Shown here: in pieces, positions 1 through 50,954 of the stretch
How the letters are laid out: each line of letters begins with the position of its first letter
Position numbering within the stretch: position 1 is the stretch's first letter
Origin: a bacterium
Lineage (GTDB): Bacteria > Patescibacteriota > Microgenomatia > UBA1406 > GWC2-37-13
Length of the DNA: 50,954 bases
Assembly: GCA_021825445.1 (NCBI GenBank)
Contig: JAKAHA010000006.1
Span: forward strand, 1 to 50,954
Direction: 5' to 3'
Translations under genes and position numbers: made by a program
Notes under the pieces: generated by a model
The model's database searches: none
What the model saw: only the letters and a program-made list of their open reading frames with translations
Told to the model about the DNA's origin: nothing

Positions 1-481
1 GATCTGAGATTGCCGATCCACCAGACGACCCTCCGGGGATTCTCTCCAAATCCCAGGGATTATGGGCAGGAAGATAGTCGGTATTTTCGGTTGATCCACC
101 GTGTCCCCAGGCATCCATGTTATTTTTTCCTATTAAAATTGATCCCGAATTAATTATTTTTTTGTAAACTTCTGCACTGTATGGGGGTAAAAAATCATCG
201 AGTATTTTGTTTCCAGAGGTCGTCCGAAAATTTTCCGTACAGTAAGCATCCTTGATTGAAAAAGGTAAACCGTAAATGATTGAAGAGTCTTCTTTTCTAT
301 TTTTATCTTTAACTTCGGCCTCTTTTAAAGCATCTTTTTTTTCTCTCACAGTTATAAAACTATGAAGCTTGGAATCAAATTTTTCTATTTTAGAATATGA
401 TTCTCTGACCAAATCAACACTGCTGATTTCCTTTTTCTTAAGCAATGATGAAAGTTCTTTAATTGATTTATCGATTAACAT
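1..481 (-). CDS. gatA: Aspartyl/glutamyl-tRNA amidotransferase subunit A, N-terminal part
   Basis: GatA is the amidase subunit of GatCAB. It releases ammonia from glutamine so that mischarged Glu-tRNA(Gln) or Asp-tRNA(Asn) can be amidated. About 160 N-terminal residues are visible and the gene runs off the left edge. The amidase-signature stretch is readable: a Lys in the 'PFSIKDAYCTENFRTTSG' segment, then the Gly/Ser-rich 'PGGSSGGSA' segment that carries the catalytic serines of the family. The ATG lies one base after the gatC stop, so the two are co-transcribed and probably translationally coupled. The start reads MLIDKSIKELSSLL, with no clear Shine-Dalgarno sequence. Family assignment is firm; gatB is not in the window. 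Confidence 0.95.
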   Translation of the reverse strand, partial: MLIDKSIKELSSLLKKKEISSVDLVRESYSKIEKFDSKLHSFITVREKKDALKEAEVKDKNRKEDSSIIYGLPFSIKDAYCTENFRTTSGNKILDDFLPPYSAEVYKKIINSGSILIGKNNMDAWGHGGSTENTDYLPAHNPWDLERIPGGSSGGSAISD

Positions 482-482
482 A

Positions 483-782
483 TTAATCTTCTTTTAAAAT
501 TTGTGGAACTAAAAAATATCCATCGTGAGTGTTTTTACTATTGGCTAATGCTTGTTTTTGGCTCAACGATGGTTGAATTTCGTCATCTCTTAAGACATTA
601 CCCTCATCAGATACTCTTGACGTTTCGGCAATATTTTCCACATCAAGATTTTTAATTTCGTCCATATATCCAATAACTGAAGTAAATTCACCAGCATATT
701 TTTCTTCTTGTTCTTTTGTGAGGTTGATTTTAGCAAGTTTTGAAAGACTATCAATCAAATCTTTTGTAATAATTTTTTTCAT
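483..782 (-). CDS. gatC: Aspartyl/glutamyl-tRNA amidotransferase subunit C
   Basis: GatC is the roughly 100-residue subunit that wraps around GatA and stabilises the GatCAB complex. This 99-residue protein has the family layout: an N-terminal helix 'LIDSLSKLAKINLTKEQEE', the 'VIGYMDEIKNLDVENI' segment, and a C-terminal part ending near 'HDGYFLVPQILKED', which matches the usual GatC ending around FxVP. It is first in a gatC-gatA order with a one-base gap. The gene starts 24 bases from the 3' side of tRNA-Pro on the same strand. No Shine-Dalgarno sequence is visible before the ATG. Confidence 0.95.
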   Translation of the reverse strand: MKKIITKDLIDSLSKLAKINLTKEQEEKYAGEFTSVIGYMDEIKNLDVENIAETSRVSDEGNVLRDDEIQPSLSQKQALANSKNTHDGYFLVPQILKED

Positions 783-805
783 TGTTTAATTCTATCAAAA
801 ATTGT

Positions 806-878
806 CGGGGTAGCGGGACTTGAACCCACGGTCTTCAGACCCCCAGCCTGACGCTTTAGCCATCTAAGCTATACCCCG
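806..878 (-). tRNA. tRNA-Pro (anticodon GGG)
   Basis: Read on the minus strand, this 73-nt sequence folds as a full cloverleaf. The 7-bp acceptor stem is CGGGGTA with TACCCCG, and C1-G72 is typical of bacterial tRNA-Pro. The D stem is GCTT/AAGC, the anticodon stem TCAGG/TCTGA with loop CTGGGGG (anticodon GGG, reading CCC/CCU), and the T stem GTGGG/CCCGC with loop TTCAAGT. CCA is not encoded; the next bases are ACA. Confidence 0.95.
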
Positions 879-962
879 AAAGAAATATTAAATATTAAAA
901 ATCAAATATCAAAAATATAAGATATTCTACCAAATAATGTTTGATGGAAGGCTACAGAATCC

Positions 963-990
963 ATGTACAGTTAACTAATTAACTGTACAT
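963..990. promoter_or_regulatory. Perfect 12-bp inverted repeat upstream of the mannosyltransferase gene
   Basis: Two perfect 12-bp arms (left arm ATGTACAGTTAA) are separated by CTAA. The repeat ends 24 bp before the -10 box of the downstream gene, where an upstream operator or a -35-proximal regulator site could lie. It is not followed by a T-run in either direction, so it is a poor terminator candidate. It may equally be one of the palindromic repeats scattered through the window. Function is inferred from position only. Confidence 0.5.
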
Positions 991-1011
991 TTCAGTTTTT
1001 TATAACTACCC

Positions 1012-1020
1012 TGTTATAAT
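1012..1020 (+). promoter_or_regulatory. Extended -10 promoter (TGTTATAAT)
   Basis: TG-N-TATAAT ends six bases before the ATG at 1027, so transcription should begin at or within a base or two of the start codon. No good -35 is visible, as is common for extended -10 promoters. The same arrangement recurs before many genes in this window. Confidence 0.6.
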
Positions 1021-1026
1021 TTATCC

Positions 1027-2232
1027 ATGAATTTATTATTGATTCCTCTTCTTTTTTTGTTTTGGAGAATATTTGATTTTGTAATAATTTTTTTCAGTCA
1101 AAAATTTATTCCCTATCTTGGTTTTTTTCCGTACAAAGAACTTCTTCCAGGATTTAATTTACCCAATTGGGTTTCGCCACTTGCTAATTTTGACGGATTG
1201 CATTACATCAATATTGCTCGCAATGGCTACGCCCAATATGAACAGGCCTTTTTCCCGCTTTATCCGATGCTGATAAAATATTTGTCGCCAATATTTTTTG
1301 GCAATGAATTACTAACGGGAATAATTATTTCCAATATTGCATTTTTAATTGGTTTGGTTATTTTACATAAATATTTATGTTCTTTTCGGGCGACCACAAG
1401 GGTCGCCCCTACAACGATATTTTTGCTTTTGATTTTCCCTACATCTTTCTTTTTTGGTGCTGTTTATACTGAAGGATTATTTTTTCTTTTATTAATATCA
1501 ACGCTGTATTTTCTTAAAAAACAAAATTATTTCCTTGTTTTTATTTTTGCTTTTTTAGCGTCTTTAACAAGGCTTATTGGGGTATTTTTGATAATACCGA
1601 TTGCGTTTCATATTTTTCAAAGACTGGATCCCCGTTTTCACGGGGATGACAACAATGGAACAATGAAACAATGGAACAATGAATTTTTATTAATTCTTTC
1701 GCCCTTACTTGGTCTTGGGTTATACTGTTTCTATCTCTGGAAAACAACAGGCGACCCACTATTTTTTCTCACATCTCAACCAATATTTGGAGCCAACAGG
1801 TCATCCCATCTAATTTTACTTCCCCAAGTTTACTGGCGTTATTTTAAAATTTTTATGATAGCCGCTCATGACTCCCGATTTTATGTTTCCGTTGTTGAAT
1901 TTTTAGTATTTAATTTTGTTTTTTTTGTTTTAGTTCTAGATTTATTTAAAAATTTAGGCACTAAAAATTGGAATTTGATTAGAAATTTTAAATTAAAAAT
2001 TAGAAATTATGATCGCCTAGCTTTAAATATCTTTTCCTTCGCCAATCTTATTCTTCCAACATTAACCGGCACCTTCTCCTCCATCCCCCGCTATTCCCTA
2101 TTTTCAATTTCTATATTTATTTATTTAGCTCAAATAAAAAATAATTTAATTAAATATTTAATTTTTATTGTTTTTTTAATTTTACATATTTTGTTGCTGG
2201 GATATTTTACCCAGGGATATTTTATAAGTTAG
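1027..2232 (+). CDS. PIG-V-like membrane mannosyltransferase (GT-C fold)
   Basis: A 401-residue multi-pass membrane protein. The N-terminal loop 'NFDGLHYINIARNGYAQYEQAFFPLYPMLIK' has the D-G/x-xHY/W...FFPLYP pattern of PIG-V/GT-C mannosyltransferases, which use lipid-linked sugar donors outside the membrane. About nine hydrophobic segments follow. The acceptor is unknown; cell-envelope glycan or protein mannosylation is likely. The gene carries three foreign-looking in-frame inserts: a GC-rich palindrome at 1388-1412 (residues RATTRVAP), another at 1625-1651 followed by an ACAATGGA-type repeat (residues about 199-217), and an AT-rich AAATTxxAAATT stretch near 1955-2010. All lie in predicted loops. 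The start is set by the -10 box six bases upstream. Confidence 0.8.
   Translation: MNLLLIPLLFLFWRIFDFVIIFFSQKFIPYLGFFPYKELLPGFNLPNWVSPLANFDGLHYINIARNGYAQYEQAFFPLYPMLIKYLSPIFFGNELLTGIIISNIAFLIGLVILHKYLCSFRATTRVAPTTIFLLLIFPTSFFFGAVYTEGLFFLLLISTLYFLKKQNYFLVFIFAFLASLTRLIGVFLIIPIAFHIFQRLDPRFHGDDNNGTMKQWNNEFLLILSPLLGLGLYCFYLWKTTGDPLFFLTSQPIFGANRSSHLILLPQVYWRYFKIFMIAAHDSRFYVSVVEFLVFNFVFFVLVLDLFKNLGTKNWNLIRNFKLKIRNYDRLALNIFSFANLILPTLTGTFSSIPRYSLFSISIFIYLAQIKNNLIKYLIFIVFLILHILLLGYFTQGYFIS
1388..1412. repeat. Palindromic element inside a coding sequence (GGGCGACC type)
   Basis: GGGCGACC-acaag-GGTCGCCC is a perfect 8-bp stem followed by CTAC. The element keeps the reading frame of the mannosyltransferase and is far richer in GC than the gene around it, which suggests insertion. 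Similar 'GTAGGGGCGACC' palindromes are common dispersed repeats in many bacterial genomes (general knowledge). Confidence 0.7.
1625..1651. repeat. Half copy of the GC-rich TGTCAT...ATGACA palindromic element, in frame in a gene
   Basis: TGGATCCCCG-ttttca-CGGGGATGACA has the stem and the TGACA terminus of the full elements at 11960-12020, 40521-40583 and 40833-40894. It is translated as LDPRFHGDD within the mannosyltransferase. An imperfect ACAATGGAACAATGA tandem stretch follows directly. Confidence 0.8.
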
Positions 2233-2337
2233 ATCAATGTGCAAAGTTCAAATATTAAAGATTAGTTTAAAATTAAAAACTTTGAGTTTTTAGCTTGGTT
2301 TTGATCTTTGAGATTTGATTTTTGATATTTAATTTTT

Positions 2338-4023
2338 ATGACTAAACTTCCATATTTCCAAAAGGGTGATTCAAGAGGATTAAATTTTATTTCGGGCAAC
2401 AATCGATTAATTGAAAATTCATTTTTTTTGTATATTGGATTGATTTTTCTTTTTTTAATCGTTTTATTTTTAAGACTTTTTCAATTAACAATCGTTAAAG
2501 GTAGTTATTACAGAACACTTTCCGAAGAAAATCGCCTTCGAGAAATTGTGATTGAAGCTCCCCGTGGAGAAATAGTTGACCGAAAAGGATTTACGATTGC
2601 AGAAAGCCAGAACCCTAACTTAAACCAAAAAATCGAACCAGGATTATTAAACAGCAATCAAAAAATAGTATCTCGAAGAATTTATCAAAGTCCAGAAACA
2701 ATTGCGCCACTTATTGGCTATCGACAAATTGCCGATGCTGATGATTTAAAAAATGATTCTTGCCAATACAGACTATCACTTGGAAGTCGCACTGGCAAAA
2801 AAGGCATAGAAAAATTATTTGATTGTCCTCTTCGTGGACAACAGGGCAAAAAATTAGTGGAGATCGATGCACAGGGAAAATATTTAAAAACGGTTAACGT
2901 TATTCCACCAATTTCTGGAAATAAAATTCAATTGGCTCTTGATTTTGAATTACAAAAAAAAGCTTATGAATTAGTAAAAAATACAAAAGCCGCAATTGTG
3001 GTAACAAATCCAAAAACTGGGGAAATATTAGCCAGTGTCTCTTCACCAACTTTTAACTCTCAAGATTTTGAAGACGGGGTAAATAAAAATATTCAAAGTT
3101 ATTTAATTGATAAAAACAATCCTCTATTTAATCGTGTTACCGAGGCTACATATCCACCTGGATCAATTTTTAAATTAGTGGTTGCAACGGCGGGACTTGA
3201 GGAAAAAGTCATTGATGAAAAAACAGAAGTCGAAGATCGCGGAAGCATAAAAGCTGGAGCGGCTACTTTTGGCAACTGGTATTTTCTTCAATATGGAAAA
3301 GTCGACGGAATGGTTGATGTAATAAAGGCGATTAGACGTTCAAATGATATTTTCTTTTATATTATTGGAAATAAAATTGGAGTTGAAAAAATAAAAAAAT
3401 GGTCAGATATTTTTGGCTTGGGAAAGCATACTGAAATCGGGCTTGATGAGGCGGAGGGAATTATTCCCTCAACTTTTTGGAAAAAAGAAGTCCTTAAAGA
3501 AAATTGGTACTTGGGCGATACCTATAATTTATCAATTGGTCAAGGATATGTCGGAACGACTCCGCTACAGATGGCGATGGTTTCAAATGTATTTGCCAAT
3601 GGTGGATATTTATGTCGACCACAATTGTTAAAAATGAATTTATCAAATAATAAATTCATCCTGAACGAACATAGTGAGTCAAACGGATGTAAAAAATTGC
3701 CCATCTCTCAAAAAAATATTGATTTGATTCGGGAAGGAATGAAACAGGCATGCTCACCAGGTGGGACAGGATGGCCATTATTCAATTTCAAAGTGCAAAG
3801 ATCAAAGATTAAAGATGAAGAAATACAGGTTGGATGTAAGACAGGTACAGCTGAATCACATGCTAAATCGGGCATTCCACACGCTTGGATTTCTGCTTTT
3901 GCTCCATATGAAGATCCAGAAATTGCCGTAACCATAATTATTGAGGAGGGAGGACAAGGATCTGACGTCGCAGGACCGATTGCTAAAGAAATATTAAAAA
4001 CATATTTTGAGAGATCACAATAA
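2338..4023 (+). CDS. mrdA: Penicillin-binding protein 2 (peptidoglycan D,D-transpeptidase)
   Basis: Class B PBP that cross-links peptidoglycan for cell elongation. It has a cytoplasmic N-terminus, one membrane helix at about residues 28-52, the PBP-dimer domain with 'RGEIVDRKG', then the transpeptidase domain. Active-site motifs are intact: S276-x-x-K279 in 'PPGSIFK', the SxN motif at S335 ('RRSNDIFF') and K501-T-G-T. At 561 residues it is slightly shorter than typical PBP2. Two repeat-derived segments lie in frame between the SxN and KTG motifs: residues about 440-452 from a palindrome at 3657-3689, and 'FNFKVQRSKIKDEE' from a CAAAGATCAAAGATTAAAG-like stretch at 3781-3822. Being between conserved motifs, these are probably surface loops. 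No Shine-Dalgarno sequence precedes the ATG. Confidence 0.93.
   Translation: MTKLPYFQKGDSRGLNFISGNNRLIENSFFLYIGLIFLFLIVLFLRLFQLTIVKGSYYRTLSEENRLREIVIEAPRGEIVDRKGFTIAESQNPNLNQKIEPGLLNSNQKIVSRRIYQSPETIAPLIGYRQIADADDLKNDSCQYRLSLGSRTGKKGIEKLFDCPLRGQQGKKLVEIDAQGKYLKTVNVIPPISGNKIQLALDFELQKKAYELVKNTKAAIVVTNPKTGEILASVSSPTFNSQDFEDGVNKNIQSYLIDKNNPLFNRVTEATYPPGSIFKLVVATAGLEEKVIDEKTEVEDRGSIKAGAATFGNWYFLQYGKVDGMVDVIKAIRRSNDIFFYIIGNKIGVEKIKKWSDIFGLGKHTEIGLDEAEGIIPSTFWKKEVLKENWYLGDTYNLSIGQGYVGTTPLQMAMVSNVFANGGYLCRPQLLKMNLSNNKFILNEHSESNGCKKLPISQKNIDLIREGMKQACSPGGTGWPLFNFKVQRSKIKDEEIQVGCKTGTAESHAKSGIPHAWISAFAPYEDPEIAVTIIIEEGGQGSDVAGPIAKEILKTYFERSQ
3657..3689. repeat. Palindromic element inside mrdA (CATCCTGAA...GGATG type)
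   Basis: CATCC...GGATG outer arms enclose an ATAGTGAGT-containing core. The core resembles the element upstream of the leu leader (8714-8758, also with ATAGTGAGTTTGTCGAAT). Here it is translated as part of PBP2, residues about 440-450. Confidence 0.6.
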
Positions 4024-4131
4024 AATACTACAAATAAACAAATACTATCAATAAATAAAAACAAAATAATCAAATGATTTAATAATTTAATTATTTGTTT
4101 ATTTGATTATTTATTTGTAAGTATTTATCGG
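4021..4131. repeat. AT-rich imperfect inverted repeat between mrdA and the flavin reductase gene
   Basis: The left arm (about 4021-4050, AAATACTACAAATAAACAAA) is the approximate reverse complement of the right arm (about 4090-4131, TTTGTTTATTTG...TTTGTAAGTATTTA). It separates two convergent genes and could act as a bidirectional terminator. The arms contain almost no G or C, so it fits better with the window's AT-rich intergenic repeat elements. Confidence 0.5.
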
Positions 4132-4156
4132 ATTGGTAGTATTGGTCGGATTAATT

Positions 4157-4915
4157 TTAAAACTTTTCAAAAATAATATTCTCTTGCGGAATATTTTTTG
4201 TTAATAAAGTTTGTTTTAAACTTTCTACAACATTTCTTGAGCCACACAAATAAAATTCAAATTTATTTAATTGTTCTATTGTTAAATTGCTATATTGTTG
4301 AAAAAAACAATTGTCGACGTGACCGAGGGAAAAATATTTTTTGTCTTCATCGGGAATGATATCTAAGTTTTGTTCACGAGAAAGGCAGATTTTAAATGAA
4401 AATTGCTCCATTGTTTCATTGCTCAATTGTTTTAATTCTTCAAGCAAGTAAATTTCTTTATAAGTCTTCATGCCCCAATAAATTTGGAATTTAGAATTTG
4501 GAATTTGTTTGGAAATTGGAAATTGGTTATTGGAAATTATCATAGACCTAGCTGGTGCAATCCCCGTTCCCGTCACCATAAAAACTTTATTTTTTTCATT
4601 CTCATGAAGTCCAAACATCCCTGCTGGTCCTTGAAAAATAACTTCAGTATTTTCTTTTAAAGAAAATAAATAGTTTGAGCCTAGTCCACCAGGTACCGTC
4701 TCAACGATCAACTCAAAACTATCTTTAATATTATTTGACGACGCAATTGAGTAAAGTCGAGAAACAGGACCTTTACTTGACGGAGCTTTCAACATCATAT
4801 ATTGACCTGGGATGAATTTAATTTCTTTCGGCTCAATTAGATCAAAATGATATAAGTAAGTATCGGAATTTAATTGAGTCTTCTTAGTAAGCAGGGTTCT
4901 ATAAGTGCTTAACAT
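4157..4915 (-). CDS. FAD/NAD(P)-binding oxidoreductase (ferredoxin-NADP reductase superfamily)
   Basis: A 252-residue flavoprotein with an FAD-binding beta-barrel followed by a nucleotide-binding domain. Visible motifs are 'SRLYSIAS' (RxYS, FAD binding), 'GGLGSNYLF', 'VTGTGIAPARSMI' (GTGxAP, pyrophosphate binding) and 'FYLCGSRNVVESLK' (C-G-S/D-P type C-terminal motif). It lacks an iron-sulfur domain, so the electron partner is unknown. The nucleotide-binding domain contains three repeat-like insertions: residues about 125-143 ('SNNQFPISKQIPNSKFQI', from GAATTTGGAATTTAGAATT-type DNA at 4480-4540), a CAATTGAGCAATGAAACAATG stretch near 4408-4440, and a related one near 4260-4300. The gene is monocistronic, between repeat-filled spacers. 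Confidence 0.85.
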   Translation of the reverse strand: MLSTYRTLLTKKTQLNSDTYLYHFDLIEPKEIKFIPGQYMMLKAPSSKGPVSRLYSIASSNNIKDSFELIVETVPGGLGSNYLFSLKENTEVIFQGPAGMFGLHENEKNKVFMVTGTGIAPARSMIISNNQFPISKQIPNSKFQIYWGMKTYKEIYLLEELKQLSNETMEQFSFKICLSREQNLDIIPDEDKKYFSLGHVDNCFFQQYSNLTIEQLNKFEFYLCGSRNVVESLKQTLLTKNIPQENIIFEKF

Positions 4916-4917
4916 AA

Positions 4918-5022
4918 ATTTTTAATTACTAATTTCTAATTGACCTAAAAAACTACAAATCACCAATTGGGTTATTGGATTTTATTTAGAAATTAGATCA
5001 ATTAAGTTAATTAGGTCAATTT
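4918..5022. repeat. Intergenic AT-rich repeat (TAATTGACCTAA...TTAGGTCAATT family)
   Basis: The spacer contains TTTCTAATTGACCTAA near one end and TTAATTAGGTCAATTT near the other, which are inverted arms, with an internal CCAATTGGG...TATTGGATT core. Similar ~100-bp spacers occur at 7857-7950, 21879-21985, 25311-25403 and 39549-39655. Confidence 0.6.
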
Positions 5023-7386
5023 TTAAAGTCTTGCTCTCTGATTAATCTCTGCCTCAACTAATTCTTTTGGTCGACCATACTTTAATCGAGACAGCTGAAT
5101 AACAGCTTGAGCTATTTTTGGATTGGCACCTGATTTAAATATTTTAATGTCTTTAGTCATGTCGACTGAAAATGGTGGAACCGGTTCGTTATCAACGATT
5201 GTCTTCATATAAGCATGAAATCTTTCGATATTGATGAGATCAGTCTCTCCAAAGACTGGTTGATATTCCCTCTGCATGTATGATGCATCAGTCACTCCGA
5301 CTCGAAATGAAATCAAAGTTCCAACGTTTCCAAAAATAGCGTTTTTGACTTCATCATCCATCTGTCCGATAAACTGATTGGCAACTGTCAAGTTAAGATG
5401 ATATTTTCGAGCCTCAGATAAAATGGTCGCAAAATCAGGGGTGGCAAAATTTTGAAACTCATCAACATATAGAAAAAAATCTCGTCGCTTATCCTCTGGA
5501 ATTTCTTGACGACTCATTGCTGCAATCAGGATTTTTGGGATCAAAACGAGTCCCAAGAAGCTAGAATTTTCTTCTCCAAGCTTTCCTTTTGAAAGATTGA
5601 TAAGTAAAATTTTTCCTTCATCCATCACTCTTCGAAAATCAAAAGCTGAATCAGATTGTCCAATAATATTTCTCATGGTTTTATTGGTGATAAAACGACC
5701 GAATTTTGAGACGATATAATCAAGAACTTCTGATTTGTGAAAATCAGAAGTTTGAGCGATTTGATCAGTCCAATAACGTCTCACGATCGGGTCCTGAACT
5801 TTTGGAAGTAATTCTTGAACGTATTTCGGATCGGTAAGAACGCGGACAATTTCAACAAAAGTTGACCCCTTTTCACTCATCACTGTAAGCATTGCATTTC
5901 GGACTGCATGCTCAAATCGTGGTCCGATAATACCTGTTCGTTGTGGATCATAAAGCTTATACATTAGATTGATAATTGATGTGGTTATAAAGTGTTTTTG
6001 ATCTTCGGTTTTGGCTTCAAGAAGATTTAGCCCCATCGGTCTCTCAACATCTGATGGATCAAAATAGATGACGTCTTCGGCACGTTCTGGAGGAATATAT
6101 TTAATGATATCATCAATCAAATCTCCGTGAGGGTCAATCACACAAACCCCATGACCGGCTTTAATATCTTGGATTGCCATATCATGAAGTAGGACCGATT
6201 TTCCTACACCTGTTTTTCCGATGATATAAACATGACGACGGCGATCTTCAACTCCGATCGTGACGGGGCGTTTGACGCCTCGATAATAACCTCCTCCAAT
6301 TGATGTTCCGCCAGTTTGTGGAACTTCAATTGGAACTGGAGCCGTTTTGGCTTTTAACCATTGGATATGAGGGGTTTCAACGGTTTTATTGGGAAAATGA
6401 AAAATCGTTGCCAGCTCATCGGTTGAAAGGACAGAGATTGTTTTTCCAAATGGCCAAAAACCAACATCAATCACCGGAAAAAATTTATAAATAAAATTAA
6501 TCATAAAAACCCCTTTAAAAAAATCTTTGGTTCCACTAAAACTATTTAAGTCAGAATTAAATTGAGTAAAAGAATTTTTTATGTTTTTTAAATGAGTATC
6601 TGCCATATCCTTTGTTGGAGCAGTAACAACAAAACGAATGACTGTCTCAAAACCGCTTCGGGTACATTTGTCTTCAATTTTTTCAAGGACTTTTGGATCA
6701 GTTTTAAAAGTCGCTTTTTCTGGATTGGCTTCATTTTTTTTAGTACTTGAGACATAGCTTTTGCCGGCACTTTTCCATTTTGATTCTGCAGGGCGAATTA
6801 AAATTTGAATGATCCCCGCTTCATTATCATCAAATTTTGATAAGGCTGATGTAATTGCAGATAGAGAATCTGTGGGCAAATCTCGATAAAGACGAATTGG
6901 CATATATGAGGCTTCTTTTTGAACTAAACCTCCAAAGACCACTTTTCCTTGCTCGTTAAAAATATTTGGCTCATCAACTTTGCGAATGTCAGCCATCGGG
7001 TAATAACCATAAATTGTTTTTTCAATTAAGTCAATAATACGATTAGGAGCAGAAATATAAAATCTTATTTCTGCCTTCTTTCCAATAATTTCAAATGAGA
7101 CTACGTCGTCGACTTCCAAAAATGACCAAAAACCTGATTTTTTGAGTGATGAAAAAGAAGAAAACATTTGATCTGCCGCATCAATCTTAATCTCATTTTC
7201 TTTTGCCAATTTTACTTCAAGAGTAACCATCTCCAAGGAAATTTGTTCTCGTTTTTTTAGGCGAAAATAAATGACAATCAGATAAATAAGGACGAGTGCC
7301 AGTCCCGCAGCAAGTATTGCTGCCAAACTAGCAAGACTTATTGTGATCAGTCTGTCAATTAATATCTGATAGTCGATTTGATCCAT
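5023..7386 (-). CDS. HerA/TraD-like type IV secretion coupling ATPase (DUF87/TraG-type)
   Basis: A 787-residue membrane-anchored ATPase. It has an N-terminal helix at about residues 12-40, a long alpha/beta region, then a RecA-like motor domain with Walker A 'GKTGVGKSVLL' near residue 390, 'VCVIDPHGDLIDDI', and Walker B 'FFLYVDEFQNFAT' near residue 640. 'LINLSKGKLGE' and the C-terminal 'RVGVTDASYMQREY' segment are typical of the coupling-protein family that feeds DNA or protein into a type IV channel. The partner genes (PrgI-like, TraC-like, VirB4) lie 17 kb away, so the set is dispersed as in other CPR genomes. The divergent small membrane gene at 7413 shares the upstream region. Substrate unknown. 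Confidence 0.85.
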   Translation of the reverse strand: MDQIDYQILIDRLITISLASLAAILAAGLALVLIYLIVIYFRLKKREQISLEMVTLEVKLAKENEIKIDAADQMFSSFSSLKKSGFWSFLEVDDVVSFEIIGKKAEIRFYISAPNRIIDLIEKTIYGYYPMADIRKVDEPNIFNEQGKVVFGGLVQKEASYMPIRLYRDLPTDSLSAITSALSKFDDNEAGIIQILIRPAESKWKSAGKSYVSSTKKNEANPEKATFKTDPKVLEKIEDKCTRSGFETVIRFVVTAPTKDMADTHLKNIKNSFTQFNSDLNSFSGTKDFFKGVFMINFIYKFFPVIDVGFWPFGKTISVLSTDELATIFHFPNKTVETPHIQWLKAKTAPVPIEVPQTGGTSIGGGYYRGVKRPVTIGVEDRRRHVYIIGKTGVGKSVLLHDMAIQDIKAGHGVCVIDPHGDLIDDIIKYIPPERAEDVIYFDPSDVERPMGLNLLEAKTEDQKHFITTSIINLMYKLYDPQRTGIIGPRFEHAVRNAMLTVMSEKGSTFVEIVRVLTDPKYVQELLPKVQDPIVRRYWTDQIAQTSDFHKSEVLDYIVSKFGRFITNKTMRNIIGQSDSAFDFRRVMDEGKILLINLSKGKLGEENSSFLGLVLIPKILIAAMSRQEIPEDKRRDFFLYVDEFQNFATPDFATILSEARKYHLNLTVANQFIGQMDDEVKNAIFGNVGTLISFRVGVTDASYMQREYQPVFGETDLINIERFHAYMKTIVDNEPVPPFSVDMTKDIKIFKSGANPKIAQAVIQLSRLKYGRPKELVEAEINQRARL

Positions 7387-7412
7387 AATTAGAGTATATA
7401 ATATACATAATT

Positions 7413-7859
7413 ATGAAACAGCAGGAAAATCGTCTTAAAATCAAATATCAAATATCAAATATCAAAACCAAATTTCAAAGATCAAAAATTTTTGAATTTT
7501 TATTTGTTACTTTAATTTTATTTATTTTATTTTTGAATTTTATTTATAGTCAATTAATTTCTCCTATTTATTTTAAATTTGTAAATAATGACAAGGTTTC
7601 TGTTGTTACTTTTTTACAAAAAATCAAAACTTTACCGGAATATTCAAGAATCTTGGAAATGAATAATAATATCTATGGTCCAACCGTCAAAGGGGAGATT
7701 TTCGCCCAAGAAAACAAAAAAAAAGAACTGATAAAGAATCTTGAACAACAATTAACTGTCAACCCGAAAGCAAGGGATCTCCTTTATAGTCTTTATCAGC
7801 TAACTAAAGACAAAAAATATTTAAAACAAACAAAAGAAATTGACCCAGGTATCAATTGA
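7413..7859 (+). CDS. Single-pass membrane protein of unknown function
   Basis: 148 residues, not recognised. There is one hydrophobic segment at about residues 29-50, then a soluble domain with 'KVSVVTFLQKIKTLPEYSRILEMNNNIYG' and a C-terminal helical part 'NLEQQLTVNPKARDLLYSLYQL', which resembles a short TPR-like or dimerising helix pair. The first 25 residues are encoded by an ATATCAAATATCAAA-type repeat (7436-7490), so the cytoplasmic N-terminus is repeat-derived. TATAAT at 7397-7402 lies ten bases before the ATG and supports this start. It is divergent from the coupling ATPase gene, only 26 bp away. Confidence 0.65.
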   Translation: MKQQENRLKIKYQISNIKTKFQRSKIFEFLFVTLILFILFLNFIYSQLISPIYFKFVNNDKVSVVTFLQKIKTLPEYSRILEMNNNIYGPTVKGEIFAQENKKKELIKNLEQQLTVNPKARDLLYSLYQLTKDKKYLKQTKEIDPGIN

Positions 7860-7950
7860 CCTAATTAACCTAATTGATCTAATTAGTCTAAATAAATCCT
7901 AATTTCCAAATCAGATATTGGTATTTTTTTAGGTCAATTAGAAATTTTTG
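7857..7950. repeat. Intergenic AT-rich repeat (CTAATTGATCTAA...TTAGGTCAATTAG)
   Basis: The left arm CTAATTGATCTAA and right arm TTAGGTCAATTAG are inverted copies with one mismatch. The core contains AATCCTAATTTCCAAATCAG and ATATTGG. The copy at 39549-39655 shares the left half (CCTAATTAACCTAATTGATC) almost base for base. The repeat begins at the stop codon of the preceding gene and ends at the -10 box of acyP. Confidence 0.7.
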
Positions 7951-7963
7951 TATATACTGAATT

Positions 7964-8239
7964 ATGCTCAAACAAGTTCATCTCTACATCAAAGGCGATG
8001 TCATTGGAGTCGGTTTTCGTGCCTGGACAAAGATCCAAGCAAAGATTATTGGAGTCACCGGTTGGGTACGAAACCACCCGGAAGGCTTTGTTGAGGCTTC
8101 TATTCAAGGAGAAGAGGAAAAAGTAAAACAAATTCTTGAGCTAATAAAAAAAGGTCCACCTGTTTCCCACGTCTCTAATGTTCAAATATTCTCCCAAGAA
8201 CCGAAAGAAATATTTGATGGATTTGAAATTCGTAGATAA
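7964..8239 (+). CDS. acyP: Acylphosphatase
   Basis: A 91-residue single-domain enzyme that hydrolyses acyl-phosphates. The family signatures are present: 'KGDVIGVGFRAWTKIQA' with the catalytic Arg of the GVGFR loop, and 'GVTGWVRNHPEGFVEASIQG' with the catalytic Asn of GWVRN. Length and ending ('FEIRR') are standard. TATACT at 7953-7958 sits five bases before the ATG, so a leaderless mRNA is expected. It stands alone after a repeat-filled spacer. Confidence 0.96.
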   Translation: MLKQVHLYIKGDVIGVGFRAWTKIQAKIIGVTGWVRNHPEGFVEASIQGEEEKVKQILELIKKGPPVSHVSNVQIFSQEPKEIFDGFEIRR

Positions 8240-8348
8240 ATTATCTGAGTGTATATCGTCAAAATAATCCCGTCTCCACGCCCTATTTACGTACTTTTGT
8301 AGGTTATAAGCGATAGACAAAATCAGTGGTGTTTAGTAGCATGAAAAA

Positions 8349-8558
8349 ATGATAAATAAAAAAAGTAAAAAAGCGTTTTTTCGAACACTTTCAGCAATCT
8401 CGGCAAACTTATCAGCTGGCTGGTTTGGAGTTGTTTTTATTGCTCCCAGCTCTGTTTCGATAACATCAATAAAAGAAGTTGTATTTTTGATTTGCGATCT
8501 ATTTTTTGGTATTCTATTTATGTTTATAAGTTACAAGTTTGAAAAGTCAATTCTATGA
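8349..8558 (+). CDS. Small two-helix membrane protein
   Basis: 69 residues, not recognised. A basic N-terminus (MINKKSKKAFFR) is followed by two hydrophobic helices at about residues 14-32 and 40-62, ending 'YKFEKSIL', consistent with a positive-inside hairpin. It overlaps the next small gene by ATGA, a sign of translational coupling and of a real gene pair. The 109 bases before it hold no obvious promoter beyond an AT-rich stretch and no repeat match. Confidence 0.6.
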   Translation: MINKKSKKAFFRTLSAISANLSAGWFGVVFIAPSSVSITSIKEVVFLICDLFFGILFMFISYKFEKSIL

Positions 8559-8665
8559 ACCGACCAGATTTTTGGACTATCAATTCAAATGTTCTTATAA
8601 CAACCTCTCTTGTTATGATTGTAATATTTTTAGCTGTTTTAGTTTATAGAAAAGCAGAAAAATAA
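8555..8665 (+). CDS. 36-residue single-pass membrane peptide coupled to the preceding gene
   Basis: The ORF starts at the ATGA overlap with the 69-residue gene. The product starts MNRPDFWTINSN, continues with one hydrophobic helix (about residues 13-31) and ends 'YRKAEK'. The short N-terminal polar part, single helix and basic C-terminus resemble subunit-like membrane peptides. With its partner it would form a three-helix unit. Function unknown. It ends only eight bases before the leu promoter region. Confidence 0.5.
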   Translation: MNRPDFWTINSNVLITTSLVMIVIFLAVLVYRKAEK

Positions 8666-8673
8666 TTTTTGTA

Positions 8674-8701
8674 ATTACATTTTTAAATTATTTGCTATAA
8701 T
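8674..8701 (+). promoter_or_regulatory. leu operon promoter (extended -10)
   Basis: TGC-TATAAT at 8693-8701 is a strong extended -10. The -35 is weak (ATTACA at 8674-8679, 16-bp spacing). Predicted transcription starts near 8708, about 50 nt before the leader ATG. It is the same TGCTATxAT box seen before the ilv leader. Confidence 0.65.
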
Positions 8702-8713
8702 GATTTTCTAAAT

Positions 8714-8758
8714 ATGATCCTTCGATGTTACTCAGGATCATAGTGAGTTTGTCGAATC
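8714..8758. repeat. Palindromic element in the leu 5' leader
   Basis: ATGATCC...GGATCAT forms a 7-bp stem, followed by AGTGAGTTTGTCGAATC. The same family as the element inside mrdA (3657-3689). It lies in the predicted leader transcript just before the leader peptide ORF and could affect its translation. Confidence 0.5.
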
Positions 8759-8759
8759 T

Positions 8760-8819
8760 ATGAAAAACTTAACCTTAAATTTTGATTTGCTCCTTAACCC
8801 GACTTGGGCGGGAGCATAA
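8760..8819 (+). CDS. leu leader peptide (Leu-rich, 19 residues)
   Basis: ATG-to-TAA ORF with product MKNLTLNFDLLLNPTWAGA. Five of 19 residues are leucine, including three consecutive Leu codons of different type (TTG CTC CTT, 8787-8795). The Leu run overlaps the 5' arm of a possible hairpin (GCTCC 8789-8793 with GGAGC 8811-8815). The end of the ORF carries TGGGCGGG (8805-8812), perfectly complementary to the 5' arm of the terminator that follows. Position before leuA, Leu content and alternative pairings together identify an attenuator leader peptide. There is no sequence homology to E. coli LeuL, so this is an analogy by design. Confidence 0.85.
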   Translation: MKNLTLNFDLLLNPTWAGA

Positions 8820-8846
8820 TTATTTGGTATAAAAGCCAAACAAAGA

Positions 8847-8872
8847 CCCCCGCCCAGGCGGGGTTATTTTTT
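8847..8872 (+). terminator. leu attenuator terminator
   Basis: The CCCCGC/GCGGGG stem (8848-8853 with 8858-8863) is followed by TTATTTTTT. Its 5' arm CCCGCCCA (8849-8856) can instead pair fully with TGGGCGGG at 8805-8812 in the end of the leader ORF, giving mutually exclusive antiterminator and terminator folds. A ribosome stalled on the Leu codons 8787-8795 would leave 8805-8812 free and favour read-through into leuA, 22 bases downstream. A small TTTGG/CCAAA hairpin lies between. Confidence 0.85.
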
Positions 8873-8894
8873 GGGTTAAAAATTATTTAAATTT

Positions 8895-10034
8895 ATGAAT
8901 AACAAAATCTATATTTTCGAAACAACTTTGCGAGACGGCGAACAAGTTCCGGGGAGTCAATTAAATACAATCGAGAAGGTACAAATTGCCCGTGAATTGG
9001 AAAAATTAGGTGTTGATGTGATTGAAGCAGGCTTCCCAATCTCCTCCCCCGGAGATTTTAAATCGGTGATTGAAATTTCCAAAGCTGTCAAAGATCCAAT
9101 TGTTTGTGCATTAACTCGTGCAAAAAAAGAAGATATCGATTCTGCAGTTGAGTCTTTAAAATTTGCCAAAAGAAAGAGAATTCATACCGGAATTGGAGCT
9201 TCCGATATTCATATAAAATATAAATTTAATTCCACTCGCGAAAAAATTCTTGCAAAAGGAGTCGAAGCCGTCAAATACGCAAAAAAATTTGTTGAAGATA
9301 TAGAATTTTATGCAGAAGACGCAGGTCGTGCTGATCCAATATTTCTAGCCAAAATGGTTGAGGCAGTAATTATGGCAGGGGCTACCGTTGTTAATATTCC
9401 AGATACAACCGGTTACTGCTTACCCGATGAATTTGGAGCAAAAATAAAATATCTTTTTGATAATGTCAAAAATATTGATCGTGCTATTATTTCTGTTCAT
9501 TGCCATAACGATTTAGGTCTTGCAACTGCAAATACAATAGCAGGAATTAGTAATGGTGCCCGCCAAGTTGAGGTGACGGTCAACGGAATTGGTGAGCGAG
9601 CCGGAAATACTTCTCTTGAAGAAATAGTTATGATTTTGAAAACGCACCGGAAGTTGGGTTTGGAAACGGGAATTCAAACAAAACAAATTTATAAAATAAG
9701 TCAAAAAATCTCCCAAATGATGAAAATGCCAATTCAAGCCAATAAGGCGATCGTTGGAGCTAATGCCTTTGCCCATTCTTCAGGAATTCATCAACATGGC
9801 ATTTTAAAAAATCGCGAAAATTATGAAATCATTGATCCTCGTGATGTTGGGATTGATCAATCATCAATAATTTTGACAGCTAGATCGGGTCGGGCGGCTT
9901 TGAAATTTCGATTGGAAAAAATTGGTTTTAAATTAGATAAACCAGAAATTGATTTAACGTATCAAAAATTTTTGCAACTGGCTGATCAGAAAAAAATGGT
10001 TGATGATCAGGATCTATATTTTTTAATGAAATAA
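8895..10034 (+). CDS. leuA: 2-isopropylmalate synthase, short form
   Basis: Condenses acetyl-CoA with 2-oxoisovalerate, the first committed step to leucine. The TIM-barrel motifs '[11 protein letters not shown]', metal-binding '[13 protein letters not shown]', '[14 protein letters not shown]' and the subdomain '[22 protein letters not shown]...[14 protein letters not shown]' are those of true LeuA rather than homocitrate or citramalate synthase. At 379 residues it ends after the linker and lacks the ~120-residue C-terminal domain that binds leucine in typical ~510-residue enzymes. Allosteric feedback by Leu is therefore probably absent. It is first in leuACDB, six bases before leuC. Confidence 0.92.
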
Positions 10035-10040
10035 AAAATT

Positions 10041-11408
10041 ATGAGAAAACCAAAGACTCTTTTTGAAAAAATTTGGGATAGTCATATAGTTTTACAAAAG
10101 AAAAACTATCCGCCTGTTTTATATATCGACGCTCATTATATTCATGAAGTGACTAGCCCTCAAGCTTTTGATATTTTACGAAAGAAAAAAATCCCAGTTT
10201 TTAGACCGGAAAAAACTTATGCAACTGCCGATCATAATGTTCCAACCATCAACCAACACTTACCTATTAAAGAACTTCTTTCTCGCCATCAAGTTGAAAT
10301 TTTAACAAAAAACTGTCAAGAATTTGGAATCAATCTGTATGGATTAGATCATCCATTTAATGGGATTGTCCACGTAATTGGACCAGAACTTGGAATTACA
10401 AAACCAGGTATGACTATTGTTTGCGGCGACAGTCATACTTCAACGCATGGAGCATTTGGAAGTATTGCTTTTGGCATTGGAACATCTGAAGTTGGACAAG
10501 TGTTGGCAACTCAATCAATTCTCCAAAACAAACCAAAAACAATGAAAATTGAAGTTAACGGTAAATTACAAAAGGGAGTAACTGCAAAAGATATTATTCT
10601 GTATATTATTTCTCACATTTCCGTATCAGGAGCAACTGGTCATTTTATTGAATACACAGGATCTACTATCAAATCCTTATCTATGGAAGGGAGAATGACC
10701 ATTTGTAATATGAGTATTGAAGCAGGAGCTCGAGGAGGTATAATTGCCCCTGATGAAATAACTTTTAAATATTTAAAAGGTCGCTTATTTTCACCTAAGG
10801 GAAAAAAGTGGGATAGATCGATTAGCTATTGGAAAACTCTTACTTCAGATAAAAATGCAAAATTTGATAAAGTAATATCTTTTAATGCCTCAGATATTGA
10901 ACCGATGATCACCTATGGGACCAATCCTGGACAAGCAATAAAAATAACTGGGAAAATCCCAAAAAATGTAGATTTAAAATATATGAATCTGTTTCCAAAT
11001 CAAAAAATGATTGGACAAAAATTGGATCTTGTTTTTATTGGAAGTTGCACAAACTCTCGAATTGAAGATTTACGAAGCGCCGCAAAAATTATAAACAATA
11101 GAAAAGTTGCCAAAAACATTACTGCTTTTGTTGTTCCTGGTTCAAATCAGGTGCGTGCTCAGGCTCAAAAAGAAGGTTTGGATAAAATATTTTTATCGGC
11201 TGGATTTGAGTGGAGACAACCAGGCTGTTCGGCATGTTTGGGAATGAATGAAGACAAGATACCATCTGGGAAATATTGCATCTCAACCAGTAATCGAAAC
11301 TTTGAAGGAAGGCAAGGTCCGGGTTCAAAAACATTTTTGGCAAGTCCACTAACTGCGGCTGCCTCGGCATTGACCGGAGTTATAAGCGATCCAAGAAAAT
11401 TCATATGA
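10041..11408 (+). CDS. leuC: 3-isopropylmalate dehydratase large subunit
   Basis: With LeuD it isomerises 2- to 3-isopropylmalate. Aconitase-family [4Fe-4S] ligands are visible: '[14 protein letters not shown]' and '[13 protein letters not shown]'. '[27 protein letters not shown]' is the usual LeuC block. Length (455) is that of the bacterial long form. The stop overlaps the leuD ATG by four bases (ATGA), showing coupling of the two subunits. Confidence 0.97.
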
Positions 11409-11989
11409 TTACAAAAATAATTTCAACAGCCATTCCATTACCTCTTAAAAATATTGACACCGATCAAATAATTCCGGCTGAATTTTTAAAAGCAACCACG
11501 AGAAAAAATTTTGGAAAAAAATTATTTTTTGCCTGGCGTAATAAAAAAAATTTTGTTTTAAATAGTAAAAAATTTTTTGGGAAAATACTTGTTGTAGGAT
11601 ATAATTTTGGTTGTGGATCATCTCGTGAACATGCAGTCTGGGCACTGAAAGATTATGGTTTTCAAGTAGTCATATCAAGCTATTTTGCAGACATTTTCAA
11701 AAATAATGCATTAAATAATAGTCTACTACCTATTCAAGTTTCGGAAAAAATATTACAAAAAATATTTAAGATTATTAATAAAGATCCGAAAATAAAAATA
11801 ACAATTGATTTAGCAAATCAACAAATAATAATTCCAGAAGATAATATTAAAGAATATTTTTACATTGATCCATATAAAAAAATCTGTTTAATGAACGGGT
11901 ATGATGATATTGATTATGTTCTAAGTTTAAAAGAACAAATTATTAGTTTTGAACGTGCCTGTCATTCCCGCGAAAGCGGGAATCCATGA
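11405..11989 (+). CDS. leuD: 3-isopropylmalate dehydratase small subunit
   Basis: The swivel-domain subunit that completes the LeuCD active site. '[19 protein letters not shown]', '[17 protein letters not shown]' and '[19 protein letters not shown]' are diagnostic. The native C-terminus has been replaced: the last ~10 residues ([10 protein letters not shown]) and the stop codon are supplied by a GC-rich palindromic element (11960-12020). The family is about 190-200 residues, so the core is complete and the enzyme is probably active. The element also forms the spacer to leuB. Confidence 0.95.
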
Positions 11990-12020
11990 TTCTGAATCCC
12001 CGATCAGGTCGGGGATGACA
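11960..12020. repeat. Full-length GC-rich palindromic element overlapping the leuD 3' end
   Basis: 61 bp bounded by TGTCAT and ATGACA. It has two internal hairpins, ATTCCCGC/GCGGGAAT and CCCCGA/TCGGGG. The reading frame of leuD stops inside it. The copies at 40521-40583 and 40833-40894 have the same bounds and two-hairpin design with different stem sequences. This is a widespread bacterial repeat type (its translations CHSRESGNP and VIPAKAGIH are familiar), comparable to Rickettsia palindromic elements. Confidence 0.88.
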
Positions 12021-12035
12021 ACAAATCAAATAATT

Positions 12036-13094
12036 ATGACGAAAAATATAGCCGTTCTCCCCGGCGACGGCGTCGGTCCAGAAGTTACAAATGAAGCAAT
12101 TAAAATTCTTAAAGTAATTGAAAAAAAATTTGACCACCAATTTTTTTTTACTGAAGGATCAATTGGCGCTGTGGCAATTGATAAAACCGGCACTCCATAT
12201 CCGAAAAAAACCCATGAGTTATGTATAAATTCTGATGCAATTTTATTTGGGGCAGTTGGCGATTCAAAATACGACAATGACCCAACGGCAAAAGTTAGAC
12301 CTGAGCAAGGACTGCTAAAAATGAGAAGGGCACTTGAACTTTACGCCAATATTAGACCTATTAATACTTTTCTATCTCTAATTAATAAATCACCATTGAA
12401 AAAAGAAATTGTCAAAGATGCTAACTTTATTGTTGTCCGGGAATTAACGGGCGGAATATATTTTGGCAAAAAAGGCAGATCAAAAGATAAAAAAAGTGCT
12501 TATGATATTTGTTCATATTCAAAAAAAGAAATAATTAGAGTGGCAAAGATTGCTTTTGAACTTGCCAATAAAAGAAATAAGAAAGTTACGGTAGTTGATA
12601 AAGCTAACGTCCTTGAGACCTCTCGCCTCTGGCGTGAAACCATTCATGACCAAGTAACCCATAACTCATCACCCATAACCGTAGAGTATATGTTTGTTGA
12701 CAACGCCGCGATGCAGATAATCAAAAATCCTCGTCAATTTGACGTAATCTTAACCGAAAATATGTTTGGTGATATTTTGACAGATGAGGCATCAGTTATT
12801 ACTGGATCAATTGGAATGTTGCCATCAGCCTCAATTGGGAAAAAAATCGCCCTTTATGAACCGATTCACGGGTCATATCCAAAAGCGGCAGGTAAAAATA
12901 CCGCCAATCCTATTGGTTCAATACTTTCTGCCGCCATGATGCTCGATTACAGTTTTGGACTAAAAAAAGAAAGTCAGACAATCTACAAAGCCGTTGAAAA
13001 AACCTTGAGTCAAGGATTTGGAACTAAAGATATTGTCAAAAAGAATCCTCTATCGACATCGGAACTTGGAAACGCTATTATTAATTTTATTTAA
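12036..13094 (+). CDS. leuB: 3-isopropylmalate dehydrogenase
   Basis: Oxidises and decarboxylates 3-isopropylmalate to 2-oxoisocaproate using NAD+. The start is the ATG at 12036 (MTKNIAVLPGDGVGPEV). An upstream in-frame ATG at 11949 would add 29 residues encoded by the palindromic element and is unlikely. Motifs: 'KMRRALELYANIRP', 'VVRELTGGIYFG' (LeuB rather than isocitrate dehydrogenase), 'VDKANVLETSRLWRE', the metal-binding 'DVILTENMFGDILTDEAS', and 'YEPIHGSYPKAAGKNTANP'. 352 residues is normal. Last gene of leuACDB. Confidence 0.97.
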   Translation: MTKNIAVLPGDGVGPEVTNEAIKILKVIEKKFDHQFFFTEGSIGAVAIDKTGTPYPKKTHELCINSDAILFGAVGDSKYDNDPTAKVRPEQGLLKMRRALELYANIRPINTFLSLINKSPLKKEIVKDANFIVVRELTGGIYFGKKGRSKDKKSAYDICSYSKKEIIRVAKIAFELANKRNKKVTVVDKANVLETSRLWRETIHDQVTHNSSPITVEYMFVDNAAMQIIKNPRQFDVILTENMFGDILTDEASVITGSIGMLPSASIGKKIALYEPIHGSYPKAAGKNTANPIGSILSAAMMLDYSFGLKKESQTIYKAVEKTLSQGFGTKDIVKKNPLSTSELGNAIINFI

Positions 13095-13102
13095 TATTTA
13101 TT

Positions 13103-13129
13103 TGTCATTCCCGCGAAAGCGGGAATCCA
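13103..13129. repeat. Half copy of the GC-rich palindromic element after leuB
   Basis: TGTCATTCCCGC-gaaa-GCGGGAATCCA matches the left half of the 11960-12020 element exactly. It can form a stable hairpin after the leuB stop, but no T-run follows, so it is not a standard intrinsic terminator. Confidence 0.85.
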
Positions 13130-13145
13130 AGCTATTAATTACCTT

Positions 13146-13580
13146 ATGGATCAAACATTTAAATCTCTTACTCATAAATTCGTGGCTGTCTTAAACAAAA
13201 AAATTCCTGTTCCAAATCTTATGAACGCTTTAGGTCATATGAGCGCTGGATTGTCAGCTAGTTACTCAAATATCCCTGAAATGCGTTTTGATAATTATTA
13301 TGATCACGATGGAGGAAATCACAAAAGCATTTCTGATAATCCGTTTATAATTCTTGCAGCTGATAATTCCAATAAAATAAGGACTTTACGTAATTTGCTA
13401 ATTGAAAAAAACATTCATTTTGTTGATTTTACCTCAACGATGACTGTTGGGACGTATCTTGAACAACAAGAGAGAACCAAAAATACACCGGAACTTGAAC
13501 TAGAATATTATGGAATTTGTTTGTTTGGAGAAATAAGTCAAATAAATGAATTAACACGAAAATTTTCACTTTGGAGATAA
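13146..13580 (+). CDS. DUF2000 family protein
   Basis: 144 residues. The pattern 'KFVAVLNKKIPVPNLMNALGHMSAGL', 'DHDGGNHKSISDNPFIILAADNSNKIRTLRN' and a C-terminal 'ELEYYGICLFGEISQINELTRKFSLWR' matches DUF2000, a family related in fold to peptidyl-tRNA hydrolase 2. No biochemical role is established. It follows leuB on the same strand after a palindromic repeat and may belong to the leu transcript. The convergent ImmA gene begins 13 bp after its stop. Confidence 0.8.
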   Translation: MDQTFKSLTHKFVAVLNKKIPVPNLMNALGHMSAGLSASYSNIPEMRFDNYYDHDGGNHKSISDNPFIILAADNSNKIRTLRNLLIEKNIHFVDFTSTMTVGTYLEQQERTKNTPELELEYYGICLFGEISQINELTRKFSLWR

Positions 13581-13593
13581 AAGTATTGTCCGA

Positions 13594-14180
13594 TTAAATT
13601 AATTTATTAATGGGGATATTTTCTTTTTCAATTTGAATCATAATCACAGTTGACGAAACCTTAAATAATTCTGGCAATTGTTCGAGTGGAGGTAAAAACG
13701 AATATTTATATTTATTTTCTATTGCTTTATCTATTTCTAATTTTAATCGACTTCCAGGAACAAGAATACATCCAGCAAAATAATTTGCCTGTCTTTCCAA
13801 GATATAGTTCTCATCATTGGAAATAGTTTCTTGAAATTTTATGTATTCCTCTATAATGCTAAATTTTTTATGTTTAAAATATCTTTCATGCAATATCTTG
13901 TGTCCAATTTCATGGGCAATTGTAAAACGGGCCCTTTCTTCAAATCGATTAAATACTTCATCATCAATAGTTATCTGGTTAAAAGTTGAATTAATAAATC
14001 CATCTATTTTAAAAGTTGTTTTTAATTGTGGAATTGGGACGATTTGAATATTAAGTTTTAGCTCGGCAATTTCTTCGATAGGAACGGGAATTAAATTATC
14101 TTGATTGTTTTGTGAAAGAAATTCTTCAGCAATTTTTTTATGTCTTCGTAATTTAGTTGAGGTGGTTTGTCATTTTCCAT
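13594..14180 (-). pseudogene. ImmA/IrrE-type zinc metallopeptidase, frame interrupted at an A7 run
   Basis: The minus strand encodes an ImmA/IrrE-like peptidase with 'RFTIAHEIGHKILHERYF' (HExxH motif), 'ILERQANYFAGCILVP' (downstream Glu/Asn helix) and the N-terminal 'IAEEFLSQNNQDNLIPVPIEEIAEL'. That frame has no start codon. An ATG at 14180, three bases after the upstream XRE gene, opens MENDKPPQLNYEDIKK in the +1 frame, and the two halves join at a run of seven A (plus-strand T7, 14133-14139). A -1 slip on A-AAA-AAA, or one missing A, restores a continuous protein of about 195 residues. It could be a sequencing indel, a real mutation, or programmed slippage. Such peptidases usually cleave their partner XRE repressor. 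Confidence 0.75.
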
Positions 14181-14183
14181 TTA

Positions 14184-14561
14184 TCATTTTGACTGTTTTC
14201 CATTTATAAGAAAGTCAAGTAATTCCTTAACTTTTTCTTTGCTAATTTTTTTATTGTCTGGTGTTCTCAAAAATGCTGGAAGTAGAGAAAATACTTCAGG
14301 AGCGTTATTTTTAATATCTGTAGGTAATTCCAATCTTGATTCATACGCCAAATCAAAAAAATTTACCCAATCAGATGAACCTCTCTTAAAACCTAAGGCT
14401 ATAGCAAGACCATTTAATTTATCTTCATCTGTAGGGGCAGATAATTTTCCTGTTTCTATTCGTGATATATATGCAGGATCATAACCAAATCTTTTACAAA
14501 AAGATCTTAAGGTTAAGCCATTTTTTGTTCTTTTAATTTTAACTAATTCTGCAAAATTCAT
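14184..14561 (-). CDS. XRE-family transcriptional regulator
   Basis: 125 residues with an N-terminal helix-turn-helix: 'FAELVKIKRTKNGLTLRSFCKRFGYDPAYISRIETGKLSAP'. The C-terminal half is helical and not recognised ('GSSDWVNFFDLAYESR...KVKELLDFLINGK'). It sits directly upstream of an ImmA-type peptidase on the same strand, the arrangement of mobile-element repressor/protease pairs and of some XRE-ImmA toxin-antitoxin modules. It lies between the leu and ilv operons, but no evidence ties it to their control; its most likely target is its own promoter (operator at 14609-14627). Confidence 0.85.
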   Translation of the reverse strand: MNFAELVKIKRTKNGLTLRSFCKRFGYDPAYISRIETGKLSAPTDEDKLNGLAIALGFKRGSSDWVNFFDLAYESRLELPTDIKNNAPEVFSLLPAFLRTPDNKKISKEKVKELLDFLINGKQSK

Positions 14562-14608
14562 ATATGTTTAAATATATATAACAATCTAAAGTTAATTTAT
14601 ATACATCT

Positions 14609-14644
14609 GTTGTAATTGTAATACAACACTAAACTTTTTGTCAA
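14609..14644 (-). promoter_or_regulatory. Promoter of the XRE gene with overlapping operator
   Basis: On the minus strand, TTGACA (14644-14639), an 18-bp spacer and TACAAT (14620-14615) give a good sigma-70 promoter. The inverted repeat GTTGTA-n7-TACAAC (14609-14627) brackets the -10 box exactly, which is where an autorepressor would bind. The predicted start is about 45 nt before the ATG. Confidence 0.65.
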
Positions 14645-14777
14645 GTGGTAAATGAATTGTCAGATCTTCTTCTGATTTTTAGCGATGCATTTAAGATCAA
14701 CTACATTGCCGGTGTTAGCGGTAAAATCCAAAATTTTCTTTCTAATATCAATATTGTAATCTCTAATTGATATAAAT

Positions 14778-14793
14778 ATGTTAAATTTAACAT
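14778..14793. promoter_or_regulatory. Perfect 16-bp palindrome upstream of the ilv promoter
   Basis: ATGTTAAATTTAACAT, followed by AACTTAACAT, which repeats half of it. It lies about 40 bp upstream of the ilv -35. A protein-binding site is possible; the low complexity makes chance a real alternative. Confidence 0.35.
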
Positions 14794-14834
14794 AACTTAA
14801 CATATGCTTGACATATCAATAGGTTTTTTTCAAT

Positions 14835-14863
14835 TTGCAAAATAAAAAATTTTTTGCTATGAT
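14835..14863 (+). promoter_or_regulatory. ilv operon promoter
   Basis: TTGCAA (14835-14840), a 17-bp spacer, and an extended -10 TGC-TATGAT (14855-14863). The predicted start is about 14870, which leaves only some 7 nt before the leader ATG at 14877, so the leader peptide would be translated almost leaderlessly. Confidence 0.8.
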
Positions 14864-14876
14864 GTTTGCTTATCTT

Positions 14877-14939
14877 ATGAAAAATCAAATGTCAATTATT
14901 GTCCTCATTACTCCGCTTAACTGCGGTGTCATGAAGTAA
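14877..14939 (+). CDS. ilv leader peptide with Ile-Ile-Val-Leu-Ile run (20 residues)
   Basis: ATG-to-TAA ORF with product MKNQMSIIVLITPLNCGVMK. Seven of 20 residues are branched-chain amino acids, including five in a row (codons 14895-14909), so starvation for any of Ile, Val or Leu would stall the ribosome there. The run is followed inside the ORF by a CCGC/GCGG hairpin (14913-14916 with 14923-14926) and then by the terminator at 14965-14987. This is the classic multivalent ilv attenuator design. The promoter lies immediately upstream. Confidence 0.88.
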   Translation: MKNQMSIIVLITPLNCGVMK

Positions 14940-14987
14940 TTGGCAAAAACCAATTAGGACACAGACCCCGCTTAAGGCGGGGTTTTT
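14937..14987 (+). terminator. ilv attenuator hairpins and terminator
   Basis: The TAATTGG/CCAATTA hairpin (14937-14956) is followed by terminator stem CCCCGC/GCGGGG (14966-14971 with 14977-14982), loop TTAAG and TTTTT. An alternative fold pairs GTGTC (14926-14930) with GACAC (14958-14962), and GCGG (14923-14926) plus TTAA with CCGC-TTAA (14968-14975), which would break the terminator. Ribosome stalling at 14895-14909 would free the 14917-14930 arm. The ATG of the first structural gene follows the T-run by seven bases. The exact antiterminator is less certain than for leu. Confidence 0.82.
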
Positions 14988-14993
14988 CAATAT

Positions 14994-16175
14994 ATGGACA
15001 TAAAAAAATTAAAATCAAGCCGAACAAAAGTCATGGAATACAGTGCGTTGAGCGAATTGCTTCGAGTAACCGCTGATTTAAAAATTATTTCTTTGGCTGG
15101 AGGACTTCCTGCACCGGAAAGTTTTCCTTTAAAAATAATCAAAAAATTAAATGATTTGGTTTTAAAAAAATATAAAGGTGCTTCTTTTCAATACGGACCT
15201 ACCGACGGTGCCATGGTATTGCGGGAAGAAATCGCACAATGGTTGGTTAAACGTAATATGAAAGTAGTTGCCGAAAATATTGGAGTTACCTCCGGTTCTC
15301 AAGGTGCCCTTGACACAATTGGAAAGATTTTTATTGATGAAGGAGATATTATCGCCGTTGAGTCCCCAACTTATATCGGAGCTATCGATGCATTTGCTCC
15401 ATACAATCCAAAATATGTAGAAATTCAAACCGATGAAGATGGCGTTATTCCCGAATCACTTGACCAAATTTTAAAAACAAAAAAAATAAAATTTGTTTAT
15501 TTAATTCCTACATTTCAAAATCCATCGGGAAAAACAATTCCTTGGGAAAGACGAAAACAAATTGCAAAAATAATCAAGAAATATAATGCTTTATTAATCG
15601 AAGATGATCCATATAATAGTCTTCGATATCGAGGAAAACCTGTTGATCCAATCCAAACTTTGATTCCAAATAATACTGTTTACCTCTGTACTTTTTCAAA
15701 AGTATTGGCTCCAGGACTTCGAATCGGTTTTTATAGTGCACCAAAAGATATTGCTAATTTAATGATGGCCGCCAAACAATCGGTTGATCTTCATACAAAT
15801 AGTTATGGACAATATTTGGCGGCCGAATATTTGAAAACTGGTGACTTAAAAAAGCACCTTCCAAAAATTTTAAAGATATATAAATCGAGGCTGGAAACAA
15901 TGCTTACGTCACTTGATAAATATTTTCCAAATAATTTTAGTTGGACAAAGCCCGAAGGTGGTATGTTTGTATGGGTCACGGGACCTAAAAATTTTGATGC
16001 TGTCAAACTTTATTGGAAGGCTATAAAAAATAATGTAGCTTATGTTCCAGGAACATATTTTTTTGCTACCCCTGGGGTGGGCAAAAACACGATGAGGTTA
16101 AATTTTACCAATGTTTCAGAAATTCAAATTGAGGCAGCTATTAAAAAATTGTCTGAGGTAATAAAATCACTATGA
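14994..16175 (+). CDS. PLP-dependent class I aminotransferase (LysN/ARO8-like)
   Basis: A 393-residue fold-type I aminotransferase. 'SLAGGLPAPESFP', 'QYGPTDGAMVLREEI', 'FQNPSGKTIPWERRK', 'IEDDPYNSLRY' and PLP-lysine block 'LCTFSKVLAPGLRIGF' place it with the 2-aminoadipate/aromatic aminotransferase (MocR-like C-terminal) group. It is first in the ilv operon and overlaps ilvB by ATGA, and no fold-type IV IlvE is present in the window. The simplest inference is that it performs the last transamination to Val, Leu and Ile. Substrate range cannot be read from sequence. Confidence 0.85.
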   Translation: MDIKKLKSSRTKVMEYSALSELLRVTADLKIISLAGGLPAPESFPLKIIKKLNDLVLKKYKGASFQYGPTDGAMVLREEIAQWLVKRNMKVVAENIGVTSGSQGALDTIGKIFIDEGDIIAVESPTYIGAIDAFAPYNPKYVEIQTDEDGVIPESLDQILKTKKIKFVYLIPTFQNPSGKTIPWERRKQIAKIIKKYNALLIEDDPYNSLRYRGKPVDPIQTLIPNNTVYLCTFSKVLAPGLRIGFYSAPKDIANLMMAAKQSVDLHTNSYGQYLAAEYLKTGDLKKHLPKILKIYKSRLETMLTSLDKYFPNNFSWTKPEGGMFVWVTGPKNFDAVKLYWKAIKNNVAYVPGTYFFATPGVGKNTMRLNFTNVSEIQIEAAIKKLSEVIKSL

Positions 16176-17845
16176 AGATAACAGGTAGTCAAGCCGTCAT
16201 TGAATCATTACTCAAAGAAAAAGTAGAGGTAATTTTTGGTTATCCAGGTGGAGCTAATATGCCAATCTATGACGCTTTATATGACTATAAAAATAAAATT
16301 CGCCACATCCTGGTACGTCACGAGCAGGGAGCCACTCATGCTGCTGAAGGCTATGCAAGAATTGCTGGAAAAGCTGGAGTTTGCTTTGCCACGTCAGGTC
16401 CGGGAGCAACTAACTTAGTCACCGGAATTGCCGACGCCCTGATGGACTCTGTCCCTTTGGTTTGTATTACCGGTCAAGTCGCCTCACATTTGATTGGAAC
16501 CGATGCTTTTCAAGAGACCGACGTTATTGGGATTACCGCTCCAATTACAAAATGGAATTATCAAATCACTAAGATTGAGGAAATCCCAGAAGTTTTTGCC
16601 AAGGCATTTTTTATTGCTCAAAATGGTAGACCCGGACCAGTAGTAATTGATATTACTAAAGATGTCCAATTTAAAACTTTTGATTTTAATTATCCAAAAA
16701 AATACCAACTAAAAAAATTAATATCACCAACCCCATCAGTAAAAAATATTAAGCAACTTGCAGAAATTGTTAATTATGCAAAAAAACCATTACTCATTGT
16801 TGGCCATGGAGCTCTTATTTCAAGAGCTAGTCAAATTTTAATTGAATTTATTAAAAAAACTAATATGCCAGTCGCCTCGACTCTTCTTGGTCTTGGAACT
16901 ATCCCAACTAGTCACAAAAATTATGTTGGTATGGTTGGAATGCATGGTAATTATTCTCCAAATGTACTGACTAATAAAGCTGATGTAATTATTGCAGTTG
17001 GTATGAGATTTGATGATAGAGTGACAAGCACAATCTCAACATATGCACCAAATGCAAAAATAATTCACATTGACATTGACGCTTCAGAAATTAATAAAAA
17101 TATAAAAAGTTATTTTGGAATTGTTGGAGACGCAAATATTGTTTTTACAAATGCAATGCCTTTTATCAAAAAAAATGAACATCATGAATGGTTAGATGAA
17201 TTTAAAAAACTTGAAATTCATGCAAAAAAAACTACTAATACACAACCTAAAAAACCGGGAATAACCCAACAGGAAGTGATCTCGATGATTTCAGATAAAA
17301 CAAATGGAGAAGCAATAATTGTTGCTGATGTTGGACAAAATCAAATGTTTGCAGCACGCTACTATCAATATAAAAATCCCAATAGCTATATAACATCAGG
17401 GGGCTTAGGAACAATGGGCTTTGCCCTCCCCGCCTCAATAGGCGTAAAAATCGCTACTCCAAAAACCCAAGTTATTGCCGTGATCGGTGACGGCGGATTT
17501 CAAATGACAATCCAAGAATTGGGAACAATTTTCCAAGAAAAATTGCCTATCAAAATTTTGATTTTAAATAACGAATATTTGGGAATGGTCCGTCAATGGC
17601 AAGAAATGTTTTTTGAAAAAAGATATTCTTTTACTCATTTACTTAATCCTGATTTTATTACAATTTCCAAAGGTTATGGTATTCCCGCAAATTTAGTAAA
17701 AGAAAAAAAAGAACTAAAAAGAGCAATCGATAAATTTTTATCTGACGACGGTCCAACTCTTTTGGAAGTTGTTGTTGAGAAAGAAAATAATATTTTTCCA
17801 ATGATTCCATCAGGGGCAGCTGTTGATGAAATTCGGATTAAATAA
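16172..17845 (+). CDS. ilvB: Acetolactate synthase large (catalytic) subunit
   Basis: ThDP-dependent enzyme forming 2-acetolactate (Val/Leu branch) and 2-aceto-2-hydroxybutyrate (Ile branch). 'EVIFGYPGGANMPIYDAL', the catalytic Glu in 'LVRHEQGATHAAEGYARIAGK', 'GPGATNLVTGIADA', and the ThDP block 'VIGDGGFQMTIQELGTI...ILNNEYLGMVRQWQ' are all present. The 'QNGRPGPVVIDITKDVQ' and 'GMVGMHGN' segments fit biosynthetic AHAS rather than catabolic ALS. 557 residues is normal. ATGA overlap with the aminotransferase upstream; the regulatory subunit follows. Confidence 0.96.
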   Translation: MKITGSQAVIESLLKEKVEVIFGYPGGANMPIYDALYDYKNKIRHILVRHEQGATHAAEGYARIAGKAGVCFATSGPGATNLVTGIADALMDSVPLVCITGQVASHLIGTDAFQETDVIGITAPITKWNYQITKIEEIPEVFAKAFFIAQNGRPGPVVIDITKDVQFKTFDFNYPKKYQLKKLISPTPSVKNIKQLAEIVNYAKKPLLIVGHGALISRASQILIEFIKKTNMPVASTLLGLGTIPTSHKNYVGMVGMHGNYSPNVLTNKADVIIAVGMRFDDRVTSTISTYAPNAKIIHIDIDASEINKNIKSYFGIVGDANIVFTNAMPFIKKNEHHEWLDEFKKLEIHAKKTTNTQPKKPGITQQEVISMISDKTNGEAIIVADVGQNQMFAARYYQYKNPNSYITSGGLGTMGFALPASIGVKIATPKTQVIAVIGDGGFQMTIQELGTIFQEKLPIKILILNNEYLGMVRQWQEMFFEKRYSFTHLLNPDFITISKGYGIPANLVKEKKELKRAIDKFLSDDGPTLLEVVVEKENNIFPMIPSGAAVDEIRIK

Positions 17846-17856
17846 TTATAAATATT

Positions 17857-17879
17857 TATACTGAGCGAAGCCGAAGTAT
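17857..17879. repeat. Short palindrome providing the ilvN start region
   Basis: ATACT...AGTAT arms around GAGCGAAGCCGA, a common dispersed palindrome type. The last two bases of the element are the first two of the ilvN ATG (17878-17880). If transcribed, the hairpin would place the start codon at the foot of the stem. Confidence 0.6.
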
Positions 17880-18102
17880 GAAAAAAACATTTACCATGAT
17901 CGTTGAAAATCAACCTGGCGTTCTTTACCGCTTGGTTAATGTTTTTTATAAAAGAAAAATTAATATCTCTACTGTTAATGTTTTCGAATTAAATAATGCA
18001 AAGACTTCGCAGGTTTCAATAACAGTAAATGTTTCCGAAGATGTATTGATAAACATTAGTAAACAGATTTATAAAATTATAGAAGTTATATCTGTGAAAT
18101 AA
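17878..18102 (+). CDS. ilvN: Acetolactate synthase small (regulatory) subunit, ACT domain only
   Basis: 74 residues consisting of one ACT domain: 'TFTMIVENQPGVLYRLVNVFYKRKINISTVNV' with the N/G residues at the effector-binding turn. It is as short as E. coli IlvM and lacks the C-terminal domain of the ~160-residue IlvH type. It probably binds and activates IlvB and may mediate valine feedback; that is family knowledge, not visible here. The ATG overlaps a palindromic repeat (17857-17879). Four bases separate its stop from ilvA. Confidence 0.85.
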   Translation: MKKTFTMIVENQPGVLYRLVNVFYKRKINISTVNVFELNNAKTSQVSITVNVSEDVLINISKQIYKIIEVISVK

Positions 18103-18106
18103 TTTT

Positions 18107-19348
18107 ATGATCAATGTAAAAACGATAGATGAGGCGGCAACAAAACTTGAGGGGGTTATAAGAGAAACTCCTCTCCAATATTCTGATCGCCTCTCAAAAA
18201 GATATGGGGCAAAAATATATTTCAAAAGGGAAGATCTCCAAGAGATCCGTTCCTATAAAATCCGCGGCGCTTATAACAAAATGATTCATTTGACGGATGC
18301 TGAAAAAAAACAAGGAGTTGTCACAGCTTCCGCTGGTAATCATGCTCAAGGAGTAGCTCTTTCTTGTATGAAATTAAAAATAAAGGGTGTAATTTTTATG
18401 CCTATCGTTACCCCTCTCCAAAAAATTGATCGGGTCAAGTATTTTGGTGACGGTTATGTCCAGATAAAATTAGTCGGTCAAAGTTATGATGAGGCGACTC
18501 TCGCCGCAAAAACTTATTCTCACGAAACTGGTGCCGTTTACATTCCTGCTTTTGATGATGAACTGGTGATCAATGGTCAGGGAACTATTGGAAAAGAAAT
18601 TTATGATGAAACAAATGGAAAGATTGATTTTGTTATCGTTCCAATTGGTGGTGGTGGTCTAATCTCTGGACTTTCAACTTATTTAAAGGAAAAAAATAAA
18701 AACATAAAAATATTAGGGGTTGAGTCAACTGGGGCAGCTTCAATGTCTAAGTCATTAAAACTTGGAAAAGTCTCTTCGTTAAAAAAAGTTGATACTTTTT
18801 GCGATGGTGTTGCCGTTAAGACACCGGGAAATATTACTTTTCCTATTTGCCAAAAAAATATTGAATCGGTCGTTGTTATTGAAGAAGGGCAAGTTGCCAA
18901 AACAGTCATTGATCTATATCAAAATGAGGGAATTATTGCCGAAACTTCAGGAGCTCTTTCCGTCTCAGCTCTTGAAAATATAAAGAATAAAATTAAAAAT
19001 AAAACTGTTGTTTGTATTATCTCTGGTGGAAATAATGATCTTCTTCGCTATCCTGAAATCATGGAGCGAAGCCTTGTTTACCAAGGAAAAAAATATTATT
19101 TTTTAGTCGAATTTGCCCAAAAACCGGGACAACTTAAAAAATTCTTAAATCATGTCCTTGGACCAACTGACGATATTGTTCTTTTTGAATATGTGAAGAA
19201 AAATAACAAGGAACAGGGTCCTGCTTTAGTTGGATTAGAATTAAAAGATAAAAATAACTTGGATTTGATTTTAGAAAAAATGAAAGAGTTTAGTTTTAAT
19301 TATAAAATGATCGAGGATAAAGAGTTGTTATATAGTTATTTGATTTAA
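18107..19348 (+). CDS. ilvA: Threonine deaminase (threonine ammonia-lyase, biosynthetic)
   Basis: PLP enzyme converting threonine to 2-oxobutyrate, the entry to isoleucine. The PLP lysine lies in 'EIRSYKIRGAYNKM', the phosphate loop is 'VPIGGGGLISGLS', and 'SAGNHAQGVALSC' is the Asn-loop. The C-terminal ~85 residues ('KYYFLVEFAQKPGQLKKFLNHVLGP...') form one ACT-like domain. At 413 residues it is the Bacillus-type single-ACT enzyme rather than the two-ACT E. coli form. Isoleucine control is therefore likely. It is inside the ilv operon. Confidence 0.95.
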   Translation: MINVKTIDEAATKLEGVIRETPLQYSDRLSKRYGAKIYFKREDLQEIRSYKIRGAYNKMIHLTDAEKKQGVVTASAGNHAQGVALSCMKLKIKGVIFMPIVTPLQKIDRVKYFGDGYVQIKLVGQSYDEATLAAKTYSHETGAVYIPAFDDELVINGQGTIGKEIYDETNGKIDFVIVPIGGGGLISGLSTYLKEKNKNIKILGVESTGAASMSKSLKLGKVSSLKKVDTFCDGVAVKTPGNITFPICQKNIESVVVIEEGQVAKTVIDLYQNEGIIAETSGALSVSALENIKNKIKNKTVVCIISGGNNDLLRYPEIMERSLVYQGKKYYFLVEFAQKPGQLKKFLNHVLGPTDDIVLFEYVKKNNKEQGPALVGLELKDKNNLDLILEKMKEFSFNYKMIEDKELLYSYLI

Positions 19349-19367
19349 TGATTAATAAAACACTGAT

Positions 19368-19685
19368 ATGAAAATAGATACAAAAACTATATCTTGGAAA
19401 AAAATTAAAGGACGTAAAGGTACTTCAGTCAAACATCTACAAAGAGATAAAAAAAGAAATTTTCAGATTGATCTTATGAGGCTTGACCCTAATTTAACAT
19501 TTAATCAACACTCCCATCCTGACATAGAGTGGATTTATATATTAAAAGGCGGTTTTTCTGATCACCGCGGAAATTTTAAACGAGGTGATTTTATTTTAAA
19601 TAAACTTGGGTCAATTCATACAACAAAAACCGGTGCAGAGGGGGCAGAGTTTATCGTTTGCTGGTGTGGAAAAGTGACTTATTAG
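19368..19685 (+). CDS. Cupin-domain protein (ChrR-like)
   Basis: A 105-residue small beta-barrel. 'NQHSHPDIEWIYILKGGFSDHRGNFKRGDFILNKLGSIHTTKTGAEGAEFIVCW' has the cupin metal ligands (HxH, E, then H) and resembles the cupin half of ChrR-type anti-sigma factors. It lies between ilvA and ilvD with 19- and 3-base gaps, so it is co-expressed with isoleucine/valine synthesis. A metal or oxidant-sensing role near the Fe-S dehydratase IlvD is a guess; no enzymatic function is shown. Confidence 0.75.
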   Translation: MKIDTKTISWKKIKGRKGTSVKHLQRDKKRNFQIDLMRLDPNLTFNQHSHPDIEWIYILKGGFSDHRGNFKRGDFILNKLGSIHTTKTGAEGAEFIVCWCGKVTY

Positions 19686-19688
19686 CAT

Positions 19689-21443
19689 ATGAAAAATAAT
19701 AATTTTATTAATAAGGGAATTGATGCTGTCCAAAAAAACGGAAGTAAAATCTTGACCCGTGGACTTCATACCTTGCCGGCCATTTCTTTAATGATTGCCG
19801 CCGGAGTCCTAAAACATGTTTCTGATAAAAATAAGCCCTTTATTACCGTTGTTAATTCCTATACTACCCATATCCCAGGTCACACACATCTGCAATTTTT
19901 AGGTGAAAAATTAGTGGTTGCTTTAAAGAAAAAGGGTTTTAACGTTTGGTACTGTAATATCGGCGGGGCCGTCGATGATGGGATTGCCATGGGGCATTTT
20001 GGTATGAAGTACTCCCTCCCCTCAAGGGAATTAATCACTGATCAAATAGAGACAGTTATAGCCGCTCACCCCTGTGACGGTTGGATTGGGATTGGTAACT
20101 GTGACAAAATTGTTCCTGGAATGCTTAATGCTATGGTCAGATTAAATATCCCGTCAGTGTATGTCTCTGGTGGACCAATGCTTTCAGGTCAAAATAATAC
20201 TGATTTAATATCCGTGTTTGAAGGTGTTGGTCAACGCACCGCTGGTAAAATATCTGAAGAAAAGCTAGTAAAACTGACAGAAACCGCTTGCCGAACTTGT
20301 GGTAGTTGTGCTGGTATGTTTACGGCCAATTCGATGAACTGTTTGGCTGAGGTAATTGGTCTAGCGTTGACTGGAAATGGGTCAATTCCTGCCGCTCGAT
20401 GGACCAATAAAGATAAAGGAGAATACGAAATTAATCCCGATAGAATAAAATTAGTTGAAAAAACTGCAGAAACCATCAGTGATTTGATAAAAAATAAAGT
20501 TAACCCACTAGATATTGTCACAAAAGATTCCATTGATAACGCGTTTATTTTGGATTTGGCAATGGGCGGTTCAACTAATACCGTTCTTCACACTTTAGCT
20601 TTGGCACATGAGGCAGGAATCAAATACCCGTTAAAAAGAATAAAATACCTTTCTGACAAAACACCTAATGTTTGTAAAGTTTCCCCTTCCCGACCAGAAG
20701 TTCATATTGAAGATGTTAATCGAGTAGGTGGAATTCCGGCAATACTAAAGGCAATTTATAAATATTCAAAATCACCTATCCATCTTTCGGCAAAAACTGT
20801 AGCTGGTCAAACGATCAAAGAATATATAATGGATGCACCAAGCCCCGATAACGACGTTATTCGAATCGGCAAAAATTCCTTTTCTCAAAAAGGTGGTTTA
20901 GCAATTCTTTATGGAAATTTAGCTCCGGATGGTTCGGTTTTAAAAACTGCAGGGATTGATTCATCAATGATGAAATTTTTAGGTAAGGCAATATGTTTTG
21001 ACTCACAAGAAGAAGCGTTAAATGCAATTTTAAAAAGAAAGATAAAAGATGATCATGTAGTTGTTATAAGATATGAAGGTCCAAAAGGCGGACCCGGCAT
21101 GCAGGAAATGCTTTCCCCCACTTCGGCTTTAAAAGGACTTGGGGTGAAAGCTGCTCTAATTACTGATGGCAGATTTTCTGGAGGAACTCGCGGACTATGT
21201 ATTGGTCATATCTCTCCTGAGGCAGCCTCCGGTGGACCAATTGCTATAATCAATAACGGGGATACGATAAAGATTGATGTTAACACCGGTACAATTGACC
21301 TGCTAATATCTAAAAAAGAATTCAAAAATCGAATAAAAAAAATTAAACCATTTACACCAAAAATAACTCGTGGATGGTTGGGTCGATATTCGAAACACGT
21401 GATGAGTGCAAATTATGGTGCGATCATGGACAATGTAATTTGA
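19689..21443 (+). CDS. ilvD: Dihydroxy-acid dehydratase
   Basis: Dehydrates dihydroxy-isovalerate and dihydroxy-methylvalerate to the 2-oxo acids. Fe-S and Mg ligands are visible in '[11 protein letters not shown]' and '[20 protein letters not shown]'; the C-terminal '[22 protein letters not shown]' is invariant in the family. The first loop reads '[13 protein letters not shown]' like E. coli IlvD, with Gly where [2Fe-2S] plant-type enzymes have Cys, so an oxygen-sensitive [4Fe-4S] cluster is expected. 584 residues lies between the two common sizes; the N-terminus ('[18 protein letters not shown]') is unlike most homologues. Confidence 0.95.
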
Positions 21444-21494
21444 ATTTCGAAGGGACGGGGTTTTCCCACCCAAATTAACAATTAATATTTTTTT

Positions 21495-21878
21495 ATGAAT
21501 ACAATAAATGTTGTTTCAACAAAAAACGCTCCTGCGGTCGTTGGTCCATATTCTCAAGCATTAGAAGTTAATGGGTTTATTTTTTGCTCTGGGCAAATTG
21601 GTATTGACCCAAAAACAAAAAATTTAGTTGATGGAATCGAAAATCAAACAAGGCAAACACTAAACAACATCAACGAAGTTGTTAGGGCTTCTGGAAGTAA
21701 CCTACGTCACATATTAAAAACAACTATTTATTTATCTGATATGAAGAATTACAATTTAGTTAATAAAATTTACGGAGAATACTTTAACAGTCATAAACCG
21801 GCTCGCGCAACTGTTGAAGTTTCTCGATTACCAAAAGATTGTTTAATTGAAATTGAAGCGATTGCAGTGGTTAAATAA
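21495..21878 (+). CDS. ridA: RidA family reactive intermediate deaminase
   Basis: 127-residue YjgF/YER057c/UK114 protein that hydrolyses the 2-aminoacrylate and 2-aminocrotonate enamines released by PLP enzymes such as IlvA. 'VVGPYSQALEVNGFIFCSGQIGIDPKT', 'TIYLSDMKNYNLVNKIYGEYF' and 'ARATVEVSRLPKDCLIEIEAIAV' with the substrate-binding Arg are diagnostic. Its place in an operon with ilvA fits this role directly. Confidence 0.96.
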   Translation: MNTINVVSTKNAPAVVGPYSQALEVNGFIFCSGQIGIDPKTKNLVDGIENQTRQTLNNINEVVRASGSNLRHILKTTIYLSDMKNYNLVNKIYGEYFNSHKPARATVEVSRLPKDCLIEIEAIAVVK

Positions 21879-21985
21879 TTATAAATTGCTAATTTCTAGT
21901 TGACCTAATTTCTAAAAAATAACCATATTCCATTTATAGAATTGATAATTGGGAATTATTTAGGTTAATTAGATTAATTCAAAAT
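21879..21985. repeat. Intergenic AT-rich repeat before ilvC
   Basis: Starts with GCTAATTTCTAGTTGACCTAA and ends with TTAGGTTAATTAGATTAATT, imperfect inverted arms around a core with CCATATTCC and ATTGGGAATTATT. Member of the family described at 7857-7950. Confidence 0.6.
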
Positions 21986-23023
21986 ATGGCCAAAATAAAT
22001 TTCGGAGGAGTGGTGGAGAATGTTGTTACACGATCAGAGTTTTCCTTAAAAAAAGCTAGGGAAATTTTAAAAAATGAAACAATCGCGGTTGTTGGCTATG
22101 GTGTTCAAGGTCCCGCTCAAGCCCTAAATCTCCGCGATAATGGATTTAATGTAATAGTCGGGCAAAGAAAACCGTCAAAGTCATGGGATAAGGCTGTTGC
22201 CGATAAATGGATTCCCGATAAAACCTTATTTGAAGTTGAGGAAGCTGTCCAAAAAGGAACAATAATCGCTTATTTACTATCAGACGCCGGACAAATTGCG
22301 AGTTGGAAAACAGTTAAAAAAAATCTTACCTTTGGTAAAGCATTGTATTTTTCCCATGGATTTGGCATTACTTTTTCGCGTGAAACTGGAATCGTTCCGT
22401 CGAAAGACATTGATGTGATTTTGATTGCTCCAAAAGGATCAGGAAGAACGGTCAGGAAACTATTTTTGGAGGGAAAAGGAATCAATGCCTCATATGCCGT
22501 TTACCAAGACGCAACAAAAAAAGCTAAAGAGCGATGCCTGGCAATGGGAATTGGGGTTGGAGCTGGTTATCTTTTTGAAACAACTTTTAAAAATGAAGTT
22601 TATTCTGATTTAACCGGAGAAAGAGGAGTTCTAATGGGTGCAATTGCAGGAATAATGGAGGCTCAATACGATCTTTTCAGAAAAAAAGGTCATTCACCGT
22701 CGGAGGCATTTAATGAAACAGTTGAGGAATTAACTCAAAGCTTAATTCCACTAATTTCCGAGAAAGGAATGGACTGGATGTATGCAAACTGTTCAACTAC
22801 TGCTCAACGTGGAGCACTTGATTGGAAAGGAAAATTTCGTAAAGCTGTTGAGCCAGTCTTTGAAAAGCTATATAAGTCAGTTGCCTCGGGCCACGAAGCC
22901 AAAATAGTTATTAAAGCCAATAGTAAATCTGATTATCGAAAAAAACTTGAAAAGGAATTGGCTGAAATTCATAACTGCGAAATGTGGAGGACTGGTGCCA
23001 AAGTGCGAGAGCTTAGACCATAA
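21986..23023 (+). CDS. ilvC: Ketol-acid reductoisomerase
   Basis: NAD(P)H and Mg-dependent isomeroreductase of the Val/Ile/Leu pathway. The Rossmann block is 'TIAVVGYGVQGPAQALNLRDNGFNVIVGQRK'; catalytic acids lie in 'YSDLTGERGVLMGAIAGIMEAQYD' and 'LTQSLIPLISEKGMDW'; the C-terminus is 'NCEMWRTGAKVRELRP'. 345 residues is the short class I length, but the cofactor loop 'GQRKPSKSWDKAVADKW' resembles Bacteroidetes and fungal enzymes more than the usual proteobacterial ones, suggesting acquisition by transfer (to be tested by a tree). It overlaps radC tail-to-tail by 11 bp. Confidence 0.95.
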   Translation: MAKINFGGVVENVVTRSEFSLKKAREILKNETIAVVGYGVQGPAQALNLRDNGFNVIVGQRKPSKSWDKAVADKWIPDKTLFEVEEAVQKGTIIAYLLSDAGQIASWKTVKKNLTFGKALYFSHGFGITFSRETGIVPSKDIDVILIAPKGSGRTVRKLFLEGKGINASYAVYQDATKKAKERCLAMGIGVGAGYLFETTFKNEVYSDLTGERGVLMGAIAGIMEAQYDLFRKKGHSPSEAFNETVEELTQSLIPLISEKGMDWMYANCSTTAQRGALDWKGKFRKAVEPVFEKLYKSVASGHEAKIVIKANSKSDYRKKLEKELAEIHNCEMWRTGAKVRELRP

Positions 23024-23708
23024 GTTTCTTTTCTTTAAAACTAAAATATCCATCTTTACAGATGATCAAATGGTCGGCAACCTCTATCCCAAGTAATTTG
23101 CCTGCCTTAACTAATATCTTGGTAATAGTAAGATCGTCTTTTGACGGTTTTAACTCACACGACGGATGATTATGACATATAATAATTGTTCCAGCGTGGT
23201 TTTTAATTGCCGCCTCAAAAGTTTCTCGAGGGTGAATAAGGCTTGAATTTAACGTACCAATCGAAACGGTATCAATATTAATAATTTTATTGCGATTATC
23301 AAGTGAGGCAACCAAAAAATACTCTTTGTGAAAATTGGTTATTTTTTCTTTAAATAGTAAAAAAATATCTTTTGGAGATCTAATGATGGCATTTTTATTT
23401 CTATTAGATTTTTTCTCCCACGTCAACCGCCTGCAAATTTCAAAACAGGCTTTTAGCTGACAAGCTTTTGCCAAACCCAAACCTTTTATTTTTTTTAATT
23501 CTTCAACCGATGCCTCAGAAAGTTTGTCAAGTGTACTAAAATTGCTAATCAATTTTTGGGAAATATTAATTACTGATTCTCCTTTGACTCCCCGACCAAA
23601 AATAAGAGACAATAATTCTTGGAGCGACAAAGATTCCACACTATATTTTATCAACCGTTCGCGTGGTCGCTCTTCAACCGGAACATCGTAAAGAGTATGT
23701 GATTTCAT
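23013..23708 (-). CDS. radC: RadC family JAB-domain protein
   Basis: 231 residues from the ATG at 23708 (MKSHTLYDVPVEERPRERL); a TTG 18 bases upstream is possible but less likely. It has a helix-hairpin-helix-like N-terminal part ('EELKKIKGLGLAKACQLKACFEI') and a C-terminal JAB/MPN domain with the metal site 'TIIICHNHPSCELKPSKDDLTI' and upstream 'SSLIHPRETFEAAIKNHAG'. The cellular role of RadC proteins remains unsettled despite the name. Convergent with ilvC. Confidence 0.95.
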   Translation of the reverse strand: MKSHTLYDVPVEERPRERLIKYSVESLSLQELLSLIFGRGVKGESVINISQKLISNFSTLDKLSEASVEELKKIKGLGLAKACQLKACFEICRRLTWEKKSNRNKNAIIRSPKDIFLLFKEKITNFHKEYFLVASLDNRNKIINIDTVSIGTLNSSLIHPRETFEAAIKNHAGTIIICHNHPSCELKPSKDDLTITKILVKAGKLLGIEVADHLIICKDGYFSFKEKKLMV

Positions 23709-23726
23709 ATTAATTTTAAAACTCAA

Positions 23727-23918
23727 ATCTCAAAGATTAAAAATAAGTGTAAAATTTAAAGTTTTTATATTTTAATTTGACTTTGATATATTTAATTTTT
23801 GCACTTTAATCTTATTTTTGTCAACCGCTTACCCATCCTGAGCTTATTAAATGATAACATAGGACGTGTAAACGAGATAAAAATGATGAATAATACATGT
23901 GTTAAAATTAGCTATTAT
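23727..23918. other. Intergenic region with AT-rich inverted repeat and palindrome fragment
   Basis: 23730-23815 carries an imperfect inverted repeat (TAAGTGTAAAATTTAAAG on one side and AATTTTTGCACTTTAATCTTA on the other). 23835-23850 has CCATCCTGAGCTT, like the ends of the mrdA and leu-leader palindromes. No gene or RNA was found. Confidence 0.5.
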
Positions 23919-24346
23919 ATGGAAACAATTTTCATCAAAAAACAAATAATCAAACCGAGACGCTTCCTGAAGGTAATGAATTTGTAGAGGGGCTTTTAAA
24001 GTTTTGCAGGGATAAAAAAATAAAAGCAGCCTGGTTTTCTGCGATTGGAGCAGCTAGTAAAGTAACGTTGGGTAGATTTAATTTTAAAGAGCAAAAATAT
24101 GAGGAAAAGAGTTTTGAAGAAGATTTTGAAATTACATCTCTTACTGGAAATGTAGGCACTCAAGATGATATTTTAGTACTTCATCCTCATGTCCAACTGG
24201 CCCGTGCTGATTTAAGTTTAATTGGCGGTCATCTTAATTTACTCCAAGTTCAAGGAACGTGTGAAATATATTTGGAAGTCTTTGATACGGAATTTAAAAG
24301 AATTCGCGGAAAAGTTGGACTCAAGCTTCTTACACCCCAAATGTAA
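23919..24346 (+). pseudogene. PPC/DUF296 domain protein, frame interrupted near the 5' end
   Basis: The clear coding part reads 'TLPEGNEFVEGLLKFCRDKKIKAAWFSAIGAASKVTLGRFNF...LHPHVQLARADLSLIGGHLNLLQVQGTCEIYLEVF', which is a whole PPC (DUF296) domain with its GGH metal motif. Its frame is open from 23912 but contains no ATG, GTG or TTG before conserved sequence. An ATG at 23919 (METIFIKK) lies in the next frame, and joining the two needs a -1 shift between the T-run and the A6 run at 23928-23942. A sequencing indel or recent mutation is the simplest reading; a non-canonical start cannot be excluded. Some PPC proteins bind DNA; the role here is unknown. Confidence 0.65.
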
Positions 24347-24352
24347 CTTTTG

Positions 24353-24423
24353 TGGACCCACGGGGAATTGAACCCCGCCCTCATCCATGCCATGGATGCA
24401 TTCTACCGATGAACTATGGGCCC
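24353..24423 (-). tRNA. tRNA-Ala (anticodon GGC)
   Basis: The minus strand folds as a 71-nt tRNA: acceptor GGGCCCA with TGGGTCC including the G3-U70 pair that identifies tRNA-Ala, D stem GTTC/GAAT, anticodon stem CATCC/GGATG with loop ATGGCAT (anticodon GGC), T stem CGGGG/CCCCG, and A73. CCA is not encoded. The D arm looks somewhat Gly-like, but anticodon and G3-U70 agree on Ala. Confidence 0.85.
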
Positions 24424-24479
24424 TTCAACTTCGCTCAGGGTAAACCCATATATTCTACCATCTACTGTCCAATTTTAGT

Positions 24480-24485
24480 TATACT
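24480..24485 (+). promoter_or_regulatory. -10 box (TATACT) of the T4SS gene cluster
   Basis: TATACT ends six bases before the ATG at 24492, predicting a leaderless mRNA for the PrgI-TraC-VirB4 group. No clear -35 is seen. Confidence 0.5.
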
Positions 24486-24491
24486 AAAAAT

Positions 24492-25310
24492 ATGGAGCAA
24501 CATGCGATCCCTCGACAAATCACTAACTTTGAATTCAAGCTAATTGGTTTTTTGACAATTAAGCAATTTATTTACTTGCTTGTTTCTATCCCTCTTGGAA
24601 TTATTGTTTACTATATTTTCCCGGTTCCGATTTTAAATATTCTGCTTGGTATAGCGGTTGGCTCAATTGGTGTTGCTTTTGCCTTTGTCCCAATTAACGA
24701 CCGACCAATGGAGGATTGGGTAAAAAGTCTAGTCAAAAGACTCTCCTCTCCAACGCAGTATTTTTTTAAAAAACAGAACCCTGCCATATATTTTTTAAAG
24801 GATTTAATTTTTGACTCTGACCCTCATCGTGTTATGTCCCATATCGACTCACAGCAAAAATTATCAAAATATATAAATATTATGGCTCCAACCGATAATA
24901 AAAATAGAAATCAGGAGATCAGCAACCTTTTTTCCGATCCATTCTCTTCATTGTTGGGCAAAAAACACGACCCTCAACCATCAACAATCAAAGCCTCACC
25001 ATCCTCTATTCCCTACGCCCTACACCCTAATGAAAAAATACCTTTCCTCACTGGTCTCATAAAAAACCACAAACAAAATTCCCTAGCTGGGATTCTTGTT
25101 TATATAAAAAAAGATGTTCCTAGTGACCCAATTAGGATATTAAAGACAAATTCTCATGGAGTTTTTGTAACTTACAATCCTATCCCTCCTTCAGAATATT
25201 TATTTGAAATCAAGGATCCAAAAGGAGTCTTCTTTTTTGATACAATGAAAATAAGGATAGAAAATGTTAATGAAAGACCGATCGAGATTATGTCGAAAGA
25301 ATTAATATGA
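24492..25310 (+). CDS. PrgI-family (VirB3-like) T4SS inner-membrane protein
   Basis: 272 residues. The N-terminal ~100 residues ('AIPRQITNFEFKLIGFLTIKQFIYLLVSIPLG...FVPINDRPMEDWVKSLVKRL') match the PrgI family: a short cytoplasmic start, two close membrane helices at about residues 25-68, and the conserved 'RP-x-D/E-W' block. After a Ser/Pro-rich linker, the C-terminal ~85 residues ('NSLAGILVYIKKD...ILKTNSHGVFVTYNPIPPSEYLFEIKDPKG') look like a carboxypeptidase-regulatory/transthyretin-like beta-sandwich, an extension common in CPR. It is first of three T4SS genes. Confidence 0.85.
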   Translation: MEQHAIPRQITNFEFKLIGFLTIKQFIYLLVSIPLGIIVYYIFPVPILNILLGIAVGSIGVAFAFVPINDRPMEDWVKSLVKRLSSPTQYFFKKQNPAIYFLKDLIFDSDPHRVMSHIDSQQKLSKYINIMAPTDNKNRNQEISNLFSDPFSSLLGKKHDPQPSTIKASPSSIPYALHPNEKIPFLTGLIKNHKQNSLAGILVYIKKDVPSDPIRILKTNSHGVFVTYNPIPPSEYLFEIKDPKGVFFFDTMKIRIENVNERPIEIMSKELI

Positions 25311-25403
25311 TCAATTCTAATTGTTTTTTGTGGATTCCAACGAACCAATTGGATATTGACAATTATTTCGGTTAATTAGAAATTAGTAATTAGAAATCTT
25401 TAA
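25311..25403. repeat. Intergenic AT-rich repeat between the PrgI-like and TraC-like genes
   Basis: TCAATTCTAATTG...CCAATTGGATATTGACAATTATTTCGGTTAATTAGAAATT shares the ATATTG-n-AATTATTT-GGT-AATTAG core with the copies at 21879-21985 and 39549-39655. Confidence 0.55.
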
Positions 25404-26060
25404 ATGCCAACCACCAAACCAACATCACCAGTTAAGGCTTCAACTCAATCTTTTATTGAGATAGAAGAAATAAAAGATGATGTGGTTTTGATGAAAGATT
25501 TTTCAGCAGCAGCGGTCATCGAGGTTGGAGCTGTCAACTTTTGGCTACTTTCAACTGAAGAACAATCATCTATGATTTACGCTTACTCCGAACTTTTAAA
25601 TTCTTTGTCTTTTCCTGTTCAAATATTAATTTTGTCAAAAAAAATTGACGTTTCAAGCTATCTTGATTATCTTGAAGAAAAAATAAATAAACAGAGTGTT
25701 GAAATTTTAAAAAAACGAATGGTTGGTTATCGAGAATATATTAAAAGTATTATCAAAATAAATACGGTTTTAGAAAAAAGATTTTTTTTCGTTGTACCTT
25801 TTTCACCCCTTGAGATGGGTGTTTCAGGGGCTAATCCAGGATCTTTAAATAAAGAATATGTTTTCACCCGCGCCAAAACTGCTCTTTATCCAAAACGCGA
25901 TAATTTACTAAGACTCATTACAAAAATTGGTCTAAAAGGAACTATATTACAACGTCAGGAATTGACCGAACTTTATTACAATCTTTACAATCCATCAGCA
26001 ACTGGTCGAAGACTAGCACCGGTTGAAAGTTATATGGATGTTGTAATGAGCCAAAGTTAA
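25404..26060 (+). CDS. TraC-like / VirB4 N-terminal-type protein
   Basis: 218 residues resembling the N-terminal, non-ATPase part of TraC/VirB4: 'SFIEIEEIKDDVVLMKDFSAAAVIEVGAVNFWLLSTEEQSSMIYAYSELLNSLSFPVQILILSKKIDVSSYLDYLEE', followed by 'LEKRFFFVVPFS'. No Walker motifs. It is encoded directly upstream of a VirB4-like ATPase, so the usual single protein appears to be split into two genes here, or this protein duplicates the N-domain. A repeat-rich spacer precedes the ATPase gene. Confidence 0.8.
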   Translation: MPTTKPTSPVKASTQSFIEIEEIKDDVVLMKDFSAAAVIEVGAVNFWLLSTEEQSSMIYAYSELLNSLSFPVQILILSKKIDVSSYLDYLEEKINKQSVEILKKRMVGYREYIKSIIKINTVLEKRFFFVVPFSPLEMGVSGANPGSLNKEYVFTRAKTALYPKRDNLLRLITKIGLKGTILQRQELTELYYNLYNPSATGRRLAPVESYMDVVMSQS

Positions 26061-26151
26061 AAGTCAAAAGTTAGAATTCAAAAGTTAAATAGTATTTAAA
26101 ATTTTTTAAGTTTGACTTTAATTTTTGCCTTTTGAATTTTGAATTAATATT
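26061..26151. repeat. AT-rich inverted repeat between TraC-like and virB4-like genes
   Basis: AAGTCAAAAGTTAGAATTCAAAAG on the left is an approximate reverse complement of CTTTAATTTTTGCCTTTTGAATT on the right. It belongs to the CAAAGATCAAA-type low-complexity family also found inside mrdA and at 7436-7490. Confidence 0.5.
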
Positions 26152-27909
26152 ATGTTTAACCTATTTGGCAAACCAAGCAACCAAGCAACCCATAACCAAG
26201 CTTCTTCTAATAATATGGCCGACTTTTTAGCAGCGGGGTCCGTTTCCACAAAAGATTTAATCGCCCCATCTTACGTTGAGGTCGATTTTAATAATTTAAA
26301 AATTGATGATAAATTTTATCGTACTTTATACGTCGTCGGCTATCCTCGTTATGTCTCCCCAAATTGGCTTTATTCGCTTATAACCTTTGATCACCCTCTA
26401 TATATTTCTATGTATATTTACCCAACTGAATCAAAAAATGTCCTAGATGATATGAAAAGGAAAATTGCCGAGATGGAGGCCACGATTGAAGGAGATATCA
26501 AAGCCGGAAAAGTAGTTGATCCAACCGTTCAAGTGGCACTTGACGACGCTTTGGCGCTTCAGGCAGAGTTAGCTAAAGGATCGGAGCGCTTTTTTCAGTT
26601 TGGACTTTATGTAACTATTCCAGCTGACTCTCTTGATGAATTAAATAGAATTACAAAAGAAATTGACTCGGTATTATCTTCTCTTTTAATCACCTCTCGC
26701 CAGGCAACCCTCGAAATGGAAGAAGGATTCAAATCAACGCTACCAATTTTCTATGATAAATTAGGTGTCTGGCGAAATATGGATTCAACCTCTCTTGCAA
26801 CCACCTTCCCATTTGCCACTGCTTCTCTTACTCGAAATGAGGGAATCCTTTACGGCTTAAATCAACATGATGGCTCCTTAATTATTTTTGATCGGTTTAC
26901 TTTGGAAAATGCCAATGCAGTAATTCTAGGAAAATCTGGAGGAGGAAAAAGTTTTATGGTTAAACTTGAAGCTCTTCGACTTTTAATGATGGGTACCGAC
27001 GTTATTATTATTGATCCGGAAAACGAATATGAAAAGCTTGTTCCAGCAGTAGGTGGAGAATATGTTGTTTTTTCATCAACTTCTACTTATAAAATCAATC
27101 CTTTTGATTTGGAAAAAACCAATGCAGGACCCGATGAACTATCTAATAAAATCCTTGACCTCCATTCTCTTATGCGGGTGATTATGGGAGAACTCACACC
27201 GTCTCAAGACGCCTTACTTGATAGGGCTCTTGTGTTGACCTACAGGGAAAAAGGAATTACCCAAGATCCTGAAACTTTTTCACTTGAGCCACCGCTTCTT
27301 GAAGATCTTTTTAAAGTATTTGCAGGAATGGAAACTCCTGAAGCAAAAGAGATGGCAGATCGGTTGGAAAAATTTGTTTCAGGATCAGCCGCTGGAATAT
27401 TTAATCAACATTCAAATTTTGATATTAAAAACCCTTTCACAGTTTTTGGTATTCGGGACTTGGAAGAAAATCTTCGACCAGTTGCCATGTATATTGTTCT
27501 TGATTATATATGGAATCGAGTACGACGCGATCCCAAAAAGCGAGTTTTGATAGTTGATGAGGCTTGGTATTTGATTAAACAAAAAGATTCTGGAGCCTAC
27601 CTACATTCTTTCGCCAAGCGTGCTCGAAAATACCAAATGGGTTTAACAACAATTACACAAGATGTTGAAGACTTCTTGGCAACTGATGAAGGAAAAGCAA
27701 TAATAACTAATTCATCTCTTCAAATTATTTTAAAACAGTCTACCGCCGCCGTTGAAATAATTGCAAAAACATTCTTTTTGACCGGAGGAGAGAAACATTT
27801 TCTGCTTCAAGCCGGGATCGGAGAAGGGTTATTTTTTGCAGGTCACAACCACGTTGGCTTTAAGGTAATCGCCTCAGAGGAAGAAAAAGGTATAATTGAT
27901 CAGAAATAA
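26152..27909 (+). CDS. virB4: VirB4-like type IV secretion ATPase
   Basis: 585-residue motor of the secretion channel. The N-terminal domain has 'YRTLYVVGYPRYVSPNWLYSLITFDHPLYISMYIYP'; the RecA-like domain has Walker A 'LGKSGGGKSFMVK' near residue 260, 'DVIIIDPENEYEKLV', Walker B 'RVLIVDEAWYLIK' near residue 466, and 'MGLTTITQDVEDFL'. The small family length and the PrgI/TraC neighbours match the CPR T4SS-like set. Convergent with the S1 gene with 5 bp between stops. Confidence 0.93.
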   Translation: MFNLFGKPSNQATHNQASSNNMADFLAAGSVSTKDLIAPSYVEVDFNNLKIDDKFYRTLYVVGYPRYVSPNWLYSLITFDHPLYISMYIYPTESKNVLDDMKRKIAEMEATIEGDIKAGKVVDPTVQVALDDALALQAELAKGSERFFQFGLYVTIPADSLDELNRITKEIDSVLSSLLITSRQATLEMEEGFKSTLPIFYDKLGVWRNMDSTSLATTFPFATASLTRNEGILYGLNQHDGSLIIFDRFTLENANAVILGKSGGGKSFMVKLEALRLLMMGTDVIIIDPENEYEKLVPAVGGEYVVFSSTSTYKINPFDLEKTNAGPDELSNKILDLHSLMRVIMGELTPSQDALLDRALVLTYREKGITQDPETFSLEPPLLEDLFKVFAGMETPEAKEMADRLEKFVSGSAAGIFNQHSNFDIKNPFTVFGIRDLEENLRPVAMYIVLDYIWNRVRRDPKKRVLIVDEAWYLIKQKDSGAYLHSFAKRARKYQMGLTTITQDVEDFLATDEGKAIITNSSLQIILKQSTAAVEIIAKTFFLTGGEKHFLLQAGIGEGLFFAGHNHVGFKVIASEEEKGIIDQK

Positions 27910-27914
27910 ATAAT

Positions 27915-28961
27915 TTATCTATACATTACAGGTTTTTCTGTAGCCGGAAGAACCAGACTCATTCGACGTTCTTTTTTGGAGACTCTTTCTATAAATGCTT
28001 TAATTTTTTGACCTGGTTTTAAATTTTCATCACCTTTTAATTTTGAAATGTGAATTAATCCCTCAATACCTGATTCTAACTTGACAAAGTATCCGTATTT
28101 TTCCTTGCGAGTTACTTCTCCCTCAACCTCTTTATCTTTTGGATATTTTTCCTCTATTATTTCCCATGGATCTTTTTGTAATCTTTTAAGAGATAAATTT
28201 AGCTTGAAATCTGTCATATTTTTTTCAACGACATAAACATCAATTGTTTCACCAACCGTTACAAAAGAGGCGGCATTTGATACTTTTTCCCATGAAATTT
28301 CAGAAATATGAATCAAACCCTCAACTCCCTCAACTTCACAGAAAACTCCAAACTCTGAAGCTCCAAGCACTTTAGCTTTATAAATTTTTCCTTCTTTTAT
28401 TGCTTCAAATTTTTTTATTAAATCTTTATGAGAGATATGTAAAACTGAAGCTTTTTGAGAAACAACTAAACGATTTTTTTCTTTATCAACTTCAAGAATT
28501 TTTACTTTAACTTTTTGTCCTCTCATTTTTTCCGGCTGAGAGAGGAATGGTTCTGTGAGTTGAATCTTTGGGATAACTCCACGTATACCCATAAAATTAA
28601 TAAATACCCCACCTTTTCCATATTCCCCACAAATAACATCAACCTCTTCTTCACTATCTCTTTTTTTAATTAAAATATCCCATTTCCCCTTATCAAAGAA
28701 TTTTCGAAGTGAAACAACTGGAAAACCATTTTTTGATTCTTCGCTAATTATTCTAACTAAAATAGTATCTCCTTCTTTTAAATATGGTAAATATGTGGAA
28801 ATTTCTTTTATCTCAAGCTCACCTAAGATTGCTTGGGCTTTCCCACCAACATCAAAAATAATTCCTTTTTTTGTAATTGAGGTAATTTTTGCTTCAATCT
28901 CCTTCCCTTTTTTAAGTAAGGTTGGCTTTGTTTTTTTAAGAAGCGAGTCCATGATGTTCAT
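27915..28961 (-). CDS. rpsA: Ribosomal protein S1-like protein with four S1 domains
   Basis: 348 residues made of four OB-fold S1 repeats at about residues 17-80, 99-170, 185-255 and 270-340; the third and fourth carry the strongest 'GVFCEVEGVEGLIHISEISW' and 'GYFVKLESGIEGLIHISKL' signatures. Four repeats is the short form found outside Proteobacteria. An AAGGAG sequence sits about 13 bases before the ATG, one of very few Shine-Dalgarno-like sites in the window and rather far for one. Role in mRNA binding is inferred from family. Divergent from the Xer-like gene. Confidence 0.9.
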   Translation of the reverse strand: MNIMDSLLKKTKPTLLKKGKEIEAKITSITKKGIIFDVGGKAQAILGELEIKEISTYLPYLKEGDTILVRIISEESKNGFPVVSLRKFFDKGKWDILIKKRDSEEEVDVICGEYGKGGVFINFMGIRGVIPKIQLTEPFLSQPEKMRGQKVKVKILEVDKEKNRLVVSQKASVLHISHKDLIKKFEAIKEGKIYKAKVLGASEFGVFCEVEGVEGLIHISEISWEKVSNAASFVTVGETIDVYVVEKNMTDFKLNLSLKRLQKDPWEIIEEKYPKDKEVEGEVTRKEKYGYFVKLESGIEGLIHISKLKGDENLKPGQKIKAFIERVSKKERRMSLVLPATEKPVMYR

Positions 28962-29080
28962 AATATAAATATTTCTCCTTTTTTTTCTGACTTACAAGAC
29001 TAATAATATACCAAACAAAAAGCTTATTATCAACAGAATCATTGATATTATAAAAACTTTATGATATATTATAGGGTGTT

Positions 29081-29944
29081 ATGGAAAATATTTTACTACC
29101 TTCTTTGGTTACTAGGTTTATAAAACACCTGGAATCACAAGAAAAATCATCTTTTACAATCGTAGCCTATAAGAAGGATCTTGAACAATTTGTAGGATAT
29201 TTATCCTCTCAAGAAGTTGCTGATATTCGTGAAATAAAGAAAAATAATATTGATGGTTTTATTAATAAACTTATCAATGATGGCTATACAAAAAAGTCAG
29301 CTTCAAGAAAATTAAATTCTATTAGAACTTTTTTTAGATATTTAAAAAATGATGGAGTTATCGAACAAAATCCTTCTCTTGACGTGTCTCATCCAAAATA
29401 CATTCAATCGGCTCCAAGAATTTTTTCAAAACTTGAATATCGAGCACTTCGAGATTTTGCTAAAGAAGAACCTAGAACTTATGCCCTAATTGACATACTT
29501 CTTCAGACAGGTATAAAAATTGGAGAACTAGCCGCCTTAAAGATTGAAGATATAAAAGATGCAACTATTCATGTCTCACAATATGGAAAAACCGCCTCTC
29601 GAGATATTCCTTTAAATAAAGCTGTAAAAAAATCAATAGAAGATTATCTTAAAAGTAGACCAGGATTAACAAATAGTGGTCACTTATTTATCACTCGAAC
29701 AGGACACCCACTGTTAATTAGAAATATTCGCCAAATCATTTCTCGTTGCTTTAGAGAGGTGGGAATTGAAAAAGCTACGGTTAATGACTTTAGAAATACT
29801 TTTATCGCCCACCAACTAAGAAATGGTGCCTCAGTTGAATATATTGCCAAACTTGTTGGTCACCGAAGACTTTCGTCAACCGAACGCTTCCTAAATGTCG
29901 TTAAGGAAGAAATCCAGAAGAAAGAAGGATTGGGAGAGCTTTAA
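29081..29944 (+). CDS. Tyrosine recombinase (Xer-like) with altered catalytic residues
   Basis: 287 residues with the Xer layout: a SAM-like core-binding domain (residues about 5-95, 'SSFTIVAYKKDLEQFVGYL...SASRKLNSIRTFFRYL') and a catalytic domain. Alignment to the family motifs shows three changes at the six catalytic positions. The first Arg ('TGLRxxEL') is K146 in 'TGIKIGEL', the His of HxxR is N235 in 'VNDFR', and the nucleophile Tyr is F270 in 'STERFLNV'. R238, H261 and the hairpin K170 remain. Without the tyrosine it should not cleave DNA, so it may be a structural DNA-binding protein. It sits just upstream of dnaA. TATTAT eight bases before the ATG suggests a leaderless mRNA. Confidence 0.85.
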   Translation: MENILLPSLVTRFIKHLESQEKSSFTIVAYKKDLEQFVGYLSSQEVADIREIKKNNIDGFINKLINDGYTKKSASRKLNSIRTFFRYLKNDGVIEQNPSLDVSHPKYIQSAPRIFSKLEYRALRDFAKEEPRTYALIDILLQTGIKIGELAALKIEDIKDATIHVSQYGKTASRDIPLNKAVKKSIEDYLKSRPGLTNSGHLFITRTGHPLLIRNIRQIISRCFREVGIEKATVNDFRNTFIAHQLRNGASVEYIAKLVGHRRLSSTERFLNVVKEEIQKKEGLGEL

Positions 29945-30007
29945 ACTTCAGATAACTCTAATTTGACTACTTAGACTCATTGGTCTAATTTGACCTATTT
30001 ATTATCA

Positions 30008-30056
30008 TTGACAATCGCTGTGGACTTGTTTATTATTTGTGGATAAGTTATCCACA
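30008..30056 (+). promoter_or_regulatory. dnaA promoter with two inverted DnaA boxes
   Basis: TTGACA (30008-30013), a 17-bp spacer and TATTAT (30031-30036). Immediately downstream, TGTGGATAA (30038-30046) and TTATCCACA (30048-30056) are two perfect DnaA boxes in inverted orientation with a 1-bp gap, covering the predicted start of transcription. DnaA binding here should repress its own gene. The boxes may also be part of the origin. Confidence 0.9.
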
Positions 30057-30066
30057 ATGTTAAATT

Positions 30067-31386
30067 ATGTCATCAATATCCTCTTACTGGGATAGTTTTA
30101 TTGAAAAACTAGGAAAAGAAAACAACCCAGTACTATATCCACTACTTAAACAGGCAAAGATCGAAAAGATAACCAATGAAGAAATCTCACTTTCTGTCGG
30201 CAGTTCAGGTGCTTATGATTTTTTAGCAAAAAGAACTACAGAGATTGAGCAGCGATTTTTTAATTTCAGTCAAAAAAAAATTTATTTGGAATTTAGTATT
30301 AAAATACCTGTTAAAAAAAACATTGCTACCCCACTACTTTCTTTTGAGCCAAGTATTGAAGATATTTTTACAAGAGCAGGATTAAATAAAAAATATAATT
30401 TTGATAACTTTGCCGTTTCAACATCAAATCAAGTTGCCTATGCAGCAGCTCAGGCTGTGGTAAACAATCCGGGAAGCGCTTATAACCCCTTGTTTTTATA
30501 CGGAGGAGTTGGTGTTGGTAAGACTCACATTGCTCAAGCTGTCGCAAAAGAGATTTTAAAACAAGATCCAAATAAAAAAGTATATTTTTGTCCTGGAGAT
30601 AATTTTACCAACGAACTAATAGAGTCAATCCGTGAAAAATCAACTGGTCGCTTTCGTAAAAAATACCGCTACTTAAACTTATTAATTGTTGATGATATTC
30701 AGTTTATTGCTGGAAAAAATGCCGTCCAAGAAGAATTTTTTCACACATTCAACTCAATAGCATCATCGGGTGGTCAAATTATACTGACTTCCGATCGTCC
30801 ACCAAGTGAAATAAAAAATCTAGAAGACAGGCTTCATTCAAGATTTTTAGGTGGGTTGACTGTTGATATCCAAGCTCCTGATTTTGAACTTCGATCTGCA
30901 ATCTTATTAATTAAAGCTAAAGAAAAAGGTATCGAAATTGATATTGAGGCGGTTAAAATTATCGCGGAAAGAGTAACTGACTGCCGAGGACTCGAGGGTG
31001 CACTACTTTCTGTATATGCTAAAGTTCTTGGAATTAAAGAAAAAATAGATTTGGAAGCAGTAGAAATGTTTTTTTCAAAAAGTAGTGAAATAAAGAAAAA
31101 AAGGGTTAATCCGGCTGATGTTATAAAAACTGTTTGTTCTTTTTATAATATTAAACAGTCTCATCTTAAAGGTCCATCAAGGGCTGCTTCAATTGCTTTC
31201 TATAGGCAAGTTACTATGTACTTACTTGAAAAGGAGTTAGGGCTGACTTTAATTGAGGTGGCTGAGATGTTAAATAGAAGAGATCATACAACAGCCCTAC
31301 ACGCCAAACAAAAAATCAGCAATTTAATTCTTAGAGACTCTAGTTTGAAGAAAGAGATTGATATAATAACCCAATCATTACTTTAG
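30067..31386 (+). CDS. dnaA: Chromosomal replication initiator DnaA
   Basis: 439 residues. The N-terminal domain I ('YWDSFIEKLGKENNPVLYPLLKQAKI') is divergent. The AAA+ domain has Walker A 'YGGVGVGKTHIAQAVA' near residue 145, Walker B 'NLLIVDDIQFIAGK', sensor 'IILTSDRPPSEI' and the arginine-finger region 'SRFLGGLTVDI'. The C-terminal DNA-binding domain has the signature 'RRDHTTALHAKQKI'. The promoter carries paired DnaA boxes. It is followed by a 131-bp spacer with further boxes and dnaN. Confidence 0.97.
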   Translation: MSSISSYWDSFIEKLGKENNPVLYPLLKQAKIEKITNEEISLSVGSSGAYDFLAKRTTEIEQRFFNFSQKKIYLEFSIKIPVKKNIATPLLSFEPSIEDIFTRAGLNKKYNFDNFAVSTSNQVAYAAAQAVVNNPGSAYNPLFLYGGVGVGKTHIAQAVAKEILKQDPNKKVYFCPGDNFTNELIESIREKSTGRFRKKYRYLNLLIVDDIQFIAGKNAVQEEFFHTFNSIASSGGQIILTSDRPPSEIKNLEDRLHSRFLGGLTVDIQAPDFELRSAILLIKAKEKGIEIDIEAVKIIAERVTDCRGLEGALLSVYAKVLGIKEKIDLEAVEMFFSKSSEIKKKRVNPADVIKTVCSFYNIKQSHLKGPSRAASIAFYRQVTMYLLEKELGLTLIEVAEMLNRRDHTTALHAKQKISNLILRDSSLKKEIDIITQSLL

Positions 31387-31517
31387 TCTACATTGTTTCC
31401 ACTAATCCCCCACATACTTTTTTATCATTTTTCTTTGTCTTGAAAATCTATTCCTTTTTTTATACACTTATGCACACAACCTATTACTACTATATTTAAA
31501 TTAAAAACAATAAAACC
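31387..31517. other. Candidate replication origin segment between dnaA and dnaN
   Basis: AT-rich 131-bp spacer with a perfect DnaA box TTATGCACA (31468-31476) and an overlapping near-match TTATACACT (31460-31468), plus T-rich tracts that could serve as an unwinding element. With the two boxes before dnaA it gives a dnaA-flanking origin arrangement, common in bacteria. Box number is low, so this is a candidate only. Confidence 0.6.
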
Positions 31518-32615
31518 ATGAAAATTCAATTACCTAAAAATGATTTTTTAAAAAAAATAGAATTATCATCTCGTTTTACTTCATCTAAACTATCATCTTC
31601 AACATCCCTTCAAGGAGTTTGTTTGGTTGGAGAAGAGAATAAAATTAATTTTTATTCTACAGATCTAAATTATTATTATCACTCAATACTAAAATATGTG
31701 GGAAATAATAAATTTAAAATAATTATTGAGCCTAAAAAAGTTATTGAGTTTCTATCACTTCTTCCTGATTTAAAGATCGAAATCGATATTAAAGAAAAAG
31801 CGATTGTGATATCTCAAGGAAAAATAAAAGGTCAATTTCCCCTTTTCTCAGATCAAGATTTTCCTTTTCCACCAAAAAACACAGAAGAAAAACAGAAAAT
31901 TAAAACATCTTTTTTTAAGGAGAGCCTTCCATATTTATTTTTTTCTGTATCATCAGATGAGACTCGACCAGTTTTAACAGGAGTTAATTTTGTGACAGAT
32001 GATGAGAATCTTCAACTGGTTGCAACTGATGGTTTTCGACTTTCTCTTTTAACATTAAAAAAAGATCTCCCCTTCTCATCAATGATTATTCCTGCAGGTT
32101 TTTTAATTAACGCACAAAGATTTATTAATAAAGAAACAGAGATAGAATTTAGTTATTTGAAAGAAGAAAAACTTTTAGCCTTTTTTATAGGTGAAAACGA
32201 TATTTATGTTAGGATGATTGAAGGGGAATATCCTCCTTTTGAGAAAGTTATTCCAACTGAAAAAAAGACAACAGTTATAATCGATTCTGAAGAATTTTTA
32301 AGAAGTGTAAAATTAGTTTCTGTTTTTTCAAAAGAATTTTCAAACATCATAATAATGGAGGTAGAAAAAGATTCGGTTAAGTTTATTCCAAAAGTTGGTC
32401 AGGGTGAAGAAGATGTTGTTTTCCAAGAAGCAAAAATAGAAGGAGATAGTCAAAAAATTGCCTTTAATTACAAGTATTTAATTGATTTTTTAAGTCACGT
32501 TCCAAAGAAAAAAATTATAATAGAGTTATTAAGATCAGATGCACCTGTTGTTTTTAAAATAGAGGGTATTAATAATTTTTTTCACATAATAATGCCTGTG
32601 AGAATCCAGGAATAA
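31518..32615 (+). CDS. dnaN: DNA polymerase III beta subunit (sliding clamp)
   Basis: 365 residues, the usual length for three clamp domains. Recognised by 'MKIQLPKNDFLKKIELSSRFTSSKLSSSTSLQGVCL', the domain 2 block 'LPYLFFSVSSDETRPVLTGVNFVTDDENLQLVATDGFRLSLL', 'VRMIEGEYPPFEKVIP', and the C-terminal 'FHIIMPVRIQE' (MPxR/L end). It follows dnaA and is one base ahead of the RNase P-like gene, so both are very likely one transcript. Confidence 0.96.
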   Translation: MKIQLPKNDFLKKIELSSRFTSSKLSSSTSLQGVCLVGEENKINFYSTDLNYYYHSILKYVGNNKFKIIIEPKKVIEFLSLLPDLKIEIDIKEKAIVISQGKIKGQFPLFSDQDFPFPPKNTEEKQKIKTSFFKESLPYLFFSVSSDETRPVLTGVNFVTDDENLQLVATDGFRLSLLTLKKDLPFSSMIIPAGFLINAQRFINKETEIEFSYLKEEKLLAFFIGENDIYVRMIEGEYPPFEKVIPTEKKTTVIIDSEEFLRSVKLVSVFSKEFSNIIIMEVEKDSVKFIPKVGQGEEDVVFQEAKIEGDSQKIAFNYKYLIDFLSHVPKKKIIIELLRSDAPVVFKIEGINNFFHIIMPVRIQE

Positions 32616-32616
32616 T

Positions 32617-33243
32617 ATGGAATCCTTTATTCTTGACACTAATCTATTTTTTAATATTGGAGCAGGTCTTGGTATGGGAAAAACTACTGAAGAAATTGTG
32701 GTTAAGCTAACTAAAGTAATAAAAGAGCTTAAGAAAAAATCAAAAGCTGTTTTTTATATGCCGCCAAGGATAGTTGATGAATTTTTGAGCTTTTTTGAAG
32801 ATAAAGATCAGGAATTTATAAAAAATTTTTTATCAAGTGTGAATATTGAATCTCCCAATCCATCAACTACAAATTTTTCTGGTCAAGTTTTTTATAAGTT
32901 AGTTGAGGATATTCGTAATCGAAGTTATAGAGGGCTAAATATTGCTGAGGAAGAAATTACTAGGGTAGGAGAGATGACATCTGGTAAGAAATTTGAGTCA
33001 AAAAAAGATTTTCAGATCTTTATAGGAAAATTTATTAAAAACTTTCGCGATCGTTATCGAAACGCAACTAGGACCGGTTTTTTGGATAGTGTAGCTGATC
33101 TAGACTTGATTGTTTTATCAAAAGAAGTTGATGGTTTTTTAGTAACAAGCGATGAGGGTGTTTTATCCTGGGGGAGGACTTTTGGTATTAAAGAGATGCC
33201 CGCCTCAGTCTTTCAGAAACGGCTAGAAGATCTTCTGTCTTAG
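32617..33243 (+). CDS. HARP-type minimal protein-only RNase P (UPF0278, PIN domain)
   Basis: 208 residues matching the UPF0278 / 'RNA ligase partner' family, which includes Aquifex HARP, the smallest protein-only RNase P. 'SFILDTNLFFNIGAG...KTTEEIVVKLTKVI', 'VFYMPPRIVDEFLSFF', and 'RDRYRNATRTGFLDSVADLDLIVLSKEVDGFLVTSDEGVLSWG' are the family blocks. The PIN acidic residues would be D7, D157, D161 and D179; the spacing 4 and 18 between the last three is that of the Aquifex catalytic aspartates as I recall them. The long insert at about residues 80-140 is the oligomerisation helix region. It is in operon with dnaN, near where rnpA-rpmH lie in many bacteria. Its 3' end overlaps the convergent gene by 56 bp. 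Confidence 0.85.
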   Translation: MESFILDTNLFFNIGAGLGMGKTTEEIVVKLTKVIKELKKKSKAVFYMPPRIVDEFLSFFEDKDQEFIKNFLSSVNIESPNPSTTNFSGQVFYKLVEDIRNRSYRGLNIAEEEITRVGEMTSGKKFESKKDFQIFIGKFIKNFRDRYRNATRTGFLDSVADLDLIVLSKEVDGFLVTSDEGVLSWGRTFGIKEMPASVFQKRLEDLLS

Positions 33244-33742
33244 AAAGCTCTTCTTCATCGGGAATAAGAGTAGAGACTAAATCTAACATTTTATCAGTGA
33301 TCGTTTTTTGTGGGGTTTCTTGATAAAGAAGGTGGGATGATAGTATTGTGATTAATTTTTTTTTCATCTCTTCTGTTGGGACAACGAGGTAAAGATGATA
33401 AAAATACGGAGACTGTGAAACAACTGTTAAAGTATAAAAACCAAATCTTTTTCCAAAATAAAAATGAGAAAGAGCCTCCCATCTCAAAGTTACTCCAGCT
33501 GCGTCAATTCCAAAGGTTGTAATTTTATTTTCAACATCAGGAGGAGGGGTGATTGTTAAAACGTAAAATATAAAAACAAGAGCCCAGATGGGAATAATTA
33601 AAATTTTATCACCGAAAAAAAATACTATAAGAGACAGTAGTAAAGCCACAGTTAAATAAAATTTAAGTATAAGAGCAGACTGTTTTTTGTATGGGCGCAG
33701 AGGTGCTTTCCAAGAAAATTTTACTTGAGGATTTTCATTCAT
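33188..33742 (-). CDS. Two-helix membrane protein of unknown function
   Basis: 184 residues, not recognised by name. A short cytoplasmic start (MNENPQVKFSWKAPLRPYKKQ) is followed by two close helices at about residues 24-66, then a PH-like soluble part: 'TTFGIDAAGVTLRWEALSHFYFGKRFGFYTLTVVSQSPYFYHLYLVV' and 'EMKKKLITILSSHLLYQE'. That topology (two helices, then a strand-rich domain with a 'G-x-W-x-x-L/I' turn) recalls bacterial PH-domain proteins. It overlaps the RNase P-like gene tail-to-tail. Confidence 0.75.
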   Translation of the reverse strand: MNENPQVKFSWKAPLRPYKKQSALILKFYLTVALLLSLIVFFFGDKILIIPIWALVFIFYVLTITPPPDVENKITTFGIDAAGVTLRWEALSHFYFGKRFGFYTLTVVSQSPYFYHLYLVVPTEEMKKKLITILSSHLLYQETPQKTITDKMLDLVSTLIPDEEELSKTEDLLAVSERLRRASL

Positions 33743-33785
33743 ACTTACAGAATACTAGTAAACTTGAACTATGTCAATTATATGC

Positions 33786-33791
33786 TATAAT
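33786..33791 (+). promoter_or_regulatory. -10 box (TGC-TATAAT) with TTGAAC -35
   Basis: TTGAAC (33764-33769), 16-bp spacer, TATAAT (33786-33791) with TGC extension. Nine bases separate it from the ATG at 33801, which selects that start over an in-frame ATG at 33771 lying inside the promoter. Confidence 0.7.
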
Positions 33792-33800
33792 AAATACTAT

Positions 33801-34154
33801 ATGGATAGTTTTAATAAGGTAATTTCATTCGTTTTGGGCTTGGTTGTCGTCTTAGTCTTTTTTGCCGTGGTTACAGGAAAAATTAACTTAAAAAGTAATA
33901 CGGGTACAACCTCAGCATTAACTTCAACAATAACCCCAACTCCAACTAAAAAAAATGAGGGTGGATTCTTTGGTTTTTTAAAATCAAACCCAACACCAAC
34001 TCCAACACCGATAAAACAACCAACGTCTTTTGTGTCTTATAAACAGTCAACCCCCAAATCAATTCCTTCAACAGGGTTGCCAACCTTATTTGTTCCCCTA
34101 CTCTTTTCAGGTTTAGCTGGAGGAAGCTTCTTGCGAAAAGCAGGAAAGAAATAA
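33801..34154 (+). CDS. LPxTG-like surface protein, small
   Basis: 117 residues from the ATG fixed by the promoter. One N-terminal hydrophobic helix (about residues 5-25, MDSFNKVISFVLGLVVVLVFFAVVTG), a Thr/Pro-rich linker with 'TPTPTPTP'-like repeats, then a C-terminal sorting-like tail: 'IPSTGLPTLFVPLLFSGLAGGSFLRKAGKK' (PSTG, hydrophobic helix, basic end). The tail resembles sortase substrates although the motif is not exact. No sortase gene is in the window. Confidence 0.7.
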   Translation: MDSFNKVISFVLGLVVVLVFFAVVTGKINLKSNTGTTSALTSTITPTPTKKNEGGFFGFLKSNPTPTPTPIKQPTSFVSYKQSTPKSIPSTGLPTLFVPLLFSGLAGGSFLRKAGKK

Positions 34155-34155
34155 A

Positions 34156-34695
34156 TTATTCTCCAAACCCTGGTATTTTAAGTATTCCTGAGGATATGAA
34201 TTTAACTATAAATACCGATCCAATTGTAAATATTAAGCCAATAATCGCCCCCAATACAACTCTTCTTCCATAATTAAGTTTTTCCGGATTAGCTTGCGAA
34301 ATGGCAATTATAAATGACCCATATAAAAGATATAAAAAGGCGATTCCTCCCGACATTCCAAAGATAATATTTAATATCGATTGAGAAACGCCTCCTACTC
34401 CTCCACCAAGGCAACCAAGGAATGTATATTGTTTTCCAAAAGCTCCGGCTATTGGAAGGTTTGTGGTTGGATCAATTATTAAGCTTTCTCTTGCTGATGG
34501 GTCAGAAGAAATTCCAGGATAAAGACATTTTTGACAAGATGACCAACTTTGTGGAGCTGGATTTGGTGGACAGTACCCACAAAGATCACAGGCTGCGTAA
34601 CGGGTTTGAGAAAAAACAGTTTTTGATCCGAGATGGTAGATGGTAGATAATAGTAGTAAAGAAAGAAAAATTGTCAGAAATACTTTTTTTATCAT
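34156..34695 (-). CDS. Pilin-like (VirB2-type) secreted/membrane protein
   Basis: 179 residues from the ATG at 34695, placed six bases after TATACT. It has a signal peptide (MIKKVFLTIFLSLLLLSTI), a Cys-rich exported segment with 'CDLCGYCPPNPAPQSWSSCQKCLYPG', then 'GGVGGVSQSILNIIFGMSGGIAFLYLLYGSFIIAISQ' and a second helix 'GAIIGLIFTIGSVFIVKFISSG'. The two-helix hairpin with an intervening 'NPEKLNYGRRVVLGAI' loop is the TrbC/VirB2 pilin pattern, and other T4SS genes lie nearby. Exact homology is not certain. Confidence 0.65.
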   Translation of the reverse strand: MIKKVFLTIFLSLLLLSTIYHLGSKTVFSQTRYAACDLCGYCPPNPAPQSWSSCQKCLYPGISSDPSARESLIIDPTTNLPIAGAFGKQYTFLGCLGGGVGGVSQSILNIIFGMSGGIAFLYLLYGSFIIAISQANPEKLNYGRRVVLGAIIGLIFTIGSVFIVKFISSGILKIPGFGE

Positions 34696-34735
34696 GTTTT
34701 TAGTATAACAAAAATTATATATAGGCATATATTGT

Positions 34736-34741
34736 TATAAT
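34736..34741 (+). promoter_or_regulatory. -10 box (TGT-TATAAT) of the SpoIID-domain gene
   Basis: Extended -10 ending six bases before the ATG at 34748. It is back-to-back with the -10 of the pilin-like gene (TATACT, minus strand 34707-34702), so a 30-bp region serves two divergent leaderless genes. Confidence 0.65.
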
Positions 34742-34747
34742 GAATTA

Positions 34748-36424
34748 ATGAAGAAATTATTTATTGGAATATTTTTATTAGTGATTTTTTTATCAGTATT
34801 TTTGTCTGTAAAAGCTGATGAGATAGACGATATTAATAATGCAATTAATTCATTAAAGAAAGATCTTTCAGGTAAGGAGTTTAATTATCAAAGTTTAAGT
34901 GCAAGACTTGGTGAAATAAAAAATAAAATAGGAAGTTTGGAAAAAGAGATTGTGCGAAAAGAAATTGAAGTAAAAAATGGAGAAAAAGCTCTAACCTATC
35001 AAAAAGATCTTCTCGATGAAAGAGTTAAATCTTACTATAAAAATGTTAATAAAAACACAACTCTTTTTTTAAGTGCTCTAGTTGCAGATGATCTTTCAAC
35101 TTCTCTTCGGAAAATTTTTTATCAGAAAAAAATAGTTGATGAAGATAAAAAAACGATTATTAAGGTCGTTCTTTATGTAAAAAACCTTGAAGAAATTAAA
35201 AAACAATTAGAAATAGAAAAAACAGGGCTAGCTCAATCGAAAATAGAAGTTGATAAACAATCACAAATTTTAGCTGGTCAAATATCTCAAACTCGTTCAA
35301 AAATTGCTGAATTAACAGCGAGACAACAACAGTTAATTGCTCAAAAATTAGCAAGTTTAAATATTTCAAGATCTTCTTCAAGTGTTGGTAGGTGTGATAG
35401 CGACTTAACAAACGGTCGAGATCCTGGTTTTTCTCCAAAGTTTGCTTTTTTTACTTATGGTGTTCCAAATCGAGTTGGTATGAATCAATACGGAGCTTGG
35501 GGGAGAGCTAAGGCTGGCAAAAATGAAACGGAGATACTGCAAGCTTATTATAATTATGATGAAATAAAAAAATGGGATACTAATGTTGAAATTAGAGTTG
35601 ATGGAATGGGGACTTACAAATTAGAAGAGTATGTAAAAAGACTGTATGAAATACCCGATTCATGGACTGATAATAATTTAGCTGCTTTGAAAGCTCAAGC
35701 AATTGCCGCTCGTTCTTACGTTTTAGCCTATACTAATAATGGTCAAGGGTCAATTTGTTCGACCGAAAGTTGTCAAGTTGTCAAATCTGATCCAAAGGGA
35801 GGAAACTGGGAGCAGGCTGTAAATCAAACAGAGGGACAAGTAATGACTCAAGGTGGTAATCCAATTAAAGCTTGGTTTTCTTCAACTCATGGTGGTTATA
35901 TATTTTCTTCTGGAGAGATTGGTTGGTCTGGAACTTCTTGGACAAAACATGCGAATGATTTTGATGGTTCGGTGTCAAGTTTTTCCGATCTGGCATCAAA
36001 GTCGTATGATCGTGAATCTCCTTGGTTTTATTGTGATTGGGGCTCGAGAGCTCAATATAATAAAACGGCATGGTTGAAGTCTGAGGAATTAGCAGATATA
36101 GTCAATACTATTCTTTTGGCAAAAGTTGATTCTTCCACTCGTGAACATCTTTATCAACCAGACAATCCGCCGTCAGGTACGGATAACTGGAATCAGGACA
36201 AGGTTAAACAAGAACTTAGTAATCGCGGGCAAAAACCTTTTAATTCAATAAATGATAGTTCTGTTTCTGCAGATTTTTCTTCAGGAAGAGTTAGTCAGGT
36301 AAGTTTTTCCGGAGATGCTGGAAATCTTTCATTTTCTTTAAGTGAGTTTAAAGACTGGTTTAATCTTAGGGCACCAGCAAATATTCAAATAGTTGGACCG
36401 TTATTTAACGTTGAAAAAAGGTGA
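34748..36424 (+). CDS. SpoIID/LytB-domain protein with N-terminal coiled coil
   Basis: 558 residues. A signal peptide (about 1-23) is followed by a long coiled coil at about residues 25-200 ('IDDINNAINSLKKDLSGKEFNYQSLSARLGEIKNKIGSLEKEI'), then a SpoIID domain: 'GVPNRVGMNQYGAWGRAKAGKNETEILQAYY', 'LEEYVKRLYEIPDSW', 'LAALKAQAIAARSYVLAYTN', 'AWFSSTHGGYIFSSGEIGW'. SpoIID enzymes cleave denuded peptidoglycan glycan strands; the coiled coil resembles the FtsX-interacting helices of division hydrolases. A role in wall remodelling is likely. Confidence 0.9.
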   Translation: MKKLFIGIFLLVIFLSVFLSVKADEIDDINNAINSLKKDLSGKEFNYQSLSARLGEIKNKIGSLEKEIVRKEIEVKNGEKALTYQKDLLDERVKSYYKNVNKNTTLFLSALVADDLSTSLRKIFYQKKIVDEDKKTIIKVVLYVKNLEEIKKQLEIEKTGLAQSKIEVDKQSQILAGQISQTRSKIAELTARQQQLIAQKLASLNISRSSSSVGRCDSDLTNGRDPGFSPKFAFFTYGVPNRVGMNQYGAWGRAKAGKNETEILQAYYNYDEIKKWDTNVEIRVDGMGTYKLEEYVKRLYEIPDSWTDNNLAALKAQAIAARSYVLAYTNNGQGSICSTESCQVVKSDPKGGNWEQAVNQTEGQVMTQGGNPIKAWFSSTHGGYIFSSGEIGWSGTSWTKHANDFDGSVSSFSDLASKSYDRESPWFYCDWGSRAQYNKTAWLKSEELADIVNTILLAKVDSSTREHLYQPDNPPSGTDNWNQDKVKQELSNRGQKPFNSINDSSVSADFSSGRVSQVSFSGDAGNLSFSLSEFKDWFNLRAPANIQIVGPLFNVEKR

Positions 36425-36451
36425 ACATTATTGTTATAGTAATACAATAGT

Positions 36452-37027
36452 ATGAAAAAAATATTAGCTGCCTTATTGTGTGTTTTTAGTTTTGTGTTTT
36501 ATACTTTGCCAGTCAATGCTCTAACTTATGATTTGATTGCCCCAACAGAACAATTGGTTAGAGGTCAAGATGTAAAGTTTGCAATAAATATTGATACGGA
36601 AGGAAAATCTTTATCATCAACCTCAATCGGGATGAGTTATGAAACTCAATATTTAGAATATGTTTCAACTGCTCCAGGAAACAGTTTTACAACGGTCGCA
36701 GCTGATGTTCAAGGAACTGGTAAATTGGTTTTAACAGGATCATCAAGTAGTGCCTATTCTGGTTCGGGTGTATTTGCTTATGTAACTTTTAAACTAATTG
36801 CAACTAGCGCTGGATCAACTCAGCTTTGCACTCTTTACAATCCTCAAACACCAACTTCAACACCAGCACCAACTGCAACTCCAGTTCCTGGGCAACCCAC
36901 TTCTCCACCAGCTCCAACTGCTCTGCCTAAAACTGGTGAAAGTAAGCCTGCGGTACAAGGTATTATGTTGGCGTCAATTTTTTTCTCGGTGGCGGGAATA
37001 GGTATTCTCGTTTTTAAAAATACATGA
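36452..37027 (+). CDS. Cohesin-like domain protein with LPKTG sorting tail
   Basis: 191 residues: signal peptide (about 1-24), an Ig-like cohesin-type beta-sandwich ('LIAPTEQLVRGQDVKFAINIDTEGKSLSSTSIGMSYETQYLEYVS...GSGVFAYVTFKL'), a Pro/Thr linker, and a C-terminal 'LPKTGESKPAVQGIMLASIFFSVAGIGILVFKN' tail with a true LPxTG motif, helix and short basic end. It should be displayed on the envelope. The gene overlaps the following VirB6-like gene by ATGA, tying it to the secretion apparatus. Confidence 0.85.
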   Translation: MKKILAALLCVFSFVFYTLPVNALTYDLIAPTEQLVRGQDVKFAINIDTEGKSLSSTSIGMSYETQYLEYVSTAPGNSFTTVAADVQGTGKLVLTGSSSSAYSGSGVFAYVTFKLIATSAGSTQLCTLYNPQTPTSTPAPTATPVPGQPTSPPAPTALPKTGESKPAVQGIMLASIFFSVAGIGILVFKNT

Positions 37028-39558
37028 ACAGATTCAATTTGGTAAAAAATATTTTCATTATCCTTGTAGGTATTTTTTTTGTATGTCTTTTTTTTACAGT
37101 TAATTCAGTATCAGCCCAAGTTGCACCATCAGTTAAGTCTTCAATTGAAATTTTACCTCAGCTTTGTGGTTGCCCAACAGAATTAAATAGTGTCTATGTA
37201 TCAAGTGGTAAAGGAGAAACGTGTGTTAGTAATAGTGATGTGGAGACAGCTTTTAAAGAATTTAACACAAATCCAAGAACAAAACATTTGTGGGTGGAAG
37301 ACCAAGATGTTACCGCTCAGGGTAAATCTAATGAAAGAGCTCGTCAGTTTATATATTGGGTAGTCACTCATTCGGCAATAGATAATCATCCGGTTTTGAC
37401 GAAAGTTTGGTCGACTACAAGAAATTTAAGTTATTTTTTGGTAATTCTAACCGCAGCTTTACTTGGGCTTGGAATAATAATTGGACAAAAAACAAATTTT
37501 GAAACTGGAATAAAACTTTGGCCAGCTATTACAAAAGTATTGACCTCAATTTTTTTTATTGCATTTTCAGCAACAATAGTGATAACTGTCATTCAACTTT
37601 CTGAGGTAATGATGAAATTTTTTATTGAAAATTTAGGAGGAAAAGATTTGTTTAATATTTATTTTTCAGGAATTAGTCAGGAGAAAAATTATGTTGATTT
37701 TTTTGGTTGTCGAGATTTGAATATTCGAGTGCAAGAATCGGTAAAAGCAGAAATGTTTGTATTGAAGTTAACAAACTTAAGTTATTATTTTATGGGTGGG
37801 ATGTTGCTTCTTAGAAAGATAATACTTTGGTTTTTGCTTTTTGTATCCCCATTTTTAGCAATAGTATTGTCATTCGTTTTTATAAAAAATGTTGGGATGA
37901 TATGGATTGGAGTTTTTTTTCAATGGGTTTTTTATGGTCCACTACTTGCTCTATTTTTAGGAGGATTGGCTTCAATTTGGAAATATGGAATTCCTTTTGT
38001 TTTTGATTTTTCCAGAGTTGACACGATGTCTGGCTATATTTATCCAACTGCAATAAATATTTTATATGGAGGACCAGCTCAAAAATTATCAGTCATGAAT
38101 AATGGAAATTATATTGACACATTTATTGAATATGTAATTACGTTAATAATGCTTTGGGCGGTGACGATTTTTCCATGGTTTTTACTAAGAACATTTAGAG
38201 ATTATTGTTGTGAAGGAATTAATGCTATGAAAAATATAATGTTGTCTAGTCTAAATCCCGGTCATCCAAACGGACCATCACCTTCTCCAACTCCGATTCC
38301 ATCAAATATCAGTTCAAATGTTGGGGTAGAGATGAAAATACCGCGCGATATAGGTTCAACAATAAAAACAAGGATTGAAACAATTGAAGAAATAAAAAAA
38401 GCTAACACTGAGGAAATTAGTCGATCGCTTAACATTAAAGCTTCCAATATTACCGATATTGCAAATTTTGAAACTAATAAAACTCTCAATGAGACAACTA
38501 GTAAAAATATTAATTATCTAAAAAATCCAATTCAAGCAACAACTTCCGCTGAAAGACAAAAGTACATGAATATTCGAAGTGAGTTGTCCTCTCGTGCCTT
38601 AAAATCCGATCAGTCAGCCCGCCGCATAATTGATGTTTTCACTGCATCTAAAGCCGATCAATCCCGTTTCCATCAAAACATTATTTCAACTTTGCCAAAG
38701 GCAGTATCAGTCACGCAGGTAGTCTCATACAAAATAAAACTATCAAAAGAAAAAGTTGAACAAATATCTTCAGCCATCACAAATACTGTTATCAATAATA
38801 AAAACACAGTAGAATCAATTTCAAAAAAATCAGGCGTTGAAGTTGCAAAAACAACTCAGGTATTAAATTCTCTTCATACAAATGTTAATACACCAGTGAC
38901 TGAAGTAGCTCAAAAGATTGCGGATGACACAAAAATTGAAAAAGAAAAAGTGGTTTCGGTTATCAAAGAATTTTCAGTCCATGTTAAGTCAGATGAAAAA
39001 ATTAGTGAATCGGTTGCAAAAGAAAATAGTCTTAATGCTGATCAGGTTAAAAAAGTTATTGAGGCACAAGAGCAGATGGTCTCTGAGCCGGAAAAAAACA
39101 TTGAGCAAACGATTGTCATACCTCAGACAGTTTCAATTGATGAATATGAGCAGGTGAAAAAAATGTGGACACAGCAGTATGAAAAAGGTGAGATACCGCT
39201 TGGTGAAAATATCAAGACAAGAGACGTTTGGGTAAAAAAAGATATTGTTGTAATTACAAATACTTTAAATAAATTATTTTCTACAGATGAAAAAATAAAA
39301 GAACAGGGTTTGGAAGAGGTTGGATATATTTTGCCAATTTTCTTAGTAAACAATCTATCAGGAGAACAATTGGTTACTTATTTGAAGGCAAAAATTGAGG
39401 CAGCAAAAACTGTCAAAGATTTACTTGATCGAGAACGAGAGGTGACGGAAAGACTTAAATCTAAAGTAGAAGAGATTGATGTTATGAGACCTAAAGTTAA
39501 AGAAGCAGCAAAGACGATGGAGTTGAAGCAAGAACTCAAAGAAGAATTACCTAATTAA
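37024..39558 (+). CDS. VirB6/TrbL-like polytopic T4SS protein with helical repeat tail
   Basis: 844 residues. A signal peptide (about 1-33) and a Cys-containing exported segment precede about five membrane helices between residues 135 and 400 ('FLVILTAALLGLGIIIGQKTNFETG', 'ILWFLLFVSPFLAIVLSFVFI', 'WIGVFFQWVFYGPLLALFLGGLASIW', 'LIMLWAVTIFPWFLLRTFRDYCCEG'), the VirB6/TrbL pattern. A Pro-rich linker leads to a ~430-residue soluble helical tail with at least three 33-residue repeats at about residues 588-685 ('V-x-E-x-A-x-K-I-A-x-D-x-x-I-x-x-E-K-V'). Such large VirB6 fusions are typical of CPR. Coupled to the LPKTG gene upstream. Confidence 0.8.
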   Translation: MNRFNLVKNIFIILVGIFFVCLFFTVNSVSAQVAPSVKSSIEILPQLCGCPTELNSVYVSSGKGETCVSNSDVETAFKEFNTNPRTKHLWVEDQDVTAQGKSNERARQFIYWVVTHSAIDNHPVLTKVWSTTRNLSYFLVILTAALLGLGIIIGQKTNFETGIKLWPAITKVLTSIFFIAFSATIVITVIQLSEVMMKFFIENLGGKDLFNIYFSGISQEKNYVDFFGCRDLNIRVQESVKAEMFVLKLTNLSYYFMGGMLLLRKIILWFLLFVSPFLAIVLSFVFIKNVGMIWIGVFFQWVFYGPLLALFLGGLASIWKYGIPFVFDFSRVDTMSGYIYPTAINILYGGPAQKLSVMNNGNYIDTFIEYVITLIMLWAVTIFPWFLLRTFRDYCCEGINAMKNIMLSSLNPGHPNGPSPSPTPIPSNISSNVGVEMKIPRDIGSTIKTRIETIEEIKKANTEEISRSLNIKASNITDIANFETNKTLNETTSKNINYLKNPIQATTSAERQKYMNIRSELSSRALKSDQSARRIIDVFTASKADQSRFHQNIISTLPKAVSVTQVVSYKIKLSKEKVEQISSAITNTVINNKNTVESISKKSGVEVAKTTQVLNSLHTNVNTPVTEVAQKIADDTKIEKEKVVSVIKEFSVHVKSDEKISESVAKENSLNADQVKKVIEAQEQMVSEPEKNIEQTIVIPQTVSIDEYEQVKKMWTQQYEKGEIPLGENIKTRDVWVKKDIVVITNTLNKLFSTDEKIKEQGLEEVGYILPIFLVNNLSGEQLVTYLKAKIEAAKTVKDLLDREREVTERLKSKVEEIDVMRPKVKEAAKTMELKQELKEELPN

Positions 39559-39655
39559 CCTAATTGATCTAATTATTCTAAACAAACTCCAAATTCCAAC
39601 TGGATATTGGAAATTATTTAGGTCAATTAAAAATTAGCAATTAGAAATTATCAAT
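39549..39655. repeat. Intergenic AT-rich repeat after the VirB6-like gene
   Basis: CCTAATTAACCTAATTGATC...ATTTAGGTCAATTAAAAATT, inverted arms around TCCAAATTCCAACTGGATATTGGAAATT. Its left half is nearly identical to 7857-7890. It begins inside the last codons of the VirB6-like gene and overlaps the 3' end of pepP. Confidence 0.7.
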
Positions 39656-40770
39656 GACTTTTTACTAAACTTTGTCAACACTTCAATTTCTCCCTTTTCT
39701 TTAATAAGAACAGTGTCCTCTATTCTCATTCCCCACTTATTTTCAAAATAAACTCCTGGCTCAATTGTCACAACTTGATTTGGTAATAATACATCAGTTG
39801 AAGTGAAAGAAATTTTTGGAAACTCATGAATTTGTAGTCCGACGCCATGACCGGTCGAATGCGGATAGGATAGATTAGTGGTCATCAATCGACGGCAGAA
39901 TTGGTCAACGGAGACAGGATTACTATCAATTTTCAACCGTTCGATCGATTGTGTTTGAGCGTTTAAAAGTGTTTGATAAGTGTTTATCATTTCGCCGGAC
40001 GGTTTCCCGGTAAAGATCATTCTAGTTGTATCTGAGTGGTAATCCTTAAATTTAGCTCCGTAGTCAATTAGAATAATAGAATTTTTTTTGACTTTTTCGT
40101 TATTTCCTGCTCTTGTGTCGTAGTGAGGAATGGCAGAATTTTTATCTACGGCAACGATTGGATAGAAAGACATGTCATATCCTTTTTCTTTTAACCAAAA
40201 TTCAATTTTAAACGCAATCTCTTTTTCTGAAATTCCAGGACGAATTAATTTAGTCACATCTTCTAAACACTCATCGGCAATTTTACATGCGGTTCCTAAA
40301 TTATTTATTTCTTCTTCATCTTTTATCTCCCGGATTTTGATAATAAATTTTTCCAAAGAAACTGTTTTAATATTTGTCAGATGATCTTTTATTTTTTGCA
40401 ATTCATTGACTTTTAAATCATCTCCTTCAAATCCCAGCTGATTAATTCTTTCTTCCTCAACAATTTCCTGCAAGTGTTTGATTAATCCTTTTTCAGGTGT
40501 AATCAATTTGTATTTCACATTGTCATCCTCCGACTTGATCGGAGGATCCATCTCTCTGGATTCCCGCTTCCGCGGGAATGACATATATCTTGCATCTGTA
40601 AATAAATAAATATTATTTTTTGTTACCAATGTCCACGCTTCCCTCTCATTTTCGGTTAAGGTCTTAAATCCTGTTAGATAAAGAACATTGTGAAAATTGC
40701 TTACCAAAAATCCATCCAGATTTTTTTCCACCAAAATTTTTCGTAGTTTTTTTATTCGTTGTTGAATCAT
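39634..40770 (-). CDS. pepP: Xaa-Pro aminopeptidase (M24 family)
   Basis: 378-residue metallopeptidase that removes residues before proline. N-terminal creatinase-like domain ('FLVSNFHNVLYLTGFKTLTENEREAWTLVT'), then the pita-bread domain with metal ligands in 'ILIDYGAKFKDYHSDTTRMIF' (two Asp), 'HSTGHGVGLQIHEFP' (His) and 'VTIEPGVYFENKWGMRIEDTVLI' (two Glu). A full 63-bp palindromic element (40521-40583) lies in frame and encodes about 21 residues ('[13 protein letters not shown]...EDDN') in the N-terminal domain, between a strand and the following 'KYKLITPEKG'. The catalytic domain is untouched. Confidence 0.93.
   Translation of the reverse strand: MIQQRIKKLRKILVEKNLDGFLVSNFHNVLYLTGFKTLTENEREAWTLVTKNNIYLFTDARYMSFPRKRESREMDPPIKSEDDNVKYKLITPEKGLIKHLQEIVEEERINQLGFEGDDLKVNELQKIKDHLTNIKTVSLEKFIIKIREIKDEEEINNLGTACKIADECLEDVTKLIRPGISEKEIAFKIEFWLKEKGYDMSFYPIVAVDKNSAIPHYDTRAGNNEKVKKNSIILIDYGAKFKDYHSDTTRMIFTGKPSGEMINTYQTLLNAQTQSIERLKIDSNPVSVDQFCRRLMTTNLSYPHSTGHGVGLQIHEFPKISFTSTDVLLPNQVVTIEPGVYFENKWGMRIEDTVLIKEKGEIEVLTKFSKKSLIISNC
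40521..40583. repeat. Full-length GC-rich palindromic element inside pepP
   Basis: 63 bp bounded by TGTCAT and ATGACA, with hairpins ATCCTCCGA/TCGGAGGAT and TTCCCGC/GCGGGAA. A multiple of three, it inserts 21 codons without breaking pepP. Confidence 0.9.
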
Positions 40771-40832
40771 AAGACATAATTATATCGAAAAAAGCAGCGG
40801 AACGATTCATCGTTCCAAGATTATCATTTGAC

Positions 40833-40894
40833 TGTCATCCCCGTGAAAACAGGGATCCATGAGTTCTAGATTCCTGAGCAGGTCGGAAATGACA
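40833..40894. repeat. Full-length GC-rich palindromic element upstream of the toxin-antitoxin pair
   Basis: 62 bp bounded by TGTCAT and ATGACA, with internal stems ATCCCCGT/ACAGGGAT (imperfect) and TTCCTGA/TCGGAAAT (imperfect). More diverged than the pepP and leuD copies. The rest of the 290-bp pepP/antitoxin spacer holds AT-rich sequence and the antitoxin promoter, and no gene that I can support. Confidence 0.8.
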
Positions 40895-41025
40895 GAAAGC
40901 GTTGCTTAGGATATAATTAAAAGAATGAATAAGACAAAGGGATTTTTTTTCTTTTGTCAGCGGGTTTTTTGTTTGTTTTTGAATAATTATCGCCCATTTA
41001 AATTTTAGGAAAAATAAATAACCAT

Positions 41026-41054
41026 TTGACAAACCTTAGGTTAATCTATAGAAT
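41026..41054 (+). promoter_or_regulatory. Promoter of the toxin-antitoxin pair
   Basis: TTGACA (41026-41031), 17-bp spacer, TAGAAT (41049-41054), six bases before the antitoxin ATG. The inverted sequence AACCTTAGGTTAA (41032-41044) between the boxes is a likely operator for antitoxin autorepression. Confidence 0.75.
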
Positions 41055-41060
41055 AGCCTT

Positions 41061-41327
41061 ATGTTAATCCCAACTTCAAAGAATGTTAAAACCATCACCG
41101 ATATGAGAGAAGATGCTTTGGGTCTTCTTGAACAGGTTAAAAAAAACGGAGTTACTTATATTTTTAATCGATCACAACCTAAAGTGGTGATGATTGATAT
41201 TGATGAATTTGTCCGAATGCAGGAACTACTTGAAGATTATTTTGATGAAATTGAGGCTCAAAAATTAGCTAAAGAACCCGTTGGTAAACTTATTCCGGAA
41301 GAAGATATTATAAAAGAATATGTATAA
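41061..41327 (+). CDS. Phd/YefM-family antitoxin
   Basis: 88 residues. The N-terminal DNA-binding fold 'SKNVKTITDMREDALGLLEQVKKNGVTYIFNRSQPKVVMIDIDEFVRMQELLED' is typical Phd/YefM, and the acidic C-terminus ('YFDEIEAQKLAKEPVGKLIPEEDIIKEYV') would wrap the toxin. It overlaps the toxin start by 8 bp. A palindrome in its promoter fits conditional autoregulation. Confidence 0.9.
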   Translation: MLIPTSKNVKTITDMREDALGLLEQVKKNGVTYIFNRSQPKVVMIDIDEFVRMQELLEDYFDEIEAQKLAKEPVGKLIPEEDIIKEYV

Positions 41328-41583
41328 GCGTTTTTACTCCTCAACCTCAAAAGAGGATTTGGGTAAATTGGAAGAAAAAGAAAGAACACAAATAATTTTG
41401 AAAATCAAACAGCTTGTTTTTCCTTTTCCAACTTCACTTAATATTCGCAAAATGAAAGGCTTAGATAATTATTATAGAATAAGGGCTGGGAAACTGAGAA
41501 TAATATTCCAAATAAATTATGAAAAAAAGGAAATAATTATGCGAAAGATAGGTTATAGAAAAGACGTTTATAGATCTTATTAA
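41320..41583 (+). CDS. RelE/ParE-superfamily toxin
   Basis: 87 residues with the RelE-like order helix-helix-sheet: 'TSKEDLGKLEEKERTQIILKIKQLV', 'NIRKMKGLDNYYRIRAGKLRIIFQINYEKKEIIMRKIGYRKDVYRSY'. The 'YRIRxGKLRIIF' and terminal 'R-K-D-V-Y' with basic and Tyr residues match ribosome-dependent RelE mRNases. Coupled to the antitoxin by overlap. Confidence 0.88.
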   Translation: MYKRFYSSTSKEDLGKLEEKERTQIILKIKQLVFPFPTSLNIRKMKGLDNYYRIRAGKLRIIFQINYEKKEIIMRKIGYRKDVYRSY

Positions 41584-41608
41584 TTAAGATAATTTGCTAC
41601 AATAAAGA

Positions 41609-43018
41609 ATGCTCAGAAGACTGGTGATTTTCATGGTTATATTGGTAATTGCAATTCCTATCTTATTTATATACTTTCAATATTTTTCGCGAGCTGCCTC
41701 CATCAAAGCAAACATCGTCGTAGATGTCAATAAAACTTCAGGAAAATTTCCAGATCGCTGGAAGGCACTTGCCCAAGGGGGGGAAGAGTCAGGAGTGAGA
41801 ATGTTGGAGAACGTCGTTTCTAAAGTTTCCGGTCTTTATCCAAAATATATTCGCCTTGATCATATCTACGATTTTTATGATGTTGTAACACGTGATTCGT
41901 CAGATCATTTAAGTTTTAATTTTTCAAAATTAGATGCTACTGTTTGTGATATCTATCACACCGGAGCAAAACCTTTTTTTTCACTTGGTTACATGCCACC
42001 AACAATGTCTGAAGACGGTTCTCTAATAGGCAAACCAAAGAACTGGAACGAATGGGCTTTTTTAGTTCAAAAAACCATCGAACACTATAGTAGTCGCGAC
42101 TCAGTTTTGCCATGCGGGGCACTGGATAGTTTTTGGAAAACGGATATTTATTATGAAGTTTGGAATGAGCCGGATCTTGAAAGTTTTGGAAAATGGAAAT
42201 ATTATGGCAATAAAAGTTATAGTGAATTATATTTTTATTCAGTCAAAGGAGCTTCTCAAGCACAAAATATTTTACCTTATAAAATTGGCGGACCGGTGAC
42301 AACAGCTTTGTATAAAAATTGGATTCAAAAATTTTTAGATTATATTATTGCAAATAATTTAAGAATTGATTTTTTTAGTTGGCATCATTATTCAAAAAAA
42401 ACAGATGATTATACTCAAGATATAATAAATCTAAACAAGTGGTTGGGAGAAGATCAAAAATATGATAAGTATGAAAATTTACCCAAAATTATTTCTGAAT
42501 GGGGTTATGATTCTGAAAAAAATCCAATTGCAGATACTGAGGTTGGTGCAGCTCACACAGTTGCATCGCTTAGAAATCTTATTAATGCTCGGCTTGAGCA
42601 ATCTTTTCTTTTTGAAATAAAAGATGGACCAATCCTCTCGTGGGGAATTTTCAACTATGATGGTAGTCCAAAACCTCGTTATTTTGCCCTAAAACTTTTA
42701 AATGATCTGGAAGGAAATCAGTTAATGGTTGATGGTGAGGGAAGCAATGTTAGTGCAATTGCAAGCAAGACGGAAGATAAAATTGTTATAGTTTTAACAA
42801 ACTATGATGAATATGGGCGTAATTATGAGGCAGTACCAGTGAAATTTAAAAATTTAGATGGTGCAAATTATAAGCTCACAAAAAGATATTTAGATAATCG
42901 ATCTGATGTTTTTTTGGGGCTTAAACCAATAAACGACGAAATAATATTATCCGGAGATAAAGCTATCATTATGCCAGCCAACTCAATCATCGAACTAGAA
43001 TTGGTAAAGATAGAATGA
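41609..43018 (+). CDS. Membrane-anchored glycoside hydrolase, GH39-like
   Basis: 469 residues. N-terminal anchor (about residues 3-24), then a (beta/alpha)8 clan-A glycosidase. The acid/base Glu is E187 in 'YYEVWNEPDLESFGKW' and the nucleophile E297 in 'IISEWGYDSE', with 'FFSLGYMPPTMSEDGS' and 'RIDFFSWHHYSK' also as in GH39 (xylosidase/iduronidase-type) enzymes. The C-terminal ~100 residues ('DKIVIVLTNYDEYGRNYEAVPVKFKNL') form a beta-sandwich. TACAAT five bases before the ATG suggests a leaderless mRNA. Substrate unknown; envelope glycan processing is plausible. Confidence 0.82.
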   Translation: MLRRLVIFMVILVIAIPILFIYFQYFSRAASIKANIVVDVNKTSGKFPDRWKALAQGGEESGVRMLENVVSKVSGLYPKYIRLDHIYDFYDVVTRDSSDHLSFNFSKLDATVCDIYHTGAKPFFSLGYMPPTMSEDGSLIGKPKNWNEWAFLVQKTIEHYSSRDSVLPCGALDSFWKTDIYYEVWNEPDLESFGKWKYYGNKSYSELYFYSVKGASQAQNILPYKIGGPVTTALYKNWIQKFLDYIIANNLRIDFFSWHHYSKKTDDYTQDIINLNKWLGEDQKYDKYENLPKIISEWGYDSEKNPIADTEVGAAHTVASLRNLINARLEQSFLFEIKDGPILSWGIFNYDGSPKPRYFALKLLNDLEGNQLMVDGEGSNVSAIASKTEDKIVIVLTNYDEYGRNYEAVPVKFKNLDGANYKLTKRYLDNRSDVFLGLKPINDEIILSGDKAIIMPANSIIELELVKIE

Positions 43019-43753
43019 TTATTTTTTTTCAAAATATAGCGTGACTACCGAGGTTATTGTTTGCGATCCTTGCTCAATCGTTGGTCCTCCTCCCCCACCA
43101 ACTCCTTCTGCAGCAAGTTTTGCATAGACAGGAAAAGATGATTGTCCTGGCGAAGATTCAATAATGTTTGTAATTTTTCCCAATTTTATTCCAAGGTCTT
43201 TGGCAATTTTTGTTGCCTGATCTTTTGCATTTTTTATAGCAGCGTTTCGTGCCTCTTCACGATATTGTTCCGGCTTGCCAACAACAAAACGAGATCCATT
43301 GATCTGATTAGCTCCAGCGGCTGTCACGGTTTCAATCACTTTTGATGCTAGTTGTGGATTTCTAACTTTTATTTCAATGGTAACGCTTCCATTATATCCA
43401 TCAATTTTATTTTCATTATTTTCGTATCTGTAATTTGGATTTATCGAATAATTTGAGGTCTTAATATCTGCTTTTTCAATTCCAATTCCTTTTAAAGAAA
43501 TAATAATTTTATTATTGATTTCATTAATATTTTTTTGGGTTTCGGCGACTGAAAGTGCTTTATTGATAGTAATTCCCACATCAACATAAGCAGTATCTGG
43601 GGTAACTTCAACTTTTCCTTCACCAACAACGGCAAGCTCTGAAGATTGAGTTGTATTAACAACCGTTATTGGATAAGAAATATTAAAAAATTTTATAACA
43701 AACAAACCCAAAACGACAAACATCACCGCAGATAAAAAGTTTTTATTTTCCAT
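43019..43753 (-). CDS. SIMPL domain protein (DUF541)
   Basis: 244 residues. N-terminal membrane helix (about 7-24), then a SIMPL domain: 'ELAVVGEGKVEVTPDTAYVDVGI', 'GIGIEKADIKTSNYSINPNYRYE', 'GYNGSVTIEIKVRNPQLASKVIETVTAAGANQI', 'YREEARNAAIKNAKDQATKIAKDLGIKLGKI'. The family is exported and periplasmic in other bacteria; its function is not clear. Convergent with the GH39-like gene with no gap between stops. Confidence 0.92.
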   Translation of the reverse strand: MENKNFLSAVMFVVLGLFVIKFFNISYPITVVNTTQSSELAVVGEGKVEVTPDTAYVDVGITINKALSVAETQKNINEINNKIIISLKGIGIEKADIKTSNYSINPNYRYENNENKIDGYNGSVTIEIKVRNPQLASKVIETVTAAGANQINGSRFVVGKPEQYREEARNAAIKNAKDQATKIAKDLGIKLGKITNIIESSPGQSSFPVYAKLAAEGVGGGGGPTIEQGSQTITSVVTLYFEKK

Positions 43754-43763
43754 AGGTTAAATA

Positions 43764-43964
43764 TTATTTCTTCAAAATAAGTGTTGGGATAACTTTTCCC
43801 GCTTCTTTAATTTGCATAAAACCCTCTGAAATAATTTGATTTATAGACATAATCCTTCTATAAAGGAAAAATTCACCTAAGAATAATAATATAAAACTAA
43901 TTAAAATAACTCCCATGATTGTCATCATGTGACCCTTGATATAGCGATTAATTTTTTCTTCCAT
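43764..43964 (-). CDS. Small membrane protein
   Basis: 66 residues, not recognised. A basic start (MEEKINRYIKGHMM), one helix at about residues 14-36, and an amphipathic 'IISEGFMQIKEAGKVIPTLILKK' tail. It lies 10 bases upstream of the SIMPL gene on the same strand and probably shares its transcript. Confidence 0.55.
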   Translation of the reverse strand: MEEKINRYIKGHMMTIMGVILISFILLFLGEFFLYRRIMSINQIISEGFMQIKEAGKVIPTLILKK

Positions 43965-43992
43965 AAAACTTTTTAACTGATAATATATACGG

Positions 43993-43998
43993 TATAAT
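43993..43998 (+). promoter_or_regulatory. -10 box (TATAAT) of the DUF421 gene
   Basis: TATAAT ends six bases before the ATG at 44005, the same leaderless geometry as elsewhere in the window. Confidence 0.5.
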
Positions 43999-44004
43999 AA
44001 ATTT

Positions 44005-44505
44005 ATGTTCGTTTCAATAGCAATTCGTTCAGTGATTGTCTACTTATTTGTAATACTTGCAATTCGGCTTTTTGGAAAAAAAGAGCTTGCTCAGCTTTCA
44101 GTCGTTGATCTGGTTTTTATTCTGCTTATCAGTAATTCTCTTCAAGCTGCAATGATTGGAGAAAATACAACTTTACTAGGAGGATTAATTGCAGCTGGGT
44201 CACTTTTTATAATTAACTGGATTTTAAAAAATTTGATTTATAAATCAAAAAAAATTAGCGAAACAATTCAAGGAAGTCCAATAATGTTGGTTTATCAGGG
44301 AAGAATTCTTCATAAACATTTAGAAAAAGCTCAGATTTCTCAAGATGAACTTGAAGCGGCAATTCGTGAGCATGGAGTCAAGGAAATTGCTGCAGTTGAT
44401 CTGGCGATCCTTGAGGTTGACGGCAACATCAGTGTTCTCTCGAGCAACTTCACAAAAAAAACTAGAAAAAGGAGAATTCAAAAATCATTGAGCTTCAGTA
44501 ACTAA
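44005..44505 (+). CDS. DUF421 (YetF-like) membrane protein
   Basis: 166 residues: three helices in the first 90 residues ('IRSVIVYLFVILAIRLFGKKELAQLSVVDLVFILLISNSLQAAMIGENTTLLGG') and a cytoplasmic domain 'KISETIQGSPIMLVYQGRILHKHLEKAQISQDELEAAIREHGVKEIAAVDLAILEVDGNISVL'. The 'R-x-x-G-K-x-x-x-x-x-L-S-x-x-D' and 'G-x-P-x-x-L-V-x-x-G' blocks define DUF421. No activity is established for the family. Confidence 0.93.
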   Translation: MFVSIAIRSVIVYLFVILAIRLFGKKELAQLSVVDLVFILLISNSLQAAMIGENTTLLGGLIAAGSLFIINWILKNLIYKSKKISETIQGSPIMLVYQGRILHKHLEKAQISQDELEAAIREHGVKEIAAVDLAILEVDGNISVLSSNFTKKTRKRRIQKSLSFSN

Positions 44506-44524
44506 GTTAATTATTCTACGTGTA

Positions 44525-44553
44525 TTGACTTTATTTTACTATTTCTTCATAAT
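44525..44553 (+). promoter_or_regulatory. Promoter of the Cys-repeat protein operon
   Basis: TTGACT (44525-44530), 17-bp spacer, CATAAT (44548-44553), seven bases before the ATG at 44561. Confidence 0.6.
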
Positions 44554-44560
44554 GTAAATT

Positions 44561-44881
44561 ATGGACGCAAATAATCAACAGATTGCCCAAGCTGCCCCAC
44601 AACCACCAGTCAATACTTTACAATCTAAAAAGCCTAATTTTTTCTTGATTTCGTTGAGTGTTATTTTTTTGATTTTATTGTTGATAACTTCAATAATAAT
44701 GCCTAAATATAAATCCAAAACAAAAAACATTGTACCTACTCCAAGTATTATTTCCCCGTCGCCCACCACAATAATGAAAGAAGAATATGTCAATCCATTT
44801 GCGCCGACCGGGACAACAGAAAAACAATACAGCAATCCATTCGAACAAACAACCAACCCGTTTGACGAACTAGCAAAATGA
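44561..44881 (+). CDS. Small membrane protein with Pro/Thr-rich outer part
   Basis: 106 residues: Gln/Pro-rich cytoplasmic start, one helix at about residues 27-47 ('FFLISLSVIFLILLLITSIIMPKYK'), then a Thr/Pro/Ser stretch and two 'NPF(A/E)(P/Q)T' repeats. It overlaps the Cys-repeat gene by ATGA, so the two are coupled. No recognised domain. Confidence 0.6.
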   Translation: MDANNQQIAQAAPQPPVNTLQSKKPNFFLISLSVIFLILLLITSIIMPKYKSKTKNIVPTPSIISPSPTTIMKEEYVNPFAPTGTTEKQYSNPFEQTTNPFDELAK

Positions 44882-46050
44882 AAAAATATATTTTTACCAT
44901 AACCGCAGTTTTGTTTGCAACTATCAGTCTGCTTGTTTTTGTGCGAGTAAGTTTTGCCCAGGAGTCTTCTGAAGACAAAGCAAAGAAATTTGGAGTGACC
45001 TTTCCTGTTTTGGAATTGGGCAACTGTACTTCCGTATCGGAATGTCGGACATATTGTGAAGATCAGACACATAGGGATGCTTGTGTAAATTTTGCCAAAA
45101 AAAAGGGATTCTATAAAGAAGAAGAAATAAATTCAAAAAGACAGTCGTTGATGCAAGCGGCCAAAAACGAGCTTGGGTGTAATTTGGAAGAATCATGTAA
45201 GGCAATCTGTCAACAAGAAGCGAATTTTGAAAAGTGTCGGGCTTTTGCTGAAAAAAACGGATTGGAAGAAGGTCAAAAAAACCCGGGTGATAAAAAAGTA
45301 TTGGAAAAAGCAAAAGAAATACTTGGTTGTGATTCGCCATCAAGCTGTAAAGCGGTTTGTGAACAAGAATCCAATCGGGAGAAATGTTCGGAATTTGCAA
45401 AGCAGACAGGATTGGAGGGGGGTAAGCGTCGTGTTGGTCCCGGGGGTTGCGACTCTGAAGATAGCTGTAAACTATATTGCGAAAAAAACCAAGAAGAATG
45501 TAGAAAATTTGGGGGCGGTCCGCCTTCTGATGATAAAAATAGAAAAAAAGGCCCGGGTGGCTGTGACTCCGAGGAAAGTTGTAAAAAGTATTGTAGCGAA
45601 CATCCAAATGAATGTAAGGGTGAAAACAAAGATGTCAGGGATATTAAAAATGACGGAAAACCTGGAGATGATGATAAGTTAAGGCAGATGGGTCCCGGGG
45701 GATGCAACAGCGAAGAGTCATGCAAAAAATATTGCCAAGAGCATCCAAATGAATGTGGAAATAAAGATGAACCCAACCAGGAAAGGTTGCAAAGAAACCT
45801 AAACGAAGGTCCTCCGGAGGATTTTTGTAAAACTAATCCTGATGAATGCCGTAGAAAAGAAATAGAAAAAGAAAGAAAACAATTTCAACCTGAAGAGCGA
45901 AGAATGGAAAATAAGCCACCCACAGAAAACCGTCCACCGGAAAACCGTATAGAAAATAATAATGAACTCCAACCTCCAGAAGATGTAAAAGGCGTTTCAA
46001 CTGAAATGGCTTTCTTTAATAAGATTATAAACTTCTTGCTTGGAAAATAA
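44878..46050 (+). CDS. Secreted Cys-repeat protein
   Basis: 390 residues: signal peptide (about 1-25) and at least six repeats of the form G-C-x-S-x-x-S/E-C-K-x-x-C-x-x-(x)n-C. The first three are about 40 residues long and end in 'CxxFAxxxGL' ('CTSVSECRTYCEDQTHRDAC', 'CNLEESCKAICQQEANFEKC', 'CDSPSSCKAVCEQESNREKC'). The later ones shorten to about 20 residues ('GGCDSEESCKKYCSEHPNEC'). The tail is Pro/Glu/Arg-rich and ends in a hydrophobic 'EMAFFNKIINFLLG'. Each repeat has four cysteines, suggesting stacked disulfide modules outside the cell. Function unknown; similar proteins are frequent in CPR genomes. Confidence 0.7.
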   Translation: MKKYIFTITAVLFATISLLVFVRVSFAQESSEDKAKKFGVTFPVLELGNCTSVSECRTYCEDQTHRDACVNFAKKKGFYKEEEINSKRQSLMQAAKNELGCNLEESCKAICQQEANFEKCRAFAEKNGLEEGQKNPGDKKVLEKAKEILGCDSPSSCKAVCEQESNREKCSEFAKQTGLEGGKRRVGPGGCDSEDSCKLYCEKNQEECRKFGGGPPSDDKNRKKGPGGCDSEESCKKYCSEHPNECKGENKDVRDIKNDGKPGDDDKLRQMGPGGCNSEESCKKYCQEHPNECGNKDEPNQERLQRNLNEGPPEDFCKTNPDECRRKEIEKERKQFQPEERRMENKPPTENRPPENRIENNNELQPPEDVKGVSTEMAFFNKIINFLLGK

Positions 46051-46277
46051 TTTTATATTGTTTATCCTTTGATCCCTTTTTCGACCCCGATCACTACAAA
46101 ATAATTTCAAGATATTTGAGAAATAATAATGGTGAGGTTAGGAAGATTTGAATTGAGAGCTAAAGCTATTCGAGGTTAAAACAAATATGAGAGCGAATTT
46201 AATTTCTTTATATTTATTACAGAGGTAATTTAACGTAATTATTACTTATCTATTTTAGAAATGTTTAGATTTCATAA
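46051..46277. other. 227-bp region without a supported gene
   Basis: Between the Cys-repeat gene and the convergent HEPN-like operon. It contains an ORF-like remnant ('DPFFDPDHYKIISRYLRNNNGEVRKI') with no start, and at 46128-46170 a stretch (TGGTGAGG...AGATTTGAATTGA) weakly like the 3' end of the tmRNA gene at 48160-48190. No RNA gene or terminator is convincing. Confidence 0.4.
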
Positions 46278-46694
46278 TTATGGAAGTGTTGGAAATACAG
46301 CGTATATATGCTCAATATGAACAAACATAGAATTTACATATCTTTCATCTATAGTTATATAATTCATATAATCACAAACAACTCTTTGATCTTTACAATT
46401 ACCTAACTCTATACCTAATAGCCTTACTGGTTGGGTGTTTCTAGGATCATTTACTAAAAAATGGATTAAAACTGAATGATGCCCTTTAGGTGCGCTTGGT
46501 AAAGATCTTATACTACGAGAATATGAGCGAAAGTTATACCCTTTACTTTTGGCATAATTTAAAAGAAGATGATAGACAGAATAGTATGCTCTACTAACAG
46601 CACACCTATAAAATCCTTCTGATGAGAGACTATTAACTTTGGCGTATTTTTTAAGAGATTTGGATATTTTATTAAAATCGTTCCAGTTATACAT
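46278..46694 (-). CDS. HEPN-like protein (UPF0332-type), last gene of a three-gene operon
   Basis: 138 residues from the ATG at 46694, one base after the stop of the upstream gene; an in-frame TTG at 46703 would overlap it. 'EGFYRCAVSRAYYSVYHLLLNYAKSKGYNF' is the 'SRAYYaayH' helix of HEPN/UPF0332 proteins. 'KGHHSVLIHFL' and 'LLGIELGNCKDQRVVCDYMNY' follow the family's order, with R-x-x-C-D-Y where nuclease-type HEPN toxins have RX4-6H or RxxADY. RNA-cleaving activity is therefore uncertain. Many HEPN genes act in toxin-antitoxin or phage-defence modules; the two partners here are unrecognised. Confidence 0.7.
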   Translation of the reverse strand: MYNWNDFNKISKSLKKYAKVNSLSSEGFYRCAVSRAYYSVYHLLLNYAKSKGYNFRSYSRSIRSLPSAPKGHHSVLIHFLVNDPRNTQPVRLLGIELGNCKDQRVVCDYMNYITIDERYVNSMFVHIEHIYAVFPTLP

Positions 46695-46695
46695 T

Positions 46696-47382
46696 TTAGA
46701 CAATATTTACGTTGAATAAATGAATTTTTGTTCCCATATTAGCTAGAAACCAGTCTTTTTGGAAATTAAGCAAGTTTTCTAAGTTCTTCTTCAGATTACC
46801 CGATGATCTTATATTAAGATAAAGTGACTCAGAATCAGAATCAGGGTCAGTTTGAATACCCAAAGAAAAATTTATATTTTCATCTTTAAAATAAACATTT
46901 TCAATGTTATAAATTACTTCTGAAATTAAAGGAGCTAAAAATCTATTTTCCATTAGAAAGTCAAATATTTTCTCATATTCTTCCATATGGTATTGCAATG
47001 AAAAACTTCCCAAAAATTCACTTATAGAATAAGTAGCAAAATTTTTTTGCCAAATCTCCTGATTCTTTAGTTTTTCATTTATGCTGTTAGATTTATTTTC
47101 ATTTGATACTTTAACAGCAGCCCCTATAGGAAATAACGTATTTGCATTATTATTTAAAAAATCATCAGATGGTCTTCGAATAATTACTCTATTATATGGA
47201 TTGTAACTCACTGCCCATTCGGCAAAAAAATCCAAGTCAGCTACATAGTCTGCAATAACAAAACCATCTTTTGTATATGCAATAGTACCTGCGGTAGGTG
47301 ATGTTGTAGAGAAATTTTTAATCCATCTTAATGGATTAACTTTATGATAACCTACGTTTGATTTAATATTTATTCCTTCCAT
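46696..47382 (-). CDS. Unrecognised protein, middle gene of the HEPN operon
   Basis: 228 residues without a domain I can name. The N-terminal part is strand-rich ('AGTIAYTKDGFVIADYVADLDFFAEWAVSYNPYNRVIIRRPSDDFL') with an 'IPxGAAV'-like segment. The C-terminal part holds helices ('SISEFLGSFSLQYHMEEYEKIFDFLMENRFLAPLISEVIYNIENVYF') and ends 'NFQKDWFLANMGTKIHLFNVNIV'. It overlaps the upstream gene by 13 bp and is followed after one base by the HEPN gene, so all three are translated as a unit. No signal peptide or membrane segment; it should be cytosolic. Confidence 0.6.
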   Translation of the reverse strand: MEGINIKSNVGYHKVNPLRWIKNFSTTSPTAGTIAYTKDGFVIADYVADLDFFAEWAVSYNPYNRVIIRRPSDDFLNNNANTLFPIGAAVKVSNENKSNSINEKLKNQEIWQKNFATYSISEFLGSFSLQYHMEEYEKIFDFLMENRFLAPLISEVIYNIENVYFKDENINFSLGIQTDPDSDSESLYLNIRSSGNLKKNLENLLNFQKDWFLANMGTKIHLFNVNIV

Positions 47383-48083
47383 AAAGACATTATCTCATTA
47401 AGTTTAAAGTTTTTTTCAGCAAAATCTATAAATTTTTCTGCAAATTCTTCGTTTATAAAATCTTTACTATTTTCTTGTGATTTTGTATTAATATCCCTTG
47501 ATACAATTACACCAGTAGATTCTTCTTTTGTATCCTTAAATTTTGCGATAGCCGCTTGTAGTCGTGTATGATTATTTAAGCTTATATCTAATCCTCGTAT
47601 TTTAGAAATATAATCAACAGTAGCTTCGAGAGTATTTCCTTCATGTATGTCCATAAATTTGTTATTTATAAAACGTCCTATATAAAGTTCTGGAGATTTT
47701 ATTTCTATGAAAAAATTAGAAATTGATCCAATCCATTTTATTTTTGTAATAGATTTAGTTTCTCTAACGAATATTTTTACAGATCTTAATAAGATATCTT
47801 TGGAATCTTTAAAAGAGGCGCTTTTTCCTTTCCCATAAATAAAAAAATCAAGTCTTTTTCTACTAATATTTAATCTAAAAGCTTCGTTTTTTGAACTGAC
47901 TTGGACTATTGGAACTTCTGCTAATGCTGGCTCATTCGGGACAGGTAAAATTATAGGTGTTTCATCAAATTTCTCTGTAACTTGACCGCTTAATGATTTC
48001 CAGAGTATGTCGTCAGGGCGAGCAATACCATCTTCAAAATATATAGCAAACTGGCTTTGCATGAAGGATAACTTTCTTTTCAT
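47370..48083 (-). CDS. Unrecognised protein, first gene of the HEPN operon
   Basis: 237 residues. An N-terminal strand-rich region ('SQFAIYFEDGIARPDDILWKSLSGQVTEKFDETPIILPVPNEPALAEVPIVQVSSKNEAFRLNISRKRLDFFIYGKG') is followed by 'LLRSVKIFVRETKSITKIKWIGSISNFFIEIKSP' and a C-terminal helical part. The arrangement faintly recalls the TIGR04255-type beta-sheet proteins found in sporadic operons, but I cannot assert homology. TATAAT on the minus strand (48097-48092) lies eight bases before the ATG, giving the operon its own promoter. Confidence 0.6.
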   Translation of the reverse strand: MKRKLSFMQSQFAIYFEDGIARPDDILWKSLSGQVTEKFDETPIILPVPNEPALAEVPIVQVSSKNEAFRLNISRKRLDFFIYGKGKSASFKDSKDILLRSVKIFVRETKSITKIKWIGSISNFFIEIKSPELYIGRFINNKFMDIHEGNTLEATVDYISKIRGLDISLNNHTRLQAAIAKFKDTKEESTGVIVSRDINTKSQENSKDFINEEFAEKFIDFAEKNFKLNEIMSLWKE

Positions 48084-48159
48084 ACTCTAATATTATACAT
48101 AAATACAAACATAATGATCAAGTAGAAAGAGCTTGTTACAAAGCTATAAATAATCTTTT

Positions 48160-48553
48160 GGTGGAGATGGCGAGAATTGAACTCGCGTCCGAGAAAACAC
48201 TTCTAAATTTGTTTAGCTTAGAATAGATTATTTTTACTCGATTCCGATCGCTTGTGTAATCAAAGCGCTTCGGAAAGCTATTTCTAAGTTGTGGACGAGA
48301 TCGACTAAATAGTAAGGTCGCCTCGCCTTATTCCGATTGGTTTATCCCCCATATAGATTGAACCGGACGAAATCTAAAGGGAGAAAGTTAGACAGCTTGG
48401 GCAAATGCAAATCTCATTCCTGAGTTTGCAAAAGCTTGATACTCTCTATACTCTTCTGATAGTTTATTATCAGTTAATTTTTTCCGTTTAACGGACAGGT
48501 CCGTCTAAGCCATTTTTAAAAGTGCAAATTTCCCGTCGATGCCTTGCATCCCC
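48160..48553 (-). ncRNA. ssrA: tmRNA (transfer-messenger RNA)
   Basis: 394 nt. The 5' GGGGATG pairs with 3' CATCTCC (including the G3-U70 needed for alanylation). The T arm is GCGAG-TTCAATT-CTCGC, and ACCA is encoded at the 3' end (48160). The 5' part carries GACGGACCTGTCCGT, which fits pseudoknot PK1, ending near nt 70. The tag reading frame follows, and further pseudoknot-like sequence follows that. It lies downstream of smpB on the same strand; together they rescue stalled ribosomes. Confidence 0.96.
48388..48471 (-). CDS. tmRNA tag-peptide reading frame
   Basis: From the predicted resume codon GAT at nt 83 of the tmRNA (about 12 nt after PK1, preceded by AAAAAATTAACT) to TAA: 27 codons, reading DNKLSEEYREYQAF then ANSGMRFAFAQAV. 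A 27-residue tag is long for tmRNA. A shorter tag starting at the GCA of 'ANSG' would put the resume codon ~55 nt from PK1, which is unlikely. The hydrophobic C-terminus (FAQAV) fits a protease-recognition end but differs from the common LAA. Confidence 0.65.
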   Translation of the reverse strand, partial: DNKLSEEYREYQAFANSGMRFAFAQAV

Positions 48554-48611
48554 ATTAGAAACGGTTAACCAGTTAACGAGTTTTCGAGTTAACGGGTTTA
48601 TCGTTTCTTAT

Positions 48612-48682
48612 GTCCACCAAAGTTCGCTCTTCAAGCCGTGTACGAACAGTACTGAAAAGGCTTGAAGTAAGAACAGGTGGAC
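48612..48682. ncRNA. Long structured hairpin between smpB and ssrA
   Basis: Three nested perfect stems: GTCCACC/GGTGGAC (48612-48618 with 48676-48682), GTTC/GAAC (48622-48625 with 48671-48674) and CTTCAAGCC/GGCTTGAAG (48629-48637 with 48659-48667), enclosing a ~21-nt loop. It begins five bases after the smpB stop on that strand. No T-run follows on the minus strand, so it is not a plain terminator. It could be a processing signal, a small RNA, or a mobile palindrome. Whether it is expressed as RNA is unknown. Confidence 0.5.
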
Positions 48683-48686
48683 CTTC

Positions 48687-49133
48687 TCAACTTTTAGTGT
48701 ATTCTTTAATTTCCCTTTCTTCCCTGATCTTTATATCTCTTTGCTTCTCTACCTTTCTCTTTTCAATGTCTTTTCTGCCCTTTACCAATGCTATTTCTAG
48801 CTTGATATGAGGACCTTTATTATAACAGCTGACGGGTGCCAAAGTCAATCCTTGCCCAGCCATTTTTACCTTCAATTTTAAGAGCTCGCTCTTGTGTAAA
48901 AGCAATTTTCTTGACCTTTTTGACTCATAGGTTTCGTTCCTGGCGAACTTATAGACCGGTATGTCAGCGTTAATAAGATAGACCTCAGATCCCATAATCC
49001 TTACAAAAGCATCATCGATCCGAAGTCCTCCGGCGCGGATTGATTTAACTTCGGCTCCGGTGAGAACAATCCCAGCCTCATATTTTTCGATCTCACGATA
49101 GTCGCGATGGAATTTACGATTAATGATTTTCAT
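48687..49133 (-). CDS. smpB: SsrA-binding protein SmpB
   Basis: 148-residue tmRNA partner that places tmRNA in the empty A site. 'NRKFHRDYREIEKYEAGIVLTGAEVKSIRAGGLRIDDAFVRIMGSEVYLINADIPVYKFA', 'RSRKLLLHKSELLKLKVKMAGQGLTLAPVSCYNKGPHIKLEIALVKGRKDIEKRKVEKQRDIKIREERE' is the full family pattern, with a basic C-terminal tail. Followed by ssrA on the same strand. Confidence 0.97.
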   Translation of the reverse strand: MKIINRKFHRDYREIEKYEAGIVLTGAEVKSIRAGGLRIDDAFVRIMGSEVYLINADIPVYKFARNETYESKRSRKLLLHKSELLKLKVKMAGQGLTLAPVSCYNKGPHIKLEIALVKGRKDIEKRKVEKQRDIKIREEREIKEYTKS

Positions 49134-49167
49134 AAAACCATTATAACATCAAGATTGAGCAAGAAAA

Positions 49168-49515
49168 TTAATACGCAGCTCCTTTAAATTTTGGACAGTT
49201 AGTCTTTGCCCACTGTAGAAATTGTGGTTTACAATCATTTTTATCAATGCTAATTGGAGGCATACAATTTACCCACTCATCTTCCGGACATTGATAGTTG
49301 TTAGGAGCGACGGTTATGGTCGGCTTAGTTTTTACGACTTTAGGACAAGCTGCAAATTCACATTTTGGTCCACTTCGCCCAACTGTTGATCCATCCGGGC
49401 AAATAAGCGCTTCTTGTGTACAAGGAATTTTATAGGTAGGCTTGATGCCGGAGACAAGATACATAACCGTAGCTAAAATAACGATAAGGATTAATCCAAC
49501 CAGGCTTCTTTTCAT
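49168..49515 (-). CDS. Small membrane-anchored Cys-rich protein
   Basis: 115 residues: one N-terminal helix (about residues 4-23), then an exported part with paired cysteines 'IPCTQEALICPDGSTVGRSGPKCEFAACPK' and 'QCPEDEWVNCMPP...DCKPQFLQWAKTNCP'. The first module resembles a short Kazal-like 'C-x-D-G-x-T/S-Y/V' unit common in CPR secreted proteins. It probably follows its own promoter rather than smpB's. Function unknown. Confidence 0.65.
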   Translation of the reverse strand: MKRSLVGLILIVILATVMYLVSGIKPTYKIPCTQEALICPDGSTVGRSGPKCEFAACPKVVKTKPTITVAPNNYQCPEDEWVNCMPPISIDKNDCKPQFLQWAKTNCPKFKGAAY

Positions 49516-49537
49516 ATATTTATAAATATAAAATTAT

Positions 49538-49543
49538 TATAAT
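49538..49543 (+). promoter_or_regulatory. -10 box (TATAAT) of the GT-C transferase gene
   Basis: TATAAT six bases before the ATG at 49550; leaderless geometry. Confidence 0.5.
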
Positions 49544-49549
49544 GTATAA

Positions 49550-50869
49550 ATGAATTTTATAAAAAAGCATTTGTTATTTTCTCTATTTTTACTTGGGTTA
49601 TTTGTTCGACTTTCGATAATTTTTTATGATTATAGTTGGGATGTAAACAATCATATGGTCTGGGCAAAAGATTTTTTGGTCAGAGGTTCGAAGAATTTTT
49701 TTGAAACCCAATCTTCAAATGTCTTTGCCAATCTTACTCCAAATTATCCACCACTGGCAATCTATATTTTTGTATTAATGAGGGCGATAAATCCGATGAT
49801 CCACAATGTCTATTGGTGGCTCAATCTTCATATTCCACTTGTTCCGTCAAACTTTATTTTCTTTTTAGAGAAGCTTGTTTTTTTAGCGGCGCTAATGAAA
49901 ATTCCTGCAATTTTAGCCGATCTTGGGATTGCTTATCTTATTTTTATTTTTGCAAAAAAAATAATTCCAAAAGACAAAAAAAGCCAAATTATTGCAGTCT
50001 GTCTTATACTTTTAAATTTTTCATTTATTTATAACAGTGCCTTATGGGGGCAGATCGATTCAATCCCAATTTTTTTATTTCTTATCTCAATTTATTTTCT
50101 AATTTATACACGACGAAGCATTGTTTCAACCATATTTCTGATATTGGCACTTCTCGTAAAACCAACGGTTTTAATTTTTTTCCCCGTATACATTATTTTA
50201 TTTGTTCAAAAATTTGGAATAAAAAAGTCGATCATCAATTTTTTTATTGCCAATATTATTTTTTATCTTTTTTTTCTTCCGTTCATGCAAGGAAAAGATA
50301 TTTTTCTATATCCATATGAGACTTATATTAATAAAATCTTAGCTGCTCAAAGTTTACCTTACGTCACCAATGGAGCTTTAAATTTTTGGGTATTGATCGC
50401 AGGTTTTAGAGGGATAAAAGATACGGCTTTCTTTTTATTAAATATTCCCTACAGATATTTTGGATATTTAATAGTAGGGATAATTAACATCTTTGTTATT
50501 TTGTGTCTTTTAAAAAGCAAGAAAATAACCGAAGACTTTTTTATGGCTTTATTTATTGCTTCTTTTGCGGCGTTTTTATTTTTAACCAAAATGCATGAGC
50601 GCTATAGTTTATTACCTTTGGTTTTTTTACTTATTTATTCATTTAAAAAAAGAAAATTTATTGTTTGGTTTGTTATTCTGTCACTTATAAGTTTTATTAA
50701 TCATTACCGTAATTGGACCGTGCCACGAATCGAACAGGCAACGAAGATCATTGAAGGTATGCCGTTTGTCTATATTATTTCTGTCATCAACATTCTTATA
50801 TTTTTTTATTTATCTTGGTCTTTCTTTCGGTCAATTCGCTCTAAACCAAGAGCCTTGACGACGAAATAA
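49550..50869 (+). CDS. GT-C family membrane glycosyltransferase
   Basis: 439 residues with about ten hydrophobic helices. The first outer loop has the GT-C acidic motif 'YDYSWDVNNHMVWAKDFL' and later 'NLTPNYPPLAIYIFVLMRAI' and 'ALWGQIDSIPIFLFLISIYFL', as in mannosyltransferases of the DUF2029-like or ALG-type group that use polyprenyl-phosphate sugars. 'KMHERYSLLPLVFLLIYSF' near residue 345 is typical of the C-terminal part. Donor and acceptor are unknown. Its 3' end overlaps the convergent mscL gene by 64 bp. Confidence 0.85.
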   Translation: MNFIKKHLLFSLFLLGLFVRLSIIFYDYSWDVNNHMVWAKDFLVRGSKNFFETQSSNVFANLTPNYPPLAIYIFVLMRAINPMIHNVYWWLNLHIPLVPSNFIFFLEKLVFLAALMKIPAILADLGIAYLIFIFAKKIIPKDKKSQIIAVCLILLNFSFIYNSALWGQIDSIPIFLFLISIYFLIYTRRSIVSTIFLILALLVKPTVLIFFPVYIILFVQKFGIKKSIINFFIANIIFYLFFLPFMQGKDIFLYPYETYINKILAAQSLPYVTNGALNFWVLIAGFRGIKDTAFFLLNIPYRYFGYLIVGIINIFVILCLLKSKKITEDFFMALFIASFAAFLFLTKMHERYSLLPLVFLLIYSFKKRKFIVWFVILSLISFINHYRNWTVPRIEQATKIIEGMPFVYIISVINILIFFYLSWSFFRSIRSKPRALTTK

Positions 50870-50952
50870 ACGACAAAAGCAAGGATTAAAAAATCAATGC
50901 ATGAGCTTACAAAGTGACCCCAAAGGACTTTATTTTGACGAAGGGTAAAATA
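50806..50952 (-). CDS. mscL: Large-conductance mechanosensitive channel, C-terminal part
   Basis: The last ~48 residues are visible; the gene continues past the right edge. 'FTLRQNKVLWGHFVSSCIDFLILAFVVYFVVKALGLERIDRKKDQDK' matches the second transmembrane helix and basic tail of MscL ('G-x-F-I-x-x-x-I-x-F-x-I-v-A-f-v-i-F-x-v-v-K'). Only this fragment supports the call, so another small two-helix channel cannot be excluded. Confidence 0.65.
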   Translation of the reverse strand, partial: YFTLRQNKVLWGHFVSSCIDFLILAFVVYFVVKALGLERIDRKKDQDK

Positions 50953-50954
50953 CA

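Follow-up and report, generated by a model that had tools for sequence, protein, structure and literature searches.

Introduction

In Escherichia coli and other enterobacteria, the ilvGMEDA and leuABCD operons are governed by attenuators in which a leader peptide, multivalent for Ile/Val/Leu at ilv and rich in Leu at leu, is combined with mutually exclusive hairpins and a terminator placed ahead of the first gene. The locus described here, from a Patescibacteriota genome of 1.02 Mb, resembles these systems in its multivalent and Leu leaders, its exclusive hairpins and its terminator before the first gene. It differs from them in its near-leaderless open reading frame (ORF) without a Shine-Dalgarno sequence, its short leader (~115 nt), its five consecutive control codons, its phylum and its gene order.

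The ilvBNC attenuator of Corynebacterium glutamicum (ilvB-II motif) carries a leader rich in branched-chain residues, MTIIRLVVVTARRLP, one nucleotide from the transcription start (PMC11857589, PMC10272879). It shares with the present locus a short leader of this composition near the transcript start, together with a terminator, an antiterminator and an anti-antiterminator; however, that leader is part of a 292-bp region upstream of ilvB, whereas the one examined here lies ~120 nt before an aminotransferase gene and has no Rfam match. The his attenuators of Firmicutes (PMC9413887) similarly place a His leader and a terminator/antiterminator before his operons, with three to five consecutive His codons against two adjacent His codons in the leaders of the family studied here. 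Leader-peptide attenuation of ilvB is regarded as widespread (PMC10272879) and is known in Actinobacteria, with one contrary Streptomyces result cited in the same source (PMC1262725). Descriptions of Patescibacteria usually state that amino-acid synthesis is absent (PMC11665869), and no report of attenuation or leader peptides in Patescibacteria/CPR was found in the open-access literature searched. The mechanism proposed below is classical, while the host group is new for attenuation as far as that search shows; the breadth of the phenomenon comprises four pathways and near-leaderless leaders.

Organization of the ilv and leu operons

The window, meaning the whole stretch of 50,954 nucleotides that was analysed, belongs to a genome placed in the Microgenomates branch of Patescibacteria, with Candidatus Roizmanbacteria among its relatives. 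The ilv operon lies on the forward strand and begins with a class I/II PLP aminotransferase gene (14994..16175, Pfam PF00155), which presumably encodes its branched-chain transaminase and whose place is taken by ilvE in many relatives. It is followed by ilvB, the acetolactate synthase large subunit (16172..17845, Pfam), a short ilvN-like regulatory subunit recognized from its sequence and conserved immediately 3' of ilvB (17878..18103), ilvA, threonine dehydratase (18107..19348, Pfam PALP and Thr_dehydrat_C), a cupin protein gene (19368-19685), ilvD, dihydroxy-acid dehydratase (19689..21443, Pfam), ridA (21495-21878) and ilvC, ketol-acid reductoisomerase (21986..23023, Pfam). Upstream of the ilv operon, leuA, leuC, leuD, leuB and a DUF2000 gene stand behind a separate Leu leader. 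Identical 27-nt palindromic repeats, TGTCATTCCCGCGAAAGCGGGAATCCA, occur after leuD (11960-11986) and after leuB (13103-13129).

Between the two operons, positions 13594-14561 of the reverse strand hold an HTH regulator gene and then an ORF resembling a fragment of an ImmA/IrrE-type protein, divergent from the ilv operon and set in a neighbourhood that differs among relatives. The divergent HTH gene (14184-14561) was considered as an ilv regulator and rejected, being absent beside the ilv operon in the mapped relatives.

Anatomy of the two leaders

The ilv leader runs in the order promoter, leader ORF (whose end can form a hairpin), a small hairpin in the middle, terminator and aminotransferase gene. 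Direct reading of the forward strand confirmed the promoter of the original prediction at 14835-14863, with a -35 element TTGCAA (14835-14840), a 17-nt spacer and a TG-extended -10 element TATGAT (14858-14863). Its score by itself is weak (9/12, equalled by many chance sites); the arrangement TTGCA(A)-17-TATAAT recurs at the same position in most relatives. The predicted 20-codon ORF and the terminator behind it were likewise read directly. The ORF, MKNQMSIIVLITPLNCGVMK, spans 14877..14939, from an ATG at 14877, 13 nt beyond the -10 box and without a Shine-Dalgarno sequence, to a TAA at 14937-14939, and has 22 counterparts among the ilv leaders of the family. Its control codons ATT ATT GTC CTC ATT, encoding Ile-Ile-Val-Leu-Ile, occupy 14895..14909. 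The intrinsic terminator (14966..14987) pairs CCCCGC (14966-14971) with GCGGGG (14977-14982) and ends in a T5 run (14983-14987). Its placement directly before the first gene was correctly predicted; the gap between the end of the T run at 14987 and the ATG at 14994 is six bases rather than seven.

The leu leader is the putative Leu-only partner switch, with the ORF MKNLTLNFDLLLNPTWAGA at 8760..8819 of the forward strand. Within 8805..8863, an antiterminator pairs TGGGCGGG (8805-8812) with CCCGCCCA (8849-8856), and a terminator pairs CCCCGC with GCGGGG (8848-8863), followed by a T-rich tail and then leuA at 8895. The leader ATG at 8760 lies 58 nt beyond the -10 element TATAAT (8696-8701), a distance apparently due to an insert that resembles a repeat (CCTTCGATG..TCAGGATCATAGTGAGTTTGTCGAA, 8714-8759) and has come between them. 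The ATG at 8714, counterpart of the start in the relative L122, now meets a stop after 9 codons.

Conservation in the family

ilvC is present in 23 of 72 family genomes, and 23 ilv and eight leu operon starts were read from 23 genomes in 11 genera. Uncounted were the loci whose operon start lies beyond a contig end (L034, L041, L042, L043, L048 and L053) and the divergent ilvC of genome G007. A leader ORF followed by a terminator occurs at 31/31 readable starts, Ile/Val/Leu-rich at the 23 ilv operons and Leu-rich at the eight leu operons; 29 of the GC-rich terminators were placed by rule and two by eye (L035 ilv and L045 ilv), and some of the leader ORFs were chosen by eye. The proposed search of relatives for leader ORFs rich in branched-chain residues thus succeeded at all readable ilv starts in the genus and the family, and close relatives retaining the operon have lost neither the codon run nor the terminator at any such start. 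The peptides vary in sequence and remain constant in residue class. Family ilv operons begin with the aminotransferase gene, ilvE or, once, ilvB.

The leu operon is separate in the genus and fused with ilv in several other genera. Where leu genes lie inside the operon, the ilv leaders contain more Leu codons (mean 2.5 vs 1.4 per 8-residue block, p = 0.0025, kinship-uncorrected). Together with the Leu-rich leaders at leuA, this supports the predicted pairing of a Leu switch with a switch for all three branched-chain amino acids. The control block in the window contains three Ile codons against one Val and one Leu codon, and sensing of all three amino acids is plausible, with a weighting toward Ile in the window.

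In one genus-mate (L055, genome G031), ilvB, ilvC, ilvA and ilvD are fragmented or carry stops while the ilv leader is intact, and in another (L056, genome G021) ilvC and ilvD are fragments; the ilv pathway seems to be decaying in both.

As assigned by script, the leader ATG lies 5-14 nt (median 12) past the -10 box in 30/31 leaders, the exception being the leu leader of the window, mis-assigned by the script. With the ATG so close to the -10 box, the RNA 5' end would therefore comprise only a few nucleotides. No Shine-Dalgarno-like stretch was found upstream of the leader ATG in any of the 31 leaders, and these ORFs are probably translated in a near-leaderless manner, for which ilvL of C. glutamicum offers a precedent (PMC11857589).

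Alternative folds and simulated switching

The ilv leader of the window folds at -39.1 kcal/mol, compared with -22.2 +/- 3.3 for shuffled sequences (z -5.2). Its segments 1 and 2 form an anti-antiterminator hairpin (14890..14949) that contains both the control codons and the end of the ORF, with a folding energy of -21.9 kcal/mol (z -5.95). Segments 2 and 3 form the antiterminator (14923..14971), in which GCGG (14923-14926) pairs with CCGC (14968-14971), an assignment derived from folds, stall simulation and the swap test described below; it is assisted by GTGTC/GACAC and AATTGG/CCAATT pairings. Segments 3 and 4 form the terminator. Two pairings had been predicted to break the terminator, and GCGG/CCGC does so; GTGTC (14926-14930) with GACAC (14958-14962) can also form, but coexists with the terminator in a 79-nt fold.

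Switching was assessed by a stall simulation in which the A site was moved codon by codon with a fixed ribosome footprint and equilibrium folds, and the pairing of the terminator 5' arm with upstream RNA was taken as the readout. Averaged over the 31 leaders, antiterminator pairing was 0.83 when the ribosome sat on the middle control codon, against 0.51 for dinucleotide shuffles, and only 0.14 when it had reached the stop codon. In the window ilv leader, pairing reached 6-7 on a 0-9 scale across I-I-V-L-I; its value was 0.72 for the middle codon and dropped to 0.11 once the stop was reached. Single leaders ranged from clear to not significant against shuffles (window 10/200, L120 139/200). The ribosome-free leader already favours the antiterminator in L036, L033, L035 and L121, and does not in the window. 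In these computations, the antiterminator excludes the terminator and is favoured by stalling on the control codons.

The compensatory-change check that had been suggested for the two folds favoured the native arms: in an arm-swap test own arms paired better than swapped ones, and 0/5000 permutations were as good for either the 3:4 or the 2:3 pairing, the relatedness of the sequences being ignored. MAFFT with RNAalifold, applied to 22 ilv leaders, returned no consensus structure or pair, probably owing to sliding of the arms in the alignment, and the model obtained from that alignment was sequence-only. Judged from the swap test and from the other helix sequences found in other families, uncorrected for kinship, the pairing of the segments appears to be kept by compensating changes.

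These results bear on the likeliest alternative, in which the leader would affect translation, or would encode a small functional peptide, and termination would not be its target. Codon changes at Streptomyces ilvB left regulation unaltered (cited in PMC1262725), giving this reading a precedent in Actinobacteria, and the T run stops only six bases ahead of the first gene. Nevertheless, T-run terminators are present in all leaders, the co-adaptation of the arms extends to both folds, and the peptides are not conserved past their residue class, which leaves this explanation improbable.

Occurrence in other families, phyla and operons

A fixed rule (an ATG ORF of 10-30 codons, 5 of 7 residues Ile/Leu/Val, and a terminator 8-48 nt after the stop) was applied to further loci. 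In family loci (~1 Mb of strand sequence), 24 of its matches lay at most 330 nt upstream of an ilv or leu gene and one lay elsewhere. Loci from other families of the class yielded nine matches in that upstream position and none elsewhere, and those from other classes of the phylum yielded none upstream and two elsewhere. Reading of eight loci from other Patescibacteria classes found no leaders ahead of their ilv operons. Among 76 ilvC loci outside Patescibacteria, mostly Bacteroidota, the rule gave 22 matches upstream and 4 elsewhere; these 22 leaders (loci L131-L206) are Ile/Val/Leu-rich ORFs with terminators upstream of ilvD or ilvE in Bacteroidota and some others. The rule is thus specific, and leaders of this type are common ahead of Bacteroidota ilv operons too. 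The Bacteroidota ilvD- and ilvE-first leaders resemble the present one in placing an Ile/Val/Leu-rich ORF and a terminator just before the ilv operon, and differ from it in leader sequence.

Families f18 and f25 of the class have the same layout with other helix sequences (TTTGGGAGA/TCTCCCAAA and GGGAGGC/GCCTCTC), and the f25 operons that can be read from their start are mostly ilvD-first, like many Bacteroidota ones. A quick IlvC tree places the Patescibacteria proteins in several groups among others. The ilv genes were likely transferred horizontally, and the Patescibacteria switch may have come along with them.

Other amino-acid operons carry comparable leaders. HisB occurs in 13/72 family genomes, the host genome included, and the his loci of eight genomes have a terminator together with a leader in which His codons stand side by side; in the four his leaders that were folded, antiterminator pairing peaks on His-His. 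The his locus of the host genome shows the order His-His leader, terminator, tRNA-His (GTG) and hisG-like gene (L244:7818-8177; G000:C10, ~45817-46176), with a second tRNA-His on another contig (C5). TrpC exceeds the cut-off in 8/72 family genomes, and three trp loci (L259, L260 and L261) have Trp leaders (IWQSWQT, SWRAICW and IWQSWHT) and terminators ahead of trpE-like genes. The control residues match the pathway, with Leu in the leu leaders, His-His in those of his operons and Trp in those of trp operons.

This correspondence weighs against a second alternative, a ligand- or tRNA-binding RNA (a T-box, or a ppGpp or amino-acid riboswitch) in which the ORF would be incidental. The leader is long and structured, and elsewhere ppGpp riboswitches occur on some ilvB genes and T-boxes on some amino-acid operons (PMC10272879, PMC9413887). 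However, what is conserved is codon content, and residue identity tracks the operon. A search for Rfam amino-acid leader, T-box and riboswitch families gave none at gathering score in the window or seven related loci, and none fitting at loose thresholds; below threshold, the Trp_leader and Phe_leader attenuators appear in the company of unrelated sRNAs. Such an RNA is accordingly very improbable. Finally, a plain intrinsic terminator belonging to some upstream transcript, combined with a chance ORF, for which it was counted that terminator-like sites in the whole region are no commoner than chance, is the least credible reading and is refuted by conservation: the terminator is on the forward strand and cannot be that of the adjoining upstream gene (14184-14561), because that gene is on the other strand, and the leader recurs at every readable ilv or leu operon start while the upstream genes change among relatives, with a chance of only ~1.2% per locus of a comparable ORF in a shuffled leader.

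Proposed mechanism and significance

With its conserved anatomy, mutually exclusive folds, co-adapted arms and a choice of residues fitted to the pathway, the ilv leader is very probably a ribosome-mediated transcription attenuator of the trp/ilv type. We infer translation of the leader, a dependence of termination on charged tRNA, and coupling of transcription to translation in these cells. RNA polymerase would start ~7 nt after 14863, so that a ribosome would enter the leader ORF almost at the RNA 5' end. Under a shortage of Ile (or of Val or Leu), the ribosome would stall on 14895-14909 and cover segment 1; segment 2 (the GCGG region) would then pair with segment 3 (the CCCCGC arm), no terminator would form and the operon would be transcribed. 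With ample branched-chain amino acids, the ribosome would reach the stop at 14937 and mask segment 2, leaving segment 3 to pair with segment 4, and transcription would end just before the aminotransferase gene. The Leu-only twin at 8760-8868 would work likewise for leuACDB.

Taken more broadly, the balance of evidence leans toward near-leaderless ribosome-mediated attenuation as a general control of ilv, leu, his and trp operons throughout one entire class of Patescibacteria; under this broad reading, their small ribosomes would therefore maintain the coupling of transcription to translation. A subset of Patescibacteria retains the branched-chain pathway and appears to tune its ilv, His and Trp operons by attenuation. 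Since an attenuation switch works only with a ribosome close behind RNA polymerase, coupling, amino-acid sensing and starts without a Shine-Dalgarno sequence are made testable, from sequence and reporters, in mostly uncultured bacteria.

Follow-up and report, generated by a model that had tools for sequence, protein, structure and literature searches.

Very few ribozymes are nearly universal, and RNase P RNA is among them; documented cases of its complete loss in bacteria come mainly from the hyperthermophilic Aquificaceae. The window, the whole 50,954-nucleotide stretch of DNA analyzed here, comes from a bacterium whose close relatives, where named, are Candidatus Roizmanbacteria (part of the Microgenomates within the CPR). 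It carries a gene for a predicted protein-only RNase P (HARP) directly downstream of dnaN, and the question raised by this locus is whether HARP has replaced the RNA-based enzyme or acts as its backup. Both possibilities were put forward in an initial sequence-only reading. The evidence below favors replacement: we put at roughly 90% the probability that HARP, with an enzymatic activity that is predicted, serves this bacterium and its whole order as their only RNase P.

Family assignment and conserved residues of HARP

The HARP gene (32617–33243, forward strand) has an ATG start and encodes 208 amino acids. It begins one base after dnaN (31518–32615, +), the gene for the DNA polymerase III beta clamp, exactly as first described; the identity of dnaN was confirmed with Pfam. 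The PF08745 (PIN_5) profile matched residues 4–207 (E = 7.2e-44, 150.1 bits against a cut-off of 27). TIGR03875, the NCBIfam model named "RNA ligase partner protein" for a family also called PIN_5 or UPF0278, scored 151.7 bits against a curated cut-off of 95.3. When the sequence was searched against the PDB, solved HARPs were the only significant matches (E 1e-25 to 1e-18), the best being HARP from a Planctomycetes bacterium (E = 1.2e-25); no other family among the solved structures matched the 208-residue protein. The AlphaFold model was poor (pLDDT 55, from five sequences in the input), and all 29 matches at E ≤ 0.001 in a fold search with this model were HARPs. In a HARP tree, which was built without PIN toxins, the proteins of the order form a well supported branch among HARPs. 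The HARP/UPF0278 assignment that had been proposed over the whole length of the protein is therefore upheld by profiles, by sequence matches to solved HARPs and, as described next, by the catalytic residues, and the tree of HARPs agrees with it.

Residue conservation was assessed by aligning 56 HARPs from the order (including the one studied here) with three from family f15 of the same class and nine known HARPs. D7, D157, D161, and D179 are invariant throughout (56/56, 3/3, and 9/9, respectively), as are R144 and R148 of the spike helix. Within the order, R102, R144, R148, R152, and S158 are identical in all 56 sequences. The four aspartates are equivalent to D7, D138, D142, and D160 of Aq880, where D160 is our own count; the fourth catalytic aspartate of Aq880, in the xDxG motif, is numbered D161 in the eLife 2021 paper. 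The PIN aspartate spacing pointed out at the outset, D157-x3-D161-x17-D179, matches that of the catalytic residues D151, D155, and D173 of PbHARP (PMC9051087), with which these positions align (+4/+18 in both proteins). R144 and R148 correspond to Aq880 R125 and R129, both of which are required for pre-tRNA cleavage, as the R129A mutant is inactive and R125A nearly so (PMC8266387). The spike-helix region (residues ~117–137) is longer than in Aquifex HARP, a feature specific to the order.

By analogy with Aquifex HARP, the protein would be expected to oligomerize. One dimer could then hold the tRNA elbow with R144 and R148 of its spike helix, while the metal site formed by D7, D157, D161, and D179 of a neighboring dimer would hydrolyze the 5′ leader. 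As a counterpoint, pre-tRNA was not cleaved by some of the bacterial HARPs produced in recombinant form (reviewed in PMC10941002 and PMC12153264).

The VapC-like PIN group includes HARP (PMC10941002), and the protein might instead be a PIN-domain toxin or another nuclease with no role in tRNA maturation. VapC folds did match the poor AlphaFold model, albeit very weakly (E 0.1 or worse). Set against this are the invariance of the tRNA-binding arginines, the occurrence of HARP as one copy in almost all genomes of the order, and the restriction of significant sequence and fold matches to solved HARPs (the fold matches coming from the poor model). In addition, no antitoxin gene was seen beside HARP. 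We regard a toxin or unrelated nuclease as highly improbable.

Absence of rnpA and rnpB

The genome that contains the window spans 1,022,352 bases in 33 contigs, is 97.5% complete, and has one HARP gene. The sequence-only reading had proposed searching the complete genome for rnpB and rnpA, and all 1,022,352 bases were covered by our searches; neither gene was found. A profile of eight RnpA proteins from sister genomes, run against all six frames, returned nothing at E ≤ 1, and a profile of the eight sister rnpB genes returned nothing at E ≤ 10. As a positive control, each sister rnpB was held out of the profile in turn and was still recovered with E = 5e-21 or better. The CR-I and CR-V core pair of RNase P RNA, present together in 8/8 sisters, occurs nowhere in this genome. 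Permissive covariance searches with RF00010 (43 genomes: 40 of the order and three of f15) and with RF00373 (15 genomes) yielded only chance-level scores, the highest being 14.5 bits.

The same pattern holds across the order. HARP was found in 44 of 48 genomes, and the four genomes that lack it (80%–90% complete) lack rnpB as well. None of the 48 has rnpB or a convincing rnpA, the one weak rnpA match containing internal stop codons. Because these are mostly metagenome assemblies, the absence rests on its repetition over many genomes. The reverse is seen in nine genomes of the class that lie outside this order (HARP in 0/9, rnpA in 8/9, and rnpB in 8/9). In a class-wide sample of 372 genomes, HARP scored above the cut-off in 48 and rnpB was found in 286, with no genome having both (Fisher p = 5e-37, a value to be read with the caution that the genomes are not independent). 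The 48 carriers comprise 45 of the 46 sampled genomes of this order plus three of family f15. A phylum-wide sample of 379 genomes had HARP above the cut-off in this order only. Another 38 of the 372 class genomes had neither HARP nor an RF00010 match, which may reflect a diverged rnpB, incompleteness, or a third solution.

The former site of rnpA is also informative. In three sister genomes, rpmH and yidC lie 506–596 nt apart and enclose rnpA (rpmH-rnpA-yidC). Ten HARP-bearing genomes of the order have only 2–40 nt from rpmH to yidC, rnpA having been excised; in three f15 genomes the gap is 148–207 nt, again without rnpA. A similar trace exists in Aquifex, where the order is rpmH-yidD-yidC and rnpA is missing (PMC10941002). 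HARP had been described as lying close to the usual place of rnpA and rpmH. This stands insofar as the gene is beside dnaA and dnaN, but rpmH is on another contig, directly before yidC and without rnpA. An insertion of HARP exactly at the old rnpA site gains no support from the gene order: several genera have HARP next to dnaA, but the rpmH-yidC pair is located elsewhere.

The covariance models could have missed an RNase P RNA if it were extremely degenerate. HARP would then be a backup or a specialized (t)RNA nuclease, with the housekeeping function carried by a strongly diverged RNA that the models do not see. Such divergence has precedent, since CPR rnpBs are often diverged (PMC8172020), and many RF00010 matches in the class fall below the Rfam cut-off. 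Furthermore, archaeal HARPs are dispensable (PMC12153264, PMC10941002). Yet the rnpB of sister families was readily recognized, whereas the universal core is missing here; rnpA has also gone, from its operon; and the mutual exclusion of HARP and rnpB is complete in 372 genomes. We therefore consider a hidden ribozyme unlikely and assign it only a small chance. Replacement is favored over backup because rnpA and rnpB are missing throughout the genome and the order and are present in sister lineages without HARP.

The choice of threshold matters in this context. In a 2021 paper, ten circular CPR genomes at first lacked rnpB; with the threshold reduced to 5 bits, the gene was reported in all circular CPR genomes of that study (PMC8172020). 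Such a threshold is unsafe, because our permissive searches gave scattered matches of 8–14.5 bits. Lowering score thresholds until a match appears can create false rnpB annotations and, conversely, genomes of this order will be flagged in error by completeness checks requiring rnpB.

Processing of tRNA 5′ ends is still needed in this bacterium. The genome has 46 tRNA genes, of which eight encode CCA, and its tandem tRNAs are separated by 1, 8, 13, 27, and 29 nt. RNase P could in principle be dispensable if tRNAs were made without leaders, as in Nanoarchaeum, leaving HARP with another role. Leaders are probably short, as many −10-like boxes lie only 9–14 nt upstream of the tRNA. However, the box distances vary from 9 to 53 nt, and tandem tRNAs with spacers of 1–29 nt cannot all be leaderless. 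Taken together, these two observations rule out a general leaderless solution, and we rejected it; a dispensable RNase P has a negligible share of the probability. The window also contains a tmRNA gene (48159–48553, −), and the 5′ end of tmRNA normally depends on RNase P. Hydrogenobacter HARP cleaves a CCA-bearing substrate ten times more slowly (PMC10652100), so the mostly CCA-less tRNA genes suit HARP. They are not an adaptation to it, because those of the rnpB-bearing sister genome G053 are also mostly without CCA.

Gene neighborhood and history of the probable replacement

Conservation of the dnaN-HARP pair had been suggested as a further check, and here the first impression did not hold. 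Adjacency is local: dnaN directly precedes HARP at 11 of 47 loci of the order, largely at the level of genus, and at eight of 47 HARP is divergent from dnaA. The only invariant neighbor lies on the other side. This gene (33188–33742, −) encodes a conserved protein of 184 amino acids, probably a membrane protein, which had no match in a Pfam search. It overlaps the 3′ end of HARP by 56 nt, is convergent with HARP at 47/47 loci, and overlaps it at 45; no such gene was seen next to HARP in f15.

Upstream of dnaN is dnaA (30067–31386, +), assigned because it resembles dnaA loci in sister genomes. A gene for a tyrosine recombinase (XerC/D-like; 29081–29944, +) lies between dnaA and the gene for an S1-domain protein; since the arrangement recurs in many relatives, it is probably a housekeeping Xer. 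In several genera of the order, the dnaA-dnaN block (30067–32615 in the window) that separates HARP from the xer-type gene has the opposite orientation, and dnaA is then divergent from HARP (loci L064, L069, L079, L083, L098, and L100).

The HARP tree within the order broadly tracks family codes, which suggests long vertical descent. We found no HARP in phages or viral contigs, and thus no sign of viral carriage. The order's ancestor probably acquired HARP; rnpB would have been lost after this acquisition, and rnpA lost from between rpmH and yidC.

Family f15 (genomes G060, G097, and G112) also has HARP and lacks rnpB. Its HARP is shorter and nearer to canonical HARPs than that of the order. 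In a tree that is unrooted and has few outgroups, the HARPs of the order and f15 fall on one side of a branch, with the nine known HARPs on the other (support 100/98). In the DnaA tree, the f15 host is placed among rnpB-bearing families (100/99), and a clade of the order plus f15 was rejected (AU p = 0.025), although long branches and few sisters qualify both results. The DnaA placement, together with the differing HARP neighborhoods, suggests either two separate replacements, in the order and in f15, or a single acquisition, after which HARP was transferred between CPR. In f15, HARP lies upstream of a tsaD-like gene, recognized by eye, with a 4-nt overlap (L092:5826–7507, L093:3971–5631). tsaD is a tRNA t6A modification gene, and the overlap suggests a tRNA-processing operon.

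It is probable, with somewhat less confidence than we place in HARP as sole RNase P, that HARP took the place of a lost RNA-based enzyme on at least two occasions in one CPR class, once for an entire order, giving a HARP-only state outside hyperthermophiles and without the Rnl3 ligase. If this is true, neither high temperature nor a ligase accounts for the dispensability of the ribozyme.

Comparison with known HARP systems

The replacement proposed at the outset is well supported; the protein itself belongs to the known HARP family, and the interest lies in the lineage-wide replacement of a ribozyme in the CPR. A 2024 review places HARP in Aquificae, five other phyla, and a few unclassified bacteria, and discusses loss of the RNP for Aquificaceae (PMC10941002). 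A 2019 survey, confined to proteins, reported HARP-only unclassified bacteria, unnamed in its text, and a few HARP-only genera of Aquificae and Nitrospirae (PMC6380272). The later papers covered here, including the available part of a 2025 mining study (PMC12153264), list no CPR among HARP carriers. A full-text literature search, subscription papers aside, combining HARP or RNase P with Microgenomates, Roizmanbacteria, candidate phyla, or Patescibacteria returned nothing relevant beyond PMC8172020.

The closest solved relatives are the HARPs of Planctomycetes bacterium GWF2_40_8 (7e8k/7e8o, E = 1e-25) and Thermococcus celer (7e8j, E = 4e-22), both of which show in vitro activity on pre-tRNA (PMC9051087). 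In archaea, HARP occurs alongside an RNA-based RNase P, whereas no RNA-based enzyme was found in this order. The Rnl3 ligase (TIGR01209) is present in 89% of the HARP genomes surveyed by Seshadri and Gopalan (mBio 2025, PMC12153264). The HARP of that pair is of the same family, but TIGR01209 was found in 0/15 genomes of the order, and a link between HARP and an RNA ligase was accordingly rejected here.

An entire order of small-genome CPR bacteria thus has one HARP and no ribozyme, with the reverse in related orders, which offers dozens of natural replicates in which to study what makes RNase P change its scaffold. The HARP-only state of the order speaks against heat as the reason and against any obligatory tie to an RNA ligase. 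The nearest parallel is with the Aquificaceae. Like Aq880 and Hth1307, the order's HARP is a single-chain PIN_5 protein of ~23–24 kDa with the same catalytic aspartates and spike-helix arginines, and the hosts in both cases are without rnpA and rnpB, with rnpA missing between rpmH and yidC. Unlike the Aquificaceae proteins, to which it is ~30% identical, it has a longer spike-helix region, forms a separate branch, and is encoded at dnaA/dnaN beside an unrelated conserved gene, in a small-genome CPR bacterium that is not a hyperthermophile.
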